A stretch of DNA of 64,000 nucleotides from an uncultured Flavobacteriaceae bacterium (GTDB lineage: Bacteria > Bacteroidota > Bacteroidia > Flavobacteriales > Flavobacteriaceae), in assembly GCA_947494325.1 (NCBI GenBank), contig CANLUS010000002.1, positions 434,001-498,000 of the forward strand, given 5' to 3'. This document shows, in pieces, positions 1 to 64,000 of the stretch. The first letter of the stretch is position 1; each line of letters begins with the position of its first letter. A program made the translations under genes and the position numbers. Under the pieces are notes generated by a model. It saw only the letters and a program-made list of their open reading frames with translations, was not told where the DNA came from and made no database searches.

Positions 1-1319
1 TTAGCAACTATTTCAGGATTTTCAGAAGCGACGTTTACTGTCTCACTAATATCTGTTGATAAATCATACAATTCGATAGTTTCGATGGTATTATAATCAT
101 AGTCAACTGGAAGGCCATCTTTACCTCCATCTCTTCCATTTAGACTTCTATATTTATGTGGATAATATAGTTTCCACTTCCCATATCGAATACCATGAAG
201 TTCGTTCACATGGTAATAAAAGTAATATGCTTCATGAGGGGAAGTATCCGAATCGCCAGTCCAAATATCCCACACATTCCTTCCGTCGATTGTTTTCTCA
301 GGTAATTTCGCTCCTGTAATTTTAGCAATGGTTGGCATTATATCTATGGCCATCATCGGAACATCAATCACCCTACCCGATTCAATTTTTTTCGGAAATT
401 TGATGATGCAAGGCTCCCTTTGTCCACCTTCTAAGGCCGTACCTTTACCTTCTCTTAATGGATACGCACAACCTGCATGATCTCCATAGTTAAGCCATGG
501 GCCGTTATCTGACGTGAAAATAACCAAGGTGTTCTCATCTATATTTTGCTCTTTTAATGCGGCCATGATCTGTCCAACTGACCAATCAATTTCCATGATC
601 ACATCGCCGTACAAACCTCGCTCAGATTTTCCTTTGAATTTATCAGATACGGCCAAAGGTACATGAGGTTGTGGATGTGCCACATATAGGAAAAATGGGT
701 TTGCTTTGTTTCGTTTAATAAAATCAACACTTCGCTCTGTAATCTGAGTGGTTAATGATGATTGGTTGGTTAGCGTATCAATAATGGTTTCGTTTTCGAA
801 TAATGCCAATGGGTCAAAGTCAAAAATTGGACCTTGCTGTGGGTGAAACGGCCACATGTCATTAGAATAAGGAATTCCAAAATATTCATCAAACCCTTGT
901 TTATTTGGCATAAATTCAGGGTGATCACCCAAGTGCCATTTTCCAAATATCCCAGTTTTATAATCGATCTCCTTAAGCATTTCTGCAATGGTAGTTTCCG
1001 ATAGATTCAATCCTTGTTTGCTACTGGGCATAAAAGCTCCATGTACTCCTATTCTGTTCGGATAACAACCGGTTAGCAACCCAGCTCTTGAAGCAGAACA
1101 TACCGCCTGTGCTGCATAAAAATCGGTCAAACGAATTCCATCTTTTGCCATTTGATCTAAATGAGGTGTCTTTATATCGGTGGCACCGAAACATCCAACA
1201 TCCTGATATCCTTGATCGTCAGTAAAAATTATAATAACATTTGGTTTCGCACTATTTATAGGTTCTTTCGTTGTACACGAAATGCAAACGACTAAAATTA
1301 AGAGTAGTATTCTATTCAT
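1..1319 (-). CDS. Sulfatase, lipoprotein (3' end cut by window edge)
   Basis: The frame runs open from the ATG at 1319 to the window edge, so the C-terminus is missing. The N-terminus is a lipoprotein signal with the lipobox cysteine near residue 15. An N-terminal DD pair (about residues 34-35, metal-binding in sulfatases) is followed by C-S-A-S-R at residues 74-78. This is the type I sulfatase signature whose cysteine is converted to formylglycine. The family hydrolyses sulfate esters, usually of sulfated glycans in marine Bacteroidota. It is the last visible gene of a minus-strand operon with an esterase, a DUF1080 protein and a cytochrome-c dehydrogenase. That context suggests desulfation of a modified polysaccharide in the periplasm or at the cell surface. 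The substrate cannot be read from sequence. Class is very secure; specificity is unknown. Confidence 0.93.
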   Translation of the reverse strand, partial: MNRILLLILVVCISCTTKEPINSAKPNVIIIFTDDQGYQDVGCFGATDIKTPHLDQMAKDGIRLTDFYAAQAVCSASRAGLLTGCYPNRIGVHGAFMPSSKQGLNLSETTIAEMLKEIDYKTGIFGKWHLGDHPEFMPNKQGFDEYFGIPYSNDMWPFHPQQGPIFDFDPLALFENETIIDTLTNQSSLTTQITERSVDFIKRNKANPFFLYVAHPQPHVPLAVSDKFKGKSERGLYGDVIMEIDWSVGQIMAALKEQNIDENTLVIFTSDNGPWLNYGDHAGCAYPLREGKGTALEGGQREPCIIKFPKKIESGRVIDVPMMAIDIMPTIAKITGAKLPEKTIDGRNVWDIWTGDSDTSPHEAYYFYYHVNELHGIRYGKWKLYYPHKYRSLNGRDGGKDGLPVDYDYNTIETIELYDLSTDISETVNVASENPEIVA

Positions 1320-1358
1320 TTTATCTTTTTTAGGTGACCGATGTTTAAAAAATTTATG

Positions 1359-2450
1359 CTACCAATCAATAGTATCTTCCATAAAGGTTATTAGGCTCTT
1401 TGCCATTTTCTTTTGATCTTCAACAGATGGATGCGTAGTGGATTCTATATACGGCATAAAATGGGTGAGTATTGCTCCATCATTTGTATTCACTACTGCC
1501 TGCTTAATATAATCAATCCATTTTGACCCTTGTTTTGCCGCATCCATTCCTCCTAAAGAACAAATAATAGTAGCTTCAGGATATTGATTTCTCAAGTTTC
1601 CTAGAAATTGCTGGTACGCGTTTATGATATACTCTTCATCTGGCGCTTTAGCACCGAATCGTTTTTTAAATTCCTCATTTTCTGGATAGTTAACAATCCA
1701 CGAGTCATTTTGAAATAAATTAATAACCACGACATCGGGTTGATATAGAGAAAAATCCCATTTACTAGTTGGCTCTCTCGGATCCAATCTATCATATATT
1801 TCGGGCATGATCACAGGAATCCAGCTAACCATAATACCTATGCCGCTCCTACAAATACAATGATAATCTGCATTAAAATGTCTTGCTGTAATCGCGGCAT
1901 AACTTGCATAGTTATTAGTGTAAGTACTGTCTGGAGAATCTTTACCTGATACATCCTCAACGGCATAACCAGCAGTTATCGAATTCCCGTAAAATTCAAT
2001 TTTCCTATTCGAAGATGCCGACTTCGCTAATAATTTAGCGTTTCCCTTTATTTTAAACCCATAAAACGAAGATGCTCCCCTATCCCATTCTGTTCGTTTA
2101 AAAATTTCGATGGTATGTTTCCCTTTAGGGAGATTTGTGGCGAGCTGGTGATATCCCTTAATGGTATCTGGCCTTAGTATCATAAGGCTATCATTGTTGA
2201 GCATAACATTATAATAGTTTTCTCCATTTTCATCTTTCATCAATGCCTCAATTGATTCACCTTCAAAATTAAGTTTTAAGGATGTTCCAGACCAAAATAG
2301 CCGAGCCCCTTTTGCTTCTGTCGAATCTATTCTTCCATTATAGACTATTTGAGGATTTGAAGAATCGATATATAGTTCTTGCTTATTTGAACAGGCAAAT
2401 GTTAATATTAAGAATCCTATTAGGATACTGTTTCTATAAAAAGGTATCAT
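1359..2450 (-). CDS. SGNH/GDSL esterase, CE2-like lipoprotein
   Basis: A 363-residue lipoprotein (lipobox cysteine at residue 20) with a beta-rich N-terminal half. Its C-terminal SGNH-hydrolase half opens with G-N-S-I-T-A-G at about 155-161, where S157 is the nucleophile. A histidine in T-H-P-S at about residue 340 fits the catalytic His. An N-terminal jelly-roll followed by an SGNH domain is the layout of CE2 acetyl-xylan esterases, which remove acetyl groups from glycans. It sits 39 bp upstream of the sulfatase and 22 bp downstream of the DUF1080 gene on the same strand, so co-transcription is likely. Deacetylation plus desulfation would fit stepwise removal of substituents. The exact esterase family is my inference from architecture. 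Confidence 0.85.
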   Translation of the reverse strand: MIPFYRNSILIGFLILTFACSNKQELYIDSSNPQIVYNGRIDSTEAKGARLFWSGTSLKLNFEGESIEALMKDENGENYYNVMLNNDSLMILRPDTIKGYHQLATNLPKGKHTIEIFKRTEWDRGASSFYGFKIKGNAKLLAKSASSNRKIEFYGNSITAGYAVEDVSGKDSPDSTYTNNYASYAAITARHFNADYHCICRSGIGIMVSWIPVIMPEIYDRLDPREPTSKWDFSLYQPDVVVINLFQNDSWIVNYPENEEFKKRFGAKAPDEEYIINAYQQFLGNLRNQYPEATIICSLGGMDAAKQGSKWIDYIKQAVVNTNDGAILTHFMPYIESTTHPSVEDQKKMAKSLITFMEDTIDW

Positions 2451-2472
2451 ATCTTTTTTGGAATTAAGACCG

Positions 2473-3174
2473 TTAATCCGATTTTATTAAAGTTGCCGTT
2501 ATATTATCACTATTTTGATAGCGCTCAGGTTCTTCGGTAATGATTTTTAAGTTGCGCCATCGTATTTCTTTACCAACATCGAGACTATCTCCAATGCTAT
2601 GCACTTGTAATCCGATAAAACCATTTGTTGTCATACCGTCTTCTAAATTGGCCGTGTTCACACCATTAACCCAAACAACAAGTCGGTCTTTCACTGCCTC
2701 AATTCTATAGCTATTCCATGCTCCATTCTTAAAAGCTTTTCTTCCTTGGGGATTCTCTTCAAGATTATACAACCAACCTCTTCGTCCTTCATCATAAATA
2801 CCGCCACTCCAAGCCCTCTTACTTGGATCAATTTCTACCTGATAACCATGCACCTGCCCTTCATTATAGTCGGGGATACTATTACTCCGTATCTGAACCC
2901 CTGAATTTATAGTACTATCTACCAGCACTTCAAATTCTAAAATAAAATCCGAAAACAATTTAGTAGTACACAAGAATGTATTTGGAGAGCCTATTTTGGT
3001 GGTTCCAATAATCTGTCCTTCTTGCACTATATATTCTGAAGTCCCATTTCGAATCTCCCAATTCGTAAGTGTTTTGCCATCAAATAATTGAATCCAAGGT
3101 GTTTCTTGTTTCTCTTTGCATGAAAACGACACTGATACTAGTATCGCTATTGATAAATAGTTAATAATTTTCAT
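2473..3174 (-). CDS. DUF1080 (3-keto-disaccharide hydrolase-type) lipoprotein
   Basis: A 233-residue lipoprotein with its lipobox at about residue 19. It has the DUF1080 hallmarks: W-I-Q-L-F-D-G-K-T-L near the start, the central 'G-V-Q-I-R-S' strand and the late 'G-F-I-G-L-Q-V-H' segment. The fold is a concanavalin-like beta-sandwich, and characterised members act on 3-keto-glycosides. The start codon overlaps the 3' end of the upstream dehydrogenase gene by 14 bp, which implies translational coupling. A DUF1080 protein coupled to a sugar-dehydrogenase-like protein suggests oxidation followed by cleavage of a 3-keto sugar. That pathway is an inference. Confidence 0.88.
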   Translation of the reverse strand: MKIINYLSIAILVSVSFSCKEKQETPWIQLFDGKTLTNWEIRNGTSEYIVQEGQIIGTTKIGSPNTFLCTTKLFSDFILEFEVLVDSTINSGVQIRSNSIPDYNEGQVHGYQVEIDPSKRAWSGGIYDEGRRGWLYNLEENPQGRKAFKNGAWNSYRIEAVKDRLVVWVNGVNTANLEDGMTTNGFIGLQVHSIGDSLDVGKEIRWRNLKIITEEPERYQNSDNITATLIKSD

Positions 3175-5341
3175 TGAGTTCTTTTACAGTGAATACTTGA
3201 TCTTTCGAGCGTTTTAAGTTACGTAAACTGTCCACCTTTTTAACAGTTAAATTTTGCGGAGAAGTTGTAAACGCATTTCTAATATAGTTTCCAATATCTA
3301 CAATATCTTGATCGGAAATACTCTCTTGATTGCCGATTCCCGGCATCGCAACATTAAATTCATAAGCTTCTCCATTTACCGAAATTGGGCCCGTCAAACC
3401 GTACAACATAATGGCTGCAAGTTTCTCAGGACTCTCAGAAACGTATTCAGAGTTGAGTAATGGTGGCGCTAATCCTTTGAGACCTTCTCCATCAACACCA
3501 TGACAAGATGCACATTGATTTCGGTACAACGGTAAGCCTCGGGTTAAACCATCTTTTGAAATCTCTGAAGTCGTGCTTTTTTGAGTTGGTTCTTTTAGCG
3601 TTTCTAATTGTAATCGTATGGTGTCATAGTCATTGGCGGTATCGATCAGTACTTCTTCCTTACCCTCAATACCTGAATAGATAGGTTCTAAAAACCAGGA
3701 GGCTCCTTTATATCGCTCAATTAGCAACATTAGATACTTACTATTTTCTTCGGTGATCTGCCTTGATAAATAAAAGCTTAAATGATAATCAATCATTTCA
3801 TTTTCTAATGCCATTAGTTGTTCAATCGAATTAGCGTTTAAGGTGCTGTTTTCTTGACTCATTAATTTTAAGCTATGTGCGCATAATGAAGGTTTCGTCA
3901 TCATTTCATCATTCATAAACTCTAAATGATTTAACCCACCAAGGCCCTCTAAGGCATACAGAGCATGGATCTGAGTAATTTCATTAGTATGAGTATCCAA
4001 TATGGTCTTTAGTGGAGAAATAAGTTTTGGATCTTGAGAATTTACGAGCAGCTGTTGCGCTTTGTTTCGGATCCAAGTATTCATTGAGCTTAAAGAATCT
4101 ATCAAATTAGTTGATGACAGTTTTGTTAGATCAATATTTCGATTAGCCTTATGACCTTTACTAGTAACTTTTAAGATTCGCCCCATACCAACAATACTAT
4201 CCAGTCCTTTTTTTATGTATAAATCTCTTAGATAAGATGTCATGTATGTTTTATGTTGAATAATTCCGCGATGCATGTCTACTATATACAAACCGCCATC
4301 TGGTCCATTCTGTAGGTTCACAGGCCGAAACGCTTCATCTTTTGAAACAAGAAATTCTTTATTTTGCCAAACTTGCTTACCGGTTCGTCTTAGAGCAAAC
4401 GGATCTACAACATTTCTCTTGATCAAGTTTACCTCAGGTCCACAAACAAAAACATTACCTTGGTAATCTTGTGGTAAAGATGCTCCTTGAAAATATACTG
4501 GAGCACAGGCACTTGTGAAATTTATCAACTTTCCTTCTTCATCTAAATTCCCTTCAATATATCCTCTATTTACGGCTGTGGCCTGAATCGGATATACCCG
4601 TTGATCATTTACAATAGTTATATCAACTCCGAGTTTAGGTTTAAAATTGGGGTGCTGATTTAATACATTTGGCAGCGCCCAATCACCACGCACCTGATTT
4701 GAATTATCATTATAAAGTAATCTTCCAATAGCGTCATGCGTTATGCCCCATTGCCCTCGAAAAGACGTCGTTTCTATTTCCCATTGGCCATTTCTTCTCC
4801 GGTAACGCTTCGTAGATTTCGCATTGTAAATCCAATTATCAATATTCATTAACAGACCGTTAGGTTGATGTTCAACGTTTCCTCCTACTGCATAGTCAGC
4901 ATCAACAAGTGTTCTTTTACCTGGTGATAAATCCTCATTAATTTCAACAAAATACAGATTTGGGGGTTCGGCATACAACAAGCCTCCATAAACATGTGCA
5001 ATAGCCCTAACTAACTTTAATCCATCTAAAAATATGGTCGTATGGTCCATTTGACCATCTTTATCTTCGTCATGAAAAACTAAAATTCTCCCAACGGGCA
5101 TTTTTGGCTCACTACCTTCAATACTTTGCATGTAGCCCGCCATTTCTATGGCCCACAACCGACCGTGATCATCAAAACTAATATTTACAGGTGCTTCAAT
5201 CAAAGGTTCTGCAACAATAGCTTCTAGTTGAAATCCTTCTTCTAATTCGTAGTCATCGAATGATACATAAGTTTCTTCGTACTCCTTCGCACAAGAAGCC
5301 AATGTAAAAACAGTAATTAATAACAGGAAGAATGGTTTCAT
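3161..5341 (-). CDS. Membrane-bound dehydrogenase-like lipoprotein with C-terminal cytochrome c
   Basis: A 726-residue lipoprotein (lipobox near residue 17). Residues about 25-390 form a beta-propeller typical of the 'putative membrane-bound dehydrogenase' family of Planctomycetes and Bacteroidota. An alpha-helical HEAT-like stretch spans about 400-570. A c-type cytochrome domain follows, with C610-A-S-C-H614 and a probable axial methionine at M666 (A-M-P-G). The protein would oxidise a sugar or alcohol in the periplasm and pass electrons to the haem. It overlaps the DUF1080 gene by 14 bp and follows the receptor gene by 86 bp. Haem attachment is directly supported by the motif. Substrate and cofactor (PQQ or other) are not visible. 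Confidence 0.85.
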   Translation of the reverse strand: MKPFFLLLITVFTLASCAKEYEETYVSFDDYELEEGFQLEAIVAEPLIEAPVNISFDDHGRLWAIEMAGYMQSIEGSEPKMPVGRILVFHDEDKDGQMDHTTIFLDGLKLVRAIAHVYGGLLYAEPPNLYFVEINEDLSPGKRTLVDADYAVGGNVEHQPNGLLMNIDNWIYNAKSTKRYRRRNGQWEIETTSFRGQWGITHDAIGRLLYNDNSNQVRGDWALPNVLNQHPNFKPKLGVDITIVNDQRVYPIQATAVNRGYIEGNLDEEGKLINFTSACAPVYFQGASLPQDYQGNVFVCGPEVNLIKRNVVDPFALRRTGKQVWQNKEFLVSKDEAFRPVNLQNGPDGGLYIVDMHRGIIQHKTYMTSYLRDLYIKKGLDSIVGMGRILKVTSKGHKANRNIDLTKLSSTNLIDSLSSMNTWIRNKAQQLLVNSQDPKLISPLKTILDTHTNEITQIHALYALEGLGGLNHLEFMNDEMMTKPSLCAHSLKLMSQENSTLNANSIEQLMALENEMIDYHLSFYLSRQITEENSKYLMLLIERYKGASWFLEPIYSGIEGKEEVLIDTANDYDTIRLQLETLKEPTQKSTTSEISKDGLTRGLPLYRNQCASCHGVDGEGLKGLAPPLLNSEYVSESPEKLAAIMLYGLTGPISVNGEAYEFNVAMPGIGNQESISDQDIVDIGNYIRNAFTTSPQNLTVKKVDSLRNLKRSKDQVFTVKELNENY

Positions 5342-5427
5342 AGATTGGGGCAGCTTTTAAAATAAAGTCATTGTCACTCTCAAAGATAACCATTGTTCTT
5401 TAATTCGTATAACGAGTATCAATGTAA

Positions 5428-7833
5428 TTAGCTTCCTAATCTATTTTTTTCATCTTCTAAACCAATGGTACGTTTTTTTGCTTTCTTTATCTCATTCCGA
5501 CCAAAATTATAGGTTAAATTCAATCTCACCTGTCTACTATCATTACCTCCATCTCCATTAATAATTAAATTACCGAATTGGGTATCTCCTTGCCATGGAG
5601 ATGTAAAAAGAATATCGTTAAATGCCAATCTCGCTGTGAACTTATCATTAAATACTTTCTTTTGTAAGGCTACATTCAAGGACCCTAAACTTTTGGTTCT
5701 GTACGTGCCTCCCCAAATAGATGGAGAGCTATACCACCCAGACACCTCTGCTTTAAATCCTTTTGGAAGTTTAAAAGTATTTTGAGCGTACAGACTCAAG
5801 GTATTTTGCGAAATGGGTATAAAATCGGTATTTGTTGCTTCGAAAATGCTTCGATATGCATTGACACTAAAATAAATACTCCACCAATTATTGAACTTCG
5901 TAGGATAAGAAATTCCTACATTAATTACTTTCTGATTTGCTACATTACGTGTTGTCAAAAAGTTCTGATTCTGGCCTACAGCTTCGGTCACCTTAGCAAA
6001 GTAATCCTTAATAAAACTATAACTTAAAGATGTAGTTAGTCTATAATTGTAGGTATGAGAAAACTTCAAATTATCAGTATATTGGGGTTGTAAAAAGGGA
6101 TTTCCTTTGCTAAAAGATAATTCATCAATCTTATATTCGAACGGATTCAAACTAGCGTAATTGGGTCGTTGTATGCGGCGACTATAGGTAAGGACTAATG
6201 AATTCTTTCGGTTCATTTGATAGGTCAATCCCCCGCTAGGGAACCAATCTGTATACTTGCGCTCTACTCTATCATTTTGGGTTGCGATCAAACTAGTTAA
6301 TTTACCATCAGAAGTTGTTTGTTCTATGCGTAAACCAAACTGTAAATTCCATTTTTTAACCTTTCTGTTATAATTGAAATAAGCTGCACTTACCTCCTCG
6401 TCATATGTAAAGTCATTTGTACGGTCTTCATTAAGAACGTCGACGTTATTGATCCTGTCAAAAAAATCAAACTGATTGTCTGTTACTACTTTCGAATACT
6501 TTGCTCCAACGCCTAATTTACCTTTCAAAAAATTCTGTTCATAATCGACTTTAGAGGTGAGAATATCAATATTAATTGGGGTAATCATAAAATTCACGGT
6601 TTCACTTAATAATGTAGTCTCGTCACCGTTAAAATATCTATTTGGTTGTAAATTTTCGCGATCTCGTTCGTAGCGACCATAATCAACGTCGAAATTTATC
6701 GAAGCTCCTTTTTTGATCTTATATGTATAATTTCCATTTATATATAAGTTTACCGTTTTATTTTCTGAATTACTACCAGCAACTAGCACTTGATCAGGTT
6801 GACTATTCCCTACCGGAATAATTGGTGTTCTAGAGCTACTATTGGCATCCGATTTACTAAAATTTCCGGTTAAAATAACACCGAAAGTTGATTTTTTAGT
6901 CGCATACCAATCAAATCCAATTCTAGCATTATTACTGTTATTGTCAAATATAGTTTCGGTTTGTGCATCAAAAATAACATCATTCTGCGTTCGATATAAA
7001 TTTATAAAGTTCAAACTTTCACCGAATCGGTTGCTAAATGATCCATAAACACTCGTTTTCTTATTTCTATTATTAAACGAAACTGAGTTGTTATATCGTG
7101 CAAATTCGCCATAAGTCAATCCAGTAGCAAGACTTCCATTTGTACCTAAACTTTTGTCTCGTTTAAAAATGATATTTATAATTCCTGCGTTTCCTTCTGC
7201 GTCATACTTTGAAGAAGGCTGTGTAATAATTTCAATAGATTCGACATCAGAAGCCTGTATAGTTTTAAGGTAATTTACCAAATCTTCGCCCCGCAATACA
7301 GAGGGTTTATCATCAATATAGATCAAGACACCCGTTTTCCCTTCCACAATTATATTGTCATTATTATCAACAGTCACACCTGGAGCTTTTCTCAATAATT
7401 CAAATCCCGAATCTCCAGCAGCACTAATAGAATTTTGAATATTAAATACAGTCTTATCTGCTTGTACTTGAACAATGGGTTTTTCAGCTTTTATAGAAAC
7501 TTCATTCAGCGTTTCACTAGCCACCTTTAACTGAATAATTCCCAAATCCTTATCGGATTCTAAAAAGGCAAAAGTTGCTGAGGTATACTTTTCAAACCCT
7601 AAGATTTCAATTATCAATTTATAAGACCCAGCCTTGATGTTTTTAATAACGAATATACCCTGATCATTGCTTATTGCGGCTTTTACAAATGTTTTGCCAT
7701 CTTCCTGGTATAATGAAGCGGCCGCCAAATAAATAGGTTGATTTTTGGTATCGACAATCTTTCCGCGAAGGCTTTGAGCGATTAAACTAGAACTAACTAA
7801 TAAGATCATAGTAAATGTAAGAAATGCTTTCAT
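5428..7833 (-). CDS. TonB-dependent receptor-like outer-membrane protein (OMP_b-brl type)
   Basis: An 801-residue outer-membrane protein with a cleavable signal ending near S-L-I-A-Q. It then has a carboxypeptidase-regulatory-like domain (about 22-105), a plug region (about 115-225, with 'E-S-I-E-I-I-T-Q-P-S-S-K-Y-D-A-E-G-N-A-G') and a large beta-barrel ending at about 785. No SusD partner is next to it, so it differs from a classical Sus pair. It is the likely first gene of the minus-strand catabolic operon, 86 bp ahead of the dehydrogenase gene. It diverges from a LytS/LytTR pair across a 179-bp region that carries a long imperfect inverted repeat. The ligand is unknown; import of an oligosaccharide or related compound is a contextual guess. 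Confidence 0.88.
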   Translation of the reverse strand: MKAFLTFTMILLVSSSLIAQSLRGKIVDTKNQPIYLAAASLYQEDGKTFVKAAISNDQGIFVIKNIKAGSYKLIIEILGFEKYTSATFAFLESDKDLGIIQLKVASETLNEVSIKAEKPIVQVQADKTVFNIQNSISAAGDSGFELLRKAPGVTVDNNDNIIVEGKTGVLIYIDDKPSVLRGEDLVNYLKTIQASDVESIEIITQPSSKYDAEGNAGIINIIFKRDKSLGTNGSLATGLTYGEFARYNNSVSFNNRNKKTSVYGSFSNRFGESLNFINLYRTQNDVIFDAQTETIFDNNSNNARIGFDWYATKKSTFGVILTGNFSKSDANSSSRTPIIPVGNSQPDQVLVAGSNSENKTVNLYINGNYTYKIKKGASINFDVDYGRYERDRENLQPNRYFNGDETTLLSETVNFMITPINIDILTSKVDYEQNFLKGKLGVGAKYSKVVTDNQFDFFDRINNVDVLNEDRTNDFTYDEEVSAAYFNYNRKVKKWNLQFGLRIEQTTSDGKLTSLIATQNDRVERKYTDWFPSGGLTYQMNRKNSLVLTYSRRIQRPNYASLNPFEYKIDELSFSKGNPFLQPQYTDNLKFSHTYNYRLTTSLSYSFIKDYFAKVTEAVGQNQNFLTTRNVANQKVINVGISYPTKFNNWWSIYFSVNAYRSIFEATNTDFIPISQNTLSLYAQNTFKLPKGFKAEVSGWYSSPSIWGGTYRTKSLGSLNVALQKKVFNDKFTARLAFNDILFTSPWQGDTQFGNLIINGDGGNDSRQVRLNLTYNFGRNEIKKAKKRTIGLEDEKNRLGS

Positions 7834-7894
7834 AATATTAAGTTTTTGATATCACAAAAGTGTTATACTTGGTGATGCAAAACATCTATATTCT

Positions 7895-7958
7895 GATGAA
7901 CAGACCTATTTAACGATGAGTTGGATGGGCAGTTCAACGGCAAATAGGTTCATTCATC
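7895..7958. promoter_or_regulatory. Long imperfect inverted repeat in a divergent promoter region
   Basis: The arms at 7895-7911 and 7942-7958 match at 14 of 17 positions. Each consists of GATGAA, three variable bases and ACCTATTT, inverted across a 30-base spacer. The repeat lies between the receptor gene (minus) and the sensor-kinase gene (plus). A symmetrical operator is the simplest reading. An RNA hairpin in the kinase leader is less likely, because a promoter-like element lies downstream of it. Confidence 0.5.
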
Positions 7959-7969
7959 GAAAAGGATAA

Positions 7970-7998
7970 TTGAAAAAAATGTGATATTTTTAACTTTA
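7970..7998 (+). promoter_or_regulatory. Possible Bacteroidota promoter for the kinase/regulator pair
   Basis: TTG at 7970-7972 followed after 18 bases by TAACTTTA (7991-7998). The second element matches the Bacteroidota -7 consensus TAnnTTTG at 7 of 8 positions. It ends 14 bases before the kinase ATG at 8013, so the leader would be very short. Assigned by pattern only. Confidence 0.4.
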
Positions 7999-8012
7999 CA
8001 GAAACTCGTACT

Positions 8013-9089
8013 ATGACAAGCGAATCTTCATTTTTTAAAAAAACATTTCTAGGCATAAGAATTGATGAATTACTCAGTTTCATTTTCTTTTATTTTTTTT
8101 GGGCCTTTGCCTATCATTTAGCAATTACCATAAATAGCAGAGCTTGGGCGAATGGAGAAGTATCTGTTTTTCATTTCAAAGATTTTATGGATAGTGTTGG
8201 AATTGATTATATCATGAAAGCCATTATAACGTATCCTATTTGGTGGTTGTTGATTCGTAAGTTAAAATCGTGGAATAAATTAAAAAAAATCTCATTACAC
8301 CTTATATTATTACCAGCATTTGTACTACTATGGCAACAGAGTTATTATGTGGTAAGTGAATTCTTCGGGTTTGGGCATTTAAATGGAGTTGCGAGAGTTT
8401 GGGACATCTATATTCCTTCATTGTTTTATACCCTTCAATTTGGAATCATTCATTCGTATAACTACTATCTAGAAAATCAACAAAAGATACGTTTAGAAGG
8501 TGAGTTGCGAACAGCTGCTCTTAAAAGTGAATTATCTGCGATAAAAGCACAATTAAATCCACATTTTCTATATAATATTTTTAATACGATTAGTGCTTCC
8601 GTACCTGCCGAAAATGAAAAAACCAGGCAATTAATTGCAGAGCTTTCTGATTTGTTTCGTTATCAATTAAAAGCCTCTCAAGTTGATAAAGTCACCTTAA
8701 AAGAAGAACTTGCCTTTGTTAAAAAGTATTTAGATCTCGAAAAAGAACGTTTTCAAGAACGGTTAAAAATTAATATAGAAGTAGATGACTCAATTTTAAA
8801 CGAAAAGGTACCTCCAATGCTTTTACAGCCATTAGTTGAAAATTCAGTAAAACACGGACTCTCATCACTTATCGAAGGCGGAACGATTATGATAAAAATA
8901 GAAAAGAAAAATGAGAAATTGTTTTTTGAAATCACCGATACAGGAATAGGGGTCGATGATAAAATCAACATCTTTGAAAAAGGTGTCGGACTTAACAATA
9001 CACGTTTGAGATTAGAGAAAATGTATCAAAGTACACTGCAACTTACAGATAATACTCCTAACGGATTAAAAATAAGTTTTGCGATATGA
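8013..9089 (+). CDS. LytS/YehU-type sensor histidine kinase
   Basis: A 358-residue membrane kinase. The N-terminus has about four hydrophobic helices (residues roughly 20-150) without a large extracellular sensor. The His_kinase domain has the phospho-acceptor motif L-N-P-H-F-L-Y-N with H184. A degenerate HATPase domain contains 'L-Q-P-L-V-E-N-S-V-K-H-G' and 'D-T-G-I-G'. It overlaps the LytTR regulator gene through ATGA, so the pair is translationally coupled. It diverges from the glycan-catabolism receptor operon, making that operon a plausible target. The stimulus is unknown; with so little periplasmic sequence it may sense within the membrane. Confidence 0.93.
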   Translation: MTSESSFFKKTFLGIRIDELLSFIFFYFFWAFAYHLAITINSRAWANGEVSVFHFKDFMDSVGIDYIMKAIITYPIWWLLIRKLKSWNKLKKISLHLILLPAFVLLWQQSYYVVSEFFGFGHLNGVARVWDIYIPSLFYTLQFGIIHSYNYYLENQQKIRLEGELRTAALKSELSAIKAQLNPHFLYNIFNTISASVPAENEKTRQLIAELSDLFRYQLKASQVDKVTLKEELAFVKKYLDLEKERFQERLKINIEVDDSILNEKVPPMLLQPLVENSVKHGLSSLIEGGTIMIKIEKKNEKLFFEITDTGIGVDDKINIFEKGVGLNNTRLRLEKMYQSTLQLTDNTPNGLKISFAI

Positions 9090-9814
9090 AGAAAGTAATT
9101 ATTATCGATGACGAAGAAGCTGGAAGAAAACTTATCAAAGAATATCTCAAGGATTTTACAGATTTAGTACTTCTTGGTGAAGCAAATAATGGTGTTGACG
9201 CTGTTAAAATAATTAATGAATATAAACCAGATTTAGTTTTCTTAGATATCCAGATGCCTGGCATGACTGGGTTTGATGTTTTAAAACACCTTGAAGAACT
9301 ACCACAGATCATTTTTTCAACTGCTTATGATCAATATGCCCTAAAAGCCTTCGAAGTACATGCTGTTGATTATTTATTAAAGCCGTATACCAAAGAACGG
9401 TTTAAGTTAGCTGTAGACAGACTAACTATAAACAATCATGAAAACAAGGCAAGAAATCTTACCGAAAGTTTACTTTTTGAAACATCTAAACATCCTGAAA
9501 GAATATTAGTCCAGAGTCAGCGGAAATTAATCACCATTGCTCTTGAAGATGTGATTCGTATTGAAGCATATGGCGATTATTCAAAGTTAATTACCGAAGA
9601 AAAATCTTTCATCAGTAATTATAAAATCTCAACGCTAGAGGAAAAACTAAATAGATCTGTATTTATTCGTGTGCATCGTTCATCGATAATCAATTTAAAT
9701 AAGGTTAAAGAACTCAATAAATATGCAAAGAGTTATGATGTAACTATGCAGAACAATGATATTGTTCGTGTTAGCAGAGGCTATATGGATAACATAAAAA
9801 AATTAATGTATTAG
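9086..9814 (+). CDS. LytTR-family response regulator
   Basis: A 242-residue two-domain regulator. The receiver (1-120) has the acidic pair D8-D9, the phospho-acceptor D54 in F-L-D-I-Q-M-P-G, and K99 in Y-L-L-K-P. The C-terminal LytTR DNA-binding domain (about 140-240) contains 'F-I-R-V-H-R-S-S-I-I-N' and 'V-S-R-G-Y'. Its ATG overlaps the kinase stop codon. LytTR proteins bind direct repeats upstream of targets, yet the nearest visible structure (7895-7958) is an inverted repeat, so the link between the two is unproven. Function is secure; targets are inferred. Confidence 0.94.
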   Translation: MKKVIIIDDEEAGRKLIKEYLKDFTDLVLLGEANNGVDAVKIINEYKPDLVFLDIQMPGMTGFDVLKHLEELPQIIFSTAYDQYALKAFEVHAVDYLLKPYTKERFKLAVDRLTINNHENKARNLTESLLFETSKHPERILVQSQRKLITIALEDVIRIEAYGDYSKLITEEKSFISNYKISTLEEKLNRSVFIRVHRSSIINLNKVKELNKYAKSYDVTMQNNDIVRVSRGYMDNIKKLMY

Positions 9815-9888
9815 TTCTTAAATACTAAGAATCATCTAGTCTTTTAGAAAGAATAAATGATTCGTAGCCACTAAAACCTATGCTTTAA

Positions 9889-11475
9889 TTATAACCGTTT
9901 TAGGTTCAAATCTTGAAAGTTAAAACTGAAATCAATAAAACGAGATATTCCTTTCATTTTTATTCCTTGTGCCCTTCCTTTTTTATCAAGAGAAAAAGTA
10001 GCAAAAGCATCTGCATTCATATCGCGATACTCCCATTTGATAGCAAATTTATTTTCTTTGTAAAAAAACATTTGACCATTGAGTCTTGGAGATTTATAAG
10101 ATTTGAACCATAAATTACCATCCTTTTTAAATACTTCCACTTTGCCAAACCAAGCGTCTTCATAGATACCTATATAATTTTTAAAAGAGATCTTCTTATT
10201 GGTATTTGCTTCAACTTCTCGCCATACTTTTTCGGTTTCCGGATCACCCATTTTCTGCTGTTGCTGCATTCCTTTTGCCATTTCTAACCAATTAATACCT
10301 GTATTTAGATTTAGATATTTATCTAGTAAGATATATCCTATCAATCCATTTAAAAATCCTGCACCTTCTGAATTATTCATAACCACAATTCCTAAGTCAA
10401 GATTCGGAAACAAGAGTACTTCAGAAGACATTCCTGCGATTAGTCCTGAATGTTCTACTTTGAGATGCCCATTAAAATCTGATACGAACCATCCTAAACC
10501 ATATCCAGAAAAGTTCACTTTGAATGGTGACCTAGGATCTTGTTGTAAATTCATTGGGGTGTGCATTTTCCACATTTCTTGCTGCTGGGCTTCTGAAAAT
10601 AACGTATGTTCTAAATTGGCCCCATACTTACCTTTGTTTAATTGAGCTAACATCCATTTACACATATCTTTTGCACTAGCCCATATACCGCCAGCTGCGC
10701 CGTTTAATGAATTGCTCTTACCTGTGATTTTAGGTCGATTTATAATTGATAATGACTTACCATCAAAAGAATGGGCATCTGCTAAAGACGTCGTTTTAGC
10801 AGCGTTCATATAACTGCTACTGGCATTCTTCATTTCTAAAGGTTGCAAAATATGTTCATCAACGAATGATTCCCATGATTGTCCGCTTACCCGGGCGATT
10901 AATTCCCCTGCAACGATGTATAAGAGGTTATCATAATCAAACTTTGTTCTAAATGGCGATACTGGTTCGAAGTGTTGGAAAACACTCAATACATCTTTGA
11001 TATCAAAATTTGATCCGGCTGGAAAAATCATCAGATCACCCGCTCCTAGTCCGAGTCCACTGCGATGCGTTAATAGATCCTGAATGTTAAAATTGTCAGT
11101 AACATAATCGTTATACATCTTAAATTCTGGTATATGCTTGGCTACCTTATCATCCCATGCTATTTTATTTTGTTCTACTAAGATAGCCAGTGCAGTTGCC
11201 GTGAATGCTTTTGAATTTGACGCAATCCCAAAAGCGGTTTCTGAAGTTACCTTCGCTTTCGTTTCGATTGACTGCGTACCATATCCTTTTACATGCACAA
11301 TTTTGCCGTCTTTAACTACACCAATGGCAAACCCAACCGTGTTATCTACAGTATTCATTGCTTTTTCTACAATACTATCTATTTCGCTGGTTTGTAACTG
11401 AGCATTTATATTCATTGCCGTTATAAGTGCAATACTTACTAATAAGATTCTACTAAATTTCTTTCTATATTTCAT
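9889..11475 (-). CDS. Secreted serine hydrolase, class C beta-lactamase/DD-peptidase fold, with DUF3471-like tail
   Basis: A 528-residue exported protein (signal ending N-I-N-A-Q near residue 26). The beta-lactamase-like domain carries S86-N-S-K89 (SxxK) and Y181-D-N183 (YxN), and an H-S-G near residue 340 takes the place of KTG. The C-terminal about 110 residues resemble the DUF3471 beta-barrel often attached to such enzymes. Members include DD-peptidases, esterases and peptide hydrolases, and few are true beta-lactamases. It is monocistronic, convergent with the LytTR regulator gene and divergent from the DUF6249/sigma operon. An inverted repeat (11556-11607) lies in the shared upstream region. 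The substrate cannot be assigned. Confidence 0.88.
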   Translation of the reverse strand: MKYRKKFSRILLVSIALITAMNINAQLQTSEIDSIVEKAMNTVDNTVGFAIGVVKDGKIVHVKGYGTQSIETKAKVTSETAFGIASNSKAFTATALAILVEQNKIAWDDKVAKHIPEFKMYNDYVTDNFNIQDLLTHRSGLGLGAGDLMIFPAGSNFDIKDVLSVFQHFEPVSPFRTKFDYDNLLYIVAGELIARVSGQSWESFVDEHILQPLEMKNASSSYMNAAKTTSLADAHSFDGKSLSIINRPKITGKSNSLNGAAGGIWASAKDMCKWMLAQLNKGKYGANLEHTLFSEAQQQEMWKMHTPMNLQQDPRSPFKVNFSGYGLGWFVSDFNGHLKVEHSGLIAGMSSEVLLFPNLDLGIVVMNNSEGAGFLNGLIGYILLDKYLNLNTGINWLEMAKGMQQQQKMGDPETEKVWREVEANTNKKISFKNYIGIYEDAWFGKVEVFKKDGNLWFKSYKSPRLNGQMFFYKENKFAIKWEYRDMNADAFATFSLDKKGRAQGIKMKGISRFIDFSFNFQDLNLKRL

Positions 11476-11555
11476 GTTATCTATTATTTAAAGGTTGTTC
11501 GTAATTTTAAAATGAACAAGTGTTCTCTTTTAGTAGTCTGATATTCTTGAAGTTA

Positions 11556-11607
11556 AAAAGGTTACAAATAATCAATTTTTATTTTTATTAAGTATTTGTA
11601 ACCTTTT
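11556..11607. promoter_or_regulatory. Perfect 15-bp inverted repeat between divergent genes
   Basis: AAAAGGTTACAAATA at 11556-11570 is repeated in perfect inverted form at 11593-11607, across a 22-base AT-rich spacer. It lies 81 bases upstream of the serine hydrolase start and 50 bases upstream of the DUF6249 start. There is no gene end here for it to terminate, so it is best read as an operator or a leader hairpin for the sigma operon. Confidence 0.5.
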
Positions 11608-11657
11608 CAAAAAAGAAAGTATCCAATCACAAAGTATTTAACTTAAAAAACATAAAA

Positions 11658-11981
11658 ATGAATGATCCAGTAGCAATTGTGGTAATAGCACTTATAGTCG
11701 CCGTCGTATTTTCTATTTTTTACCTTATTAAGAGTAAACACCTCGAGCGAATGGCCAAAATTGAAAGTGGGATGATAGATCAAGATTTTAAAGATTCGAG
11801 TAATCTCATATTAAATGTTGGGATACTCTTATGTTCTTTAGCTTTAGGTGTCTTTATTTCATATCTGTTTTCTGTTTACAGCGATATTCCAAATTATGTA
11901 ACCATTCCGGGTTTTTTGTTACTCTTTGGAGGTATCGGATTTATCATATCGTATCTGCTAAGTAAAAAAAATGAGAATTGA
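11658..11981 (+). CDS. DUF6249-like small membrane protein
   Basis: A 107-residue protein with three predicted membrane helices (about 4-24, 52-74, 82-101). The first is followed by the basic, charged cytoplasmic stretch H-L-E-R-M-A-K-I-E-S-G typical of DUF6249 proteins in Bacteroidota. No catalytic motif is visible. Its stop overlaps the TTG start of the sigma-factor gene by four bases. Three genes (this, the sigma factor and a 114-residue membrane protein) therefore form one tightly coupled operon. Close coupling of DUF6249-like proteins to ECF sigma factors suggests a role in controlling the sigma factor, but that is inference. Confidence 0.8.
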   Translation: MNDPVAIVVIALIVAVVFSIFYLIKSKHLERMAKIESGMIDQDFKDSSNLILNVGILLCSLALGVFISYLFSVYSDIPNYVTIPGFLLLFGGIGFIISYLLSKKNEN

Positions 11982-12541
11982 ATACTCGTTCGGACCAAGT
12001 CCACATAGAACAAGTATGCTCTGGTGATAAGGAGGCCTTTCGATATTTCATTAAAACATACCAGGGGATGGCCTATTCTATAGCCATATCAATGGTTAAG
12101 AATGAATTTAGTGCCAATGATGTTGTACAGAATTCGTTTATACGTGCGTATAAAGCACTACGGTCATATCGCTCGGATGCAAAATTTTCAACTTGGTTGT
12201 ATAAAATTGTGGTAAACGAGGCATTGAAGTATTTAAAAAAGAACAAAAGATCGCAGCAGTTCATCACTTATGTGGATGATTCATATGACTATTCAGGAAC
12301 ATTTAATGAAGCCGTTGTTCTTTTTGATGCTTCTGACACTAAAATGGAAATAGAAAAAACAATGAATTTAATGAAACCTAAAGAAGCCTTGATATTGAAA
12401 TTATTCTATTTACATGAAGAGTCCATCAAAGAAATTGAGAAGATAACAGGATTTACAGCTTCCAACATTAAAGTACTCTTACACAGAGCACGAAAAAGTT
12501 TTCTTGCGCTATCAGTTAAACATAACACCCTAATGCAATGA
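11978..12541 (+). CDS. ECF-type RNA polymerase sigma factor (TTG start)
   Basis: 187 residues. Sigma-70 region 2 spans about 15-85 ('D-V-V-Q-N-S-F-I-R-A-Y-K-A-L-R-S-Y' and 'F-S-T-W-L-Y-K-I-V-V-N-E-A') and region 4 about 125-180 ('E-E-S-I-K-E-I-E-K-I-T-G'). An in-frame TGA at 11972 excludes an earlier start, and the first in-frame ATG lies inside region 2. TTG at 11978, overlapping the previous stop as TTGA, is therefore the credible start. The next gene begins in an ATGA overlap with this stop. There is no FecR- or RseA-like anti-sigma gene beside it; the two neighbouring small membrane proteins are the only candidates. Its target promoters are not identified. Confidence 0.9.
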   Translation: MNTRSDQVHIEQVCSGDKEAFRYFIKTYQGMAYSIAISMVKNEFSANDVVQNSFIRAYKALRSYRSDAKFSTWLYKIVVNEALKYLKKNKRSQQFITYVDDSYDYSGTFNEAVVLFDASDTKMEIEKTMNLMKPKEALILKLFYLHEESIKEIEKITGFTASNIKVLLHRARKSFLALSVKHNTLMQ

Positions 12542-12882
12542 ATGAAACAGAAAAAAACATACAAAATTTACTAGTAGAAAACAGGCAAGAGCACATCCTT
12601 AATTCGGCGTTAGAGGATCATGTCATGGATACCATTGCTGCAGAAAATGATTATGTATTGCTGTTAAATAAAACTAAGAAAAAAGCCAAAATTGGAATAC
12701 TTATTAGCCTGTTTCTTTTGGTTATATACATAGTAAAGGTATACGTTGAATTATACTTTTCAGCGAGGTACAACGAATCAAATTTAAGTGCTTTTTACCC
12801 AACTATATTTACAACAATTGTTGTTTGTCTCCTCTATTTCGAAATGATGCTTGGAACGGATGTATTTAGAAAAAAGGCATAG
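12538..12882 (+). CDS. Small two-helix membrane protein, possible sigma-factor regulator
   Basis: A 114-residue protein I do not recognise by family. The N-terminal about 50 residues are soluble and acidic ('M-N-E-T-E-K-N-I-Q-N-L-L'). Two hydrophobic helices follow at roughly 55-75 and 85-105. It overlaps the sigma gene by ATGA. A cytoplasmic N-terminus of this size followed by membrane helices, directly behind an ECF sigma gene, is the usual layout for an anti-sigma factor. No zinc-binding HxxxCxxC motif is present. The role is inference from position only. Confidence 0.72.
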   Translation: MNETEKNIQNLLVENRQEHILNSALEDHVMDTIAAENDYVLLLNKTKKKAKIGILISLFLLVIYIVKVYVELYFSARYNESNLSAFYPTIFTTIVVCLLYFEMMLGTDVFRKKA

Positions 12883-12969
12883 TGAACTTTTATAATGAAC
12901 AGATCAGCCGGCGGGACTGACTGCCGTTGGGATTACTCACCATTTATTTGATTTGATCTAAGCTAAAAA

Positions 12970-12997
12970 ACCTGTTCTGACTTAAATCAAAACAGGT
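12970..12997 (-). terminator. Terminator for the DUF2911 gene
   Basis: A 7-bp stem (ACCTGTT at 12970-12976 with AACAGGT at 12991-12997). On the minus strand it is followed by a run of six T. It lies 48 bases past the stop of the minus-strand gene at 13045, between convergent genes. Confidence 0.65.
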
Positions 12998-13044
12998 CTT
13001 ATTAAAAAAATAAAGTGTAGTTCTTATTCTTTTGGTTTAGCGCA

Positions 13045-13653
13045 TTAATTAATTATTTTTTTCTTTCCTAAGACGTCATGTATCGATGCATAGTCTTCAT
13101 CTGTACTAAATCCTAATGGTACATGCACTCTTGTTGTACCCCAACCTAGTGTCATCACAATTTTATTCCTTTCTTGTTTTCTAAAACTAATTGCAAATGT
13201 TTCAATATTCTCTCCTTTACGAACTGGTACTGTCGTTCGGGCTACATCAAACATAGCGTCATATTGAAAGGCTCCTATTACATCAGTATTACTACTTATA
13301 ATAACTTCCCATTCTTGCATATTTGGAATTGTATATAGTACATATGTGCCCGCTTCTATAACTGTATCACCAAATACAACTTTATTATAAAATCTAATTT
13401 CAGTTGCCTCATTTGCTCCTGTTCTCCACAATTCATTAAATGGAACTTGAGTACCAAAAACATCTTTATTACCGTTGTTTGATGGCCTTCCATAAAGAGC
13501 TTTGACCAATGGCTTTGTAATTCTCGTTTCTCGGTAATATGCAATGTCATGAGGTGTCTCATCTACTTTCACAGACCCTTGTGAAAATACTGGAGCTATG
13601 ATTATTAAAGTTAGAATTAGGATAATTATTCTTCGGTTAACTGACTTTTTCAT
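13045..13653 (-). CDS. DUF2911 exported protein
   Basis: 202 residues with a signal peptide ending near F-S-Q-G. The core is diagnostic of DUF2911: 'K-A-L-Y-G-R-P', 'P-F-N-E-L-W-R-T-G-A-N-E-A-T' and 'A-G-T-Y-V-L-Y-T-I-P'. The biochemical role of the family is unknown. It is preceded by a copy of the bipartite (C/G)AGGA-N15-TTGT motif ending 44 bases before the start codon, which links it to the sigma/FecR regulon further downstream. It is monocistronic with its own terminator. Family assignment is strong. Confidence 0.9.
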   Translation of the reverse strand: MKKSVNRRIIILILTLIIIAPVFSQGSVKVDETPHDIAYYRETRITKPLVKALYGRPSNNGNKDVFGTQVPFNELWRTGANEATEIRFYNKVVFGDTVIEAGTYVLYTIPNMQEWEVIISSNTDVIGAFQYDAMFDVARTTVPVRKGENIETFAISFRKQERNKIVMTLGWGTTRVHVPLGFSTDEDYASIHDVLGKKKIIN

Positions 13654-13697
13654 ATTCTTTTTTTTTGGGATTGTTAGGGTTTCTTTTTCTTTTCAGT

Positions 13698-13734
13698 ATA
13701 AAGACAATCATATCATAAAAACTCCTGAAAAAAA
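13698..13734 (-). promoter_or_regulatory. ECF-type promoter motif, copy 1 (DUF2911 gene)
   Basis: Minus strand: TTTTTTTCAGGA (13734-13723), exactly 15 bases, then TTGTCTTTAT (13707-13698), 44 bases before the ATG at 13653. The same arrangement with the same 15-base spacer occurs at six other sites between 14.4 and 22.6 kb. Repetition with fixed spacing upstream of start codons is the evidence for a shared sigma-factor promoter. Confidence 0.72.
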
Positions 13735-13977
13735 TACTTTTTTTTTAATATTTATTTTAATATGCTGAGAATATGCATGTTAAACAATAATTAAATATTA
13801 GTTCATTATTCAATTTTGTGCAGAGGTATGATCTTAACTCAATAATTAGACGCTCAAAGTTTATATGATATAAAGTAAAAATGCCTTAACCGGATTGGTT
13901 AAGACATTTTCAAAATTCCCCTTTTTATTATTATTTGCTATTAAAGTGGCTTATTTCTATTGCTATTCACATTTTCT
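13735..13977. other. Intergenic stretch between DUF2911 gene and the next minus-strand gene
   Basis: AT-rich sequence lying upstream of the copy 1 promoter motif. I see no ORF with coding character and no RNA gene. The only structured element is the terminator hairpin at 13880-13908. Confidence 0.6.
13880..13908 (-). terminator. Terminator for the 133-residue secreted protein gene
   Basis: A 12-bp stem with one mismatch (13880-13891 with 13897-13908) and a 5-base loop. On the minus strand it runs into TTTTTAC. It is located 70 bases after the stop of the minus-strand gene that ends at 13978. Confidence 0.75.
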
Positions 13978-14379
13978 TTAATCATTCATTGCAACACCAT
14001 CTTCGGATATCACAGCGACCAACTTACGTGCAGCAGATACCTTAATTTTAGACGTAATTACAAAATTCGAGGTGTATAAACGAATATTATAATCTCCTGC
14101 TGCTATTTTAGATTTATCAATTTCACATTGAGATCCGTTATTTCTTGAACTATATACAGGTTCGTTTGTTTTTGTATCTAGTAATTGATATTTATAAAAA
14201 CTATCCGAAGCTTCTAACTTCATGTTTTCTTTACTACTATCATCGTAAATGGTTAAGGCTACAGATCCATCAGGAGCCATTGTGACATACTTTAAACGTT
14301 GTGGCCCGCTTTGGTTCGTTTGTGCAAAGGTTGATACTGAGATTAAACATGCTATTATGGCTAGGGTTAATTTTTTCAT
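13978..14379 (-). CDS. Small secreted protein, unrecognised beta-rich family
   Basis: 133 residues with a clear signal peptide (M-K-K-L-T-L-A-I-I-A ... S-T-F-A-Q). The mature part alternates hydrophobic and polar residues and contains 'A-A-G-D-Y-N-I-R-L-Y-T-S', reminiscent of beta-sandwich modules such as C-terminal sorting-domain folds. No lipobox or catalytic motif is visible. I do not recognise the family. It carries copy 2 of the shared promoter motif 42 bases upstream and its own terminator, so it is probably a single-gene member of the sigma/FecR regulon. Confidence 0.78.
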   Translation of the reverse strand: MKKLTLAIIACLISVSTFAQTNQSGPQRLKYVTMAPDGSVALTIYDDSSKENMKLEASDSFYKYQLLDTKTNEPVYSSRNNGSQCEIDKSKIAAGDYNIRLYTSNFVITSKIKVSAARKLVAVISEDGVAMND

Positions 14380-14421
14380 GACAATTTTTTTGGGTTTATT
14401 GTAATTACTTTCTCTTTCATT

Positions 14422-14457
14422 ATTAAGACAATCACTCTTTAAAAATTCCTGAAAAAA
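14422..14457 (-). promoter_or_regulatory. ECF-type promoter motif, copy 2
   Basis: Minus strand: TTTTTTCAGGA (14457-14447), 15 bases, TTGTCTTAAT (14431-14422), 42 bases before the ATG at 14379. Beyond the core, copies 1 and 2 also share a T-rich start to the spacer and a GATTGTCTTWA block. Confidence 0.72.
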
Positions 14458-14572
14458 GTACTATTTATTTTAAAAATAAATATAACTTATTGTTTATGAG
14501 CGTAATAAATTTCATGTTTGTTATTATAAATTACTATCAATTTAGTGCTAAAAACATATATTCATAAAAAAA

Positions 14573-14597
14573 CTGCTTCAATTTTATATTGAAGCAG
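14573..14597 (-). terminator. Terminator for the lipocalin-like/YP-repeat operon
   Basis: A perfect 10-bp stem (CTGCTTCAAT at 14573-14582 with its complement at 14588-14597) and a 5-base loop. On the minus strand it is followed by seven T. It lies about 98 bases past the stop at 14695. The rest of 14458-14694 is AT-rich and shows no gene. Confidence 0.8.
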
Positions 14598-14694
14598 CCG
14601 TTGAGAATTAAATCGAAAAAGTTAATATATCTTCCCATTCCTGAGCCATTTGATGTAGCTCTATACTATTTTTCATTTTGATATTTAATTTCTC

Positions 14695-15153
14695 TTATCT
14701 TTTTTGAAAGGTTAACAGATCAGTTGCTCCATTACCTCCACTTATATCAATTAAATCAATCTTAGAGTTACTTATTGATACAATCTCCCAATCATCAGAT
14801 AGTTCTTCAAAGTTGGGTGGTGAGGAGAATGAAATATTAAAATCAATATCTCCGTCATTACTGCTACTACTATCGACCGTCACAGACCAGATTCCATCTA
14901 TAGTAGTTGAACCATTGGTAGCTGTTAACGTACCGTTATCATTAAAAGTAAAATCATAACCATTGTAGTCATTGGTTTCATTTTCTCCCGAATCTATATA
15001 ATTCGATATATACCAAGTTCCAGATTTGGCTATAGTTATGGCATCTTGAATACTTGTGCTATCTATTGTATCATCTGACGAACAACTTAATGAGGTCAGT
15101 GATAAGATCAAAAAACACAAAACACTTAAAAAATACTTGCTTTTTTTCGTCAT
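14695..15153 (-). CDS. Lipocalin-like lipoprotein
   Basis: I place the start at the ATG at 15153 rather than the GTG 21 bases upstream, because the signal peptide then begins M-T-K-K-S-K-Y and runs to the lipobox L-S-C. The mature protein (152 residues in all) is a beta-rich module with 'S-G-T-W-Y-I-S-N-Y' and 'F-T-F-N-D-N-G-T-L-T-A'. This resembles lipocalin-like domains and the C-terminal modules of the two larger lipoproteins next door ('G-F-x-F-N-F-x-T-D-G-T-I-S-V'). It follows the 15177-16253 gene by 23 bases and is probably co-transcribed. The ligand is unknown. Confidence 0.82.
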   Translation of the reverse strand: MTKKSKYFLSVLCFLILSLTSLSCSSDDTIDSTSIQDAITIAKSGTWYISNYIDSGENETNDYNGYDFTFNDNGTLTATNGSTTIDGIWSVTVDSSSSNDGDIDFNISFSSPPNFEELSDDWEIVSISNSKIDLIDISGGNGATDLLTFQKR

Positions 15154-15176
15154 ATTATGTCTAAATAAATACACTT

Positions 15177-16253
15177 CTAATTACAGGTACTTTCAAATCG
15201 TAAACGCTGGTTTCCTAATCGAAAATCTATCTTAGTCTCTCCTGGCTCTTCTTCTATTTCATGTACGAACCAACTACCATTAAAATCAGGTAATGTTGCT
15301 ATAACTATCATAAATCTCAAATTGTTTCCTGACCCTGAAACACTCCAAGTGCCAGAATGATTTGTAGCGTCATCTTGTACGGAGATTGTTCCATCTGTAG
15401 CAAAGTTGAACGTAAAACCAGTATATAGATCTTCCAGATCATTATTATTTCTCTCTAATTTATCTACAAACCAGTTTGCGCAGGTAGTAATAAGGTCAGT
15501 TACTTGAGTCGTCGTACAACCGTTACAATCATCATTAAAATCAAAGTCATCATCTTCATCACAATCATCTTTTATGGTATCAATGATTGTTTCTAATTCA
15601 GAAAGTGAATTTGCTGTCATTTGACTATTATCAAATAGAATCAAAGTAACAGGAAAATTAATTCGAGCCACATCATCTACACTTAAATCTTCGATAAATC
15701 TATTTAATTGATTGTCATTATTTATGGTAATGGTATTTGTTTGCTCAGTGATTGTATTAAATACTATAGCACTTATTGGATACAAAAAATCAACGCATTC
15801 AATATCATCGTCCTCTTCATTTTCACCATTACAACTGGCAGCAAGACCATTTAATTGATCTTGATTATTTACTACAACATCAGAATAATCTGTTAACAGT
15901 ACGGTAATAGGAAAGTTAATGACTAAGGTATCGGTGTCTGTATCTGATGCATTAAAAATAGTTTCTACAGTATCGAAATCATCTTCGGTGTTTATAGTAA
16001 TCGGCGTGCCATTAGCCATAACTGTTATTGGCAATTCAATATCTAAACAATTGGCGAAATCGATAATGTTATCATCAGACCCATCATTTAAGGAAACCCT
16101 TTTTAAGAGATTTGCAAGTTTAGAATTTGTTTCTAAAATTGAATTGTTATCGGGCGATGTTATAGATTCATCACTTCGACACGAAGTAGCAAGAACTAAT
16201 AATACCGTTAAAAGCGGTATTATCTTTTTTGTTTTGTTAAGTATAGTTTTCAT
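15177..16253 (-). CDS. YP-repeat lipoprotein with C-terminal lipocalin-like module
   Basis: A 358-residue lipoprotein (lipobox at A-T-S-C, about residue 25). Residues about 65-235 hold four related beta-beta-alpha units. Each has an L-P/F-P/Y-P-I/V-T/S strand ('I-E-L-P-I-T-V', 'I-N-F-P-I-T-V', 'F-L-Y-P-I-S-A', 'I-N-F-P-V-T-L') followed by a polar strand and an 'x-x-L-x-x-I' helix. An acidic Cys-containing run ends the block (D-D-C-D-E-D-D-D-F-D). The last about 105 residues form a lipocalin-like domain. It is closely similar throughout to the 16399-18315 protein minus that protein's FN3 domains. A copy of the shared promoter motif lies 19 bases before its start. I know no name for the repeat; a ligand-binding surface lipoprotein is the best guess. 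Confidence 0.85.
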   Translation of the reverse strand: MKTILNKTKKIIPLLTVLLVLATSCRSDESITSPDNNSILETNSKLANLLKRVSLNDGSDDNIIDFANCLDIELPITVMANGTPITINTEDDFDTVETIFNASDTDTDTLVINFPITVLLTDYSDVVVNNQDQLNGLAASCNGENEEDDDIECVDFLYPISAIVFNTITEQTNTITINNDNQLNRFIEDLSVDDVARINFPVTLILFDNSQMTANSLSELETIIDTIKDDCDEDDDFDFNDDCNGCTTTQVTDLITTCANWFVDKLERNNNDLEDLYTGFTFNFATDGTISVQDDATNHSGTWSVSGSGNNLRFMIVIATLPDFNGSWFVHEIEEEPGETKIDFRLGNQRLRFESTCN

Positions 16254-16272
16254 AATTGGAGGATTATATACT

Positions 16273-16307
16273 ATAAAAACAACCTAAATCGAATATATCC
16301 TGAAAAA
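16273..16307 (-). promoter_or_regulatory. ECF-type promoter motif, copy 3
   Basis: Minus strand: TTTTTCAGGA (16307-16298), 15 bases, TTGTTTTTAT (16282-16273), 19 bases before the ATG at 16253. It drives the 15177/14695 lipoprotein operon if real. Confidence 0.74.
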
Positions 16308-16398
16308 TATTTATTTATTTTTAAAACACACTAAATATTTAATGTTGAGTCATAGATATTCAATTTAGTAAACCAAGAAAATTTTATTGAAACTGGCG

Positions 16399-18315
16399 TT
16401 AATTACAGGGTGTTTCAAATTTTAATTTATCTTGAGTCCCTTGTGTAAATTCGATATCTTTCCTGTCAGAATGATCATGTACATGTTTTAAATCCCATAC
16501 AAGGTTAAAATCAGGCAATGTAGGAATTGTAATGGTTATCTTAGTTCCGGCTCCAGTTCCCACTTGTAACCAAGTGCCAGAATAGGTTGTACTCCCATCG
16601 AATACAGAAATTGTACCATCCGTAAAGAAATTGAAAACAAATCCTGCGTAGACATCTTCAAGTTTATCACCATTACGTTCTAATTTTTCTACGGTCCAGT
16701 CGCTACAGGTTGTCAACACACTCAATTCTCCACTTAATGGTGCCGATTGTATGGTGATCGAAACGTTGTTACTCAAATTAGAAGAGTTGCCTTCGGCATC
16801 TTTAGCAAGCACCTGAAAATCATATGTTTCTTCAAAGGTCAAATTTGGAACAGTATGGGTCGTTGTAGTGACAAACTCTATGAATACACCATCCATATAT
16901 ACGTCATATCCTACAACCCCAATATTATCAGTAGATGCATCCCAAGTGAGATCTACTATATTTTCTACAGTATTTCTAGCCGCTAGATTAAGTGGTACAC
17001 TTGGTGCCTCTGTATCACCGGCCAGTGCAAGCGTTGTTACATTGGCGGGATTACTACTTGACGAACTATTGCCAGCAGCATCTTTTGCTATCACAGTAAA
17101 TGTATATGAAGTACTCGCAGTTAAACCTGAAACATTGTATGCTATATTAGCAGTAGTACCTATTAATGCTCCATTATTATAAACATCATAACCAGTAACA
17201 TCTATATTATCTGTTGCAGCATCCCACGTCAAGTCTGTTGTTGTTTGGGTTGTATTTGAGCTCATTAAATTAATTGGAGTAGATGGCGCAGTAAGATCGA
17301 GAGACGCTAAGGTCGTAACTGATACTTCATTACTTACTAAAGAACTATTCCCCGCAGCATCTCTCGCTATAACGGTAAAAGCATATAACGTATTAGACAT
17401 AAGATCATTCATTATGATCGAAGTACTCTCGGTTAAAATAGATAGAGCTCCATCGATATAAACCTCATAATTTTTTACTCCGATATTATCGACAGAAGCA
17501 TCCCAACTTAAATCAACATTCGTTTCGCCAATATTTGATGCGGTCAAATTAAGAGGTGTAGATGGGTTTTGCGTATCATTAAAATCGTTATCTAAATAAT
17601 CAAAGTCATCATCTTCATCGCAATCATCTTTTACGCTTTCTATCAGAATTTCCAACTCTTCAAGGCTTGTAACTGTTTGTTGAGAGGCATCCGATAAAAC
17701 CAAGGTAACCGGGAAATTTAAGCTCGCTACATCGTCTACGCTTAAATCTTTGACAAATAGAAATAACTCAGCATCATTCTCTATGGATACATTGTTTGAT
17801 TGCTCTGTAACCGTATTGAATACGGTGAAATTAATCGGAAACAAAAAATCAATACATTCTATATCATTATCTTCTTCATCTTCTCCTGTACAAGTTTCTG
17901 CAAGTGCATGCAATTCATTTTCATCATTGAGCATTACTTCGGTGTAATCTGTCAATATTGCAGTTACTGGAAAATTCATAATCACCATATCAGTATCCAC
18001 TGACGATTCTTCAAATATGGCACGTATCATATCTAAATCTTCGTTAGAACTTATGATAACTGTTCTTCCATTCGCGATAACGGTTACAGGCAATTTAATT
18101 CTAAAGCAATTGGCCAAATCTATAATATTATCAATAGAACCGTCATTCGTGGCAACATCTCTTATAAGGCTTGTAATAGTAGCATTATTTTCCACTATAC
18201 TATTTTCATTATCAGGTGAAGTAACAATATCTTCATACCTGCATGATGAGAATAAAGCGATAATTATCGCCATGAATAGAATTAATTGATAGGCTTGTTT
18301 TAATAAGTTTTTCAT
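16399..18315 (-). CDS. YP-repeat lipoprotein with three FN3 domains and lipocalin-like module
   Basis: The frame opens at a GTG at 18411, but the ATG at 18315 gives a proper signal peptide (M-K-N-L-L-K-Q ... F-S-S-C) and lies just downstream of promoter copy 4, so I use it (638 residues). Domains in order: four YP units (about 69-240), fibronectin type III repeats at about 250-337, 343-430 and 437-523, and a lipocalin-like domain (about 530-638). The FN3 repeats are close copies of each other ('D-L-T-W-D-A-S-T-D-N-I' recurs), indicating recent duplication. Compared with its neighbour at 15177, the FN3 block looks like an insertion between two conserved modules, acting as a spacer or adhesive stalk at the cell surface. 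Confidence 0.86.
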   Translation of the reverse strand: MKNLLKQAYQLILFMAIIIALFSSCRYEDIVTSPDNENSIVENNATITSLIRDVATNDGSIDNIIDLANCFRIKLPVTVIANGRTVIISSNEDLDMIRAIFEESSVDTDMVIMNFPVTAILTDYTEVMLNDENELHALAETCTGEDEEDNDIECIDFLFPINFTVFNTVTEQSNNVSIENDAELFLFVKDLSVDDVASLNFPVTLVLSDASQQTVTSLEELEILIESVKDDCDEDDDFDYLDNDFNDTQNPSTPLNLTASNIGETNVDLSWDASVDNIGVKNYEVYIDGALSILTESTSIIMNDLMSNTLYAFTVIARDAAGNSSLVSNEVSVTTLASLDLTAPSTPINLMSSNTTQTTTDLTWDAATDNIDVTGYDVYNNGALIGTTANIAYNVSGLTASTSYTFTVIAKDAAGNSSSSSNPANVTTLALAGDTEAPSVPLNLAARNTVENIVDLTWDASTDNIGVVGYDVYMDGVFIEFVTTTTHTVPNLTFEETYDFQVLAKDAEGNSSNLSNNVSITIQSAPLSGELSVLTTCSDWTVEKLERNGDKLEDVYAGFVFNFFTDGTISVFDGSTTYSGTWLQVGTGAGTKITITIPTLPDFNLVWDLKHVHDHSDRKDIEFTQGTQDKLKFETPCN

Positions 18316-18338
18316 AAATTTTAGCGCATCTATGCGTA

Positions 18339-18368
18339 TGTATAACAATTGACCTGAATAAAATCCTC
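18339..18368 (-). promoter_or_regulatory. ECF-type promoter motif, copy 4 (diverged)
   Basis: Minus strand: GAGGA (18368-18364), 15 bases, TTGTTATACA (18348-18339), 23 bases before the ATG at 18315. The T-run is missing and the first base of the pentamer differs, but the spacer length is the same as in the strong copies. Confidence 0.55.
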
Positions 18369-18507
18369 TAAAGGAATCGTGTTTTTTTTTAAAATTTTGA
18401 AAAAAAACCACCTTTTAAATGGTTAAAATAATTAACTAAAATACATTTCTATTAAAGTTATTTTTTTACTTTTACTCTTCCTAACCCCGCTAAGCTAATT
18501 TTATAGT

Positions 18508-19014
18508 ATGAATAACTCCATTTGTGATGAGAAAGTATATGCGTCTATCTATAAAGACTACTCCCAAGACTTACACAATTATCTTTATTACAAGTATGGT
18601 GACCAATTTAATATCACCGATAAGGTTCAAGATGCGTTTATAAAATTATGGGATAAATGCAAAGAAGTAACTTTTGAAAAAGCAAAAGGCTTTGTTTTTA
18701 TGGTTGCAAAGAATTTAGTGCTCAATGAAATTAAACATCAAAAGGTTGTTTTGAAGCACCAAGAAGTAAAACCAAAAGACTACACCAATGAAAATCCGGA
18801 GTTTTTATTAGAGAAAGAGGAGTTTTATCAAAAATATCAACGAGCGCTAGCAAAACTTAGTGAAGAACAACGTGTTGCTTTTCTATTGAATAAAGTTGAA
18901 GAAAAAAAACATCAGGAAATAGCTGATATGCTCGATATTACTAAGAAGGTTGCTGAATATCGGATCTATACAGCCTTTAAAATAATTAAGTCAGAAATAA
19001 AAGAATTAAAATAA
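18508..19014 (+). CDS. ECF RNA polymerase sigma factor of a cell-surface-signalling system
   Basis: 168 residues. Region 2 spans about 10-80 ('I-T-D-K-V-Q-D-A-F-I-K-L-W' and 'A-K-G-F-V-F-M-V-A-K-N-L-V-L-N-E-I-K'). Region 4 spans about 115-165 ('L-S-E-E-Q-R-V-A-F-L-L' and 'E-K-K-H-Q-E-I-A-D-M-L-D'). It is followed by fecR and a TonB transducer on the same strand. It would be held inactive by FecR until the receptor binds its ligand, then direct transcription of the regulon. The shared promoter motif is absent upstream of this gene but present twice just downstream of it, before fecR. Synthesis of the sigma factor may therefore be independent of its own activity. Confidence 0.93.
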   Translation: MNNSICDEKVYASIYKDYSQDLHNYLYYKYGDQFNITDKVQDAFIKLWDKCKEVTFEKAKGFVFMVAKNLVLNEIKHQKVVLKHQEVKPKDYTNENPEFLLEKEEFYQKYQRALAKLSEEQRVAFLLNKVEEKKHQEIADMLDITKKVAEYRIYTAFKIIKSEIKELK

Positions 19015-19018
19015 ATTG

Positions 19019-19056
19019 TTTTTTTTCAGGAGTTATTGAAAACGAGTTGTTTTTAT
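19019..19056 (+). promoter_or_regulatory. ECF-type promoter motif, copy 5 (distal, upstream of fecR)
   Basis: TTTTTTTTCAGGA (19019-19031), 15 bases, TTGTTTTTAT (19047-19056). It begins five bases after the sigma-factor stop codon and is repeated in tandem 92 bases further on. Confidence 0.72.
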
Positions 19057-19110
19057 ATCGAAATGTAGTTAAAAACGTCGATAGTTTTGAAATAAAAGTA
19101 AATTTTATCA

Positions 19111-19148
19111 TTTTTTTTCAGGACAATTGAATAGTAAATTGTTTTTAC
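19111..19148 (+). promoter_or_regulatory. ECF-type promoter motif, copy 6 (proximal, upstream of fecR)
   Basis: TTTTTTTTCAGGA (19111-19123), 15 bases, TTGTTTTTAC (19139-19148), ending 17 bases before the fecR ATG. A tandem of two identical-spacing motifs suggests duplication of the promoter. Confidence 0.74.
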
Positions 19149-19165
19149 AATAAATACCATACAAC

Positions 19166-20086
19166 ATGGACCAAGATGAATTAATAAAAAAATGGTTATC
19201 CGATGAGCTCTCTCAGCATGAAATTGAGGAGTTTAAGAAGTTAGATGACTATGATTTAAACATAGAAATTTTAGAAGGTGCGAAGCAATTTAAAGCTCCG
19301 CAGTTTTCGGCGGTCGACAATTATGAAGTATTGAAATCTAAACTGACTACTTCTCCTGTACAAGAAGAAAAACCAGTAATAAAATTAAATGCGATTAAAG
19401 TATTGTCTAGAATTGCGGCGATATTTGTAGTTGGCTTAGGATTGTACTTTGCCTTTTTTACGAATGATCTAACAACTGTACAAACCTTGGCCAGTAATCA
19501 AGCTACCTTTGAATTGCCTGACGCTTCTTCGGTAACCTTAAATGCGGCGTCTGAAGCTTCTTTTAATAAGAAAGATTGGGCAACTAAAAGACAAGTTAAT
19601 TTAGAAGGTGAAGCCTATTTTAAAGTAGCTAAAGGTTCAAAATTTGACGTTATTACTTCTGACGGTACCGTAAGTGTATTAGGAACACAATTTACAGTAA
19701 ATAATCGCAAAGATTATTTTGAAGTAAAATGTTTCGAAGGTATTGTTCGTGTAGCAACAAATGGTGTCACTGAAACCCTAACTAAAGGAAAAACGGTAAG
19801 AGTGACTGGGAATAAAGTTTCTAAGGATGTTATAGTAAATGAAGATCCAGAGTGGTTGCACAATAAAAGTAGTTTTAACAGCGTTCCGTTTTTCGAAGTA
19901 ATAAATGAATTCGAAAGGCAGTATAACGTAACTATTTCTACTGAAGATATTGATACCACAATTATATTTACTGGAGGATTTGTCCATACTAATTTAGAGC
20001 AAGCATTAAAATCTATAACAGTACCCCTTGATTTATCAACTAAGAAAAATAACGAAACTAATATTACCCTATACAGTTCTAAATAA
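19166..20086 (+). CDS. FecR-family anti-sigma factor
   Basis: 306 residues. The cytoplasmic N-terminal segment (1-78) is followed by one membrane helix (about 80-98). The periplasmic FecR domain comes next (about 105-200: 'F-E-L-P-D-A-S-S-V-T-L-N', 'V-N-L-E-G-E-A-Y-F-K-V' and 'V-L-G-T-Q-F-T-V-N'), then a C-terminal DUF4974-like domain (about 235-302) with 'F-E-R-Q-Y-N-V'. In cell-surface signalling the N-terminus binds the sigma factor and the C-terminus contacts the STN domain of the receptor. Those partners are the adjacent genes. Two promoter-like motifs precede it. Its 3' end overlaps the receptor frame only if a TTG start is used for that gene. Confidence 0.93.
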   Translation: MDQDELIKKWLSDELSQHEIEEFKKLDDYDLNIEILEGAKQFKAPQFSAVDNYEVLKSKLTTSPVQEEKPVIKLNAIKVLSRIAAIFVVGLGLYFAFFTNDLTTVQTLASNQATFELPDASSVTLNAASEASFNKKDWATKRQVNLEGEAYFKVAKGSKFDVITSDGTVSVLGTQFTVNNRKDYFEVKCFEGIVRVATNGVTETLTKGKTVRVTGNKVSKDVIVNEDPEWLHNKSSFNSVPFFEVINEFERQYNVTISTEDIDTTIIFTGGFVHTNLEQALKSITVPLDLSTKKNNETNITLYSSK

Positions 20087-20111
20087 AAGACATAAAGGCT
20101 TTATTTCTTCC

Positions 20112-22574
20112 ATGCTTTTTATTTTTTTATTTAATTTTTATTCAAACGCCCAACAAAGTAAAGTACCACTAATTACTATTCTTACTCAACTAGAAAAAAC
20201 TGGTAATTATCAATTTACATACGCCAACGATGTTATCGATGGCGTCTTTGTTTTACCCCCTCCTATTTCTCTTACTTTTAAAGAAAAAATTGCCTTTTTA
20301 AAGAAAAAATCTGGATTGGATTTTGAATTCATTGACAACACCTTCATCGCAATTAAACGGAGCAATAAACTTATTTCTATATGTGGCTATGTTTTAGATA
20401 AAGAAACAGGCATGCCGTTGGAAGCTGTTGCCGTATTAGGGTCTAAAGAACAAGTAATTACCGACGCTTATGGTTATTTTAAAATGGAAGCCTTAGTATC
20501 TGAAGATATAGAAATTAGATACTTAGGGTTTATCCCAATAAATATAGCCGCTAACGCAGTTAGCATTGGCGTTTGTAAAAATATATTTTTAGAAGCAGAT
20601 ATAGAATCTTTATCTGAAATCGTCCTTTCTAATATATTCGCTAGTGGTATTAACAAAGTAACTGATGGTTCCTTAAACATTAATTTTTCAAATTTTGGGA
20701 TACTTCCAGGATTGATAGAAGCAGATGTATTACAAACAATACAAACATTACCTGGTATACAAAGCGTTAATGAAACAGTATCAGATATTAATATTAGAGG
20801 TGGTACTAATGATCAAAACTTGATCCTATGGGATGGCATCAAAATGTATCAAACGGGTCACTTTTTTGGCTTAATTTCTGCCCTTAATCCACAAATAACC
20901 AATGAAGCAACTGTTATCAAAAATGGAACCTCCGTTGATTATAGCGATGGGGTATCGGGTACCATCGCAATGAAAACAGACAAGAAAGTTAATAATTCAT
21001 TCTCTGCAAGTATTGCTACAAACTTTATTAGTTCTGATGTATTTGCTGATATCCCTACTAGTCAAAATTCGTCACTACAAGTAGCAGCACGTAAGGCAAT
21101 TACAGGTTTTGGCGATACTCCAACCTATAAAAAATATTTTGATCGGATACAACAAGGTACAGAAGTTGGAAACTTTGACAATGGTAATGCCTCATTCGAT
21201 TTTTACGACACTAGCTTACGCTGGATCTATGATCTTTCGGATAAAGATCAAATAAAAGCGAATTTCATCTATATAGATAATAATCTTTCCTTTTTAGAAA
21301 GTGAAACTGTAAATACTGTAACTCAATCTAGAACCAGTAGATTAGAACAAAATACCCTTGCGAGTGGCTTATCCTATAAAAGAGCATGGAATGACTACCT
21401 TACCACTACCCTACAAGTTAGCAATAGTGAGTATAAATTGGGAGCTAATAATGTTGACGTGCTTCAAGCCAATCGTCTAACCCAAGTCAATAAAGTCGAA
21501 GAAACTTCGACTAAATTGAATTCTTGGCTTACAATTAATGATGAGTTATCTCTCCTCAACGGATATCAGTTTACAGAAACCGCTGTTAATAATTTAACAG
21601 GTGTGGATAATCCTGAGTTTACACGGTTTGTACGTGAAGTAATAAGAGAACATGGCGTCTATTCTCAATTAAACTATACTAACGACCGTACACATATTAA
21701 ATTAGGAGCGAGATATAATTATATCAAAAAATTCAATAAACATATTATAGAGCCAAGGCTCAGTGTACATTATGAATTAGCCGAAGGATTCAGCGTCGAG
21801 CTATTAGGTGAATTCAAACATCAAAACACGATGCAAATCATTAATTTTCAAAATGATTTTTTTGGTGTCGAAAAACGAAGATGGTTCTTGTCAAATAATA
21901 CGACTCGACCCATAATTCAGAGTAAGCAGGTTTCGGTGGGTTTAAATTATGCACTTAGCGGCTGGTTAATTAGCGCCGATGGTTATTTTAAAAATGTTGA
22001 TGGTATTAATGCACCGACTCAAGGTTTTGTGAATCAATATATTTTTAGTGATGCCATAGGCTCTTATGACGTGTATGGAATTGATTTCTTATTGAATAAA
22101 AAAATCGACAAGTTAAGTATGTGGTTAAATTATTCATTTGCTAACAATGAGTATACGTTCAATTCTCTGGAAGAAATAAATTTTCCAAACAATTTAGACA
22201 TTAATCATAGTATTAGCTTTGGCACTTCTTATACAATGAATGATTTCAAAGTTTCGGCCGGTCTTAATTGGCGCACCGGTATTCCTACCACAAAACCCAT
22301 TGCTGGAAACGAATTTTCAGAAAATAGCATAAACTATGCATCCGCCAACAGCAGTAATTTAAACGAATATCTTAGAATTGATGCCTCTGTTACCTACAGA
22401 TTCAACTTAACAAATCGAATTAAAGCGCAGGCAGGCGCCTCAGTATGGAACGCATCAAATAATAACAACACCATTAGTTCTTTCTATAATTCAGATGATC
22501 AAGGAAATGTGTCAAAAATTTCAAAAAACGCCTTGGAATTGACTCCAAATGTGAGTTTTAGGGTGCTATTTTGA
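20112..22574 (+). CDS. TonB-dependent transducer with STN domain
   Basis: The frame is open from a TTG at 20028 inside fecR, but the ATG at 20112, 25 bases after the fecR stop, gives normal spacing and a short signal ending Y-S-N-A-Q. The TTG form would add a basic K-R-H-K stretch, so the start remains uncertain. Domains (820 residues): STN (about 20-85), carboxypeptidase-regulatory-like (about 90-180), plug (about 195-310, with 'I-N-I-R-G-G-T-N-D-Q-N-L-I-L-W-D-G-I') and a beta-barrel to the end. The STN domain marks it as a signal-transducing receptor working through FecR. No SusD partner is present; the YP-repeat lipoproteins may fill that place. Ligand unknown. Confidence 0.9.
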   Translation: MLFIFLFNFYSNAQQSKVPLITILTQLEKTGNYQFTYANDVIDGVFVLPPPISLTFKEKIAFLKKKSGLDFEFIDNTFIAIKRSNKLISICGYVLDKETGMPLEAVAVLGSKEQVITDAYGYFKMEALVSEDIEIRYLGFIPINIAANAVSIGVCKNIFLEADIESLSEIVLSNIFASGINKVTDGSLNINFSNFGILPGLIEADVLQTIQTLPGIQSVNETVSDINIRGGTNDQNLILWDGIKMYQTGHFFGLISALNPQITNEATVIKNGTSVDYSDGVSGTIAMKTDKKVNNSFSASIATNFISSDVFADIPTSQNSSLQVAARKAITGFGDTPTYKKYFDRIQQGTEVGNFDNGNASFDFYDTSLRWIYDLSDKDQIKANFIYIDNNLSFLESETVNTVTQSRTSRLEQNTLASGLSYKRAWNDYLTTTLQVSNSEYKLGANNVDVLQANRLTQVNKVEETSTKLNSWLTINDELSLLNGYQFTETAVNNLTGVDNPEFTRFVREVIREHGVYSQLNYTNDRTHIKLGARYNYIKKFNKHIIEPRLSVHYELAEGFSVELLGEFKHQNTMQIINFQNDFFGVEKRRWFLSNNTTRPIIQSKQVSVGLNYALSGWLISADGYFKNVDGINAPTQGFVNQYIFSDAIGSYDVYGIDFLLNKKIDKLSMWLNYSFANNEYTFNSLEEINFPNNLDINHSISFGTSYTMNDFKVSAGLNWRTGIPTTKPIAGNEFSENSINYASANSSNLNEYLRIDASVTYRFNLTNRIKAQAGASVWNASNNNNTISSFYNSDDQGNVSKISKNALELTPNVSFRVLF

Positions 22575-22615
22575 TTATTGAATTATCGTTTTTTTCACTA
22601 ATTCTTCAATAAAGT

Positions 22616-22645
22616 GAGGAGTTTAGGCCTTTTAGTTGTTTTATA
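22616..22645 (+). promoter_or_regulatory. ECF-type promoter motif, copy 7 (diverged)
   Basis: GAGGA (22616-22620), 15 bases, TTGTTTTATA (22636-22645), 106 bases before the ATG at 22752. It keeps the exact spacer but lacks the leading T-run. It is weaker evidence than copies 1-3, 5 and 6. Confidence 0.5.
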
Positions 22646-22751
22646 ATAGTAGACCAATACTTATTACTTTTCTTAAAATTGTAACTTGAGACTAAGTTGT
22701 AGTATTTGGTTTAACAAAATAAATGAACTTTCAAATTAATATAAAAGAATT

Positions 22752-23432
22752 ATGAAATCAGAAAAAAATAAAATAAAGTTTGTTTTAATGACTAGTCTTT
22801 TATGCTTGTCATTAGTACTTTTAAATTCTTGTCAATCCTCTGAGGAAGAATTTGTATTCAAATCAGATTTAACATTCACAAAAGATTCTAAGATCGTTTC
22901 ATTGCTGTTAGCTTCTGTTGAAAATAATTCACAGAACACTTTCTCAAAAAACATAACGGATGATGAACAATGTACTCAATTTGTTTATCCTATGACTTTT
23001 TATGCATATTATAATGATGACACAGAACCGACTGCGGTTCAAATAAATAGCGATGAAGAACTAACAGATTTTTTAACTGCCTTAACAAGTGGTCAGGAGT
23101 TTTTTATAATGTATCCAGTGACTTTAGTTGATATCGATGGTGTGGAAACAACAATATATGACTATCCTGATTTAGAAGGAATATTAACAATGCTTGTAGA
23201 TGCTTGTGGTAGAGATACAGATGATAATGACGACTCAGATGATGATGACAATAACGATGATGGCGATGACAATGATGGCGATGACAATGATATTGATTAT
23301 GAGTATTGTGGTAATAACAATAAAAAAGTAGTAATCTGTCACAATGGAAATTCAATTTGTATCAGTATTAATGCAATATGGGGACATATGGCTCATCATG
23401 AAGATGATTATTTCGGGAGCTGCAGTAATTAA
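22752..23432 (+). CDS. YP-repeat lipoprotein with Asp-rich linker and C-H...H...C tail
   Basis: A 226-residue lipoprotein (lipobox cysteine at residue 27). It has one pair of YP units (about 74-152; 'F-V-Y-P-M-T-F' and 'M-Y-P-V-T-L'), the same module that is doubled in the two larger lipoproteins of this locus. Residues 155-183 are almost all Asp, Asn and Gly in D-D-N-D-G-D-D-N-type repeats, suggesting calcium binding. The tail contains V-V-I-C196-H197, then H212, H215, H216 and C224 before the end. This resembles the K-V-x-I-C-H...A-H-x-x-H-x-D...C motif seen at the ends of many bacterial surface proteins. A metal-bound surface lipoprotein is likely; the function is not known. Confidence 0.82.
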   Translation: MKSEKNKIKFVLMTSLLCLSLVLLNSCQSSEEEFVFKSDLTFTKDSKIVSLLLASVENNSQNTFSKNITDDEQCTQFVYPMTFYAYYNDDTEPTAVQINSDEELTDFLTALTSGQEFFIMYPVTLVDIDGVETTIYDYPDLEGILTMLVDACGRDTDDNDDSDDDDNNDDGDDNDGDDNDIDYEYCGNNNKKVVICHNGNSICISINAIWGHMAHHEDDYFGSCSN

Positions 23433-23459
23433 TTCTACATATATTAAATAAATTAGATA

Positions 23460-23485
23460 ACACCACTCTAAGAATAGAGTGGTGT
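23460..23485 (+). terminator. Terminator for the YP-repeat lipoprotein gene
   Basis: A perfect 11-bp stem (23460-23470 with 23475-23485), a 4-base loop and a following run of T. It lies 28 bases after the stop of the plus-strand gene. Confidence 0.88.
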
Positions 23486-23540
23486 TTTTTATGATCTCAT
23501 TCTACATATCCATGACTCCTAAAAAAGAATTTAAAAAAGA

Positions 23541-23562
23541 AAAGCCACCTTTCGGTGGCTTT
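23541..23562 (-). terminator. Terminator for the metalloprotease gene
   Basis: A perfect 9-bp stem with a 4-base loop (23541-23549 with 23554-23562). On the minus strand it runs into TTTTCTTTTTT. It lies 28 bases after the stop of the minus-strand gene at 23590. Confidence 0.86.
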
Positions 23563-23589
23563 TACAAAAATATAATCTGTATTTAGTGT

Positions 23590-24429
23590 TTAATACAATA
23601 CATCTAACGCTATTTTATCGTTATTGTTAAACGTATCTGCTGGTCCACATGATTGCATTAGTGAGCTAGCATCAGATCCTGTCGGCGTACCAGCAATATA
23701 AATGGCGCCAACACGAGCAGAACCTTCATTAACATTAGAACCACAACTTTCTCTTGTCATATAATCTGTATGACGAAAACCAATACAGTGACCAACTTCA
23801 TGCGCCATTGTACCAGTAACTTCAGCTAAAGAAGGGTTTAATAATTCGAACCATCTACTATTAATACCAAATCCTTTTGCAGGATCTCCTTTTCTTGTTG
23901 GAAACCCAGCAGCTCTTCCTAAGGTAATAAACCCTCCTGATTCTTGTTCAAAGAATTCAGTAACCTCGATATTTGCCTTTCTTTTTCCTTTACCTCCAAA
24001 TGCTACTCTTCTGAAAGTCAATTCTAAATTTTCATTATTATACATTGCTATCATACCATCAAGAGCATCTGATCCTATTTGACCTAAATCTGGATCCACA
24101 CTTACGGTAATTTCTCTCGAACTACCTCTTACACTAACTAAATTAGTCGTGCGGTAATGCTTTGTATTTACGCTTGAATTATCACTTGACATTTCATCAA
24201 TTTGAGCATACGAAAAGAACATATCTTCGACTGCTATTCCATCTTCGCCCATAAAATGGGTTTCTTTAGCCGTTGAAATATTGAAATGCATCTTCTCTAA
24301 AGTAGCTAGCGCATCTTTTGTAGACTCACCTTCTAAGACAGTAGTGTCATCAGAACATGCTGTAAATATTAAAAAAGAGAATACAATAATGAGAGAGGAA
24401 ATTTTGGTAATTAAATTTGGTTTTTTCAT
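23590..24429 (-). CDS. M57-type (HEIGH) zinc metalloprotease lipoprotein
   Basis: A 279-residue lipoprotein (lipobox cysteine at residue 25). The active-site helix is H210-E-V-G-H214-C-I-G-F-R-H220-T, matching the HExxHxxGxxH zinc signature of the M57 'dual-action HEIGH' metallopeptidases. The C-terminal region contains the conserved 'S-L-M-Q-S-C' after the zinc site. It would cleave proteins at the cell surface or in the medium. It is convergent with the YP-repeat lipoprotein and lies next to the phospholipase D/hemopexin operon on the same strand, but a terminator separates them. It lacks the shared promoter motif. Specific substrate unknown. Confidence 0.9.
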   Translation of the reverse strand: MKKPNLITKISSLIIVFSFLIFTACSDDTTVLEGESTKDALATLEKMHFNISTAKETHFMGEDGIAVEDMFFSYAQIDEMSSDNSSVNTKHYRTTNLVSVRGSSREITVSVDPDLGQIGSDALDGMIAMYNNENLELTFRRVAFGGKGKRKANIEVTEFFEQESGGFITLGRAAGFPTRKGDPAKGFGINSRWFELLNPSLAEVTGTMAHEVGHCIGFRHTDYMTRESCGSNVNEGSARVGAIYIAGTPTGSDASSLMQSCGPADTFNNNDKIALDVLY

Positions 24430-24734
24430 TTTTGGAATTACTTTATTTATTAATTAATATTAAAATTTTGCCGAATATATGTATATTTTGCTAAATTTTT
24501 TATTTTTTCTATAATAAAATATTAAAAAATTATCAATAATAGAATAGCAATCTCAATCACGCCATCTTTTCAATGAAGCTCGAGACAATGAATGCTGTAT
24601 CATGAGTTAAAAATTAACTTTTCAATTACTCACCGAATTACGCACCTTTTGTTTACCTTAATTTGTAACTGTTTGTTTCCTTTTATTAGCTTAAGTAATA
24701 GTAAGCTTACAATCGTAGAGTCATAATTATAAAA
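24430..24734. other. Intergenic stretch without gene
   Basis: Very AT-rich upstream region of the metalloprotease gene and downstream region of the phospholipase D gene. No coding frame or RNA gene is visible. Around 24632-24650 it contains 'ACTCACCGAATTACGCACCTTTT', given here as a short core: CACCGAATT followed by CACCTTTT. This recurs in other intergenic regions of the window. Confidence 0.55.
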
Positions 24735-24781
24735 AAGCCGCAGTCTCCTGCGGCTTAGCCTAGCGTTCGATCAGCGCTAGG
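24735..24781 (-). terminator. Terminator plus second hairpin after the PLD/hemopexin gene
   Basis: A perfect 9-bp stem AAGCCGCAG (24735-24743 with 24748-24756), loop TCTC, followed on the minus strand by six T. A second hairpin (CCTAGCG at 24759-24765 with 24775-24781) sits between it and the gene stop at 24824. Confidence 0.88.
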
Positions 24782-24823
24782 GAATCCAAAAAAATTCATT
24801 CGGATTTCTTCATGTCTTCAATC

Positions 24824-26788
24824 TTAATCAAACATTAAACCCTTCCAACCCGACTTACCAATCGATCTTGTTTTCGAAATTAAGCCTTTACCAGGTTGCC
24901 AAACGCAGTATTTTTTACCCTTGAAAAAATAAATTTTCTTACTGGCTGTATGCCCCAAAACACCATCAATATCATTTATAAACTCTTTGGGTAATCCTTT
25001 CCAACCGTCGTTGCCTATAATTCTTGTATTTGTGATTAACCCTTTACCTGGTTGCCATACACAGTATTTATTTCCTTTGAAGAAATAAATTTTACCATTG
25101 GTAGGATGCCCTAAAGCGGCACTTAAATCTTTCTGAAAATCAACCGGTAACTCCCCCCAACCATCAACACCTATGACACCAATTTTAGTTACTTTTTTCT
25201 TAGCAGTATTCCAAATACTATACTGATTTCCCTTAAAGAAATAGATCTTATTTTTATTTGGATGGGTAAAGGCTGCATCGATGTTATTTTGAAAGTCTTT
25301 TGGCAACGATTTCCATCCATCTTTAGCCAAATTTCTTCTACTTCTATTCGTTTTAATGGTTTCTACACCTGCTCCTGGCTTCCATTTTACATAATTTGAT
25401 TCGTTAAAGAAATAAGCCGCTTTATTTGGATGCATAAGTACCGCATCTATTTTCTTTATACTGCTTTTGTATCTCAGCCTGTTCCAGTTCTTCAAGAGTG
25501 CATGATAAACTCCATCATCTTCCATACGCAATAAAGTTTCACTATTCTTAAGTTGCGCCGTAATGGTGTAGTTTAATGAACCTGCAAATACCAATTTTCT
25601 ACGTTTTACCTCAGTTCCGTTCGGATAATAAGCATCAACCAACATGTATTTGCTGTGAATTTTCCTATCAGTACCTGTTCCTTTTGGTGAAGCTTTTAAA
25701 TACTTAAACTTTACATTTGAATTTTTGAGCAGTTCTTCCACCTTTAGATAGTTACTTTTCCATTTATTACCATTTTTCCCTTTCGCAGCTTCGGCTTTTC
25801 GGTTGAATGTTCTAACTAAGGCCATCACATTATTCTTTTTGTTTTTTGCGATGTCAACCAACTTCTGCGCTGTTTCTACATCTGTAAAGTTACCTATGGC
25901 AATACGGATATCAACCGGTCCTTTAGCTTGGTGCTCGAGTACATTTTTAAGAATTGATGGCATTAACCTACCCTTCCTCGGAAAGTCATATGATTTTATT
26001 CGGCCAAATTTTTTATCATTATCATAAATTGGAAAGGACTCATTTTTAATCTTAGATTTTGTTTTTGCAATATCCTTTTTTAAACGATTAAATTTTTTCA
26101 AGTTATAATCATAGAAATTTTTATCGCCATAATAAATGATCATCTGATTGGCCTGACTATATTGTGTATGAACGATGTTGGCCGATGACTGAATGACTAC
26201 ATGGTTTAACTCTTTACCATTAAGCTCCTTTAAGGCATCACTATTATTAAATTTAAGTTTACTGAATAAAAAAGTTTTATCGTGAAACTTTGGATTCGCC
26301 TTTACTTTCTTTCCAGGAGCTTTAAATTTTGGATAGAAACTTTGAATTCCACCCACATCAAACTTTGCTGAAAGATCACCAATAATTTTCTTATCGATAT
26401 AATCAATATCAAAAGCCACCGCAGCATTGGCTTTCTTTGCTTGCACATTATTGACTAATGATTCAATAAGCGCCACCGGCGTATTTTTTACCTTTGGAGC
26501 ATTGTCCAAATGCCACATATAAATGGCAATATTAACATCGGATTCTTGAGTAATTGCGTTAAAACAATCATTATATGCATCGTGAATTGTAGGGTCAATT
26601 CCACTGGCCGTATTAAACGGATTGCTAGTTACAACCAGCATCTTTAATGCATTTTCGTTTATTTCTGGTTTAGATGTCTCTTCTGTAGGTGATGGAACTT
26701 GTGGATATACGCCACAACCAATACAGAGTAGGAAAATCCCTAAACCATATAAATAGATCTTTTTGCTAATGTTAAATAGTATTTTCAT
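24824..26788 (-). CDS. Lipoprotein: phospholipase D-like domain fused to four hemopexin repeats
   Basis: A 654-residue lipoprotein (lipobox cysteine near residue 25). A phospholipase D-like region (about 50-440) has two HKD-type sites. The first is H169-D-K171 with S176 where Asp is expected. The second is H378-S-K380-x4-D385, complete and followed by G-S-L-N. Residues 446-650 form four hemopexin-like repeats (about 446-495, 502-546, 554-598, 606-650), each with 'I-D-A-x-x-x-H-P' and 'K-I-Y-F-F-K-G-x-x-Y-x-x-W'. Four blades would close one propeller. The protein follows a small lipoprotein gene by 25 bases. A secreted nuclease or phospholipase with a binding propeller is likely; targets may be lipid, matrix or haem. 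The fusion is unusual and the function is not established. Confidence 0.84.
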   Translation of the reverse strand: MKILFNISKKIYLYGLGIFLLCIGCGVYPQVPSPTEETSKPEINENALKMLVVTSNPFNTASGIDPTIHDAYNDCFNAITQESDVNIAIYMWHLDNAPKVKNTPVALIESLVNNVQAKKANAAVAFDIDYIDKKIIGDLSAKFDVGGIQSFYPKFKAPGKKVKANPKFHDKTFLFSKLKFNNSDALKELNGKELNHVVIQSSANIVHTQYSQANQMIIYYGDKNFYDYNLKKFNRLKKDIAKTKSKIKNESFPIYDNDKKFGRIKSYDFPRKGRLMPSILKNVLEHQAKGPVDIRIAIGNFTDVETAQKLVDIAKNKKNNVMALVRTFNRKAEAAKGKNGNKWKSNYLKVEELLKNSNVKFKYLKASPKGTGTDRKIHSKYMLVDAYYPNGTEVKRRKLVFAGSLNYTITAQLKNSETLLRMEDDGVYHALLKNWNRLRYKSSIKKIDAVLMHPNKAAYFFNESNYVKWKPGAGVETIKTNRSRRNLAKDGWKSLPKDFQNNIDAAFTHPNKNKIYFFKGNQYSIWNTAKKKVTKIGVIGVDGWGELPVDFQKDLSAALGHPTNGKIYFFKGNKYCVWQPGKGLITNTRIIGNDGWKGLPKEFINDIDGVLGHTASKKIYFFKGKKYCVWQPGKGLISKTRSIGKSGWKGLMFD

Positions 26789-26813
26789 TTCAATTGGTTT
26801 TTGGAGTAACTAC

Positions 26814-27356
26814 TTAACGGATACGCTCAACAGAAAACCACACAAGCATATATATACCATCAAATTCAGATAGTCCATATCCTATTGGAAATGGGTTTCT
26901 GACATCGGTAAATTCAATAAACTGTTGTGCTGAAACAAAACCTGATTTATTACCCAAATAATCATCGTCATTACCATCAGGATCTCGATCGTACATTTGC
27001 ACATAAAAGCCGAACTTGGCACCATTTTGCACTTCTTCTTCTGTAAGGGTAACCGTATACTCAGAACCTTCAGAGTTAATCAAGAATGCTTCTGTACCAA
27101 CAGAATCAAAAAAATCGCGGTTTCTCTCCCATAAAATGGACTCTTCGCTTTTACCATCAACAGAAATAGTTGAACTGATTCGTCCGTAAAGCTCTAAAGC
27201 ATCTCCTTCAGTGTCGGGAAATTCACGTACCGTAATAGAATCTGCTTTTATAATAAATGATTCTGACCGTACTTCTGGTACACTGTCATCACTACTGCAA
27301 GCAATGATTAATAAGAAAAGTAAAAAAATAAAAGAAGTGAATTTTAGTGTTTTCAT
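26814..27356 (-). CDS. Small lipoprotein, unrecognised, co-transcribed with PLD/hemopexin gene
   Basis: I take the ATG at 27356, not the GTG 27 bases upstream, since the signal peptide begins M-K-T-L-K-F-T and ends I-I-A-C (180 residues). The mature part has two beta-rich halves, including 'R-E-F-P-D-T-E-G-D-A-L-E-L-Y-G' and a Ca-binding-looking 'D-R-D-P-D-G-N-D-D-D-Y-L-G'. That pattern resembles C2-like or beta-sandwich modules. It lies 25 bases upstream of the PLD/hemopexin start, so it is first in that operon. The family is not recognised. A partner or immunity role for the PLD protein is speculation. Confidence 0.76.
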   Translation of the reverse strand: MKTLKFTSFIFLLFLLIIACSSDDSVPEVRSESFIIKADSITVREFPDTEGDALELYGRISSTISVDGKSEESILWERNRDFFDSVGTEAFLINSEGSEYTVTLTEEEVQNGAKFGFYVQMYDRDPDGNDDDYLGNKSGFVSAQQFIEFTDVRNPFPIGYGLSEFDGIYMLVWFSVERIR

Positions 27357-27385
27357 AATAGTTTGTTTTTTTGGATTCAACACTG

Positions 27386-27393
27386 CAAACCTA
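27386..27393 (-). promoter_or_regulatory. Possible -7 element for the lipoprotein/PLD operon
   Basis: On the minus strand TAGGTTTG matches TAnnTTTG fully, 29 bases before the ATG at 27356. No convincing -33 TTG is seen. An activator binding the upstream TAGACA repeats could compensate. Confidence 0.4.
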
Positions 27394-27427
27394 ACTATGA
27401 AACCTACCTATCACCTAATTTTGACAC

Positions 27428-27597
27428 TAGACAAAGTATAGACAAGTTTCAAAAACACAAACTAGACAGGTCTAAAAATGAATTCTATTTTTGATTTTTA
27501 ACTTACTGTTTTTGTGTGCGTTAAAACAAATACAACACCTGTAAATACCTGTCAAGGTATAGACATTCACACTTTACTGAATATTGAAGACTAGACA
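27428..27597. repeat. Cluster of five TAGACA and three ACCTGT/ACAGGT hexamers in a divergent promoter region
   Basis: TAGACA starts at 27428, 27439, 27473, 27560 and 27592. The first two are 11 bases apart, one helical turn. ACCTGT starts at 27537 and 27548 (again 11 apart), and its complement ACAGGT at 27476. All lie between the PLD operon (minus) and the TPR regulator gene (plus). The spacing favours protein binding to one DNA face. Confidence 0.5.
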
Positions 27598-27655
27598 TTT
27601 GAAAGTATTTCGACCCAATTAATCACTACCTTCGTAAAATCAACATTAATAACAA

Positions 27656-29539
27656 ATGAATCGTACAATTCTAATTTTTGTTCTTTATTTTTTAAGTAGT
27701 GTTCAACTTGTTTCTTCTCAAAATCAAAAAAAAGTTGATAGCCTCTTACAAGAATTAAAAAATTCTCCCATTGATTCTTCCAGAACTCCAATATTGGTAA
27801 ATCTTTGGCGTGCTCATATTAACAATGATGTAGATAAGGCTATGACGTATGCAGATTCATTGATTAGTTTAGGTCAATTCTTAAAAATAGATGCAATTCT
27901 TGGTACTGGTTACCAACGCAAAGGCATTGCCTATTATTACTTGAATGACTTCAAATCTTCAACTGAATACTATAAAAAAACACTTGCTTTAAGCATAAAA
28001 CAAAACAAAATTCCTCCAATTGCAGCGATGCAATTAAATATAGCTATCAACTATAAAGTATTAGGAAACATTGATAGCGCTCTGATTTATAATAAAAAAG
28101 CAAAAAGCAACTTTGAACTTGCAAATGACAGTGCTGGAGTTGGTGCTACGTATAAAAACTTATCGGATTTGAGAACAAATCAAGGATATTATAAAATGGC
28201 TTTAGAAAATGCTATTGGTGCCGCTGATATATTCGAGAAAGTTGGTGACTCATTAAATATGAGTGATTCTAATATACTTATTGCAAATAATTATTTGAAA
28301 ATAGGAGATACCGCATTAGCAATACAGTATTTTACTGCTGCGATCGAAGTATATAAAATAAAAAACGACAAACACTTTCAGGTTCAAAGTATGAATTACT
28401 TAGCTGATATTTATCTAAATAAATCTACAAATTATGATAAAACACAACACTTAATTGATGAATCGATTAAAATGAGCAAAGAAATAAAATCTCCATTCTA
28501 TCTTATACAATCGTATCAAAATCAGGGTCGGTTATTTATGAAACGAAAAAAATACAAACAGGCCGATACATTTTTAAAAAAGGCGCTTTTTATATCTGAT
28601 TCTATTAATGACAAATTTAATATTCAAACCTCATCACTAGGATTAAGCAAAGTTCATTTAGCCACAAAGAATGTGTATAATGCTAGAAAAAATGCCAATA
28701 GGGCATTACAAATTAGCACTGAAACAAATAGCCTATCTGGAAAAAGGGAAGCCTACAAGCTACTTTCTGAAATTGCCAAACTAGATGGTAATAATAATAT
28801 GGCTCTAAACTATTTTCAATTATTTAAAGAAAAGAATGATAGTATTTACAACATTGAAAATGGGCAGAGATTGTCAGAATTGCAAATAATTCATGAAACC
28901 GAAAAAAAAGAAGCCGCTCTGGTTTTACAAGAGGAAGAAATAAAGACCTTGAATGCGCAAGCGAAAAATGACAAATTAACTAAAACCCTTTATGCCGGGG
29001 GTACTGCCGCAGGATTGGCACTATCTGGTTTACTATTTTTTGGCTTTCGGCAGCGTATGAAAAAGAACAAAATAGCACGGGAAAAACAAGAAGAAATCTA
29101 CAAACAAGAAATCGCGTTTAAACAAAAAGAACTGACAAGTCAGACCTTACATTTAGTACAAAAAAATACTTTCTTACAAGAGTTAAAAGACAATTTGGAA
29201 AAACTTAAAAATTCGCCAGAGAAGTTTAAAATGGAGTTTCGAAGAATTGTAATGCTCCTTAAAAAAGAAAGTGCTACCGATAAAGACTGGGAGGTCTTTA
29301 AATCCTACTTTTCTGAAGTGCATGATAACTTTGACAACAAGTTGAAAAATATTAACGATTCTATTACTGAAAAAGACTTGCGTCTAGCATCATTTATTAA
29401 AATGAACTTATCTACAAAAGAGATAGCGGCTTTATTGAATGTATTACCTGAAAGTGTATTGACTTCCAAATATCGGTTAAAAAAGAAATTAGGGATTGAT
29501 AAAGAAACTGATGTTTATAATTTTCTGATGAAGATTTAG
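27656..29539 (+). CDS. TPR-repeat membrane regulator with C-terminal HTH
   Basis: 627 residues. A signal-like N-terminus is followed by about six to seven tetratricopeptide repeats (about 40-390) and a coiled-coil stretch. One membrane helix comes next (about 443-462, 'A-G-G-T-A-A-G-L-A-L-S-G-L-L-F-F'), then a second coiled coil. A LuxR-like helix-turn-helix ends the protein ('L-S-T-K-E-I-A-A-L-L-N-V ... V-L-T-S-K-Y-R-L-K-K-K-L-G'). This is the common Bacteroidota layout of a periplasmic TPR sensor joined to a cytoplasmic DNA-binding domain. It diverges from the PLD/hemopexin operon across a region with repeated TAGACA sites, making that operon and itself likely targets. Signal unknown. Confidence 0.87.
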   Translation: MNRTILIFVLYFLSSVQLVSSQNQKKVDSLLQELKNSPIDSSRTPILVNLWRAHINNDVDKAMTYADSLISLGQFLKIDAILGTGYQRKGIAYYYLNDFKSSTEYYKKTLALSIKQNKIPPIAAMQLNIAINYKVLGNIDSALIYNKKAKSNFELANDSAGVGATYKNLSDLRTNQGYYKMALENAIGAADIFEKVGDSLNMSDSNILIANNYLKIGDTALAIQYFTAAIEVYKIKNDKHFQVQSMNYLADIYLNKSTNYDKTQHLIDESIKMSKEIKSPFYLIQSYQNQGRLFMKRKKYKQADTFLKKALFISDSINDKFNIQTSSLGLSKVHLATKNVYNARKNANRALQISTETNSLSGKREAYKLLSEIAKLDGNNNMALNYFQLFKEKNDSIYNIENGQRLSELQIIHETEKKEAALVLQEEEIKTLNAQAKNDKLTKTLYAGGTAAGLALSGLLFFGFRQRMKKNKIAREKQEEIYKQEIAFKQKELTSQTLHLVQKNTFLQELKDNLEKLKNSPEKFKMEFRRIVMLLKKESATDKDWEVFKSYFSEVHDNFDNKLKNINDSITEKDLRLASFIKMNLSTKEIAALLNVLPESVLTSKYRLKKKLGIDKETDVYNFLMKI

Positions 29540-29973
29540 CGTTATAAAGTGTTCATTTTCATTTCAACATTTCACATTTTAAAGACGTGAATAGTGGAAG
29601 GAATATAGTTACCTAATGTGTAGTGTCAATTTAAATTTAAAAAGAATCAACTAAATAAGTGACACGAAATTAGAGTACCTATCAAAAAATGAAAAAGGGT
29701 AATCGAATAGGTCACCTTTTATTAGGTATCATTTTTATTCAAATGAAACTAAACAAAATGAAAATACCCACAAATCATTTTATTTGTGGGTATTTGTGCC
29801 ATTTTAGCGGAGAAAGAGGGATCAGAACTTTACTCATAAACATCTGAATGTTAGTATTTTAAAAACTCACTTCTACTCAGCTCACCGAATAGGGCACTTC
29901 TTATATGATGCTATTTGTTGTTATTTATTAAGTGAGCCTCAATGCGTAAAAATTCAAATAGTATATATTTATA
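29540..29973. repeat. Gene-free stretch holding dispersed repeat, copy A (about 29623-29890)
   Basis: No gene is seen here. The segment shares a series of blocks, in order, with 41318-41556. These are GTGTCA...AAATAAGTGACAC, GGTCACCTTTTA, CAAATGAAACTAAA, AAAATGAAAA plus a hairpin, GCGGAGAAAGAGGGATCAG, and a closing ACTCA-CTCACCGA. The GCGGAGAAAGAGGGAT block looks like the reverse complement of a degenerate tRNA 3' end. The hairpin sequence differs between copies but stays paired. Confidence 0.6.
29765..29792 (-). terminator. Terminator hairpin inside repeat copy A
   Basis: A perfect 11-bp stem (TACCCACAAAT at 29765-29775 with 29782-29792) and a 6-base loop. On the minus strand it is followed by TTTTCATTTT. 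It is about 180 bases past the stop of the minus-strand oxidoreductase gene and between convergent genes. Confidence 0.7.
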
Positions 29974-32226
29974 TTAACCTAAAATCTTCTTTTCTCCAAG
30001 AAAAGGTTGATCATAGTGCCTTTTACCTGTCGCTTTGTATAAAGCATTGGCCACGGCTCCAAAAATTGGCGGAAAAGGCGGTTCACCCATACCTGTGGGA
30101 TTGATCTCATTCTGTACAAAATGAACTTCAATTTCTTTTGGTGCTTCACTCATACGAATCATACGATATTGATGAAAGTTATTCTTGGTAGGTGCGCCAT
30201 TTTCAAATGTTAATTCGCCATAAAAGGCATTACCAACTCCGTCAGTGATGGCGCCTTCAGCCATATTTATTGCTGCATCAGGGTTGACCACGATACCACA
30301 ATCAATGGTACAACATACTTTGTCAACGACCGGCTTGCCATTATCTATTGAAAGATCTAATACATGTGCAGCATAGGTGTTATGACAAAAATAAGCTGAT
30401 ACACCTCTGTGGGTATTGTCTTCTTCAGGTTGCCAAGCCGATTTCTCACGAACCAATTCTAAAACTCCCGCTAAACGCTCTGCATCATAATCATTTCTTT
30501 CACCAACTGGATTTTCTTTTGCTTTTTTTAATAAATCTAATCGAAATTGAATAGGATCTTTACCCGATGCTTCTGCAACTTCATCTAAAAAGGACTGCTC
30601 TGCCCCTGCCATGAAGTTAGACCGTGGAGCTCTAAAAGCACCAATCGTAATGTTAGAATCAATAGACCACTCTTCTGCAAGGTAATTATCCAAGGCACCG
30701 GCAGGAAATCTATTTGCGAACAAAGGACTCTCAGGAATACCACCAGCTTTCACATGCAATGCGGTCAATTCATTGTTTTCATCTAATGCTGCACGGTATG
30801 TAGCACGATAGGTTGGACGATAAATCCCATTGGTCATATCATCCTCACGTGTATAGATCAATTTAACTGGTGCTTTTACTTTTTGTGAAATCAACGCGGC
30901 TTCAATCACATAATGGCCATAGGCTTTCCGGCCAAAACCACCGCCCATGCGAGGGAGGTCCATTTCAATATTTTCAGCAGCAATTCCTAAACTCGATGTT
31001 AAGGTGGGAATCACAAAATTCGGAATTTGTATAGGCGCCGAAATACGTGCTTTATCACCATCTACATGTGCGAATGCATTTAAAGGTTCCATACAATTGT
31101 GAGCCAGATACGGTGCTGAATAACTTCGCTCAATTATCCTTGCCGCTTTTTTGAAAGCTGCTTCGGGATCTCCATCTTTTCTAACCACTTTTGAAGAAGA
31201 CATGGCGACTTTTTCCATTTGCGATTTATGACCAACTGTACTTTCAAGCCCAGCAGGAATGGTTTTCTTAGTTTGTCCCCTGAATCCATTAATGGTTTCA
31301 GTATATGTGGTTATAGGCTTCCATTGAACTTTCAATTTCTTTTTAGCTTGTAGTACTTCCCAGGTAGAATTACCAACAATAGCCACGATTTCAGGAAATG
31401 CATTCGTATCAAATCCACCTTTTACATAATCATCTTTAATACTCTTAATAGAAAATATATCTTGTATTCCAGCCATTGACTTTGCTTCACTAGCATCAAA
31501 AGAATGTAGCGTCATTCCAAATGCTGGCGGATGCTCAATCATTGCTATGAGCATATTATCTTCATGATGATCCATACCAAACATAGGTTTACCTGTCACT
31601 ATAGCCTTTACGTCGACATTCTTTTGTGATTTTCCTATCAATTTGAAACCCTTCACCTCTTTTAAAGTTACTTCCTCGGGTACAGTAATTTTTGATGCAT
31701 CAGAAGCTAGTTCGCCGTAACCTGCTGATTGCCCACTTGCGTTATGATATAGTATTCCGTTTTCTGTTGTTATTTCATCTATTGATACTTGCCATTTTTG
31801 AGCGGCTGCCTCCCGTAGCATATGTTTCGCAGTGCCGCCTACCATTCTTAAGGGCTCCCATCTAGACATGATTCCTCGACTCCCTCCGGTAAACTGAAAA
31901 CCATATTTCTTGGCATGATAGGGCGCCTGTTCAACAATTACTTTTTTCCAATCTAAGTCTAATTCTTCAGCAATCAACATTGGCATTGATGTACGAACAT
32001 TTTGACCAAATTCAGGATTCGGAGTATAAATTGTTGCAACTCCATTATTCCCAATTTTCAAATAGGAATTGATTTCGAACCACTCGTCAGGCATTGCCAT
32101 AACTTCTTCAACAGTTTTGGGTTTACAGGATGCTAACCAACTAAATCCTAGCATCATTCCTCCTCCTGCCAAAGCGGTTGATTTTAAAAAGGAGCGTCTT
32201 CCGATGGATGTTTTTATTGTTGACAT
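29974..32226 (-). CDS. Molybdenum hydroxylase large subunit, IorB/CoxL-type
   Basis: 750 residues with a twin-arginine signal (R-R-S-F-L-K-S, residues about 9-15) for folded export. The molybdopterin-binding domains show 'M-G-G-G-F-G-R-K', 'G-A-F-R-A-P-R-S-N' and a late G-M-G-E-P-P-F-P-P that contains the expected catalytic glutamate. It pairs with the 2Fe-2S subunit gene 52 bases upstream. No FAD (CoxM-like) subunit is present, so the enzyme is of the two-subunit isoquinoline-1-oxidoreductase/aldehyde-oxidase type. Electrons would pass to a cytochrome. It is last in a five-gene operon under a divergent AraC regulator. The substrate, probably an aldehyde or aromatic heterocycle, is not determined. 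Confidence 0.92.
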   Translation of the reverse strand: MSTIKTSIGRRSFLKSTALAGGGMMLGFSWLASCKPKTVEEVMAMPDEWFEINSYLKIGNNGVATIYTPNPEFGQNVRTSMPMLIAEELDLDWKKVIVEQAPYHAKKYGFQFTGGSRGIMSRWEPLRMVGGTAKHMLREAAAQKWQVSIDEITTENGILYHNASGQSAGYGELASDASKITVPEEVTLKEVKGFKLIGKSQKNVDVKAIVTGKPMFGMDHHEDNMLIAMIEHPPAFGMTLHSFDASEAKSMAGIQDIFSIKSIKDDYVKGGFDTNAFPEIVAIVGNSTWEVLQAKKKLKVQWKPITTYTETINGFRGQTKKTIPAGLESTVGHKSQMEKVAMSSSKVVRKDGDPEAAFKKAARIIERSYSAPYLAHNCMEPLNAFAHVDGDKARISAPIQIPNFVIPTLTSSLGIAAENIEMDLPRMGGGFGRKAYGHYVIEAALISQKVKAPVKLIYTREDDMTNGIYRPTYRATYRAALDENNELTALHVKAGGIPESPLFANRFPAGALDNYLAEEWSIDSNITIGAFRAPRSNFMAGAEQSFLDEVAEASGKDPIQFRLDLLKKAKENPVGERNDYDAERLAGVLELVREKSAWQPEEDNTHRGVSAYFCHNTYAAHVLDLSIDNGKPVVDKVCCTIDCGIVVNPDAAINMAEGAITDGVGNAFYGELTFENGAPTKNNFHQYRMIRMSEAPKEIEVHFVQNEINPTGMGEPPFPPIFGAVANALYKATGKRHYDQPFLGEKKILG

Positions 32227-32278
32227 GATAACAAAAGTTTAATTTTGATAAATAGTTTTTAATTTATTGAGTGCTAAA

Positions 32279-32737
32279 TCAGCTCATTTTGGCCGCCGTT
32301 TTAATAGCGGCTTTGATTCGTATATAGGTTCCGCAACGGCAAATATTACCGTTCATGGCCGCATCTATATCGGCATCTTCTGGATTCGGATTGTCATTTA
32401 GTAACGCCGCAGCACTCATTAGTTGACCTGCTTGGCAATAACCACATTGAGGTACATCGTGTTCAGCCCAAGCTTTTTGAAGCCGATGATCTCCATTTTC
32501 TGAAAGTCCTTCAATAGTGGTTATTTTAGCATCTTCTACCGCAGATATTGGTGTCATACAAGATCTAATAGCAACACCATCTAAATGAATAGTGCAGGCT
32601 CCACACTGTGCCACACCACATCCGAATTTTGTACCTGATAACCTTAAATGATCACGTAATACCCAAAGCACTGGTGTGGATGGATCGACATTGACCTGTT
32701 TTTTTTCTCCGTTAATAATTAAATTGAAAGTTTTCAT
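32279..32737 (-). CDS. 2Fe-2S subunit of molybdenum hydroxylase, IorA-type
   Basis: 152 residues. The plant-ferredoxin-type cluster is bound by C40, C45, C48 and C60. The second cluster is bound by C98, C101, C133 and C135 (C-G-Y-C and C-R-C-G). Length and motif order are standard for the small subunit of xanthine-dehydrogenase-family enzymes lacking a fused FAD domain. It lacks a signal peptide and would ride out of the cell with the Tat-exported large subunit. It is directly upstream of that subunit's gene. Confidence 0.95.
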
Positions 32738-32815
32738 ACCTGTTGAACTAATTGATAAATATATTTTTCTCTGTTAAGTTACAAAATGTATTTTTTGTGA
32801 TTCCGTTTTCTTGAT

Positions 32816-33283
32816 TTATTCTGAATAATCTTTATCAGAAACTGGTTGAAACCATTGCGTGGGCCCATTTTGTCCACTTGATATGGCGATATGTGATAAC
32901 TCGCTTTTTGGGCTTGCGCCGTGCCAATGGCGGATATTTGGCGGACATTTTAAGGCATCCCCTTTGCGTAAGATGCGTTTCGGTTTCCCTTCTTCTTGAT
33001 AATAACCCTCACCATTGGTGATAATGAGAATCTGGCCTGCCGGGTGGAGATGCCAATTGGTGCGCACACCGGGTTCAAATCTTACGTTACCTGCGTACAT
33101 CTGATTCAGACTATCGGGTTTGGCAAGCATAGTTAGCCAAGCAGTTCCATTAAAGTTGTCGTTATCAATTTTCACTCCATTTGCAAAAATAGCAGTACCC
33201 TGAATTTCTTTTCTATCCTTTTCCGAACATCCAATAAAGATGATAAAAACTATAATTGAAATGTTTAAAAGTTGCTGTTTCAT
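32816..33283 (-). CDS. Cupin-domain lipoprotein
   Basis: 155 residues, with the lipobox I-F-I-G-C near residue 19. The cupin core has metal-ligand motif 1 (N-W-H-L-H-P-A-G ... E-G-Y-Y-Q-E-E-G) and motif 2 ('P-P-N-I-R-H-W-H-G'). This pattern is common in small cupins found beside carboxymuconolactone-decarboxylase-like genes, as here. It may act as a metal-dependent isomerase or as a redox-stress protein. It sits 20 bases after the neighbouring gene in the operon with the molybdenum hydroxylase. The reaction is unknown. Confidence 0.88.
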   Translation of the reverse strand: MKQQLLNISIIVFIIFIGCSEKDRKEIQGTAIFANGVKIDNDNFNGTAWLTMLAKPDSLNQMYAGNVRFEPGVRTNWHLHPAGQILIITNGEGYYQEEGKPKRILRKGDALKCPPNIRHWHGASPKSELSHIAISSGQNGPTQWFQPVSDKDYSE

Positions 33284-33303
33284 AGTGAGAAATATGAGAT
33301 ACG

Positions 33304-34020
33304 TTATTTTTTTCGATTATCCAGTAACTGATTTAAAACTGAAGTTGCTGAATGTGCCTTTTCTTTGCCCGCTGTAGATTCAATAATTTCTGCAAATGCC
33401 TTGAGCTCTTCGGGTTGCCAACCAACATTGAGCGAAAGATTCAAATGGCTTCTAAGCATCGGTTCTAATCCTCCCAAACTACTAATAATAGAAATCGTTA
33501 CTAATTCTCTCTGTTTATGACTCAGTACGTCACGTTCAAAAATGTCTGCAAAAAGATGTTCTTTTAGAAAACGGTCCATTTCTGGCGAAAATTCTTGATA
33601 TGCTGGCTTTCGATCTAAAGGTCTTCCAACAAGTTTTTCTAAAATAGTTTTACCTCGTTCATATTTGACTCCAGAATCTATAATGGGAGAAGCTTCCGGG
33701 CCCCAGGAATCGTCTATTCCTTTGGTTTTCCTTTTTTCCAAAACATCAAGCAAGGTTTGCAATCCTCTTATACTCCTTGGGAACCCCGCATAGGCATACA
33801 AATGAACCAAAACTTCCTTGGTTTCATTTACAGTCAGTCCGGCATCCAAGCCCTTATTAAGAGCAGATTTTAGCAGCTTTAGCTCACCTATCGCAGTATA
33901 AGAAGCAATCTGGATGATACTTTGTTGTTTCTCAGTAAGTACATTTTTAGTTGTGACACTACTTTGGGTATACGTGCTGCAAGTAATAAAAAGAATAAAT
34001 ACTATTAGTATATTTTTCAT
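33304..34020 (-). CDS. Carboxymuconolactone decarboxylase-like (AhpD fold) exported protein
   Basis: 238 residues with a signal peptide (M-K-N-I-L-I-V-F ... T-Y-T-Q). Two CMD/AhpD-like helical domains span about 30-110 and 145-235. The first has 'E-V-L-V-H-L-Y-A-Y-A-G-F-P-R' and the second 'L-R-S-H-L-N-L-S-L-N-V-G'. The CxxC redox pair of true AhpD is absent, so peroxide-reducing activity is unlikely. A tandem CMD protein next to a cupin lipoprotein and a Tat-exported oxidase is consistent with periplasmic chemistry on lactones or aromatics. That is inference. Confidence 0.88.
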   Translation of the reverse strand: MKNILIVFILFITCSTYTQSSVTTKNVLTEKQQSIIQIASYTAIGELKLLKSALNKGLDAGLTVNETKEVLVHLYAYAGFPRSIRGLQTLLDVLEKRKTKGIDDSWGPEASPIIDSGVKYERGKTILEKLVGRPLDRKPAYQEFSPEMDRFLKEHLFADIFERDVLSHKQRELVTISIISSLGGLEPMLRSHLNLSLNVGWQPEELKAFAEIIESTAGKEKAHSATSVLNQLLDNRKK

Positions 34021-34032
34021 AAGGATTGAATT

Positions 34033-34488
34033 TTATTCATGTTCAATTTTATGGGTATCCCTTACCTTGCTAAAGGTCAAATTCAATAATTTCCAATGAT
34101 CTCCTTCCTTTTGATAAAATTCTGTTACGGTAAATTCGTTGGATACATCATTTCCCCTAACGTGTGCTATAAGTGTAATCCGGTTCCATAGTACTGCGGT
34201 ATTATTTTCAAAAACTTCCACGGCTACATCTTTTACATCGGCCTTTTTGTACCAAATGCTTCCCGTTTTAATGATTTCTAACTCCTTATCCTTTTTCCAG
34301 GAACCACTCATATGTACAAATTTTGATTGATCATGGAATAGGGTCGTCAATTTGTCTACATTTTTGTCTGCCATCCATTTCCATTTTTGTATCGAGAGTT
34401 CCTTGATTTCATCTTCAATTTTGACGCCCTGTGCGAAAGATGAAGCACTTGTTACTATTAAAACGATTCCGAATAATAATTTTTTCAT
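34033..34488 (-). CDS. SnoaL/DUF4440-like (NTF2 fold) exported protein
   Basis: 151 residues with a signal peptide ending S-S-F-A-Q. The mature domain has the NTF2-like pattern: an initial helix with 'K-W-K-W-M-A-D-K-N-V-D-K-L-T-T-L-F', then 'F-V-H-M-S-G' and a curved sheet ending 'G-D-H-W-K-L-L-N-L-T-F-S-K-V'. Such proteins bind small ligands or act as isomerases or cyclases. It is the first gene of the five-gene operon and diverges from the AraC regulator gene. Family placement by fold pattern is good; activity is open. Confidence 0.85.
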   Translation of the reverse strand: MKKLLFGIVLIVTSASSFAQGVKIEDEIKELSIQKWKWMADKNVDKLTTLFHDQSKFVHMSGSWKKDKELEIIKTGSIWYKKADVKDVAVEVFENNTAVLWNRITLIAHVRGNDVSNEFTVTEFYQKEGDHWKLLNLTFSKVRDTHKIEHE

Positions 34489-34682
34489 TTTTTGGTATTT
34501 AAAAGTTAATAATAGTTCTTTTCATCTGTAGAACTTAGACCTTGAGTTCCTTTCCTTACTTTGTTATATTGACTTCTCAAAGCTATGGAATATTTAAGAG
34601 AGATCAGTTACCTTACTTACAGATTTACCTACCATTATTACTGATTCTAGTTAGCTATATGATTTATTCACAAAACTTTAAC

Positions 34683-34690
34683 TAAATTTG
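34683..34690 (+). promoter_or_regulatory. Possible -7 element for the AraC gene
   Basis: TAAATTTG fully matches TAnnTTTG and ends 17 bases before the ATG at 34708. No clear TTG lies at the expected upstream distance. Confidence 0.4.
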
Positions 34691-34707
34691 ATAAATTTAA
34701 AAAGAAT

Positions 34708-35613
34708 ATGTCCTCAACTAAGGATTTGTTAAAGGTGGATGATTATTGCTCCAAGTTTAATCTGTCAACTTTGCACCCATTGGTCAGTGTGCATGATCTC
34801 TCGGAAGGAATTTGGGAGGGGCAGGAACATACTGATGTTGTCCAGTATCATTTTTACGGTATTTTTCTTAAACAAGGTGAGGGATGTATTTTAAAATATG
34901 GTCGTCAGAACTACGATTACCAAGATGGTACTTTAGTCTTTTTAGCACCCGGACAGGTAGTACATGTAGGGCACATCGATAAAAACTTTAAACCGTCTGG
35001 CTATGCCCTTTTATTTCATCCTGATTTGCTTTGGGGTACACATTTGGGGAAAACGATGACCGAGTACGCTTTTTTTTCCTATCAATTTCATGAAGCACTT
35101 CATGTCTCAAAAAAAGAACGGCAAATGGTGTTGGATCTATTTGATAAGATACGAATAGAACTGTCTCAAGGAATAGACAAACACAGTAAAGATGTTGTAG
35201 TTGCCCATATTGAGCTCTTTTTGAAATACTGTATGCGATTCTACGATCGTCAGTTCATTACGAGGGAAAAGGAAAACCTTGGTGTTATCCAGCGGTTTGA
35301 AGCCTCTTTGAATTCCTATATCCAAACAGGTAAGGCTAAAGAATTGGGAACACCTTCGGTAAGTTATTTTGCGCAAGAACAAAATCTATCCCCCAATTAT
35401 TTTGGAGACCTTATCAAAAAGGAAACTGGAAAAAGTGCCAATGAACATATTCAGGACACGTTAATCGCAATAGCCAAGCAAAAAATCTTTGATCCCGACA
35501 AACCTTTGAGTGAAATTGCTTATGAGCTTGGCTTTAAATATCCGCAGCATTTTAGCAGGCTATTTAAAAAGCGTGTTGGATATTCTCCCAAAGAGTATAG
35601 AATGCTTAATTAA
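34708..35613 (+). CDS. AraC-family transcriptional regulator
   Basis: 301 residues. A cupin-like N-terminal sensing domain (about 20-130, 'G-I-F-L-K-Q-G-E-G-C' and 'L-A-P-G-Q-V-V-H-V-G') is followed by a helical linker. The two-helix-turn-helix AraC domain is C-terminal (about 200-300). Its second motif is 'P-L-S-E-I-A-Y-E-L-G-F-K-Y-P-Q-H-F-S-R-L-F-K' in shortened form, and the protein ends with 'G-Y-S-P-K-E-Y-R'. It is divergent from the SnoaL/CMD/cupin/IorAB operon across 219 bases, so it probably activates that operon in response to its substrate. Confidence 0.93.
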   Translation: MSSTKDLLKVDDYCSKFNLSTLHPLVSVHDLSEGIWEGQEHTDVVQYHFYGIFLKQGEGCILKYGRQNYDYQDGTLVFLAPGQVVHVGHIDKNFKPSGYALLFHPDLLWGTHLGKTMTEYAFFSYQFHEALHVSKKERQMVLDLFDKIRIELSQGIDKHSKDVVVAHIELFLKYCMRFYDRQFITREKENLGVIQRFEASLNSYIQTGKAKELGTPSVSYFAQEQNLSPNYFGDLIKKETGKSANEHIQDTLIAIAKQKIFDPDKPLSEIAYELGFKYPQHFSRLFKKRVGYSPKEYRMLN

Positions 35614-35654
35614 ATAAAAATATGTGATCATAACATAATGATTTATTCCATAGT

Positions 35655-35735
35655 ATGACAAATTCGGTTACCTATCTAAAAATAAAAAAAGGTCCCCGAA
35701 TTACTCACCGATCTAAAAATGATCCTTTTTGGTTC
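35655..35735. repeat. Fragment of the dispersed intergenic repeat
   Basis: Contains AATTCGGTTACCTATC and, 30-odd bases later, CCGAATTACTCACCGAT. Each is followed by CTAAAAAT. The same CACCGAAT/GGTNACC words occur in the copies at 29.6 and 41.3 kb and singly near 24.63 and 40.87 kb. Confidence 0.45.
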
Positions 35736-35757
35736 TATATTTAGAGAGTTTTAATAG

Positions 35758-36174
35758 TTAGCTACTAAAAATTTCATCTTCATTCTTAAAATTTTTAAAT
35801 TCAATTTCATAGCCATTAGGATCCATTACGAAGAAGGATAAGTGCTCACCTAACTTATTCTTTAAAAAAGTAGCTTCAGCGGTCACTTCCAAATTCATTC
35901 CAAACAATTTTGAGTATAATTTCCCCCACAACTCAACGTCTACAATAACTCCAAAATGAAAAGAGGGTAATATCTCATTTTCAAATCGATAGTTTTTATA
36001 GTCGAATTTAAAATTACCTGTTTTGGTAAATGTTACTTGGTTGCCATGAAGGTTTATATCAATCCAGGTTTCTGAACATCGCCCAAGTGTTGCCCCTAAA
36101 GTATTAACATAGAACTTTTTTGTATCCTCAATATTAAGACAAGGTAATGATAAGTGAAATGCAAATTTTTTCAT
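35758..36174 (-). CDS. VOC (glyoxalase/bleomycin-resistance fold) family protein
   Basis: 138 residues. Two beta-alpha-beta-beta-beta modules carry the usual landmarks: 'F-H-L-S-L-P-C-L-N-I-E-D-T-K-K-F-Y' at the start, 'S-F-H-F-G-V-I-V' in the middle and 'D-P-N-G-Y-E-I-E-F-K' at the end. The H5, H66-region and late E positions would bind a divalent metal. It is cytoplasmic, with no signal peptide. It stands alone on the minus strand next to small acidic proteins. Possible roles include a lyase, dioxygenase or resistance protein; the sequence does not decide. Confidence 0.88.
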   Translation of the reverse strand: MKKFAFHLSLPCLNIEDTKKFYVNTLGATLGRCSETWIDINLHGNQVTFTKTGNFKFDYKNYRFENEILPSFHFGVIVDVELWGKLYSKLFGMNLEVTAEATFLKNKLGEHLSFFVMDPNGYEIEFKNFKNEDEIFSS

Positions 36175-36190
36175 AATTCAGAAATATTAA

Positions 36191-36214
36191 GGGCAGCACT
36201 TTAGCGCGCTGCCC
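36191..36214 (-). terminator. Hairpin after the small secreted acidic protein gene
   Basis: A GC-rich 7-bp stem (GGGCAGC at 36191-36197 with 36208-36214). It lies 9 bases past the stop at 36223 and is followed by a poor T tract on the minus strand. A weak terminator is the likely reading. Confidence 0.55.
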
Positions 36215-36222
36215 ATTAGTGC

Positions 36223-36534
36223 TTATTCATTTAGCTTTAAGTCTACAATAGTAAACAGTGTATATTCTTCATCATCCTCATCTAACTCAGTTTCTGTTGT
36301 GTAGGTAACTTCAAAATTTTTACCCTTGAATTTCGCATCCTTAAGGTCATATTTTTTACTTGCTACCGAATTGATTTGCTGAAATTCATAGAACTCTTCT
36401 TCTCCTTCAGCTGAGAAATAATAGATGTCATTTTCATAACCATCAAAAATTGCTGTAATAGTGGTTTTATCTTGATTGGCTTCAATACTAACGAATGATA
36501 TAAATGTCAATAGTGTTATAAATAGTGCTTTCAT
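36223..36534 (-). CDS. Small secreted acidic protein, paralogue of the 36715-36984 product
   Basis: 103 residues with a signal peptide (M-K-A-L-F-I-T-L-L-T-F ... I-E-A-N). The mature part is acidic and aligns end to end with the cytoplasmic 89-residue protein encoded just upstream. Both have 'x-x-Y-x-x-x-Y-Y-x-F', '(F/Y)-x-Q-I-N', '(Y/F)-D-L', 'F-x-V-T-Y' and an acidic run before the last strand. No known family is recognised. A paralogous pair with one exported and one cytoplasmic member is notable. Function unknown. Confidence 0.75.
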   Translation of the reverse strand: MKALFITLLTFISFVSIEANQDKTTITAIFDGYENDIYYFSAEGEEEFYEFQQINSVASKKYDLKDAKFKGKNFEVTYTTETELDEDDEEYTLFTIVDLKLNE

Positions 36535-36607
36535 CTTTTTAAATTTTAAATATTAACAAATTTCTTTATTTCCGAAGCATACATCACCTCAAGTTCGGAG
36601 GCTTTTA

Positions 36608-36632
36608 GCGAGTAACGATCGATATTACTCGC
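36608..36632. other. Inverted repeat between the two paralogous small genes
   Basis: GCGAGTAA at 36608-36615 pairs with TTACTCGC at 36625-36632 across nine bases. No T tract follows on either strand, so it may be an operator or an RNA structure rather than a terminator. Confidence 0.35.
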
Positions 36633-36714
36633 GCGTGATTAAATTACAACATGACTCTCTCCATATAAAATTTACAAAGTTTGATTAAAATTATTCTCTA
36701 AACTGTCATCAGAT

Positions 36715-36984
36715 TCATTTCGAACCTAGCAGTTCAAGCTTTCTAATTCTAAAAATGATAAAATCATCATCATCAGATTCATTTAAAAGTTCTTCATAGG
36801 TAACATTAAATTTGCTCTCGATATATCTATTACCTCGTAGATCGAATTCTTCTAAAACAGTTTTATTTATTTGCTCAAAAACGATCAATTCATCAAATTC
36901 AAATTTGAATGTATAATACCCATCGTGATATTTTACAAATATTCCTTCCTCAATTTTTGTTTGAAATATATTATAGTCTGCCAT
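36715..36984 (-). CDS. Small acidic cytoplasmic protein
   Basis: 89 residues without a signal peptide. It is beta-rich, contains 'F-E-Q-I-N-K-T' and 'E-S-D-D-D-D-F-I-I-F-R-I-R-K-L', and is related to the exported 103-residue protein downstream (36223-36534). It follows the 93-residue acidic protein of the polyamine operon by 61 bases on the same strand, so it may be the distal gene of that transcript. The family is not recognised. Confidence 0.75.
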   Translation of the reverse strand: MADYNIFQTKIEEGIFVKYHDGYYTFKFEFDELIVFEQINKTVLEEFDLRGNRYIESKFNVTYEELLNESDDDDFIIFRIRKLELLGSK

Positions 36985-37045
36985 AACTTCTCATTTTAAC
37001 AGTTCATATTTATGAGTCATATTACTATATGACTATTACTTGCAA

Positions 37046-37327
37046 TTAATCTTCTATTTCTTCTGTGTCTATATCCAAATCGTAATTTTCATCTAATTCG
37101 TGATCCTCCATAGCTGCGATCAGTTTTTTACTCACTTTTACCAGATATATAGTATCATCGGTGCGTACTTCGACACACTCTATCATCTCATTGTATTGAT
37201 TCTTAAATGAAATAATATCACTCGTATTATAACCGTCGGGATAACCCGTTACTAATAAATTTAATATGTCATCATTAAGTTTGTGGTAGTCTACAATGAC
37301 CCTTCTAAAATTTTGATCTTTTTTCAT
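37046..37327 (-). CDS. Conserved-looking small acidic protein at the end of the polyamine operon
   Basis: 93 residues. A compact N-terminal domain ('R-R-V-I-V-D-Y-H-K-L-N-D-D-I-L-N-L-L' and 'D-T-I-Y-L-V-K-V-S-K-K-L') is followed by an acidic tail rich in Asp and Glu. I recall similar small proteins in flavobacterial genomes carrying unhelpful labels; there is no catalytic motif. The start codon lies one base from the stop of the deoxyhypusine synthase-like gene, so co-translation is likely. An acidic protein beside polyamine genes could bind polyamines or basic partners, but that is a guess. Confidence 0.78.
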   Translation of the reverse strand: MKKDQNFRRVIVDYHKLNDDILNLLVTGYPDGYNTSDIISFKNQYNEMIECVEVRTDDTIYLVKVSKKLIAAMEDHELDENYDLDIDTEEIED

Positions 37328-37328
37328 C

Positions 37329-38312
37329 TTACATATGTAATAAATAGGCGAATATTAACGGTGCAACAATGGTTGCATCGGACTCTATAATAAATTTAGG
37401 AGTATCGATATCTAACTTACCCCATGTGATTTTTTCGTTAGGAACAGCACCAGAATAGGAGCCATAACTAGTCGTAGAATCACTTATTTGGCAGAAATAA
37501 CTCCAAAATGGTGTTTCTGGTCTTTCCATATCTTGATACAACATGGGTACTACGCAAATGGGAAAATCTCCAGCAATGCCTCCTCCTATTTGGAAAAACC
37601 CAATTCCTTGCTTAGAATTTTCGGTATACCAATCAGCCAAAAAAGTCATATACTCGATGCCTGATTTCATCGTACTGGCTTTTAATTCACCTTTTAAAAC
37701 ATAACTTGCGAAGATATTCCCCATTGTACTATCTTCCCAGCCAGGTACAACAATGGGTAGATTTTTCTCCGCAGCGGCATACATCCAGGAATCTTTGATG
37801 TCTATTTCATAATATTCTTCTAAAATACCAGACAGTAATAATTTGTACATATACTCATGTGGGAAATTACGTTCACCAGCTTCTTCAGCATCTTTCCAAA
37901 TTTTATAAATGTGTTTTTGTAAACGTCTAAAAGCCTCCTCTTCTGGTATACATGTATCAGTAACTCTATTTAGTCCTTTTTCAAGTAGCTCCCATTCATC
38001 TGCTGGAGTCAAATCTCTATAGTTTGGTACGCGCTTATAATGTGAATGGGCGACCAAATTCATAATATCTTCTTCTAAGTTTGCTCCAGTACAAGAAATA
38101 ATATGCACTTTGTCTTGACGTATTACTTCGGCAAATATTTTACCTAATTCAGCAGTGCTCATAGCTCCTGCCAACGAAACCAACATTTTAGACCCATTTA
38201 CTAATTGCTGCTCGTATGATTTTGCGGCGTCAACGACCGAAGCAGCATTAAAATGCAAATAATGTTTTTCAATAAAATTGGAAACAGCTCCCTTTTTAAT
38301 ACTCTCCATCAT
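37329..38312 (-). CDS. Deoxyhypusine synthase-like protein (possible homospermidine synthase)
   Basis: 327 residues with the deoxyhypusine synthase fold: NAD-binding glycine-rich stretches ('I-S-C-T-G-A-N-L-E-E-D', 'G-G-G-I-A-G-D-F-P'), the 'S-G-A-V-P-N-E-K' segment and W-G-K with K299. This lysine matches the one that forms the aminobutyl intermediate in the family, so the protein looks catalytically competent. Bacteria lack eIF5A, so the probable reaction is transfer of aminobutyl groups between polyamines, making homospermidine or a related product. It overlaps the agmatinase gene by 17 bases and follows arginine decarboxylase in the same operon, which supports a polyamine role. Confidence 0.9.
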   Translation of the reverse strand: MMESIKKGAVSNFIEKHYLHFNAASVVDAAKSYEQQLVNGSKMLVSLAGAMSTAELGKIFAEVIRQDKVHIISCTGANLEEDIMNLVAHSHYKRVPNYRDLTPADEWELLEKGLNRVTDTCIPEEEAFRRLQKHIYKIWKDAEEAGERNFPHEYMYKLLLSGILEEYYEIDIKDSWMYAAAEKNLPIVVPGWEDSTMGNIFASYVLKGELKASTMKSGIEYMTFLADWYTENSKQGIGFFQIGGGIAGDFPICVVPMLYQDMERPETPFWSYFCQISDSTTSYGSYSGAVPNEKITWGKLDIDTPKFIIESDATIVAPLIFAYLLHM

Positions 38313-39246
38313 CTTTAAATTTTGATAATTGATTAAAAGGACTCTCTATAGTATCATCTTGATAATCATCTATTTTTTCGTTAGAAGAAAACCTATAACT
38401 CAACATCTTATAATACAGTTTCGCTGCTAAAAAGTCGGACGATTTTTCAGTAGGGTTTGGACATAACTCTACAATATCAAAACCCACCACATTCTTTTCT
38501 GCGAATACTTTCTTTAAAAAATCAAGTGTTTCATACCATAATAACCCACCTGGTTCTGGCGTGCCTGTGGATGGCATTATTGATGGGTCAAGTGCATCTA
38601 AATCAAAGGTGATAAAAACAGTATCTGTCATCTGATCGATAGCATTCTCGATCCAATAGTCATCAGCAACCATATCGTGTGCATAAAACGTTTTATCATC
38701 TTCAGCAATGGTTTTCTCAATAGCATCCATGCTACGAATTCCAACTTGTACTAAGTTTGTTGTTTGACTCGCTTCATATGCGGCACAAGCATGATTACAT
38801 GATGAACCTTCATATTCCTTTCTTAAATCTGCATGCGCATCAATATGCAATACGGTAAGACTATTGAAGCATTCATTAAAAGCTCGAATTGTTCCTATAG
38901 AAACTGAATGCTCACCACCAAAAATGGTCACAAACTTGTTCTTTTTAATGTATTTTTTTGTGATTTCATGAACAGCATTTACCATGGCTTCTGGAGAGCT
39001 ATTTTCAGTAACAGCGTCTGCCAAATAAACACCTTCTTTATAAACTTCTGAATCTGTTTCTATATCGTACAACTCCATGTTCTCAGAGGCTTCTAAAAAA
39101 GCTTCCGGACCTTTATCTGCACCTTTTTGCCATGTACTTGTACCATCATAAGGAACAGGTATTAATACAATTTTTGCTTTATCAATACCGGCGTACTTTT
39201 CTTCTATACCTGCATAGGTTTTCTTTGTATTCATTTTATTAACCAT
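38296..39246 (-). CDS. speB: Agmatinase (ureohydrolase)
   Basis: 316 residues. Manganese ligands of the arginase/agmatinase family are visible: H113 in G-G-E-H-S, then D136-x-H138-x-D140 in H-I-D-A-H-A-D, and D215-x-D217 in F-D-L-D-A-L-D. It hydrolyses agmatine to putrescine and urea. Its ATG shares one base with the stop of the arginine decarboxylase gene and its 3' end overlaps the next gene. The three enzymes are thus tightly coupled: arginine to agmatine to putrescine to a longer polyamine. A second in-frame ATG four codons in is an alternative start. Confidence 0.94.
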   Translation of the reverse strand: MVNKMNTKKTYAGIEEKYAGIDKAKIVLIPVPYDGTSTWQKGADKGPEAFLEASENMELYDIETDSEVYKEGVYLADAVTENSSPEAMVNAVHEITKKYIKKNKFVTIFGGEHSVSIGTIRAFNECFNSLTVLHIDAHADLRKEYEGSSCNHACAAYEASQTTNLVQVGIRSMDAIEKTIAEDDKTFYAHDMVADDYWIENAIDQMTDTVFITFDLDALDPSIMPSTGTPEPGGLLWYETLDFLKKVFAEKNVVGFDIVELCPNPTEKSSDFLAAKLYYKMLSYRFSSNEKIDDYQDDTIESPFNQLSKFKDDGEY

Positions 39247-40691
39247 TAATGTGTTGTCACTAATTCTTTTTTGTCTAGTTTGATTATGTCTTTATTTCGG
39301 CTGTATCCTAAAATCGATAGTAATTCTTCTGAACTTTGTTGTTCTGCAAACACTGAGGTTACTAAGTTTCCAAAATCATCCATATCAATAAGTATATGTT
39401 TAGGATTGGGAATTAAACAATGTTGTAAACCTCCAAAACCACCAATATTTTCTTGATAAGCACCTGTATTAAAAAAGCCTATATATAAGGGTTTGTCCTT
39501 ATCATAATTGGGTAAATAAATGGCGTTTGAGTTCTGTTCAGAATTGTAATAATCATCACTGTCACAGGTCAATCCACCTAATAAAACGCGTTCATATGTA
39601 TCTTTCCAACGATTGATTGGTAACATTATGAATCTTTTATTGATTGCCCAAGTATCAGGTAATGTTGTGATAAATGAAGAATTGATCATATTCCATTTTT
39701 CGCGATCATTTTGTTGTTTTTGATACAATACTTCATAAATAGCTCCACCACTTTCACCAACTGTAAAACTGCCAAATTCAGTAAAAATATGAGGTACAGC
39801 AACATTAGCTTCGCGACATACGATGTTGATCTGGTTCACAATTTCATCGATCATGTATTCATAATCGTAGTCAAAAGCCAAAGAAGTCTTGATTGGAAAT
39901 CCTCCACCAATATTTAGGCTATCGAGAGTTGGACATTCCCTTTTTAATTGTGTATAGACTTTTAAGCATTTATGTAATTCATTCCAATAATAAGCATTGT
40001 CTTTGATGCCTGTATTGATAAAGAAATGAAGCATCTTCAATGTTACTTTGTTATTATTCTTAATTTGATTCTTGTAAAAGGGGACAATATTTTTATAGCC
40101 AATCCCTAATCGAGATGTGTAAAACTCAAATTTAGGCTCTTCTTCAGAAGCAATTCGAATTCCTATTTTATAATTCCCTTCAATTTCGTTTGACAACAAA
40201 TCAATCTCTTCATAATTATCAATAATAGGAATACAGTTATGATGCCCATTATTAATCAAGCGAGCAATATTGGAAATGTATTCTGCTCGTTTAAAACCAT
40301 TACAAATGATATAGGTATTATCATTGATGTTACCATTAGCTTTAAGATTTTCCACAATATTAATATCGAATGTTGATGAAGTCTCTATATGGATTTCATT
40401 TTTCAGAGCCTCATCTATTACATGCTTAAAGTGAGAGCTTTTGGTACAATAGCAGTAATTATATGATCCTTTGTAATTGTATTTTTCAATAGCTTTTTTA
40501 AACCAATGCTTAGCTCGCTGAATATTTTCAGATATTTTTGGTAGATAAGTAAATTTTAAGGGAGTCCTATAAGTTTCTACCAGTTTTGAAAGGTCGAGAT
40601 CATGAAACTGTAGTTTATCCTCTTTAAGCGTAAACTCGGGTTGAGGAAAATCATATGTTTGATCGATGAGATCAATGTATTTTGTTTTCAT
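39246..40691 (-). CDS. speA: Arginine decarboxylase, PLP alanine-racemase fold
   Basis: 481 residues. The barrel domain carries the PLP lysine K84 in Y-C-T-K-S-S-H, the phosphate-binding 'N-I-G-G-G-F-P' and the late G-G-L-T-C-D-S-D-D with the C-D-S pair of the active site. It is shorter than enterobacterial SpeA (about 650 residues), as Bacteroidota versions are. The neighbouring agmatinase favours arginine over ornithine or diaminopimelate as substrate. It heads the operon, and its upstream region holds a hairpin-rich leader (40764-40833). The reaction converts arginine to agmatine with release of CO2. Confidence 0.9.
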   Translation of the reverse strand: MKTKYIDLIDQTYDFPQPEFTLKEDKLQFHDLDLSKLVETYRTPLKFTYLPKISENIQRAKHWFKKAIEKYNYKGSYNYCYCTKSSHFKHVIDEALKNEIHIETSSTFDINIVENLKANGNINDNTYIICNGFKRAEYISNIARLINNGHHNCIPIIDNYEEIDLLSNEIEGNYKIGIRIASEEEPKFEFYTSRLGIGYKNIVPFYKNQIKNNNKVTLKMLHFFINTGIKDNAYYWNELHKCLKVYTQLKRECPTLDSLNIGGGFPIKTSLAFDYDYEYMIDEIVNQINIVCREANVAVPHIFTEFGSFTVGESGGAIYEVLYQKQQNDREKWNMINSSFITTLPDTWAINKRFIMLPINRWKDTYERVLLGGLTCDSDDYYNSEQNSNAIYLPNYDKDKPLYIGFFNTGAYQENIGGFGGLQHCLIPNPKHILIDMDDFGNLVTSVFAEQQSSEELLSILGYSRNKDIIKLDKKELVTTH

Positions 40692-40763
40692 TATTGCTTA
40701 TTAAAATAATTAGACTAGAATAGTGTACTATTGAATAGTACTTTAATAAATAATCGGGTATGT

Positions 40764-40833
40764 AAGCAATAAGATTTAAACTCGTAATTGCTTCTGCCTT
40801 GTGACGACAAGGGCAAAAGAAACTATAGTTTCT
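40764..40833 (-). promoter_or_regulatory. Hairpin-rich 5' leader of the polyamine operon (candidate cis-regulatory RNA)
   Basis: Three adjacent stems, 72-142 bases upstream of the decarboxylase ATG. AGAAACTATAGTTTCT is a palindrome at 40818-40833. CCTTGT (40797-40802) pairs with ACAAGG (40807-40812) across a 4-base loop. AAGCAAT (40764-40770) pairs with ATTGCTT (40787-40793). A further hairpin lies at about 40888-40920. I cannot match it to a named riboswitch. Stem-dense leaders before biosynthetic operons often control them. Confidence 0.45.
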
Positions 40834-40933
40834 AGGAAGTTCTTTGAAGAAGTTGGCTCTAAGATTCGGTTACTTATCCAATAAGCTGCTTTTTGATGTA
40901 ACTTCTTAATTATCAAAAGCCCGAAACAACAAA

Positions 40934-41317
40934 CACGTTTCAAAATGTTAAATTAAATACTCGTTAAAAGTATATTTAGACACTGCTAATGTAAACTATT
41001 TTTTAAAATAAAACTTTTTTTTAATATTTTTTTGACAAATATCGAAAATGAAATATGTGACTAATTTTCTATCTAAAGTCAAATTCACCTTCGTATGTAC
41101 TACTACCGATATTTTAGCAATAGACTTGGCCTTATTCATTTGAATACATAAATACTAATAATGAATGATAAATTTAGTTAACTATAAATTCTTACGTTCA
41201 ATCTCTAACTATTCACAAAATTCTGTGGCATTTAAAGGTCACCAAGTATTTCAACCTTTTTTACCCATTTAAAAAGAGATATTTAATAATAAATCGTAGT
41301 GTGAGATTAAATACAAG
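40934..41317. other. Gene-free AT-rich stretch
   Basis: Lies between the polyamine leader and repeat copy B. I see no coding frame, RNA gene or strong hairpin. It presumably contains the promoter of the minus-strand polyamine operon near its left end, but no clear -33/-7 pair could be picked. Confidence 0.5.
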
Positions 41318-41556
41318 GTGTCAGTTGAAGAATTAAATAAGTGACACCGAATTGGTCACCTTTTACTAATAATATTTAGTTTCAAATGAAACTAAATAAA
41401 ATGAAAAACCCATCAAATAATATTATTTGATGGGTTTTGTTGCTAATTGATAGCATTTTCAGCGGAGAAAGAGGGATCAGAACTTATGTTTTAACTAATT
41501 GATTAACAAATAATTAAAATTTAAATACTTTCCTACTCACCTAATCACTCACCGAT
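41318..41556. repeat. Dispersed intergenic repeat, copy B
   Basis: Shares an ordered set of blocks with copy A at 29.6-29.9 kb. These include an 11-bp-arm inverted repeat (41374-41397), a hairpin at 41405-41438, the tRNA-end-like GCGGAGAAAGAGGGATCAG block (about 41462-41480), and a final CACTCACCGA. Both copies lie downstream of a minus-strand gene. Confidence 0.6.
41405..41438 (-). terminator. Terminator hairpin inside repeat copy B
   Basis: A perfect 34-base palindrome (17-base arms). On the minus strand the right arm ends in TTTT followed by TCATTTTATTT. It lies about 215 bases past the ackA stop and could end the pta-ackA transcript. Confidence 0.7.
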
Positions 41557-41652
41557 TTATTTTTTCTTGCTAAATCTTAATTCACTAGTTTCGATTCCAA
41601 CCAAAATTCAAGTTGGAATATACAATCATTAAAATGAAGATAGAGACTTTAA

Positions 41653-42840
41653 CTAATTCTTTAATAATGAATAACTCTGTATTGCTATTTCCAATTCCTC
41701 ATTTGTCGAAATGACTAGGATTTTGACTTTCGAATCGTCCTTTTGAATTTCTAGAATGGAGTCCTTTCTTGATGAATTCTTATTTTCATCAATCTGAATA
41801 CCCAAAGCCTCCATATTTTCACAAACCATAGCCCGTAGTAGACTTGAATTCTCACCAATACCTGCAGTAAATAGCAATGCATCCAAACCATTGAGAGCAG
41901 CAACGTAGCTACCAATGTATTTTTTAATACGATATGAAGTCATTAAAAGCGCTAATTGACAATCTTTATTTCCTTCTTCTGCTCCCTTTTGTATGTCTCG
42001 TAAATCAGCATACCCGGTTAAACCTAAAAGGCCGCTTTTCTTTTGTAGTAAGTTGTTTACCTTTTCGGATGAAAGCCCTAATTTATCCATCAGATAAAAA
42101 ACTACGGACTGATCAATATCACCACTGCGGGTGCCCATAATGAGTCCATTTGAAGGTCCAAATCCCAATGAATGATCAATACTTTTACTGTCTTTTATAG
42201 CCGTCATACTACATCCATTACCCAAATGGACACTTATGATTTTACTAGATTTCTGTTTCAGATAATCGATAGCTTGTTCTGAAACATATTTGTGACTTGT
42301 ACCGTGAAAACCATAGACGCGGATATGATGTTCATCTGCAATTTCTTTTGGGATGGCATATCGATACGCCTTTTCTGGAAGTGTTTGATGGAATGCTGTA
42401 TCAAAAATAGCAACCTGACTCGCATTTTTAAAAATATCCATGGTCACTTTGATTCCTATTGCGTTTGCAGGATTATGCAATGGAGCCAATGAAGCCAGTC
42501 GTTCGATTTCAGCTAAAACACTTTTATCAATTTTAGTCGGTTTGTCAAAACGGTTTCCACCGTGAACCACACGATGCGCCACAACATCAATTTCATCTGA
42601 ATGTTTCAAGACACCGATTTCATCGTGCATCAGCATATTTGTAATTGCTTGCAAGCCCTGTTTATGATTTGCCAAAGATTGTACCTCTGAATATGACTTG
42701 CTATTAGATTCATAATGTAACTCTGTATCCTCCAGTCCTATCCGCTCTAATAAACCTTTACAGATAACTTCTTTTGAAGGCATTTCAATTACTTGAAATT
42801 TAATAGAAGAACTTCCTGAATTAATAATTAAAATCTGCAT
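41653..42840 (-). CDS. ackA: Acetate kinase
   Basis: 395 residues, the full family length. It opens with the ASKHA phosphate-binding 'L-I-I-N-S-G-S-S-S-I-K'. It contains 'A-H-R-V-V-H-G-G', 'F-D-T-A-F-H-Q-T', 'H-L-G-N-G-C-S-M' and 'T-R-S-G-D-I-D', and ends with the 'E-E-L-x-I-A' signature. It converts acetyl phosphate and ADP to acetate and ATP. It follows pta by five bases, the standard overflow/acetate-activation pair, with a LytS/LytTR two-component pair at the head of the gene run. Confidence 0.97.
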   Translation of the reverse strand: MQILIINSGSSSIKFQVIEMPSKEVICKGLLERIGLEDTELHYESNSKSYSEVQSLANHKQGLQAITNMLMHDEIGVLKHSDEIDVVAHRVVHGGNRFDKPTKIDKSVLAEIERLASLAPLHNPANAIGIKVTMDIFKNASQVAIFDTAFHQTLPEKAYRYAIPKEIADEHHIRVYGFHGTSHKYVSEQAIDYLKQKSSKIISVHLGNGCSMTAIKDSKSIDHSLGFGPSNGLIMGTRSGDIDQSVVFYLMDKLGLSSEKVNNLLQKKSGLLGLTGYADLRDIQKGAEEGNKDCQLALLMTSYRIKKYIGSYVAALNGLDALLFTAGIGENSSLLRAMVCENMEALGIQIDENKNSSRKDSILEIQKDDSKVKILVISTNEELEIAIQSYSLLKN

Positions 42841-42845
42841 CGTAT

Positions 42846-44933
42846 CTAACTTTTTTGCGCTTGAATAGCCGTTACAATTACTGTATTAAATACATCTTCG
42901 ACCGTACAACCTCTGCTTAAATCGTTCACAGGTTTATTGAGACCTTGTAACATAGGACCAATTGCCAGCGCACCTGTTTCTCTCTGTACTGCCTTATACG
43001 TATTATTACCTGTATTGAGATCAGGAAAAATCAACACAGATGCTTGTCCTGCAACATCTGAATCGGGTAATTTACTTTTACCAACCAAAGGATCTACGGC
43101 AGCGTCATACTGTATAGGGCCTTCAATTTGTAAATTGGGATGTGTGCTTTTTACAATTTCTGTTGCCTTCCGTACCTTGTCCACGTCTTCACCTTTCCCA
43201 GAACTTCCTGAAGAATAGGATAGCATTGCGATTTTCGCTTTGATTCCAAAAGCTTCCGCAGAGACTGCTGATGATATAGCGATTTCTGCTAGTTGTTCAG
43301 CTGTAGGGTTAGGATTGATAGCACAATCTCCAAAAACAGAAACTCGGCTTTCTAAACACATAAAAAATACCGAAGAGACGACGCCTATTCCAGGTTTAGT
43401 TTTTATAAATTGCAACGCAGGACGTATGGTGTGTTGTGTGGTATGTACTGCTCCCGAAACCATTCCGTCTGCATCTCCTTTGTAAACCATCATGGTGCCA
43501 AAATAAGAAACGTCTAACATGGTATCTCTAGCAACATCCATATTCACACCTTTATGTTTTCTCAATTCACAAAAAGTGGCTGCATAGCTTTCATAATTCG
43601 GAGCAGTCCCTGGGTTAAGAATATTCAAATTAGAAATATCAAAACCCAATTTCATCGCTTTCTTTTCTATTTTTTCTTGATCCCCTAAAAGGGTAATATC
43701 AACAATACCCAAACTGCTTAGTTCAGTAGCCGCTTCCAAAATTCGAGCATCTTCACCTTCAGGAAGTACAATATGCTTTTTAACTGCTTTCGCACGTTGC
43801 AATAGATTATATTGAAACATTTTAGGCGTAGTACTTTTGGGTTCGAAGGTCTCTAAACGTTTTAACAACAATTCACCATTAATATGTGTATTGAAAAGTG
43901 TTATAGAGGTTGCTATTTTTTGTTTGCTTTCGGCATATATCTTTGATTTGATATTACCCACTAAGTTTGCGGCTTCAAAAGTGCCTTGCTTCACTGAAAT
44001 AATGGGTACATGGGATTCAAAACCTTTTAATAATTTTAAAATAGATGGTTCTGGCAAAATACCTCCGGTGAGAACAATGCCCGAAATCACGGGATAATTA
44101 TCAGAAAGGTTCGCTTGCAGAGCACCTAAAATTATATCAGAACGATCTCCGGGAGTTATCACCAAACTATTATCCCTTAAATGAGTGAGGTAATTATGCA
44201 ATTGCATAGCTCCAACACCAAAACTCCCGGTTTGATTATTTAGGTTTTCTTCACCAAAAAGCACTTTACCGTTCAGGGATTCTAAAATTTCACTAATTGT
44301 GGGATGTGATAAGTTTTTGACTCTAGGTACCGTGAAAGCTACCGTTTTACCCTTCAATTCAGCTGTAAGTCTTTTGTTGACTAGCTCTTTATTTTCGGGA
44401 CGCACTTTGTTGGCAACCACACCGAGAAGTTCAATTCCTTTTTGAATATACGTATTAACGGCAGATTCTAAATTCCCACAAAATTCTTCCAGAGTTTTAC
44501 CTCTAGCATTATCTATTAAAACGACAGGAATACCAAGGTTCTTAGCGATATCGATATTTAAATCGAATTCAATAATACTTCCATCACTGGAAAAATCACT
44601 TCCTTCAACCAACATAAAATCAAAACGCTCTTCAAGTTCTTTATACTTTGAAATAATGGTGTCTAAAATATCTCCTTGTCGCCCATCATTGAACATATCG
44701 ACCACCTGACTCTGAGTTAGTGCAAAAGCATCTTCAAAGGGAATATCCAAACCAAAATGAGAGACCACTGTATTGATGTGATTGTCTATCTCACCTGTTT
44801 TGACATCGTCTATTACAGGTCTAAAATAACCAACCTTCGCCATTTTGCCAAGCAACAATTGCATCAAACCTAAAACAACTAAAGATTTTCCACTATGGGC
44901 TTCTAAAGTGGCAACATAAAGGGCTTTCGTCAT
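42846..44933 (-). CDS. pta: Phosphate acetyltransferase, long form
   Basis: 695 residues, the long three-domain form. The N-terminal P-loop-like domain has 'E-A-H-S-G-K-S-L' (residues 11-18), a DRTGG-type middle domain follows at about 210-320, and the catalytic PTA domain lies at about 370-690 ('V-L-P-E-G-E-D-A-R-I' and 'G-M-V-S-G-A-V-H-T-T'). It interconverts acetyl-CoA and acetyl phosphate. It begins 64 bases after the LytTR regulator stop and leads directly into ackA. Regulation by the adjacent two-component pair is plausible by context. Confidence 0.96.
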   Translation of the reverse strand: MTKALYVATLEAHSGKSLVVLGLMQLLLGKMAKVGYFRPVIDDVKTGEIDNHINTVVSHFGLDIPFEDAFALTQSQVVDMFNDGRQGDILDTIISKYKELEERFDFMLVEGSDFSSDGSIIEFDLNIDIAKNLGIPVVLIDNARGKTLEEFCGNLESAVNTYIQKGIELLGVVANKVRPENKELVNKRLTAELKGKTVAFTVPRVKNLSHPTISEILESLNGKVLFGEENLNNQTGSFGVGAMQLHNYLTHLRDNSLVITPGDRSDIILGALQANLSDNYPVISGIVLTGGILPEPSILKLLKGFESHVPIISVKQGTFEAANLVGNIKSKIYAESKQKIATSITLFNTHINGELLLKRLETFEPKSTTPKMFQYNLLQRAKAVKKHIVLPEGEDARILEAATELSSLGIVDITLLGDQEKIEKKAMKLGFDISNLNILNPGTAPNYESYAATFCELRKHKGVNMDVARDTMLDVSYFGTMMVYKGDADGMVSGAVHTTQHTIRPALQFIKTKPGIGVVSSVFFMCLESRVSVFGDCAINPNPTAEQLAEIAISSAVSAEAFGIKAKIAMLSYSSGSSGKGEDVDKVRKATEIVKSTHPNLQIEGPIQYDAAVDPLVGKSKLPDSDVAGQASVLIFPDLNTGNNTYKAVQRETGALAIGPMLQGLNKPVNDLSRGCTVEDVFNTVIVTAIQAQKS

Positions 44934-44997
44934 AATTTATGGACTTTTTTTAATTCGATAAAGATATAATTTTTAACTCCTAAATATTCTGTACAAA

Positions 44998-45759
44998 CTA
45001 GGAGTTCATCCATTCTTTAAAAATTTTCACTTTTGCTCTACTTATCTCAATGCGATCATTGAAACTAGGATTAACACTAACTATTAATTTTCCATTGAAA
45101 TACGATTTTATCTCTATAATGGCATTTTTATTAAGTATAAACTGCCTATTTACTCTATGAAAGTACTTTGGATCTATTTCTAGTTCAATATCCTCTAACT
45201 TCTCATTGATAACAAAAGTAGTATTATCAAAAGTAACTGCTTTTACAATTCCAATGTCAATATAGAAATAGGCAATATCAACTACTTTTACTGGCAGAAA
45301 AACATCTCTTTTTTGAACCAAATATGTCAATTTGAAACTTTTCTTTTCTAACCCTAGCGATGCTATAATGTTTTCAATTTGATTATTAATCGGCTTCTCC
45401 AAGAGTTTCACACTCTTAAATTGTTCTATTGCTTGAGATAGCTCACTTTTATTAATTGGTTTCAATAAATAATCTATGCTATTCACTTTAAATGCCTTCA
45501 TGGCATATTGATCATAAGCCGTAGTGAAAATTATGGGTGTGGCTATTTTCAACTCGTCAAATATTTCAAATGAAATACCATCAGATAAATGAATATCCAT
45601 AAAAATCAGTTCGGCATCGTTGGTTTGAGAAAGATATGCTATCGAAGATTTCACAGAATCTAAAATTGTCAATACCTGAATATCAGTATCAATGCTTTTG
45701 AGCAGAAATTCAAGATGTTCACCTGCTGTAACTTCATCTTCAACAATTAAAACTTTCAT
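44998..45759 (-). CDS. LytTR-family response regulator
   Basis: 253 residues. The receiver (1-120) has the acidic pair 'V-E-D-E', the phospho-acceptor Asp in 'L-I-F-M-D-I-H-L' (about D55) and 'Y-L-L-K-P'. The LytTR domain (about 150-250) has 'Y-F-H-R-V-N-R-Q-F-I-L-N' and the final 'I-S-R-A-K'. It follows the kinase gene by six bases and precedes pta on the same strand. Acetyl phosphate made by the pta-ackA pathway can phosphorylate receivers in general, so a feedback link would be possible, though nothing here proves it. Confidence 0.93.
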   Translation of the reverse strand: MKVLIVEDEVTAGEHLEFLLKSIDTDIQVLTILDSVKSSIAYLSQTNDAELIFMDIHLSDGISFEIFDELKIATPIIFTTAYDQYAMKAFKVNSIDYLLKPINKSELSQAIEQFKSVKLLEKPINNQIENIIASLGLEKKSFKLTYLVQKRDVFLPVKVVDIAYFYIDIGIVKAVTFDNTTFVINEKLEDIELEIDPKYFHRVNRQFILNKNAIIEIKSYFNGKLIVSVNPSFNDRIEISRAKVKIFKEWMNS

Positions 45760-45765
45760 GCTATA

Positions 45766-46815
45766 TTAATTTAAGGGTAACTTCACTTTAAACTTGTTTT
45801 CATACTGATCGATAATAATGTTATTTCTTTTCAGGATAAGATACCTTTTGTCAATATTATTAAGACCTTGACCTGTACTCTTTACCAACGTTTTTCTGGG
45901 TCTCATTTCATTTTCTACAACAATATGATTATCTTCTATATAAACTTTGATAAGTAACGGGTTTTCCTTAGAAATTTCATTGTGTTTCACAGCATTCTCT
46001 ACTAACAATTGTAACGATAAAACTGGGATCGTATGTTTTAACCATTTAGTATCAATAGCTATCTCAATTTCGACTCGATTTCTATATCTCGTTTTAATGA
46101 GATACATATAATTCTTCAAAAAATTTAGTTCTTGTTCTAAAGAAACCAAGTCTTCTTCTCGACTTTGAAGAATATATCGGTACATTAATGATAACTCATC
46201 TATAAATTTAGTAGCATCTTCATTATCTCTCACTAAGGAACTTAAAGAATTTAAGGAATTAAATAAAAAATGTGGGTTCACTTGGTTTTTTAACGCCATC
46301 AATTCACTCTCTAAGCTATGTCTTTTCAATGCTTCTTTCTCTATCAAATCATGTTTATGAACAACTTGATAATGTAACATTTTAGCAACAAAGAAAAGTA
46401 GTACAAATACGATGATATATCCCAAATAAATATACCCAATCTCTGAAGTTGTGGGTTCATTTCCTATGAGCCATGTATACACCAATAGAAACAACCTAAT
46501 AATACTATAGAATAACACGACATGAACAAGAATGGTTATAACAATTTCGATAAAGAGCGATCGACTCTTAAGCAGATATCTCCAGTTCGCATTCAATTGT
46601 AAGATTAACCAAGAGGCGAAAAACAAAAAAACAAATCTCATTAATACATCAAGCCAGGGAGTTTCTAAAGTATCTCCCTCCGTTGACTTTATAATGTCAA
46701 ATACAGATAAAACTCTTGGCAAGTTAAAGAGTATAGAAACCAGTAAAGCAGCTCCAATTATGGTAGTCTGATTTACTTTTTTGGGCAGCCAACTATTGTA
46801 TAAATTTGTAACCAT
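45766..46815 (-). CDS. LytS/YehU-type sensor histidine kinase
   Basis: 349 residues. Four hydrophobic helices occupy the first about 150 residues, followed by the His_kinase motif 'K-N-Q-V-N-P-H-F-L-F-N-S-L-N-S-L' (His near residue 180). A compact ATPase domain contains 'L-L-V-E-N-A-V-K-H-N' and 'G-Q-G-L-N-N'. It has little periplasmic sequence, like the kinase at 8013. It heads the run kinase, regulator, pta, ackA, all on the minus strand with short gaps. A -7-like element lies just upstream. Confidence 0.92.
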   Translation of the reverse strand: MVTNLYNSWLPKKVNQTTIIGAALLVSILFNLPRVLSVFDIIKSTEGDTLETPWLDVLMRFVFLFFASWLILQLNANWRYLLKSRSLFIEIVITILVHVVLFYSIIRLFLLVYTWLIGNEPTTSEIGYIYLGYIIVFVLLFFVAKMLHYQVVHKHDLIEKEALKRHSLESELMALKNQVNPHFLFNSLNSLSSLVRDNEDATKFIDELSLMYRYILQSREEDLVSLEQELNFLKNYMYLIKTRYRNRVEIEIAIDTKWLKHTIPVLSLQLLVENAVKHNEISKENPLLIKVYIEDNHIVVENEMRPRKTLVKSTGQGLNNIDKRYLILKRNNIIIDQYENKFKVKLPLN

Positions 46816-46823
46816 CGTATAGT

Positions 46824-46831
46824 CAAAGTTA
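46824..46831 (-). promoter_or_regulatory. Possible -7 element for the kinase/regulator/pta/ackA run
   Basis: On the minus strand TAACTTTG matches TAnnTTTG completely, eight bases before the ATG. A TTTTG lies upstream, but only 14 bases away, shorter than usual. A start this close to the ATG would give an almost leaderless mRNA. Confidence 0.4.
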
Positions 46832-47001
46832 CGTCAATTTTATACCAAAAACTATCTAATAATAATTTAGATGACCTTTTTTTATATTCAAAACCACTTA
46901 GAAATTTTAATAGAATTAAGTTCAATACTTATAAAATACACTTCACCTTTAGCTTTAGTCACTTCACATAAATAACGGTATTCTTCCTTCAGTTCTCGAC
47001 A

Positions 47002-47009
47002 TACATTTG
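47002..47009 (+). promoter_or_regulatory. Possible -7 element for the small plus-strand gene
   Basis: TACATTTG matches TAnnTTTG fully, 34 bases before the ATG at 47044. No TTG is found at the usual upstream distance. Confidence 0.4.
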
Positions 47010-47043
47010 TATAGAAATTAAAACCAAATAAATACAAATAATT

Positions 47044-47199
47044 ATGAAAACGCAACATTTAACAATCGGAAAAAATCAAGAAAACAATTTAGTTGAATTG
47101 TTGAACCAAAAAGTTCTACAATTTAAAAACGTATTGAGAGTTATTGGCAAAAATCTCAAAGGGCTTAGTTCTGGTGCTGGATATGCTTTGAGACATTAA
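47044..47199 (+). CDS. Short basic protein of 51 residues, unrecognised
   Basis: An ATG-to-TAA frame of 51 codons preceded by a TAnnTTTG-like element. It lies immediately upstream (37 bases) of a lipoprotein gene on the same strand. The product begins M-K-T-Q-H-L-T-I-G-K and ends A-G-Y-A-L-R-H. It is basic and mostly helical in pattern, with no signal peptide or membrane helix. Spacing and promoter position suggest a real gene, possibly the first of a two-gene unit. The alternative is that it is merely the leader of the 47237 gene. Confidence 0.5.
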   Translation: MKTQHLTIGKNQENNLVELLNQKVLQFKNVLRVIGKNLKGLSSGAGYALRH

Positions 47200-47236
47200 G
47201 ACATCATTTTATAAAACCTATTAAATTTTAGAAATC

Positions 47237-47893
47237 ATGAAAAATATCATTAAACTAATAAGCATACTAACATTTTCGATCTTACTTATAGGGTGTTCTA
47301 CTGTAAGAACTGTCGATTCCTGGAAAAACAATGAAACTGTAGACATCAATGAAAAGACGGTTATTGTTTTTAGCAAGACCAATAATAAGATGATTAGAAC
47401 ACAATTTGAAAAGGATCTCGTTGAACACTTGAACAAGAAAGGTATTAATTCGTTTGAAAGTTACAAGATGTTTCCAACCATAGATACTTCAAAAAAACTA
47501 AGTGAATTTGAAAAACAAGAGCTGGTAGAAAAGTTTCGTGAGGACGGAATTGACGTTGTGGTATTAACCGTATTAAAAGACACACAAGAATATACCACAA
47601 CGACGACTTCGAGCCCACGATATTCAACCTATAGTTATCCGAGATATTATTACAATCGATACACCGGTGGATTCTACGTATACTACGATACCATGTTCTA
47701 TGAATCGGAACCGATGAATACCATTACATACGAAGGTAAAAAGTACATTCTAGAAACGGTAACATATGATTTAACAAAATCTGATGATGAGCAGTTAGTC
47801 TCAGTTATTACAACTGAAATTGACAATCCAACCAAATTAGGAACAATATCAAAAGATTTTTCGAGAGGCATTGTAAAACAATTAGTTAAGTAG
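47237..47893 (+). CDS. Lipoprotein related to the 61239-61901 product
   Basis: A 218-residue lipoprotein (L-I-G-C lipobox near residue 20). After the cysteine comes 'S-T-V-R-T-V-D-S-W-K-N', closely matched by 'A-S-V-K-V-E-D-S-W-K-S' in the lipoprotein at 61239. Both share the central 'V-x-x-F-x-x-D-x-I-x-x-V-x-V-T-x-L-K-D' and the late 'Y-x-L-E-x-V-T-Y-x-L'. A Tyr/Ser/Thr-rich low-complexity insert (about 115-150) is unique to this copy. The two paralogues lie on either side of the nrf/outer-membrane cluster. No known family is assigned. Confidence 0.8.
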   Translation: MKNIIKLISILTFSILLIGCSTVRTVDSWKNNETVDINEKTVIVFSKTNNKMIRTQFEKDLVEHLNKKGINSFESYKMFPTIDTSKKLSEFEKQELVEKFREDGIDVVVLTVLKDTQEYTTTTTSSPRYSTYSYPRYYYNRYTGGFYVYYDTMFYESEPMNTITYEGKKYILETVTYDLTKSDDEQLVSVITTEIDNPTKLGTISKDFSRGIVKQLVK

Positions 47894-47986
47894 GTTATTT
47901 GAATTAGGTTTGGTTCTGCCGTGGACCACATAAAACCCACGGCAGTTCTTTTTAAACTCCTAGTCAACCATTAAAAATAAAACAAG

Positions 47987-48469
47987 ATGAAAAATTTTAA
48001 GTACTCATTAATTATGATTATTGCACTTTCAATAGGTGTAGTATCATGCAGCAACGACGAAGATTATGACCACAACTATCACTTAGAAACTGTTAATGTT
48101 ATAAGTGCCGACCTCCCAGATGAATTTAAGTATGGAAGTATTTATCAAATTGACATAACTATATCGCTACCTAATAGTTGCTATTTTTATTATGATCAAT
48201 TGGATTATGTTTATGATGGAACTACAAGGCTCATATATCCCATAGCACATGTAGATGATGGTAATTCATGTAATTTAAACATTACAGAAACGACGTTTTC
48301 AATACCAATAAGAGCTCTGCAAATTGAACCATATATTTTTAAATTTTATCAAGGCAAAGATGCTAATGGAAAAGATACCTTTTTAACTATTGAGGTTCCT
48401 GTAAACAGAAGAAATCTCGAAAATGATGAAAACCTTGATTCGAAAATAAGTGTCATCGCATATCAATAA
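47987..48469 (+). CDS. Small lipoprotein, unrecognised
   Basis: A 160-residue lipoprotein (G-V-V-S-C lipobox near residue 21) with an acidic start (S-N-D-E-D-Y-D-H) and a single beta-rich domain. The domain has two cysteines ('S-C-Y-F-Y-Y-D-Q' and 'N-S-C-N-L-N') that could pair. It follows the larger lipoprotein by about 90 bases and is closed by a strong terminator at 48481. I do not recognise the family. Confidence 0.78.
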   Translation: MKNFKYSLIMIIALSIGVVSCSNDEDYDHNYHLETVNVISADLPDEFKYGSIYQIDITISLPNSCYFYYDQLDYVYDGTTRLIYPIAHVDDGNSCNLNITETTFSIPIRALQIEPYIFKFYQGKDANGKDTFLTIEVPVNRRNLENDENLDSKISVIAYQ

Positions 48470-48480
48470 TAATAATAAAG

Positions 48481-48517
48481 AGCCAATTATAAAATATATT
48501 GAATTTTATAATTGGCT
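48481..48517 (+). terminator. Strong terminator after the 47987 gene
   Basis: A perfect 15-bp stem (48481-48495 with 48503-48517) and a 7-base loop, followed by TTT. It separates the lipoprotein genes from the nrf cluster promoter region. Confidence 0.88.
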
Positions 48518-48623
48518 TTTACATTCAGCAAAATGGGAAATCATTGTTTAAGGTATACAGTTGTGGAATTAAATAAATTAATTGTAAATATCTCTTTGTG
48601 AGCGCTTTACTGTTGTTAACATT

Positions 48624-48800
48624 TTGTTAACGTTAAACAATTTGCATTCTTTATTATTTAGAAATATCTTTATGTATCTCATAACATACTGACTTTCAAC
48701 TACAAATAGCCTAGTAGAAAATTGATAAAAATCATGTTTAAATGATTTAGGCAGTAATACTTTTGATAAATCAAAGATATTAGGGTCTTTTCTATATTTT
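48624..48800 (+). promoter_or_regulatory. Regulatory-looking inverted repeats upstream of the nrf cluster
   Basis: Several symmetrical sites occur in the otherwise gene-free 48518-48812 interval. They are a near-palindrome TTGTTAACGTTAAACAA (48624-48640), AAATCAT/ATGATTT arms at 48729-48735 and 48742-48748, and TTTGATAAATCAAA (48762-48775). TATATTTT at 48793-48800 is a near match to TAnnTTTG. Such dyads are typical of CRP/FNR-superfamily control, which would suit nitrite respiration. The TTGAT/ATCAA spacing is 2, not the canonical 4. Confidence 0.42.
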
Positions 48801-48812
48801 AAAATAATTATC

Positions 48813-50084
48813 ATGAAACAACTAAGAGAATTCACAATTTTACTATTCGCAGTATTATTTACAAACACATATGCTCAATTAAAAATTGATGCGGATATAA
48901 GACCTCGTTTTGAATATCGTCATGGGTTTGGTAATTTATTCCCCGATGATGCTGAACCTGCTGCTTTTGTGGTACAACGTTCACGTTTGAATTTTAACTA
49001 CAAATTAGATAAATTGACCATGATGCTTAGTGTTCAAGATGTTAGTGTTTGGGGAGATACAAGACAGATTGATCCTACAGATAGTAACAATTCATTTTCA
49101 CTTTTTCAAGCTTGGGTCGATTACAAAATAAATGAAAATTGGTCAACGAAACTTGGTCGTCAAGTTATTTCTTATGATGATCAGCGTATTTTTGGTGGGT
49201 TAGATTGGGCAATGCAGGGGCGTTTTCATGATGCAGCTCTACTTAAATATAAGAAAGAATCTTTTAAAGCCGATATGGGTTTTGCATTTAATCAGCAAAG
49301 TCAAGCTTTAGAGGGAAACGGATTTTTCTTACAAGGTGCTTTCACATATAAAGCGATGCAATATGCATATCTAAAAAAGAAATGGGAGAAAACTACTGCA
49401 AGCTTTTTAGTGTTAAATACTGGATTTCAAAATTTTAATGGTATTGATAATGATATTCCAGATGGCGTATTTTATAGACAAACAATAGGATCTCATTTTA
49501 CATTTCCTGTAGATAATATCAGCTTTATGGGTTCTGCATATTATCAAACCGGAAAATCTGATAAAACAACAGATCTCAGCGCATATAATTTTGCATTAGA
49601 AGCTAACTATAAGCCAGGTAATACGATGTTTGGTCTGGGTATTGAATTCTTAAGTGGAACAGATCAAGATGGTGATTCAAAAAATAAGTCATTCTTCCCA
49701 TTATATGGAACAAATCATAAGTTTAACGGCTTTATGGATTACTTTTATGTTGGTAATCATGCTAATAATGTTGGCCTAAATGACATTTACGCAAAAACTA
49801 TATTTAAAACAGGTGAAAAATCAACTTTCCTTGCTAAAGTTCATTATTTTGGTGCAAATGCAAGCTTGAGTGGTAATGCAGATGCCTATTTGGGTACAGA
49901 AATCGATTTGGTATATACACAACAATTAATAAAAGCGGTAAAACTAAATGTTGGGTATTCACACATGTTTGCGTCAGAAAGTATGAGTTTTATAAAAAAC
50001 GGTAGACCTCATGATAATTTAAATAATTGGGCTTGGGTACAATTAACTATAAGACCAACATTATTTACTACAAAAATAAATTAG
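48813..50084 (+). CDS. Alginate-export-like outer-membrane porin
   Basis: 423 residues with a signal ending T-Y-A-Q. The mature protein is a single beta-barrel with 'R-P-R-F-E-Y-R', 'R-S-R-L-N-F', 'K-L-G-R-Q' and a final strand ending in aromatic and charged residues. This is the pattern of the alginate_exp family, whose Bacteroidota members often sit beside nrf genes. It lies 71 bases before nrfH and may give nitrite or small anions passage across the outer membrane. The substrate is inferred from its neighbours only. Confidence 0.82.
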   Translation: MKQLREFTILLFAVLFTNTYAQLKIDADIRPRFEYRHGFGNLFPDDAEPAAFVVQRSRLNFNYKLDKLTMMLSVQDVSVWGDTRQIDPTDSNNSFSLFQAWVDYKINENWSTKLGRQVISYDDQRIFGGLDWAMQGRFHDAALLKYKKESFKADMGFAFNQQSQALEGNGFFLQGAFTYKAMQYAYLKKKWEKTTASFLVLNTGFQNFNGIDNDIPDGVFYRQTIGSHFTFPVDNISFMGSAYYQTGKSDKTTDLSAYNFALEANYKPGNTMFGLGIEFLSGTDQDGDSKNKSFFPLYGTNHKFNGFMDYFYVGNHANNVGLNDIYAKTIFKTGEKSTFLAKVHYFGANASLSGNADAYLGTEIDLVYTQQLIKAVKLNVGYSHMFASESMSFIKNGRPHDNLNNWAWVQLTIRPTLFTTKIN

Positions 50085-50155
50085 ATAAACGAATTTAACA
50101 TTAACTACCTATTCCAAAAAAATAGGTATCTTTATGACTAACAATGTATTAAATT

Positions 50156-50755
50156 TTGAACATTAAATTTAAAATATTCCCAGAGAAAGGAACTTCTTGG
50201 CGCACCACGGCTGTGTTTTTATTGGCGTGCATTATTGGTTTGGGATTTTTTATGATAAAAGAGGCCAAAGTAGTTTCGTATTTATCAGATGACCCTCAGG
50301 CCTGTGTAAATTGTCATGTCATGACTCCTGTATATAATAGTTGGATGCATAGCTCACATAGAGAATGGGCAAAATGCAACGACTGCCATGTACCACATAA
50401 TAATATTGTCAACAAGTACTTTTTTAAAGCAAAAGACGGATTGTACCACGCTTCTGTTTTTACCGCTAGAGCGGAGCCTGATGTGATTGAAATGAAAGAA
50501 GCCTCCCAAAAAGTGGTACAAAATAATTGTATTCGCTGTCATGTGCAGCAAGTCACCCAAGCAAAATACGATGGTTGGTTAGAAGGCCATCAAGAAAACA
50601 GAACAGGGCGTCAATGTTGGAGTTGCCATAAACAAGTTCCGCATGGCAAAATTCACGGATTATCTACCATAAAATTTAACGTAGCACCCTTACCAACCGA
50701 TCAAGAAGAAATGGTGATTCCTTCTTGGTTGGCAAAAAAGATCAAAGAACAATAA
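50156..50755 (+). CDS. nrfH: Cytochrome c nitrite reductase small subunit, quinol oxidase (TTG start)
   Basis: 199 residues. One N-terminal membrane helix (about 17-34) anchors four c-haem sites: C50-x-x-C-H54, C74-x-x-C-H78, C125-x-x-C-H129 and C154-x-x-C-H158. It takes electrons from menaquinol and delivers them to NrfA. The in-frame ATG at 50144 is followed at once by a stop. The next internal ATG lies at the end of the membrane helix and would remove it. TTG at 50156 is therefore the credible start. nrfA begins 12 bases after the stop. Confidence 0.95.
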   Translation: MNIKFKIFPEKGTSWRTTAVFLLACIIGLGFFMIKEAKVVSYLSDDPQACVNCHVMTPVYNSWMHSSHREWAKCNDCHVPHNNIVNKYFFKAKDGLYHASVFTARAEPDVIEMKEASQKVVQNNCIRCHVQQVTQAKYDGWLEGHQENRTGRQCWSCHKQVPHGKIHGLSTIKFNVAPLPTDQEEMVIPSWLAKKIKEQ

Positions 50756-50766
50756 AACCATATCAG

Positions 50767-52266
50767 ATGAAAAATAAAGTATTATTTATCGTAACCATCG
50801 TCGTAGTTTTTCTACTGGGTCTCTTAGCCTCAAGTATTGTTAATAGAAAATCTGAAGCCAAATATAAATATGTGCCTAAAGTCAATATTTCAGAGAATGA
50901 ACCAAGGAATGCCGTTTGGGGTGAAAATTTTCCGTTAGAATATCAATCCTCATTGCAAACCTTAGATACTACCTTTAGAACTTTTCAAGGAGGTTCGGCC
51001 ATGCGCGATGTATTAGAAGAAGATCCCAATTTGGTAATTCTTTTTGCAGGATATGGGTTTTCAAAAGATTACAATCAAGGACGTGGTCATGCCTATGCTA
51101 TTGAAGATATACATAATACACTCCGAACCGGTGGCCCCACAGGAAAAGACGATGGGCCTATGCCCGCAACCTGTTGGACCTGTAAGAGCCCTGACGTACC
51201 TCGCTTGATGAATGAAATTGGGATTGCAGAATTTTATAGTGGCAAATGGGCAGGGAAAGGTGAGGAAATTGTAAATCCTATTGGTTGCGCCGATTGTCAC
51301 GATCCGAATAGCATGAAATTGCGTATTACAAGACCTGCCTTAGTGGAAGCTTTTGACGCTATGGGCAAAGACATCAATCAAGCAACACACAATGAAATGC
51401 GTTCTTTGGTGTGTGCACAATGCCATGTAGAATATTATTTTGACAAAAAATTGCCTGGAAAAGAAGGCGTCCCTTATTTAAAATTTCCTTGGAAGGATGG
51501 GTTTACAGTTGAGGCTATGGAAAACTATTATGACAATATAGAATTTTCTGATTGGACTCATAAATTGAGTAGAACGCCCATGCTAAAGGCACAACACCCA
51601 GGCTATGAAACTTTTGTGACAGGTGTACATGCTGACCGCGGGGTATCTTGTGCCGATTGTCATATGCCATATAAAAGTGAGGGAGGTCAAAAATTTACAG
51701 ATCATCATATTCAATCACCTTTAAACAATACTTCGAATGCTTGTCAGGTATGCCACCGTGAAGAATCGACTAAGTTGGTAGCTAATGTTTATGAAAGACA
51801 ACAAAAAGCTACCGAAAATCGCTTAAAATTAGAAGACCTTTTGGTGAAAGCACATTTAGAAGCCAAAAAATGTTGGGACTTAGATGCGACTGAAGAACAA
51901 ATGAAACCTATACTTACAGAAATTCGCCATGCTCAATGGCGTTGGGATTATTCTGCAGCTTCACATGGTGCTTCTTTTCACTCACCAGTTGAAACAGCTA
52001 GAGTTATAGGTAGTGGATTGGTAATTGCGCAAGAAGCACGTGTTAAATTAGCACGATTATTGGCCGATTTAGGTCATAATAAACCTATTGAAATGCCAGA
52101 TATTTCAACTAAAGAGAAAGCGCAAGAGTTTATTGGTTTAGATATGGACAAATTACGCTCCGATAAGGCAGCTTTTAAAAAGAACTTACTACCAAAATGG
52201 TTAGAAGAAGCAAAAGCTCGTGAGGCGGCAATGGATACTAAATCAGTTTCTTCGATAGACAAATAA
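50767..52266 (+). CDS. nrfA: Ammonia-forming cytochrome c nitrite reductase, catalytic subunit
   Basis: I use the ATG at 50767 (499 residues). An upstream TTG overlaps nrfH and would put extra residues before the signal anchor. The catalytic haem site is the diagnostic C136-W-T-C-K140, followed by four CxxCH sites at 174-178, 216-220, 295-299 and 326-330. Active-site candidates R80, Y223 and H277 are present. The enzyme reduces nitrite to ammonium with six electrons in the periplasm. It retains an N-terminal anchor helix. It follows nrfH and precedes the cytochrome c assembly gene, making a complete module. Confidence 0.97.
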   Translation: MKNKVLFIVTIVVVFLLGLLASSIVNRKSEAKYKYVPKVNISENEPRNAVWGENFPLEYQSSLQTLDTTFRTFQGGSAMRDVLEEDPNLVILFAGYGFSKDYNQGRGHAYAIEDIHNTLRTGGPTGKDDGPMPATCWTCKSPDVPRLMNEIGIAEFYSGKWAGKGEEIVNPIGCADCHDPNSMKLRITRPALVEAFDAMGKDINQATHNEMRSLVCAQCHVEYYFDKKLPGKEGVPYLKFPWKDGFTVEAMENYYDNIEFSDWTHKLSRTPMLKAQHPGYETFVTGVHADRGVSCADCHMPYKSEGGQKFTDHHIQSPLNNTSNACQVCHREESTKLVANVYERQQKATENRLKLEDLLVKAHLEAKKCWDLDATEEQMKPILTEIRHAQWRWDYSAASHGASFHSPVETARVIGSGLVIAQEARVKLARLLADLGHNKPIEMPDISTKEKAQEFIGLDMDKLRSDKAAFKKNLLPKWLEEAKAREAAMDTKSVSSIDK

Positions 52267-52289
52267 GCAGTATTAAAAAATGTTATGAT

Positions 52290-52322
52290 AGAGATACCTT
52301 ATTCGCATAGTTAGGTGTCTCT
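52290..52322 (+). terminator. Hairpin between nrfA and the cytochrome c assembly gene
   Basis: A 10-bp stem with one G-T pair (52290-52299 with 52313-52322), followed by ATTATTTTT. It is either a terminator for nrfHA or an attenuator that lowers expression of the gene at 52352. Confidence 0.62.
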
Positions 52323-52351
52323 ATTATTTTTCAACAAACTAAATATCGTAC

Positions 52352-55300
52352 ATGCATAAATTAATTCGCTTTTTTTCTTCCTCAATTTTAGCAATTCTAC
52401 TTCTCTTTACCTTTGCACTTGCGATGGCTGTTGCCACTTTTGTAGAAAATGACTTTGGTACAGCAACAGCATGGCAGCTTATTTATGATGCTTGGTGGTT
52501 TGAACTGGTTATGTTCGGATTAGGCATTTGTTTTATCATGAACATCTACAAATACAAACTCTGGAAACTAAATAAATGGCCACTTTTAATGTTCCACCTG
52601 GCTTTTATTGTGATTCTCATCGGCGCCAGTATTACACGCTATGCTTCCTATGGTGGTATTATGCGCATCCGAGAAGGTGCTGCCTCTAATGTCATTATTT
52701 CAGATAGCAATTACCTGCATATCCATTTAACATCTGGAGAGCACACAAAAACGATGAGGAAACCAATTAATTTTTCACCCTTGAGTGACAATGAGTTTAG
52801 CATCACCACCGAGTTTAACAATGCCCCGGTAACCATTTCTTATAATGAATTTATCGCCGATGCCATTCCGCAAATACAGGAAAATCAACCCAACGGAAAA
52901 CCAATGCTTCAAATGGTTGTTTCAGCAGGCAGTGGCAGAGAAACTGTTTTTTTAGAAAAAGGGGAAGTTGAAAGTATCGGTGCGCATCAACACAAAGTGG
53001 GTTTTGAAGTCAACGAAGAGGGCGTGATCAATATCATTGAAAATGACGGTGTTTTTAGCATCTTATCACCTCGAAATTTAAGCACTTTCGTCATGGCTAC
53101 CGAAACGGCAGGCACCATCAAAAAGGATAGTCTCCATGCCATGTCATTACGAACGTTATATCGCGATGGAGACGCCTCTTTTGTGCCTTTATCATATCAT
53201 CCGAAGGCAAGTATTGGCCTCATTAGTGAGTCAGAAAAACCAAAAGATAATGATGAACTAAAAGATGATGCTCTAGTCGTGAATGTGCAAGTGAATGATC
53301 AAACAAAACAGGCAACCCTACTCTATCGCGAAGGCTTTCTACCCACCAAACACGATGTCGATATTGGCGACGTCAACGTGTCATTATCTTACGGAGCGGA
53401 ACCCGTAATTACACCATTTTCGATTCATTTAGATGATTTTCAATTAGAACGTTATCCTGGCTCTACGAGTCCGTCGGCCTATGCCAGCGAAGTCAAAGTC
53501 ATTGACAATAATCAAGAAATACCACATCGTATTTTCATGAATAACGTACTAGATTATAAAGGATATCGCTTTTTTCAAGCAAGTTATGATACCGATGAAT
53601 TAGGTACTGTGTTGGCTGTAAACCATGACGCCATTGGAACAAACGTGACTTATTTGGGCTATTTTTTAATGATGATTGGTATGTTTTTTACCCTTTTCGG
53701 AAAAAGTTCTCGGTTCACGGTGATCAATAAAAAATTAAAAAAACTGAAGTCGAAACACGTGGCCATGTTGCTGTTGCTCCTGAGCATGTCCACGACCTCT
53801 TTCTCTCAAGAAGATCAATCCACGGTTCCAACTATAGATATAAATACAATCAACTCTCAACGTGTAGACCCACAACATGCCGAATTATTTGGTAGATTAA
53901 TGGTGCAAGATTTAGACGGACGAATCAAGCCGATCAATACCTTGGCTTCCGAGTTTTTAAGAAAGCTATCACGTAAGCCTTATTTCAAATTCACCAAAGA
54001 TGGCGGAAGTGTTCGATTAAATGCCAATCAGGCCTTTTTATCCATGCAGGCAGCATCAAATGTGTGGCAATATATTCCGATTATAAAAGTAGATCAAAAA
54101 AAGGGCGGTGAGTTATTTAAAAATATAGAGATCAGTGAAGATGGCTTGGTGTCATTTATGGGATTATTAGATGATAAAGGCAAATATCTGTTAGGCGAAG
54201 TTGTTGAAGTAGCAAATAAAAAGAAACCTGCCGAACGTAGTGAGTTTGATAAAGAAGTACTAAAAGTCGATGAACGCTTTAATATTTTATTCAACGTATT
54301 TTCAGGTAACTATTTAAAAGTATTTCCTAATAGTAATGATGAAAATAACAAATGGCATAGTCAAACGCATCACTTTCAAGATTTTCCACCCGAAGATGGT
54401 GAATTTGCAAAACAGATCGCCTTCAATTATTTTAAAGATGTCAATGCGAAAAATTGGGTGGCAGCCAGTGAAAAACTCGATTATATCAAGACCTTTCAAG
54501 ATGTTTTAGGCAAGGAGATTATTCCGAACAACCAACGCATAGAAGCCGAATTATGGTATAACCAAATGAATTTAAACTTCTGGTTGTTTCAGGCCTTTTT
54601 TACCCTAGGAATGGTATTATTGATTTTGTCGATCGTAAAAATTTTTATGCAGAAAAAGGGTGTCGAATTTGTTTGGAATACCTTCATTATTATAACGCTG
54701 ATTAGTTTTTTACTCTTTACAGGTAATATTCTCTTGCGATGGTATGTTGCCCAGCATGCTCCTTGGAGTAATGGTTATGAAATGCTCGTTTTTGTTGCTT
54801 GGGTATTATTACTGTGCGGATTAATGACCTTTAGAAAATCTGATTTTGCCTTACCCTTAGCCACCTTGTTTTCTGGAGCCTTGTTATTTGTAAGTTATTT
54901 AGATTGGTTGAGTCCAGAAATTACCAATTTAATGCCTGTATTAAAATCCTTTTGGCTGAAAGTACATGTGGCTACGATTGTAAGTAGCTATGCACCATTG
55001 GCCTTATCCTTTATTTTAGGTTTTATGGCCTTATTACTGATGATTTTCAGCACACCAAAAACGAAAAAAGTAATCAATGTACGTATCAAAGAACTCACCT
55101 ATATCAATGAAATTTCTATGACTATTGGGTTGTTTGTACTAGCGGTTGGTACATTTTTAGGTGGTATCTGGGCCAATGAATCTTGGGGTCGTTATTGGGC
55201 CTGGGATCCTAAAGAAACCTGGGCGTTGATAAGCATTATTGTTTATGTAATCGTATTGCATTTACGTTTTGTTCCAGCATTGAAAAGTAACTATGTGTTG

Positions 55301-55510
55301 AATGTTGCCAGTGTATTTGCTTTTGGCTCCATCATTATGACCTCGTTTGGTGTAAATTATTACTTGTCTGGTCTGCATAGTTATGCGGCGGGTGATCCCT
55401 TGCCAATTCCTACATTTATCTATGTGCTCATTGCGGTGATCGTAATAACATCTGTTGTAGCTTTTGTAAGAAATAGAAAAATGAAACTACGTTTAAAAAC
55501 TGATAGATGA
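52352..55510 (+). CDS. Fused cytochrome c biogenesis protein CcsBA (ResB-CcsA)
   Basis: 1052 residues. The N-terminal about 470 residues form a ResB-like domain with several membrane helices and a large periplasmic loop. A second signal-like helix ('M-L-L-L-L-L-S-M-S-T-T-S-F-S-Q') follows near 475. The C-terminal CcsA domain (about 740-1040) has multiple helices and the haem-handling motif W-G-R-Y-W-A-W-D-P-K-E-T-W. This is the system II haem transporter and ligase that attaches haem to CxxCH sites. It is placed to mature NrfH and NrfA. Its stop overlaps the protease gene by ATGA. Confidence 0.94.
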   Translation: MHKLIRFFSSSILAILLLFTFALAMAVATFVENDFGTATAWQLIYDAWWFELVMFGLGICFIMNIYKYKLWKLNKWPLLMFHLAFIVILIGASITRYASYGGIMRIREGAASNVIISDSNYLHIHLTSGEHTKTMRKPINFSPLSDNEFSITTEFNNAPVTISYNEFIADAIPQIQENQPNGKPMLQMVVSAGSGRETVFLEKGEVESIGAHQHKVGFEVNEEGVINIIENDGVFSILSPRNLSTFVMATETAGTIKKDSLHAMSLRTLYRDGDASFVPLSYHPKASIGLISESEKPKDNDELKDDALVVNVQVNDQTKQATLLYREGFLPTKHDVDIGDVNVSLSYGAEPVITPFSIHLDDFQLERYPGSTSPSAYASEVKVIDNNQEIPHRIFMNNVLDYKGYRFFQASYDTDELGTVLAVNHDAIGTNVTYLGYFLMMIGMFFTLFGKSSRFTVINKKLKKLKSKHVAMLLLLLSMSTTSFSQEDQSTVPTIDINTINSQRVDPQHAELFGRLMVQDLDGRIKPINTLASEFLRKLSRKPYFKFTKDGGSVRLNANQAFLSMQAASNVWQYIPIIKVDQKKGGELFKNIEISEDGLVSFMGLLDDKGKYLLGEVVEVANKKKPAERSEFDKEVLKVDERFNILFNVFSGNYLKVFPNSNDENNKWHSQTHHFQDFPPEDGEFAKQIAFNYFKDVNAKNWVAASEKLDYIKTFQDVLGKEIIPNNQRIEAELWYNQMNLNFWLFQAFFTLGMVLLILSIVKIFMQKKGVEFVWNTFIIITLISFLLFTGNILLRWYVAQHAPWSNGYEMLVFVAWVLLLCGLMTFRKSDFALPLATLFSGALLFVSYLDWLSPEITNLMPVLKSFWLKVHVATIVSSYAPLALSFILGFMALLLMIFSTPKTKKVINVRIKELTYINEISMTIGLFVLAVGTFLGGIWANESWGRYWAWDPKETWALISIIVYVIVLHLRFVPALKSNYVLNVASVFAFGSIIMTSFGVNYYLSGLHSYAAGDPLPIPTFIYVLIAVIVITSVVAFVRNRKMKLRLKTDR

Positions 55511-56526
55511 ATCAATTGTACAAAATTGTCATAGTAGTTTATGTAATAAGCAGCTCCTTTTATGGTTACTGCCAAGATCTCACTGAAATTTATAAAAAGG
55601 TAAATCCGGCAGTTGTAGTCATATTTACAGAAGAGCAAAACTTAGAGACAGCTGGCATCACAAAAAAAATGGTGACATCTCAAGGTTTAGGCTCTGGTTT
55701 TATGATTTCTAATAAGCATATAGTAACAGCTGCTCATGTAGTTGATGTGGCCGAAAAATTAACGGTGCAGTTTTTAGATGGTGAGAAAATACCCGCAAAA
55801 GTACTCTCGACCAATAAGACGACCGATGTTGCCTTGATCGAATTAATTTGGGACAAAAAGAATGCCACCCTTGTAAATTTCGGTAATTCTAGTGAACTCA
55901 AAATTGGAGAGCGCATTTTTATTGTAGGTGCTCCTTTTGGGTTAGGTCATTCACTGTCTTCTGGATATGTAAGTGGCTTTAAAATATCGAACGGTAATAA
56001 TATTTTTACAAAATCAGAATTTATTCAAACAGATGCGGCCATAAACACGGGCAATTCTGGGGGACCCATGTTCAACCTTAAAGGGGAAGTTGTAGGCGTT
56101 GTAAGCAAAATTTTGACAAAATCGGGTGGTTTTGAGGGGATTGGTTTTGCGGCCACTTCAAATATTGCCAAAAGCTTGTTGTTGTATGACAAAATTCCTT
56201 GGACAGGCGCCGATCTCATTCCCATTACTGGGAAGACCGCGAAGGCTTTTAATGTGCCACAAAACAGTGGATTACTCGTGCAGCGTGTGGTACCTACCTC
56301 CAAATTTGGTGTGAAGGGTATCAAAGGCGGTGATACCGAAGTATTCATTGAAAATCAGAAATTGATTGTCGGAGGTGATATCATTTTATCAATTAATGGG
56401 ATTCAATTTGACCTAACCGACAAGGCCTTAACGAAATTAGGAACCTTCGTGACCAATATCAAGCAAGGCGATAGTTTTGAACTTAAAGTACTCCGACAAG
56501 GAAAAATGCTAACTGTTCAATTTTAG
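55507..56526 (+). CDS. Trypsin-like (HtrA/DegP-type) exported serine protease
   Basis: 339 residues with a signal peptide. The catalytic triad is complete: H77 in T-A-A-H-V-V-D, D107 in T-T-D-V-A-L, and S184 in G-N-S-G-G-P. The C-terminal about 100 residues look like one PDZ-like domain ending in 'F-E-L-K-V-L-R-Q-G'. It overlaps the CcsBA gene by ATGA, so it is made in proportion to the cytochrome c assembly factor. That suggests quality control of periplasmic cytochromes or outer-membrane proteins under nitrite-respiring conditions. Confidence 0.92.
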   Translation: MNQLYKIVIVVYVISSSFYGYCQDLTEIYKKVNPAVVVIFTEEQNLETAGITKKMVTSQGLGSGFMISNKHIVTAAHVVDVAEKLTVQFLDGEKIPAKVLSTNKTTDVALIELIWDKKNATLVNFGNSSELKIGERIFIVGAPFGLGHSLSSGYVSGFKISNGNNIFTKSEFIQTDAAINTGNSGGPMFNLKGEVVGVVSKILTKSGGFEGIGFAATSNIAKSLLLYDKIPWTGADLIPITGKTAKAFNVPQNSGLLVQRVVPTSKFGVKGIKGGDTEVFIENQKLIVGGDIILSINGIQFDLTDKALTKLGTFVTNIKQGDSFELKVLRQGKMLTVQF

Positions 56527-56582
56527 TTGTTTTTCATATGCTAAAAATATGGTATATTCACTTTTTTATTTCTAAATTATAG

Positions 56583-57245
56583 ATGATCAAAACATCAGTA
56601 TCACTTATTTTAATTGTACTTTTTTTAGGACTTGGTCAAGGTGTCATGGCTCAAAATGATTCTATCTCTACGGCATTTAGAAAAGGACGTTGGCTTACGG
56701 GATTATCTGGAAACATTAGTTCAACAACAACACAGGTCGACAACGCCGCTTTTAAGACAACCTCCAATAATTATGGCATTAACATAGAAAGTGGCAAGTT
56801 TCTAAAAGATCGATGGCTCGTTGGTGGTTTATTTCAAGCCAATAAAGCGAGTACAAGTGGCACCCTAGAAAAAACAACAGAGACCTTTTATTTAGGTCCG
56901 TTTTCTAATTATTACTTTATGGATGGAAACACGGGCTCACTTTTCGCTCGATTTTCTTTGGGGTATGTACGCTATAAAGACGAAACAGAATTTTTGACCC
57001 AAAACAACATAGTTACGCAAGAATTTTCAGAAGGTAGTGGCTTAGGATCTATTCTAGGTGTAGGTTATTCGTATACCATGAATGACTATATTGCTTTTGA
57101 TCTGGGCATCAATGTCAATTTATTTTGGGTTTCTATTGAGCAAGAATCACTACCCTTACAAACAATTTCGAACACCAATATTTCATCAAATGACATTTCT
57201 TTTTCTTTTGGATTTAATATTATTCTCGACGATTTCTTTTTTTAA
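56583..57245 (+). CDS. Small outer-membrane beta-barrel protein
   Basis: 220 residues with a signal ending V-M-A-Q. The mature part is an 8-strand-type barrel pattern with short turns ('G-R-W-L-T-G-L-S-G', 'F-L-K-D-R-W-L-V-G-G-L-F') and a terminal aromatic residue. It resembles the OmpX/OmpW-like porin-family proteins of Bacteroidota. The stop codon directly abuts the ATG of the next gene, so they are co-transcribed. No substrate-specific motif is seen. Confidence 0.82.
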   Translation: MIKTSVSLILIVLFLGLGQGVMAQNDSISTAFRKGRWLTGLSGNISSTTTQVDNAAFKTTSNNYGINIESGKFLKDRWLVGGLFQANKASTSGTLEKTTETFYLGPFSNYYFMDGNTGSLFARFSLGYVRYKDETEFLTQNNIVTQEFSEGSGLGSILGVGYSYTMNDYIAFDLGINVNLFWVSIEQESLPLQTISNTNISSNDISFSFGFNIILDDFFF

Positions 57246-58361
57246 ATGAAAAAAACAATCCTTTGCATATCGCTCCTACTTTTTACCTGTACTGTTTATG
57301 GGCAACGGAAAGATGAGAATAATTTGGTGAAAATAGATACTATTTCGAGCACTAAAAACTACCAACTTATTGCCATACCCATTGCCTTCTATACACCAGA
57401 AACAGGATTCGGGTTTGGAGGTGGCGGACAGCTGTTCTTTTTGGGTGAAAATAACACTTACAAAAACAGGTTATCGAACATCTTATTTAGCGGAATTTAT
57501 ACCTTAAATAAGCAACTCATGTTTGAAATCACCCCACAAATTTATTTCGGCGCAGGTGATTATTTTATTGATGCACATTATTTATTAGAAGTATACCCTA
57601 ATCTGTTCTGGGGTGTTGGTAATAATACACCAGACGAAAATGAAGAAGTCTATAATCAAACAACACATGCGGTAAATATTGCATTTATGAAGCGACTACC
57701 TCCAGATTTAAGCTTTGGGTTTCAGTTCACATTTAAAAATCATGAGGTTACCGAAATTCAAGAAGGTGGGATTTTAGAATCTCAAAATGTGTTGGGAAAT
57801 AGAAGAACGGTCGTAGCGGGATTAGGTGCCGTGTTTAATTTTGATACTAGAGATAATACAGGTTCCCCAAATAAAGGGTTCTACTACCAGGCCAAGGCGC
57901 ATTTTTCTAGTGAGATTTTTGGTGCTACTTCTGGCTTTAATAAGTTTGTATTAGACCTAAGAGAATACTTACCTATAGGAGAGCGCAGTCTATTGGCTTT
58001 TCAATTATATTCGGAAAATAATTTTGGAGACGTGCCATTTCAAGCCCTCGCAAGTTATGGTGGTGGTAATAGAGCCCGAGGGTATTTTTTTGGGCGCTTT
58101 CTAGATAAACAAATGTACGTATCTCAACTAGAGTATCGTTGGCGATTCAAGTCAAGGTGGACTCTTAATGCTTTTGCATTGGCAGGAGAAGTGGCTGAGC
58201 GCCCTGAAGATTTCTTTAGTATCAAGAATATAAAACCAAGTGTCGGTTTAGGAGCACGATTTAGAATTTTTAGAGACAAAGATACTTGGCTGCGTTTTGA
58301 TGTAGGCAGTGGTGTTGATGGTAATTCAGGAATTTATTTTGGGATTAACGAAGCGTTTTAA
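57246..58361 (+). CDS. BamA/TamA-family (Omp85 barrel) outer-membrane protein
   Basis: 371 residues with a signal ending T-V-Y-G-Q and no POTRA domains. The barrel carries Omp85 landmarks: 'G-F-G-F-G-G-G-G-Q' near the start, 'F-D-T-R-D-N-T-G-S-P-N-K-G-F-Y' in the middle and 'G-G-N-R-A-R-G-Y-F' before the end. Lacking POTRA domains, it cannot be the main assembly BamA. Such short members are thought to act as channels or lipid-linked factors. It is part of a three-gene run of outer-membrane proteins. Confidence 0.88.
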   Translation: MKKTILCISLLLFTCTVYGQRKDENNLVKIDTISSTKNYQLIAIPIAFYTPETGFGFGGGGQLFFLGENNTYKNRLSNILFSGIYTLNKQLMFEITPQIYFGAGDYFIDAHYLLEVYPNLFWGVGNNTPDENEEVYNQTTHAVNIAFMKRLPPDLSFGFQFTFKNHEVTEIQEGGILESQNVLGNRRTVVAGLGAVFNFDTRDNTGSPNKGFYYQAKAHFSSEIFGATSGFNKFVLDLREYLPIGERSLLAFQLYSENNFGDVPFQALASYGGGNRARGYFFGRFLDKQMYVSQLEYRWRFKSRWTLNAFALAGEVAERPEDFFSIKNIKPSVGLGARFRIFRDKDTWLRFDVGSGVDGNSGIYFGINEAF

Positions 58362-58389
58362 GTAACTTTTAAAAACAGACCATAACATT

Positions 58390-59535
58390 ATGAGAAAGTT
58401 ATACCTCTTTTTTTTCATACTTTACCTACAAGGCTTAAGCGTATTCTCGCAGTCAGATGCTGAAGGTAAGAACCGATTTAAGTTTATCGAAATTAAATCA
58501 AATTATGGTGCTTTTTTATATTCTGATAATCGTTTAGGCCAATCGGGCTTACTCGATCAAGGTTATGGCGCAGTAACTGTTAAACTAGGATGGCAACCTA
58601 CAAATCCTGATGGTTGGGCAAGTCGCTATGGATATCCGTCGTATGGCATTGGTCTATACAGTGGTTTCTTAGGTGATGCTAGAGTATATGGCAATCCGAA
58701 TGCCATCTATGGCTTTATGAATTTTCCGATTTCGGGCTCACATAAAAGGAATGTATTTTCGATTGAACCGTCTGTTGGACTCACCTATAATTTAAATCCT
58801 TTCGATTCACAAGAAAATCCCTTAAATGAAGCTATAGGCGCAAGAATGGCAGTTTATTTTAATGTTGATTTTGGATTTGCTTATAAATTTACGCGCGAAC
58901 TTGATCTTCTCTACGGTGTTGATTTTAGCCATTTTAGTAATGGGGCAACTTTTACACCTAATAATGGATTGAACCTTTATGGTATTAACTTAGGAGTACG
59001 ATATCACTATAACGCTTCTCAGTTCAATAAAAATAAAGATCCCTTTACAGATGATGTATTACCTGCTAGATTTAAGCGACCCTCAAAATCTCCGAGAGAT
59101 AAAACACGTGAAAGTGCGATTAGCTTTTATGTCGCTGGAGGTGCTTCTCAAAGAGATCAAGACCAAGGGACCAACACTTTATTTGGTGTTTTTTCTGCAG
59201 TTGTTGATTATGAACATCAGTTCAATGAAATGCATGGCGTAACGGGTGGTGTAGATTTATTTTATGACAATAGGTTGCGTCAAATTGAAACTTCTGAACG
59301 ACCTCAACTCGGCGCTCATATTGGTTATGATTTTATGTTTCATAAACTCGCTGTTAAATTTCAAATAGGTACTTATGTAGGTGATGACAAGGGTAAAGGT
59401 GGCTTCTTTATGCGCCCTGCATTGCGTTATAATATATCTAAACTGATTTTTGCTCAAATCGGACTTAAAACCTTAAATGGCGGTGCTGCAGATTATATCG
59501 AATATGGTATTGGTATTAGACCATTTAAATGGTAA
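58390..59535 (+). CDS. PagL-like acyloxyacyl hydrolase, two-part barrel
   Basis: 381 residues with a signal ending V-F-S-Q. Residues about 25-210 match lipid A 3-O-deacylase (PagL) proteins, with the H-F-S-N-G motif holding the catalytic His-Ser pair near residue 178 ('D-F-S-H-F-S-N-G-A'). The last about 150 residues form a second barrel-like segment common in Bacteroidota versions. The enzyme would trim an acyl chain from lipid A in the outer membrane, altering surface properties. It closes the plus-strand run, 9 bases from the convergent stress-protein gene. Confidence 0.85.
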   Translation: MRKLYLFFFILYLQGLSVFSQSDAEGKNRFKFIEIKSNYGAFLYSDNRLGQSGLLDQGYGAVTVKLGWQPTNPDGWASRYGYPSYGIGLYSGFLGDARVYGNPNAIYGFMNFPISGSHKRNVFSIEPSVGLTYNLNPFDSQENPLNEAIGARMAVYFNVDFGFAYKFTRELDLLYGVDFSHFSNGATFTPNNGLNLYGINLGVRYHYNASQFNKNKDPFTDDVLPARFKRPSKSPRDKTRESAISFYVAGGASQRDQDQGTNTLFGVFSAVVDYEHQFNEMHGVTGGVDLFYDNRLRQIETSERPQLGAHIGYDFMFHKLAVKFQIGTYVGDDKGKGGFFMRPALRYNISKLIFAQIGLKTLNGGAADYIEYGIGIRPFKW

Positions 59536-59544
59536 TTAGTCTGG

Positions 59545-60381
59545 TTATCTTTTAAAAACGATCACTGGCAATTTTGAGTGATTTGCCATTGTTTCCCCTA
59601 CACTATGTGTAAAGAAATGTGAAAGTCCCTTTTTACCATGCGTAGCAATTGCAATTAAATCGGCATTGATCATCTTAGCATAATTACCAATTCCCTTTTC
59701 TATAGTATAATCATTGTATATGTAGATGTCATCTCTCGATATCGCAATACTCTTTTTTGCAATTTTTAGAAAATCCTCAATCAATCCGTTCATTTCTTCT
59801 GTAGATTCAAAATCTAGACCCGGCGTATTCACATAGACCATATGCAATTTTGAACCAATTGCAAGGCAAAAATCAAGCACTTTTGAGAGTGAAGGTATCA
59901 GTTTTGCATCTAAATCACACCCAAAAACCACGTTCTCAAAATGCATATTTGAAAGCCTATTCTTCACCACTAAAATTGGCGTGTCTGTATGACGAATTAC
60001 TTTTTCGGTATTCGTACCGACGAACAACTCTTCTATGCCCTTGGCTCCATGAGATCCCATAATGATCAAATCGGCATTGACTTTTTTTGCAACAATCGGT
60101 AACTCTTCAAAGACTTTGTTAATGGTAATTATTAATTCTATCTCAACATTAATTAAATACGTCTTATCTAAAAATTGACGCATATCTTCTTTGGCCAAAT
60201 CTAAGTGACGCTTGACTTCTTCTGATGTTTTTTCTTCCATTCGTACTACAATGGCTGGCATAATACCCACCATATGAACGGCATAAATTTTTGCACTGTG
60301 CTTTTTTGCTAACGCGGCGGCGGCACGTAATGCATTCTCTGAATATTCCGAAAAATCGACAGGTACTAAAAAATTCTTCAT
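59545..60381 (-). CDS. Tandem universal stress protein
   Basis: 278 residues with two Usp domains. The first (1-145) begins 'F-L-V-P-V-D-F-S-E-Y-S-E-N-A-L' and ends with the nucleotide-binding 'I-I-M-G-S-H-G-A-K-G' and a final 'T-P-I-L-V-V'. The second (about 150-278) ends 'I-A-I-A-T-H-G-K-K-G-L' and 'L-P-V-I-V-F-K-R'. Tandem Usp proteins bind ATP or AMP and aid survival under stress or oxygen limitation. It follows the metal-dependent hydrolase gene by 14 bases in the minus-strand run. Confidence 0.93.
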   Translation of the reverse strand: MKNFLVPVDFSEYSENALRAAAALAKKHSAKIYAVHMVGIMPAIVVRMEEKTSEEVKRHLDLAKEDMRQFLDKTYLINVEIELIITINKVFEELPIVAKKVNADLIIMGSHGAKGIEELFVGTNTEKVIRHTDTPILVVKNRLSNMHFENVVFGCDLDAKLIPSLSKVLDFCLAIGSKLHMVYVNTPGLDFESTEEMNGLIEDFLKIAKKSIAISRDDIYIYNDYTIEKGIGNYAKMINADLIAIATHGKKGLSHFFTHSVGETMANHSKLPVIVFKR

Positions 60382-60395
60382 TATTACTAACTAAA

Positions 60396-61226
60396 TTATA
60401 ATCTGATGGATTGGCCTTCTCGAGCCAAAAAACAATTCGTAAAACGCGCTTGACATTGTTTCTCAATATTTCTTAAGAACTCATCATCATGATCAGGGTC
60501 ATGATGGGTAAGATATATATTTTTCACCCCTGCCCTTTCGGCAACTTCAATTGCCTGTTCCCAACTGCTATGGCCCCAGCCTCTGTGAGAAGGCAGTTCT
60601 TCTGGTGTATATTGCGCATCATGTATCAATATATCCGCATCTTGACAAAAAGCAATGACTTTTTCATCTAAGGTCTCACCATGTTCGATATCACTGCAAT
60701 AGACAATTATTTTTCCATCTACTTCGAGTCGATATCCATGCGCTCCACCAGGATGGTTATGTTTGTTCGTTGATAATTTACCCCCATCAAAATGTATGGT
60801 ATTAGATTTGTTCACGGCATAGGTAAATTTGGCCCCCATATTGTCAAGACTGATCGGAAAATAGGTGCTTTCCATTTGTCGAGCCATTACTGCTTTGAGA
60901 TCATCAACTTGTGGCGTATCCGATAGAATAAAAAATTCTATTTCTTTACTAGGATCGTAGGCGGGTGCAAAAAACGGAAAGCCTTGAATATGATCCCAGT
61001 GAAAATGAGAGAAAGCGATGAATATCTTTTTCCCTTTAGCAAAGTCTTTCTTTATTAAGGTCTTACCTAAATTTCTGATACCCGTTCCGGCATCGAAAAT
61101 CAGTATACTTTCTTCATCATCTCTATCTGACGAAATAGAAACACAGGTGGTGTTACCACCAAATTCTTGAAATCCGGCGTCACAAACAGGTATAGACCCT
61201 CTCGTACCATGAAATGTGATTTTCAT
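60396..61226 (-). CDS. Metallo-beta-lactamase-fold hydrolase
   Basis: 276 residues. The binuclear metal site is visible as H74-F-H76-W-D78-H79, with later ligands in 'H-N-H-P-G-G-A-H', 'C-S-D-I-E-H-G' and 'L-T-H-H-D-P-D-H'. This resembles RNase Z-like and phosphodiesterase-like MBL proteins often placed beside universal stress proteins. It is cytoplasmic, with no signal peptide. Its position between a lipoprotein gene and a Usp gene suggests stress-related nucleotide or small-ester hydrolysis. The exact substrate is unknown. Confidence 0.92.
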   Translation of the reverse strand: MKITFHGTRGSIPVCDAGFQEFGGNTTCVSISSDRDDEESILIFDAGTGIRNLGKTLIKKDFAKGKKIFIAFSHFHWDHIQGFPFFAPAYDPSKEIEFFILSDTPQVDDLKAVMARQMESTYFPISLDNMGAKFTYAVNKSNTIHFDGGKLSTNKHNHPGGAHGYRLEVDGKIIVYCSDIEHGETLDEKVIAFCQDADILIHDAQYTPEELPSHRGWGHSSWEQAIEVAERAGVKNIYLTHHDPDHDDEFLRNIEKQCQARFTNCFLAREGQSIRL

Positions 61227-61238
61227 ATGACCATTATT

Positions 61239-61901
61239 TTAGTTTTTCTTAAATTGTTTCGCTACTAACTTTGAAAATCCTTCTAAAACTTTATCAGCAC
61301 TTTCTGGATCTGTAACATCAGTTTGTAAAATTCCTACTAACTTTTGATCGCCCTTCAATGAAAGATTATAGGTTACTGCTTCTAAAAAATATGTTTTTGA
61401 TCGCAATGCAATCGCATCTTTTCTTGCTGGAGGTGCCGCAATTTTTTGTTGTGAATTTACATCAAAATTATACGCTCTAAAAGAAATAAAAGACTTCTCC
61501 TTAGGTGCCAAATTTGACATACCATCATCACTCTTTATAATTTTCTTTTTTACTTTAACATCCTTTAAAGCCGTAACGAGCACACCATTGATATCGTCTT
61601 TTTTAAACTGTTCAACTAATTGATCAATCTCTTCCTGAGTTTGACCATCGTTATCTGTCAATGAAGGATATTTTACATGTCTCTCAATGGCATCAATTCC
61701 TTTAGCTCGTAACCGATTTGCTATAGCCGTTTCGTACATTTTACTCACCTCCTCTTTCTTCGCTTTTGATACGACGACTATTTTTTCATCCGTCAAAGAG
61801 CTAAAATCATCAGATTTCCATGAGTCTTCAACTTTCACCGATGCGCAACTAGTTAATAGTATAACACATGAGAACATTAACAATTGGTTCACTTTCTTCA
61901 T
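61239..61901 (-). CDS. Lipoprotein, paralogue of the 47237-47893 product
   Basis: A 220-residue lipoprotein (L-T-S-C lipobox near residue 19). It shares with the 47237 product the start 'V-D/E-D-S-W-K', the 'R-x-K-G-I-x-(A/S)' and 'L-V-E-(Q/K)-F' segments and the ending 'D-P-x-S ... K-L-V-A-K-Q-F-K'. It lacks the Tyr-rich insert of that copy. It lies six bases after the ion-channel gene and 12 bases before the hydrolase gene. The whole minus-strand run from the RND permease onward is probably one operon. The family is not recognised. Confidence 0.82.
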   Translation of the reverse strand: MKKVNQLLMFSCVILLTSCASVKVEDSWKSDDFSSLTDEKIVVVSKAKKEEVSKMYETAIANRLRAKGIDAIERHVKYPSLTDNDGQTQEEIDQLVEQFKKDDINGVLVTALKDVKVKKKIIKSDDGMSNLAPKEKSFISFRAYNFDVNSQQKIAAPPARKDAIALRSKTYFLEAVTYNLSLKGDQKLVGILQTDVTDPESADKVLEGFSKLVAKQFKKN

Positions 61902-61907
61902 TTAAAA

Positions 61908-62570
61908 TTATTTTTTTTGATTTATATATTTTCCTACAATTACCGCTGTTAATACTACTAAATAAAATTGCCCAAGTAAGCCTATAAGTACTGCTGCTTT
62001 TTTTGCCAATGGAATCATAGGGACGATTTCTCCATAACCAATAGTCATTAATGTGATATAACTGTAATAGATCAAATCTTCACTAATAAAAGTTCGATTT
62101 CCATCTATATAATTTAGACCTTGAAAAGCTCCAGGATGGTATAATTCTATGCTCAAGCATATAAAAAAACCGATCAATCCAATTGACACATAGCCACTAA
62201 TTAATCCGAATATAACGTTCTTCCCTACTTCTTCGGCAGACCAAACTTGCCGTATCAACTCTGTTGCAAGTAACACGTAAAAAAGAAAAAGAGATATTAA
62301 TTTTACGTTATTTATGGTTTTTATATGTTCACTTTCAGAAACGTCAATGCCCAATGCTATAATTGCAATCAACAATAAAATAACAATGAACCACATTTTC
62401 TTTCTATTTCTATAGAACATTAAAACAGCGGCCAATAAATTGAAAATAAACAAAATTGGGGCTACATACACATCGAACCATGCAGCCGGAAACAACAAAC
62501 CTCCAAATAAAATCGCAAGTTGAGAAGATAATATAATTTCAAAACGGTATGGGTACAAACGTTTCAACAT
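61908..62570 (-). CDS. Two-pore-loop-type potassium channel family protein
   Basis: I use the ATG at 62570; the codon before it is TTG. About 220 residues: four hydrophobic helices (about 10-95), then a pore module of two helices around the selectivity filter T-I-G-Y-G-E-I-V-P (about residue 183). T-x-G-Y-G is the K+-channel signature. There is no RCK or cyclic-nucleotide domain, so gating must be through the membrane part. The start shares one base with the stop of the RND permease gene (TGATG). It probably adjusts membrane potential or K+ under stress. Confidence 0.9.
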   Translation of the reverse strand: MLKRLYPYRFEIILSSQLAILFGGLLFPAAWFDVYVAPILFIFNLLAAVLMFYRNRKKMWFIVILLLIAIIALGIDVSESEHIKTINNVKLISLFLFYVLLATELIRQVWSAEEVGKNVIFGLISGYVSIGLIGFFICLSIELYHPGAFQGLNYIDGNRTFISEDLIYYSYITLMTIGYGEIVPMIPLAKKAAVLIGLLGQFYLVVLTAVIVGKYINQKK

Positions 62571-64000
62571 CAATCTAACAATTGCTCATTGAATTCATAT
62601 CCTTTATAATCAACTTTATATAAGACACTATAAAATGCAGGTATAAATAATAAAGTAATAACGGTGCCAAATAATAACCCGATCATGATTGTTACTGCCA
62701 TCGGCTCCCACATTTCACCTCCACCTAAATAGAGCGGAACCAAGCCAAGCACAGTTGTAAACGTGGCCAATAATATGGGCCTGAAACGTTGTAAACAAGC
62801 GGCAATAATAGCATCCTGAGGTTTTCTCTTTACTTCGTTCTCTTCTATTTCTATTCTATCAACGAGTACAATAGCATTATTAATGACAATTCCGGCTAAT
62901 GAAATAACTCCTAAAAAGGCCATAAAACCGAAGGGTACTCCGAAGATTAATAATCCAATAACCATCCCTATCACACCGAGTGGAATTGTACTCACTATCA
63001 TTGCCATTTTTCTAAAGGAGTTGAACTGAATGATGAGTAACATCACAATAATGAATGCAGATAAGGGAAGATAGTTGGCTACAGCTCCCATATTCTCGGC
63101 AGAACTTTCAGCATCTCCACCTAAATTATAGGTATAGTCTTTACCCCATATTTCTTTTTGCTCTTGAAGCCATGGTGTGATAGCAGCTGCAATAGCCGAC
63201 GCATTTCCTCCTGCGGCTAATTCACTAGAGACATTAATAGTACGCGTCAAATTCAAGCGTTTAATTTTCGAATATTGCCATTGTGGCAAGATAGATGCCA
63301 CTTGTAACAGCGGTACACTTTTACCAGAATTTTGTGCGTATACGTTCAAAGTTTCCAAAGAGGCTAATGACTGTTGCTTGTTTTGATCGCTCTTCATCAC
63401 AATAGGAATCGATTTGTCTCCTTCTCTATACTCTCCTGCTTGAAATCCGTCTAAAACAGTTTGTAGGGAAGTCGCAATGTCTTGATTTGTAACACCAGCT
63501 GATTGTGCTTTATTCGGATCAATTGAAACTACGAATTTCTTTCCTTTGGGGCCCCAATCGTCTTTAATATTCTTAGTTCCTGCAATACTGAACAACTTTG
63601 ATTTTATCGCTTCTGAGATACTTGCTAATTTATTTGGATCATCTCCTGACACCTTGATTTCAATAGGTGTACCACCTCCACCCGACCCCAATAAACCAAC
63701 TTTAATATCAGCATTTGGGAAATTGGAAAATGCAAAAGCATCAATTTTTGAAATCATATCATTATTCACCAAGAACGTCGTGGTATTTACTAAGATATGA
63801 GCATAATTAGAATTTGCCTCATCGGCGTTATAGCCCAAGTCATAGGCCGATGGCCCTTCCCCAATATAGGCTGACCAGTCTACAATACCCTCAGGACGAT
63901 TCTCATTGGCTTGCAACTCTTTAATTATAAAATCTTCAATGGCCAACACGGTTGCGGTTGTTTGCTCAATTTTGGTGCCCTCAGGAAGATTAATGTCAAT
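62570..64000 (-). CDS. RND efflux permease (5' end cut by window edge)
   Basis: The frame is open to the window edge, so the visible part is the C-terminal about 476 residues of an AcrB/CusA-type permease of roughly 1000. A porter-domain stretch is followed by the membrane helices TM7-TM12. The hallmark 'G-V-I-S-L-A-G-I-V-I-N-N-A-I-V-L-V-D' and 'R-F-R-P-I-L-L-A-T-F-T-T-V-L-G' are both present. The family exports drugs, dyes or metals using the proton gradient; substrate class cannot be decided from this half. Its stop overlaps the K+-channel start, and it leads the minus-strand run. An internal ATG at 63949 is not the real start. Confidence 0.92.
   Translation of the reverse strand: MDINLPEGTKIEQTTATVLAIEDFIIKELQANENRPEGIVDWSAYIGEGPSAYDLGYNADEANSNYAHILVNTTTFLVNNDMISKIDAFAFSNFPNADIKVGLLGSGGGGTPIEIKVSGDDPNKLASISEAIKSKLFSIAGTKNIKDDWGPKGKKFVVSIDPNKAQSAGVTNQDIATSLQTVLDGFQAGEYREGDKSIPIVMKSDQNKQQSLASLETLNVYAQNSGKSVPLLQVASILPQWQYSKIKRLNLTRTINVSSELAAGGNASAIAAAITPWLQEQKEIWGKDYTYNLGGDAESSAENMGAVANYLPLSAFIIVMLLIIQFNSFRKMAMIVSTIPLGVIGMVIGLLIFGVPFGFMAFLGVISLAGIVINNAIVLVDRIEIEENEVKRKPQDAIIAACLQRFRPILLATFTTVLGLVPLYLGGGEMWEPMAVTIMIGLLFGTVITLLFIPAFYSVLYKVDYKGYEFNEQLLD

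Follow-up and report, generated by a model that had tools for sequence, protein, structure and literature searches.

A conserved two-box motif as the predicted promoter of a FecI-like ECF sigma factor in Flavobacteriaceae

Seven copies of a two-box motif, in which AGGA and TTGT are always separated by exactly 15 bases, are distributed around an ECF sigma factor gene (18508..19014, plus strand) in the window, that is, the whole stretch of 64,000 nucleotides of flavobacterial DNA analysed here, and very probably represent the promoter recognised by that sigma factor within a FecI/FecR/FecA-like surface-signalling regulon. The sigma-factor promoter reading had been proposed in a first-pass annotation of the same DNA, and comparison with related genomes makes it the best supported one: the spacer is fixed across genera, the motif recurs in front of fecR and lipoprotein genes, and its -35 version is linked both to the clade of the sigma factor and to the identity of sigma residue 151. 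TCAGGA would correspond to the -35 box and (A)GTTGTTNTA to the -10 box, with 15 bases between them. The annotation had named the adjacent ECF factor as owner of all copies; the comparative evidence bears this out for the five CAGGA copies, whereas the owner of the two GAGGA copies is less certain because a second sigma factor in the genome has a TAGGA pattern from which both differ by one mismatch.

Motif copies and the genes behind them

The sigma factor has 168 aa, carries Tyr151 in its recognition helix and consists of sigma regions 2 and 4 only (Pfam PF04542 and PF08281), the ECF type. Its gene adjoins that of a FecR-type anti-sigma factor (19166..20086, plus; 306 aa; PF04773, E = 6.4e-19) with a C-terminal signalling domain, FecR_C (PF16344, E = 2.8e-8), followed by a TonB-dependent receptor with a Plug domain (20028..22574, plus; start codon uncertain). 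In one orthologous locus (L127), the N-terminus of the receptor matched FecR_C (7.4e-7) and, weakly and below the cut-off, STN (1.4e-4); the receptor fragment of the window matched neither domain in the same profile search. A Pfam search with the nine proteins encoded from 13045 to 23432 found no SusD family member, so that the SusD-like lipoprotein expected beside the receptor in a SusC/SusD polysaccharide utilisation locus is not seen.

The seven copies were all confirmed at the previously reported places and strands, about 17 to 109 bases from the start codons, in agreement with the earlier estimate. Two exact copies precede fecR (19027..19056 and 19119..19148, plus), the second only 17 bases from its start. 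Three others, on the minus strand, are the predicted promoters of a core lipoprotein of 358 aa, the family of which is conserved beside the sigma factor (copy 16273..16302; gene 15177..16253), of a 133-aa protein with a signal-peptide-like start and without a Pfam family (copy 14422..14451; gene 13978..14379), and of a DUF2911 protein of 202 aa, also with a signal-peptide-like start (copy 13698..13727; gene 13045..13653; PF11138, E = 1.1e-39). A small lipoprotein-like protein (14695..15153, minus; PLCC match below cut-off) is encoded behind the core lipoprotein, possibly on the same transcript. The GAGGA copy at 18339..18368 (minus) is divergent from the sigma gene and occupies the orthologous lipoprotein-promoter position, facing a predicted target lipoprotein that combines the N-terminal region of the core lipoprotein with fibronectin type III domains (16399..18315, minus). 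The other GAGGA copy (22616..22645, plus) is the predicted promoter of an Asp-rich lipoprotein of 226 aa (22752..23432, plus), a predicted target with weak similarity to proteins related to the core lipoprotein.

Each of the five copies described as strong is an exact match to CAGGA-N15-TTGTYTTWAY. This pattern occurs five times in the 3.64-Mb genome, every time at this locus, against 0.14 occurrences expected from base composition (P(>=5) = 4e-7, an optimistic value because the pattern was fitted to the same five copies). With three mismatches allowed, the window contained 22 matches versus 21.7 expected, which is background, so that by this pattern the exact copies alone are significant; the 22616 copy has three mismatches, and the 18339 copy, visible by inspection, falls outside the window matches with up to three. 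A larger regulon of near-matches was rejected, since up to two mismatches yielded 113 matches in the whole genome, compared to 102 for the reversed control.

A non-circular test, in which a matrix built on 66 sites in promoters of other genomes was run on the window, recovered the five exact copies and the 22616 GAGGA copy (as 22608-22649) as the six best matches, with scores from 16.5 to 30.0 and the next match at -1.2; the best scores in three shuffles were -2.8, -0.4 and 11.0. The core lipoprotein promoter ranked first (30.0) and the 22616 copy second (27.1), followed by the two copies before fecR (24.1 and 20.3, in order of position) and those of the 133-aa (17.4) and DUF2911 (16.5) proteins. 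The 18339 copy (as 18335-18376) scored -2.5 and ranked eighth; it was accepted because of its position, orientation and spacer and the GAGGA variants found in relatives (at the same lipoprotein-promoter place in 4/80 named relatives), not because of its matrix score.

Conservation in related genomes

This gene order, with a lipoprotein gene diverging from the sigma, fecR and TonB receptor genes, is found repeatedly in Flavobacteriaceae. The annotation had suggested comparing the spacer in orthologous loci, and a 15-base spacer was found in 80 of 118 promoter regions (fecR and lipoprotein) of 60 loci, with spacers of 14 or 16 bases in none and any other spacing between 5 and 30 in at most five each. 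In a named set of 80 loci, 16 of which overlap the earlier ortholog loci and 64 of which are further ones, AGGA-Nk-TTGTT occurred with k = 15 in 58 loci, with k = 8 in one and with any other k of 8-23 in none; a permissive -35 pattern identified a 15-spaced site in 79/80, and the sigma gene was divergent in all 80. Pattern, matrix and ortholog comparison thus converge on two boxes with fixed spacing facing a gene, as expected of an ECF promoter. The -10 boxes of the window (TTGTTTTTA, TTGTCTTAA and similar) deviate slightly from the TTGTTNTA of relatives, which is why the strict pattern of relatives has no site in the window's genome.

Promoter versions, sigma residue 151 and alternative readings

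Four versions of the -35 box, CAGGA, TTGGGA, GTAGGA and GTAGGG, were found among the loci. The version follows the sigma factor rather than the genome, with 14 two-system genomes carrying two versions each, like the window's own genome, and the same -35 class is present at the fecR and lipoprotein promoters in 65/76 loci. On a sigma tree built from all columns, region 4 included, the class changes three times, the minimum, compared to an average of 33 in shuffles, although this agreement is partly linkage because the promoters lie next to the sigma gene and are inherited with it. For the tree and residue tests, the lipoprotein promoter decided the placement in class C of three loci that have AAGGA in front of fecR, and three unclear loci (L174, L251 and L252) were given no -35 class; the automated choice of the lipoprotein promoter site in L247, and perhaps L258, is visibly second best, and these rows were kept.

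Among all sigma columns tested, residue 151 had the highest mutual information with the -35 class, being Tyr, His or Lys and tracking the version across the loci examined. In the 64 new loci, Tyr151 coincided with A in 53/53 cases and His151 with G in 9/9, one further His locus having no site and one TGGGA locus no residue call. Tyr151 also occurs with CGGGA, at 4/81 sites. The accessible text of PMC6713349 describes contacts of region 4 of E. coli sigmaE and B. subtilis SigW with base -34 (S172/T171) and base -35 (R176/R175), and residue 151 aligns with a -35-contacting residue in each of these proteins. Helix and contact position are thus the same as in that description, whereas the residue is here Tyr, His or Lys and the -35 sequence differs. 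We lean, somewhat, towards the view that this residue of the region 4 recognition helix helps to set the first two -35 bases (Tyr, CA; His, TG or CG; Lys, TA), a natural one-residue code that would keep duplicated systems separate in one cell, each with its own promoter and a small, lipoprotein-rich regulon.

The most serious alternative, which we nevertheless consider unlikely, is that the copies are real ECF promoters, some of which are read by more than one ECF factor of the genome, without a single owner. The genome indeed encodes a second sigma factor, 57% identical to the first and with Lys151; its fecR is preceded by a TAGGA promoter, and exact TAGGA-type sites number 10 in the genome. 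The closeness of both GAGGA copies to its pattern would fit shared reading, as would a gene that, by eye, is DUF2911-like and lies behind a TAGGA site. However, none of the five CAGGA copies appears among the matches listed for the TAGGA-type pattern with up to one mismatch, and, in the loci examined, residue 151 tracks the position at which the two versions differ. That the motif is instead bound by some other conserved regulator, with its gene outside this locus, is very improbable: a dimeric activator would also be compatible with fixed spacing, but the boxes do not repeat one another and, in the copies examined, face the gene; between paralogous systems of a single genome, the -35 version goes with the sigma clade; and the residue tracking it aligns with a -35-contacting one of sigmaE and SigW (PMC6713349, as far as its accessible text goes). 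A chance or dispersed repeat without function, which T-rich and AT-rich intergenic DNA might favour, is contradicted by the spacer and position conserved across genera and by the relatives-only matrix test, and its probability is negligible.

Predicted signalling circuit and its targets

Under the ECF promoter reading, the sigma factor would be made from a promoter that is probably of the housekeeping type and would be held by FecR. A ligand on the TonB-dependent receptor may then cause the N-terminal domain of the receptor to signal to FecR, with release of the sigma factor, which would transcribe fecR and the receptor gene, closing a feedback loop, together with a small number of genes for surface lipoproteins and secreted proteins. 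Autoregulation of the sigma gene was rejected: a like-oriented ECF-type site was found upstream of it in 0/81 loci, including one (L259) with few upstream bases. TAnnTTTG precedes the sigma gene in 23/80 loci, versus 4.7 in shuffles, and is absent in 57/80, including, by inspection, the window.

In the E. coli ferric citrate system FecI/FecR/FecA, a sigma-dependent promoter drives the receptor gene but not the sigma gene. The present locus is similar in having an ECF sigma factor, a FecR anti-sigma factor with FecR_C, a TonB-dependent receptor and a sigma gene outside the predicted regulon. It differs in that fecR and the receptor together are under the predicted sigma-dependent promoter, the sigma gene before fecR being excluded, and in that the other predicted targets are lipoproteins or secreted proteins, with no transport operon seen.

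An ECF reclassification study has reportedly predicted promoters for each ECF group. PM2 of B. thetaiotaomicron, a -10/-30 motif linked to SigW-1 and SigH-1 in the accessible portions of PMC7366714 and PMC12596196, is likewise an ECF-linked two-box Bacteroidota promoter with TGTT near -10, but is described as near-palindromic and as linked to oxidative-stress genes. SM6 of F. psychrophilum, another flavobacterial ECF-type promoter class, has CGT in the -10 region and, in the accessible part of PMC9723704, targets that include an ECF/anti-sigma pair and genes for type IX secretion. The present motif was not found in the literature searched, including what is accessible of PMC9723704, PMC12596196, PMC13088901, PMC6713349 and PMC7366714, with supplements outside the search and an earlier description possible; the same literature yielded no defined promoter for any flavobacterial surface-signalling sigma factor of the FecR type. 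The outcome is a concrete promoter with natural variants, a candidate specificity residue and conserved lipoprotein targets, testable in many environmental isolates, and the paralogous pairs within one genome offer a ready way to study how cross-talk between duplicated sigma factors is avoided.

The core lipoprotein belongs to no named family in Pfam or NCBIfam, and a fold search gave no match at E 0.001 or better. For the C-terminal domain there is a resemblance to DUF4847 (4zgf; E = 0.0041 by profile and 3.7e-3 by Foldseek), and the N-terminal part had no convincing fold match, sliding-clamp matches reaching a probability of at most 0.25; the fold thus offered no clue to function. We infer that the sigma factor most likely switches on mainly surface lipoprotein genes. 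In 45 relative genomes, 107 strict-pattern sites were found, comprising 57 core sites, 26 inside long ORFs and 24 others; the total counts the two core sites of G267:C2 (locus L246) and excludes one site from G037, which is outside the 45 genomes. Not all strict matches were accepted as targets, since the 26 inside long ORFs are chance-like and more numerous than the reversed control of 6 suggests. Of the 24 further intergenic copies, 18 precede lipoprotein or secreted-protein genes.

Motif copies and genes of the locus

The motif CAGGA-N15-TTGTYTTWAY, a predicted promoter with a -35 (CAGGA) and a -10 (TTGT) box, is present in the window in seven copies, located as in the first-pass annotation and each with 15 bases from AGGA to TTGT. 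The five copies described there as strong (13698, 14422 and 16273 on the minus strand, 19027 and 19119 on the plus strand) proved to be exact, and a genome-wide pattern scan found no further exact copy, with 0.14 sites expected from base composition. Relaxed patterns were at background: with three mismatches allowed, the window contained 22 matches versus 21.7 expected, and with two, the genome contained 113 versus 102 for the reversed pattern. A matrix built on 66 CAGGA sites of the relatives' loci, the window left out, ranked the five exact copies and the GAGGA copy at 22616 (plus; scores 16.5-30.0) as the six top matches in the window, followed by a match at -1.2, with three shuffles peaking at -2.8, -0.4 and 11.0; the GAGGA copy at 18339 (minus) scored -2.5. 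The copies before fecR form a tandem pair (19027-19148), and the gap between sigma and fecR is long, against one copy and ~50 bases in most relatives.

The plus strand encodes an ECF sigma factor (18508), a FecR protein with FecR_C (19166) and a TonB-dependent receptor (20028), and the minus strand encodes lipoproteins (15177, the core lipoprotein, and 16399), a DUF2911 protein (13045) and a small protein whose N-terminus resembles a signal peptide. Lipoproteins 15177 and 16399 have a common N-terminal region (46% over 297 residues), and plus-strand lipoprotein 22752 shows only weak similarity to their relatives. The genome has a single FecR_C domain; a shorter FecR encoded elsewhere lacks it. 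In the literature searched, the nearest published kinds were ECF promoters of Bacteroides thetaiotaomicron that carry TGTT near -10 (PMC12596196, PMC7366714) and the SM6 motif of Flavobacterium psychrophilum (PMC9723704).

Conservation of the locus and of the spacer

Of 397 family genomes, 254 contain relatives of the core lipoprotein (E up to 1e-6) and 273 contain relatives of the receptor (E up to 1e-60); these counts reflect similarity and are not in themselves evidence of a complete locus. In 60 loci with receptor matches, chosen among the matches listed and mostly one per genus, the order sigma, fecR, receptor was invariant, and 58 had a divergent lipoprotein gene no more than 900 bases from sigma; L162, which belongs to the window's genus, lacks a lipoprotein match and L169 has one elsewhere. 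The fixed spacing, which the annotation had taken to mark a sigma-factor promoter, is conserved in these orthologous loci. When the spacing k of AGGA-Nk-TTGT was varied from 5 to 30 across 118 regions (60 sigma-fecR gaps and 58 lipoprotein upstreams), a spacer of 15 bases matched 80 of them, spacers of 14 and 16 matched none, and no other spacing matched more than five; shuffled regions gave about 0.3.

Scanning genome contigs yielded at least 548 lipoprotein relatives. Among the best 80 named loci, 16 of which repeat earlier ones, the sigma gene is divergent upstream of the lipoprotein in all 80, a permissive pattern detects a 15-spaced site in 79, and the spacer of AGGA-Nk-TTGTT is 15 bases long in 58 and 8 bases long in one. 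Thirteen of the 14 loci that escaped the first class patterns have GAGGA, AAGGA, CAGTA or like variants with spacer and -10 box kept (the exception is L382). GAGGA is therefore a natural variant of the lipoprotein promoter, the state also seen at 18339. Loci of Winogradskyella and Flavivirga (L322, L328, L342, L363 and others) have CAGTA or GAGGA/AAGGA as the lipoprotein -35 box, with unchanged spacer and -10 box and with Tyr at sigma residue 151. Two genomes of the window's genus, G119 and G314, have no core-lipoprotein match at 1e-6; G119 has the receptor with a promoter of GTAGGA class, and G314 has no receptor match at 1e-60. The CAGGA system may have been gained or lost within this genus.

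The -35 box and the sigma factor

The fecR promoters of 81 loci (the 60 loci, 20 paralogous loci and the window) were CAGGA-like in 38, GTAGGA in 18, GTAGGG in 14, TTGGGA in 5 and other in 6. The lipoprotein promoter agreed in class with the fecR promoter in 65 of 76 loci; among the 11 non-matching loci, four mix GTAGGA and GTAGGG, three have AAGGA at one promoter and the CAGGA class at the other, another three have no clear class at either promoter, and one is the window, with CAGGA before fecR and GAGGA before the lipoprotein. On the sigma tree the classes require three changes, the least possible, and 14 genomes carry two systems of differing class, the window's genome being the fifteenth. 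Judged from these comparisons, the -35 box version follows the sigma factor; the promoter, regulon and specificity readings all rest on comparative sequence evidence.

Upstream of sigma itself, a like-oriented ECF site was found in none of the 81 loci, one of which has very little upstream sequence. The housekeeping -7 box of Bacteroidota, TAnnTTTG (PMC7366714), precedes sigma in 23 of 80 loci versus 4.7 in shuffles. The sigma gene is therefore probably transcribed from a housekeeping promoter, with fecR-receptor and the lipoproteins answering to sigma. By analogy with the family, the receptor would signal to FecR.

Residue 151, in the region 4 recognition helix, had the top mutual information with class of all sigma columns whose gap content did not exceed 30%. 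It is Tyr in 41/41 CAGGA-class loci (three classed by the lipoprotein promoter), His in 5/5 TTGGGA loci and Lys in 32/32 GTAGG loci; L252 has Asn. Site by site, Tyr151 goes with A at the second place in 77 of 81 (the remaining four are CGGGA), His151 with TGGGA in 10/10, and Lys151 with T at the first place in 61/64. In 64 new loci, Tyr151 coincided with A in 53/53 and His151 with G in 9/9, besides one further His151 locus without a site and one TGGGA locus without a residue call. As these loci contain no Lys151, the sole out-of-sample case for the Lys rule is the window's own genome. In an alignment of the helices, residue 151 presumably corresponds to sigmaE S172 and SigW T171. Both of these contact base -34 (PMC6713349). 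Residue 151 is a candidate specificity residue, not a proven one, because helix residues 145, 148 and 155, as well as 120 and others, also co-vary with class.

Predicted regulons in relatives and in the second system

Strict TCAGGA-N15-TTGTTHWA yielded 107 sites in 39 of 45 genomes (reversed control, 6), comprising 57 core promoters, 26 sites inside ORFs of at least 200 codons, which look like chance occurrences, and 24 elsewhere. Judging signals by pattern and by eye, 13 of these 24 precede genes with a lipoprotein signal; a further five precede a gene whose start is signal-peptide-like, in one case at a distance of 131 bases and in another with GTG as start codon. Four lie before a 48-49-aa protein containing a membrane-like stretch, and two are unclear. 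A family scan of ten such lipoproteins identified two CHRD, two DUF4382 and one Fib_succ_major; another matched Lcl_C weakly, under the cut-off, and the remaining four had no family. Proteins of 48-49 aa with a membrane-like stretch occur near the locus behind strict copies (L206, L158:9731-9874, L150:9672-9815). In the five TTGGGA genomes, a strict pattern detected the two local sites every time and, in one genome, a single additional match.

The second system of the window's genome (G000:C1, ~301.4-302.7 kb, L034) has a sigma factor 57% identical to the first, with Lys in place of Tyr151, and a short FecR without FecR_C; no receptor lies within the 3.2 kb covered. Its sigma-fecR gap holds a TAGGA-type promoter, GGTAGGA-N15-TTGTTATAT. 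Ten exact TAGGANTT-N12-TTGTTNNA sites occur in G000 (L278-L287; for example, C2:52102, C2:349884 and C3:267006), none inside an ORF longer than 42 codons; they resemble a scattered regulon under the second sigma factor. By eye, the genes behind these sites include those for an MscL-like and a DUF2911-like protein.
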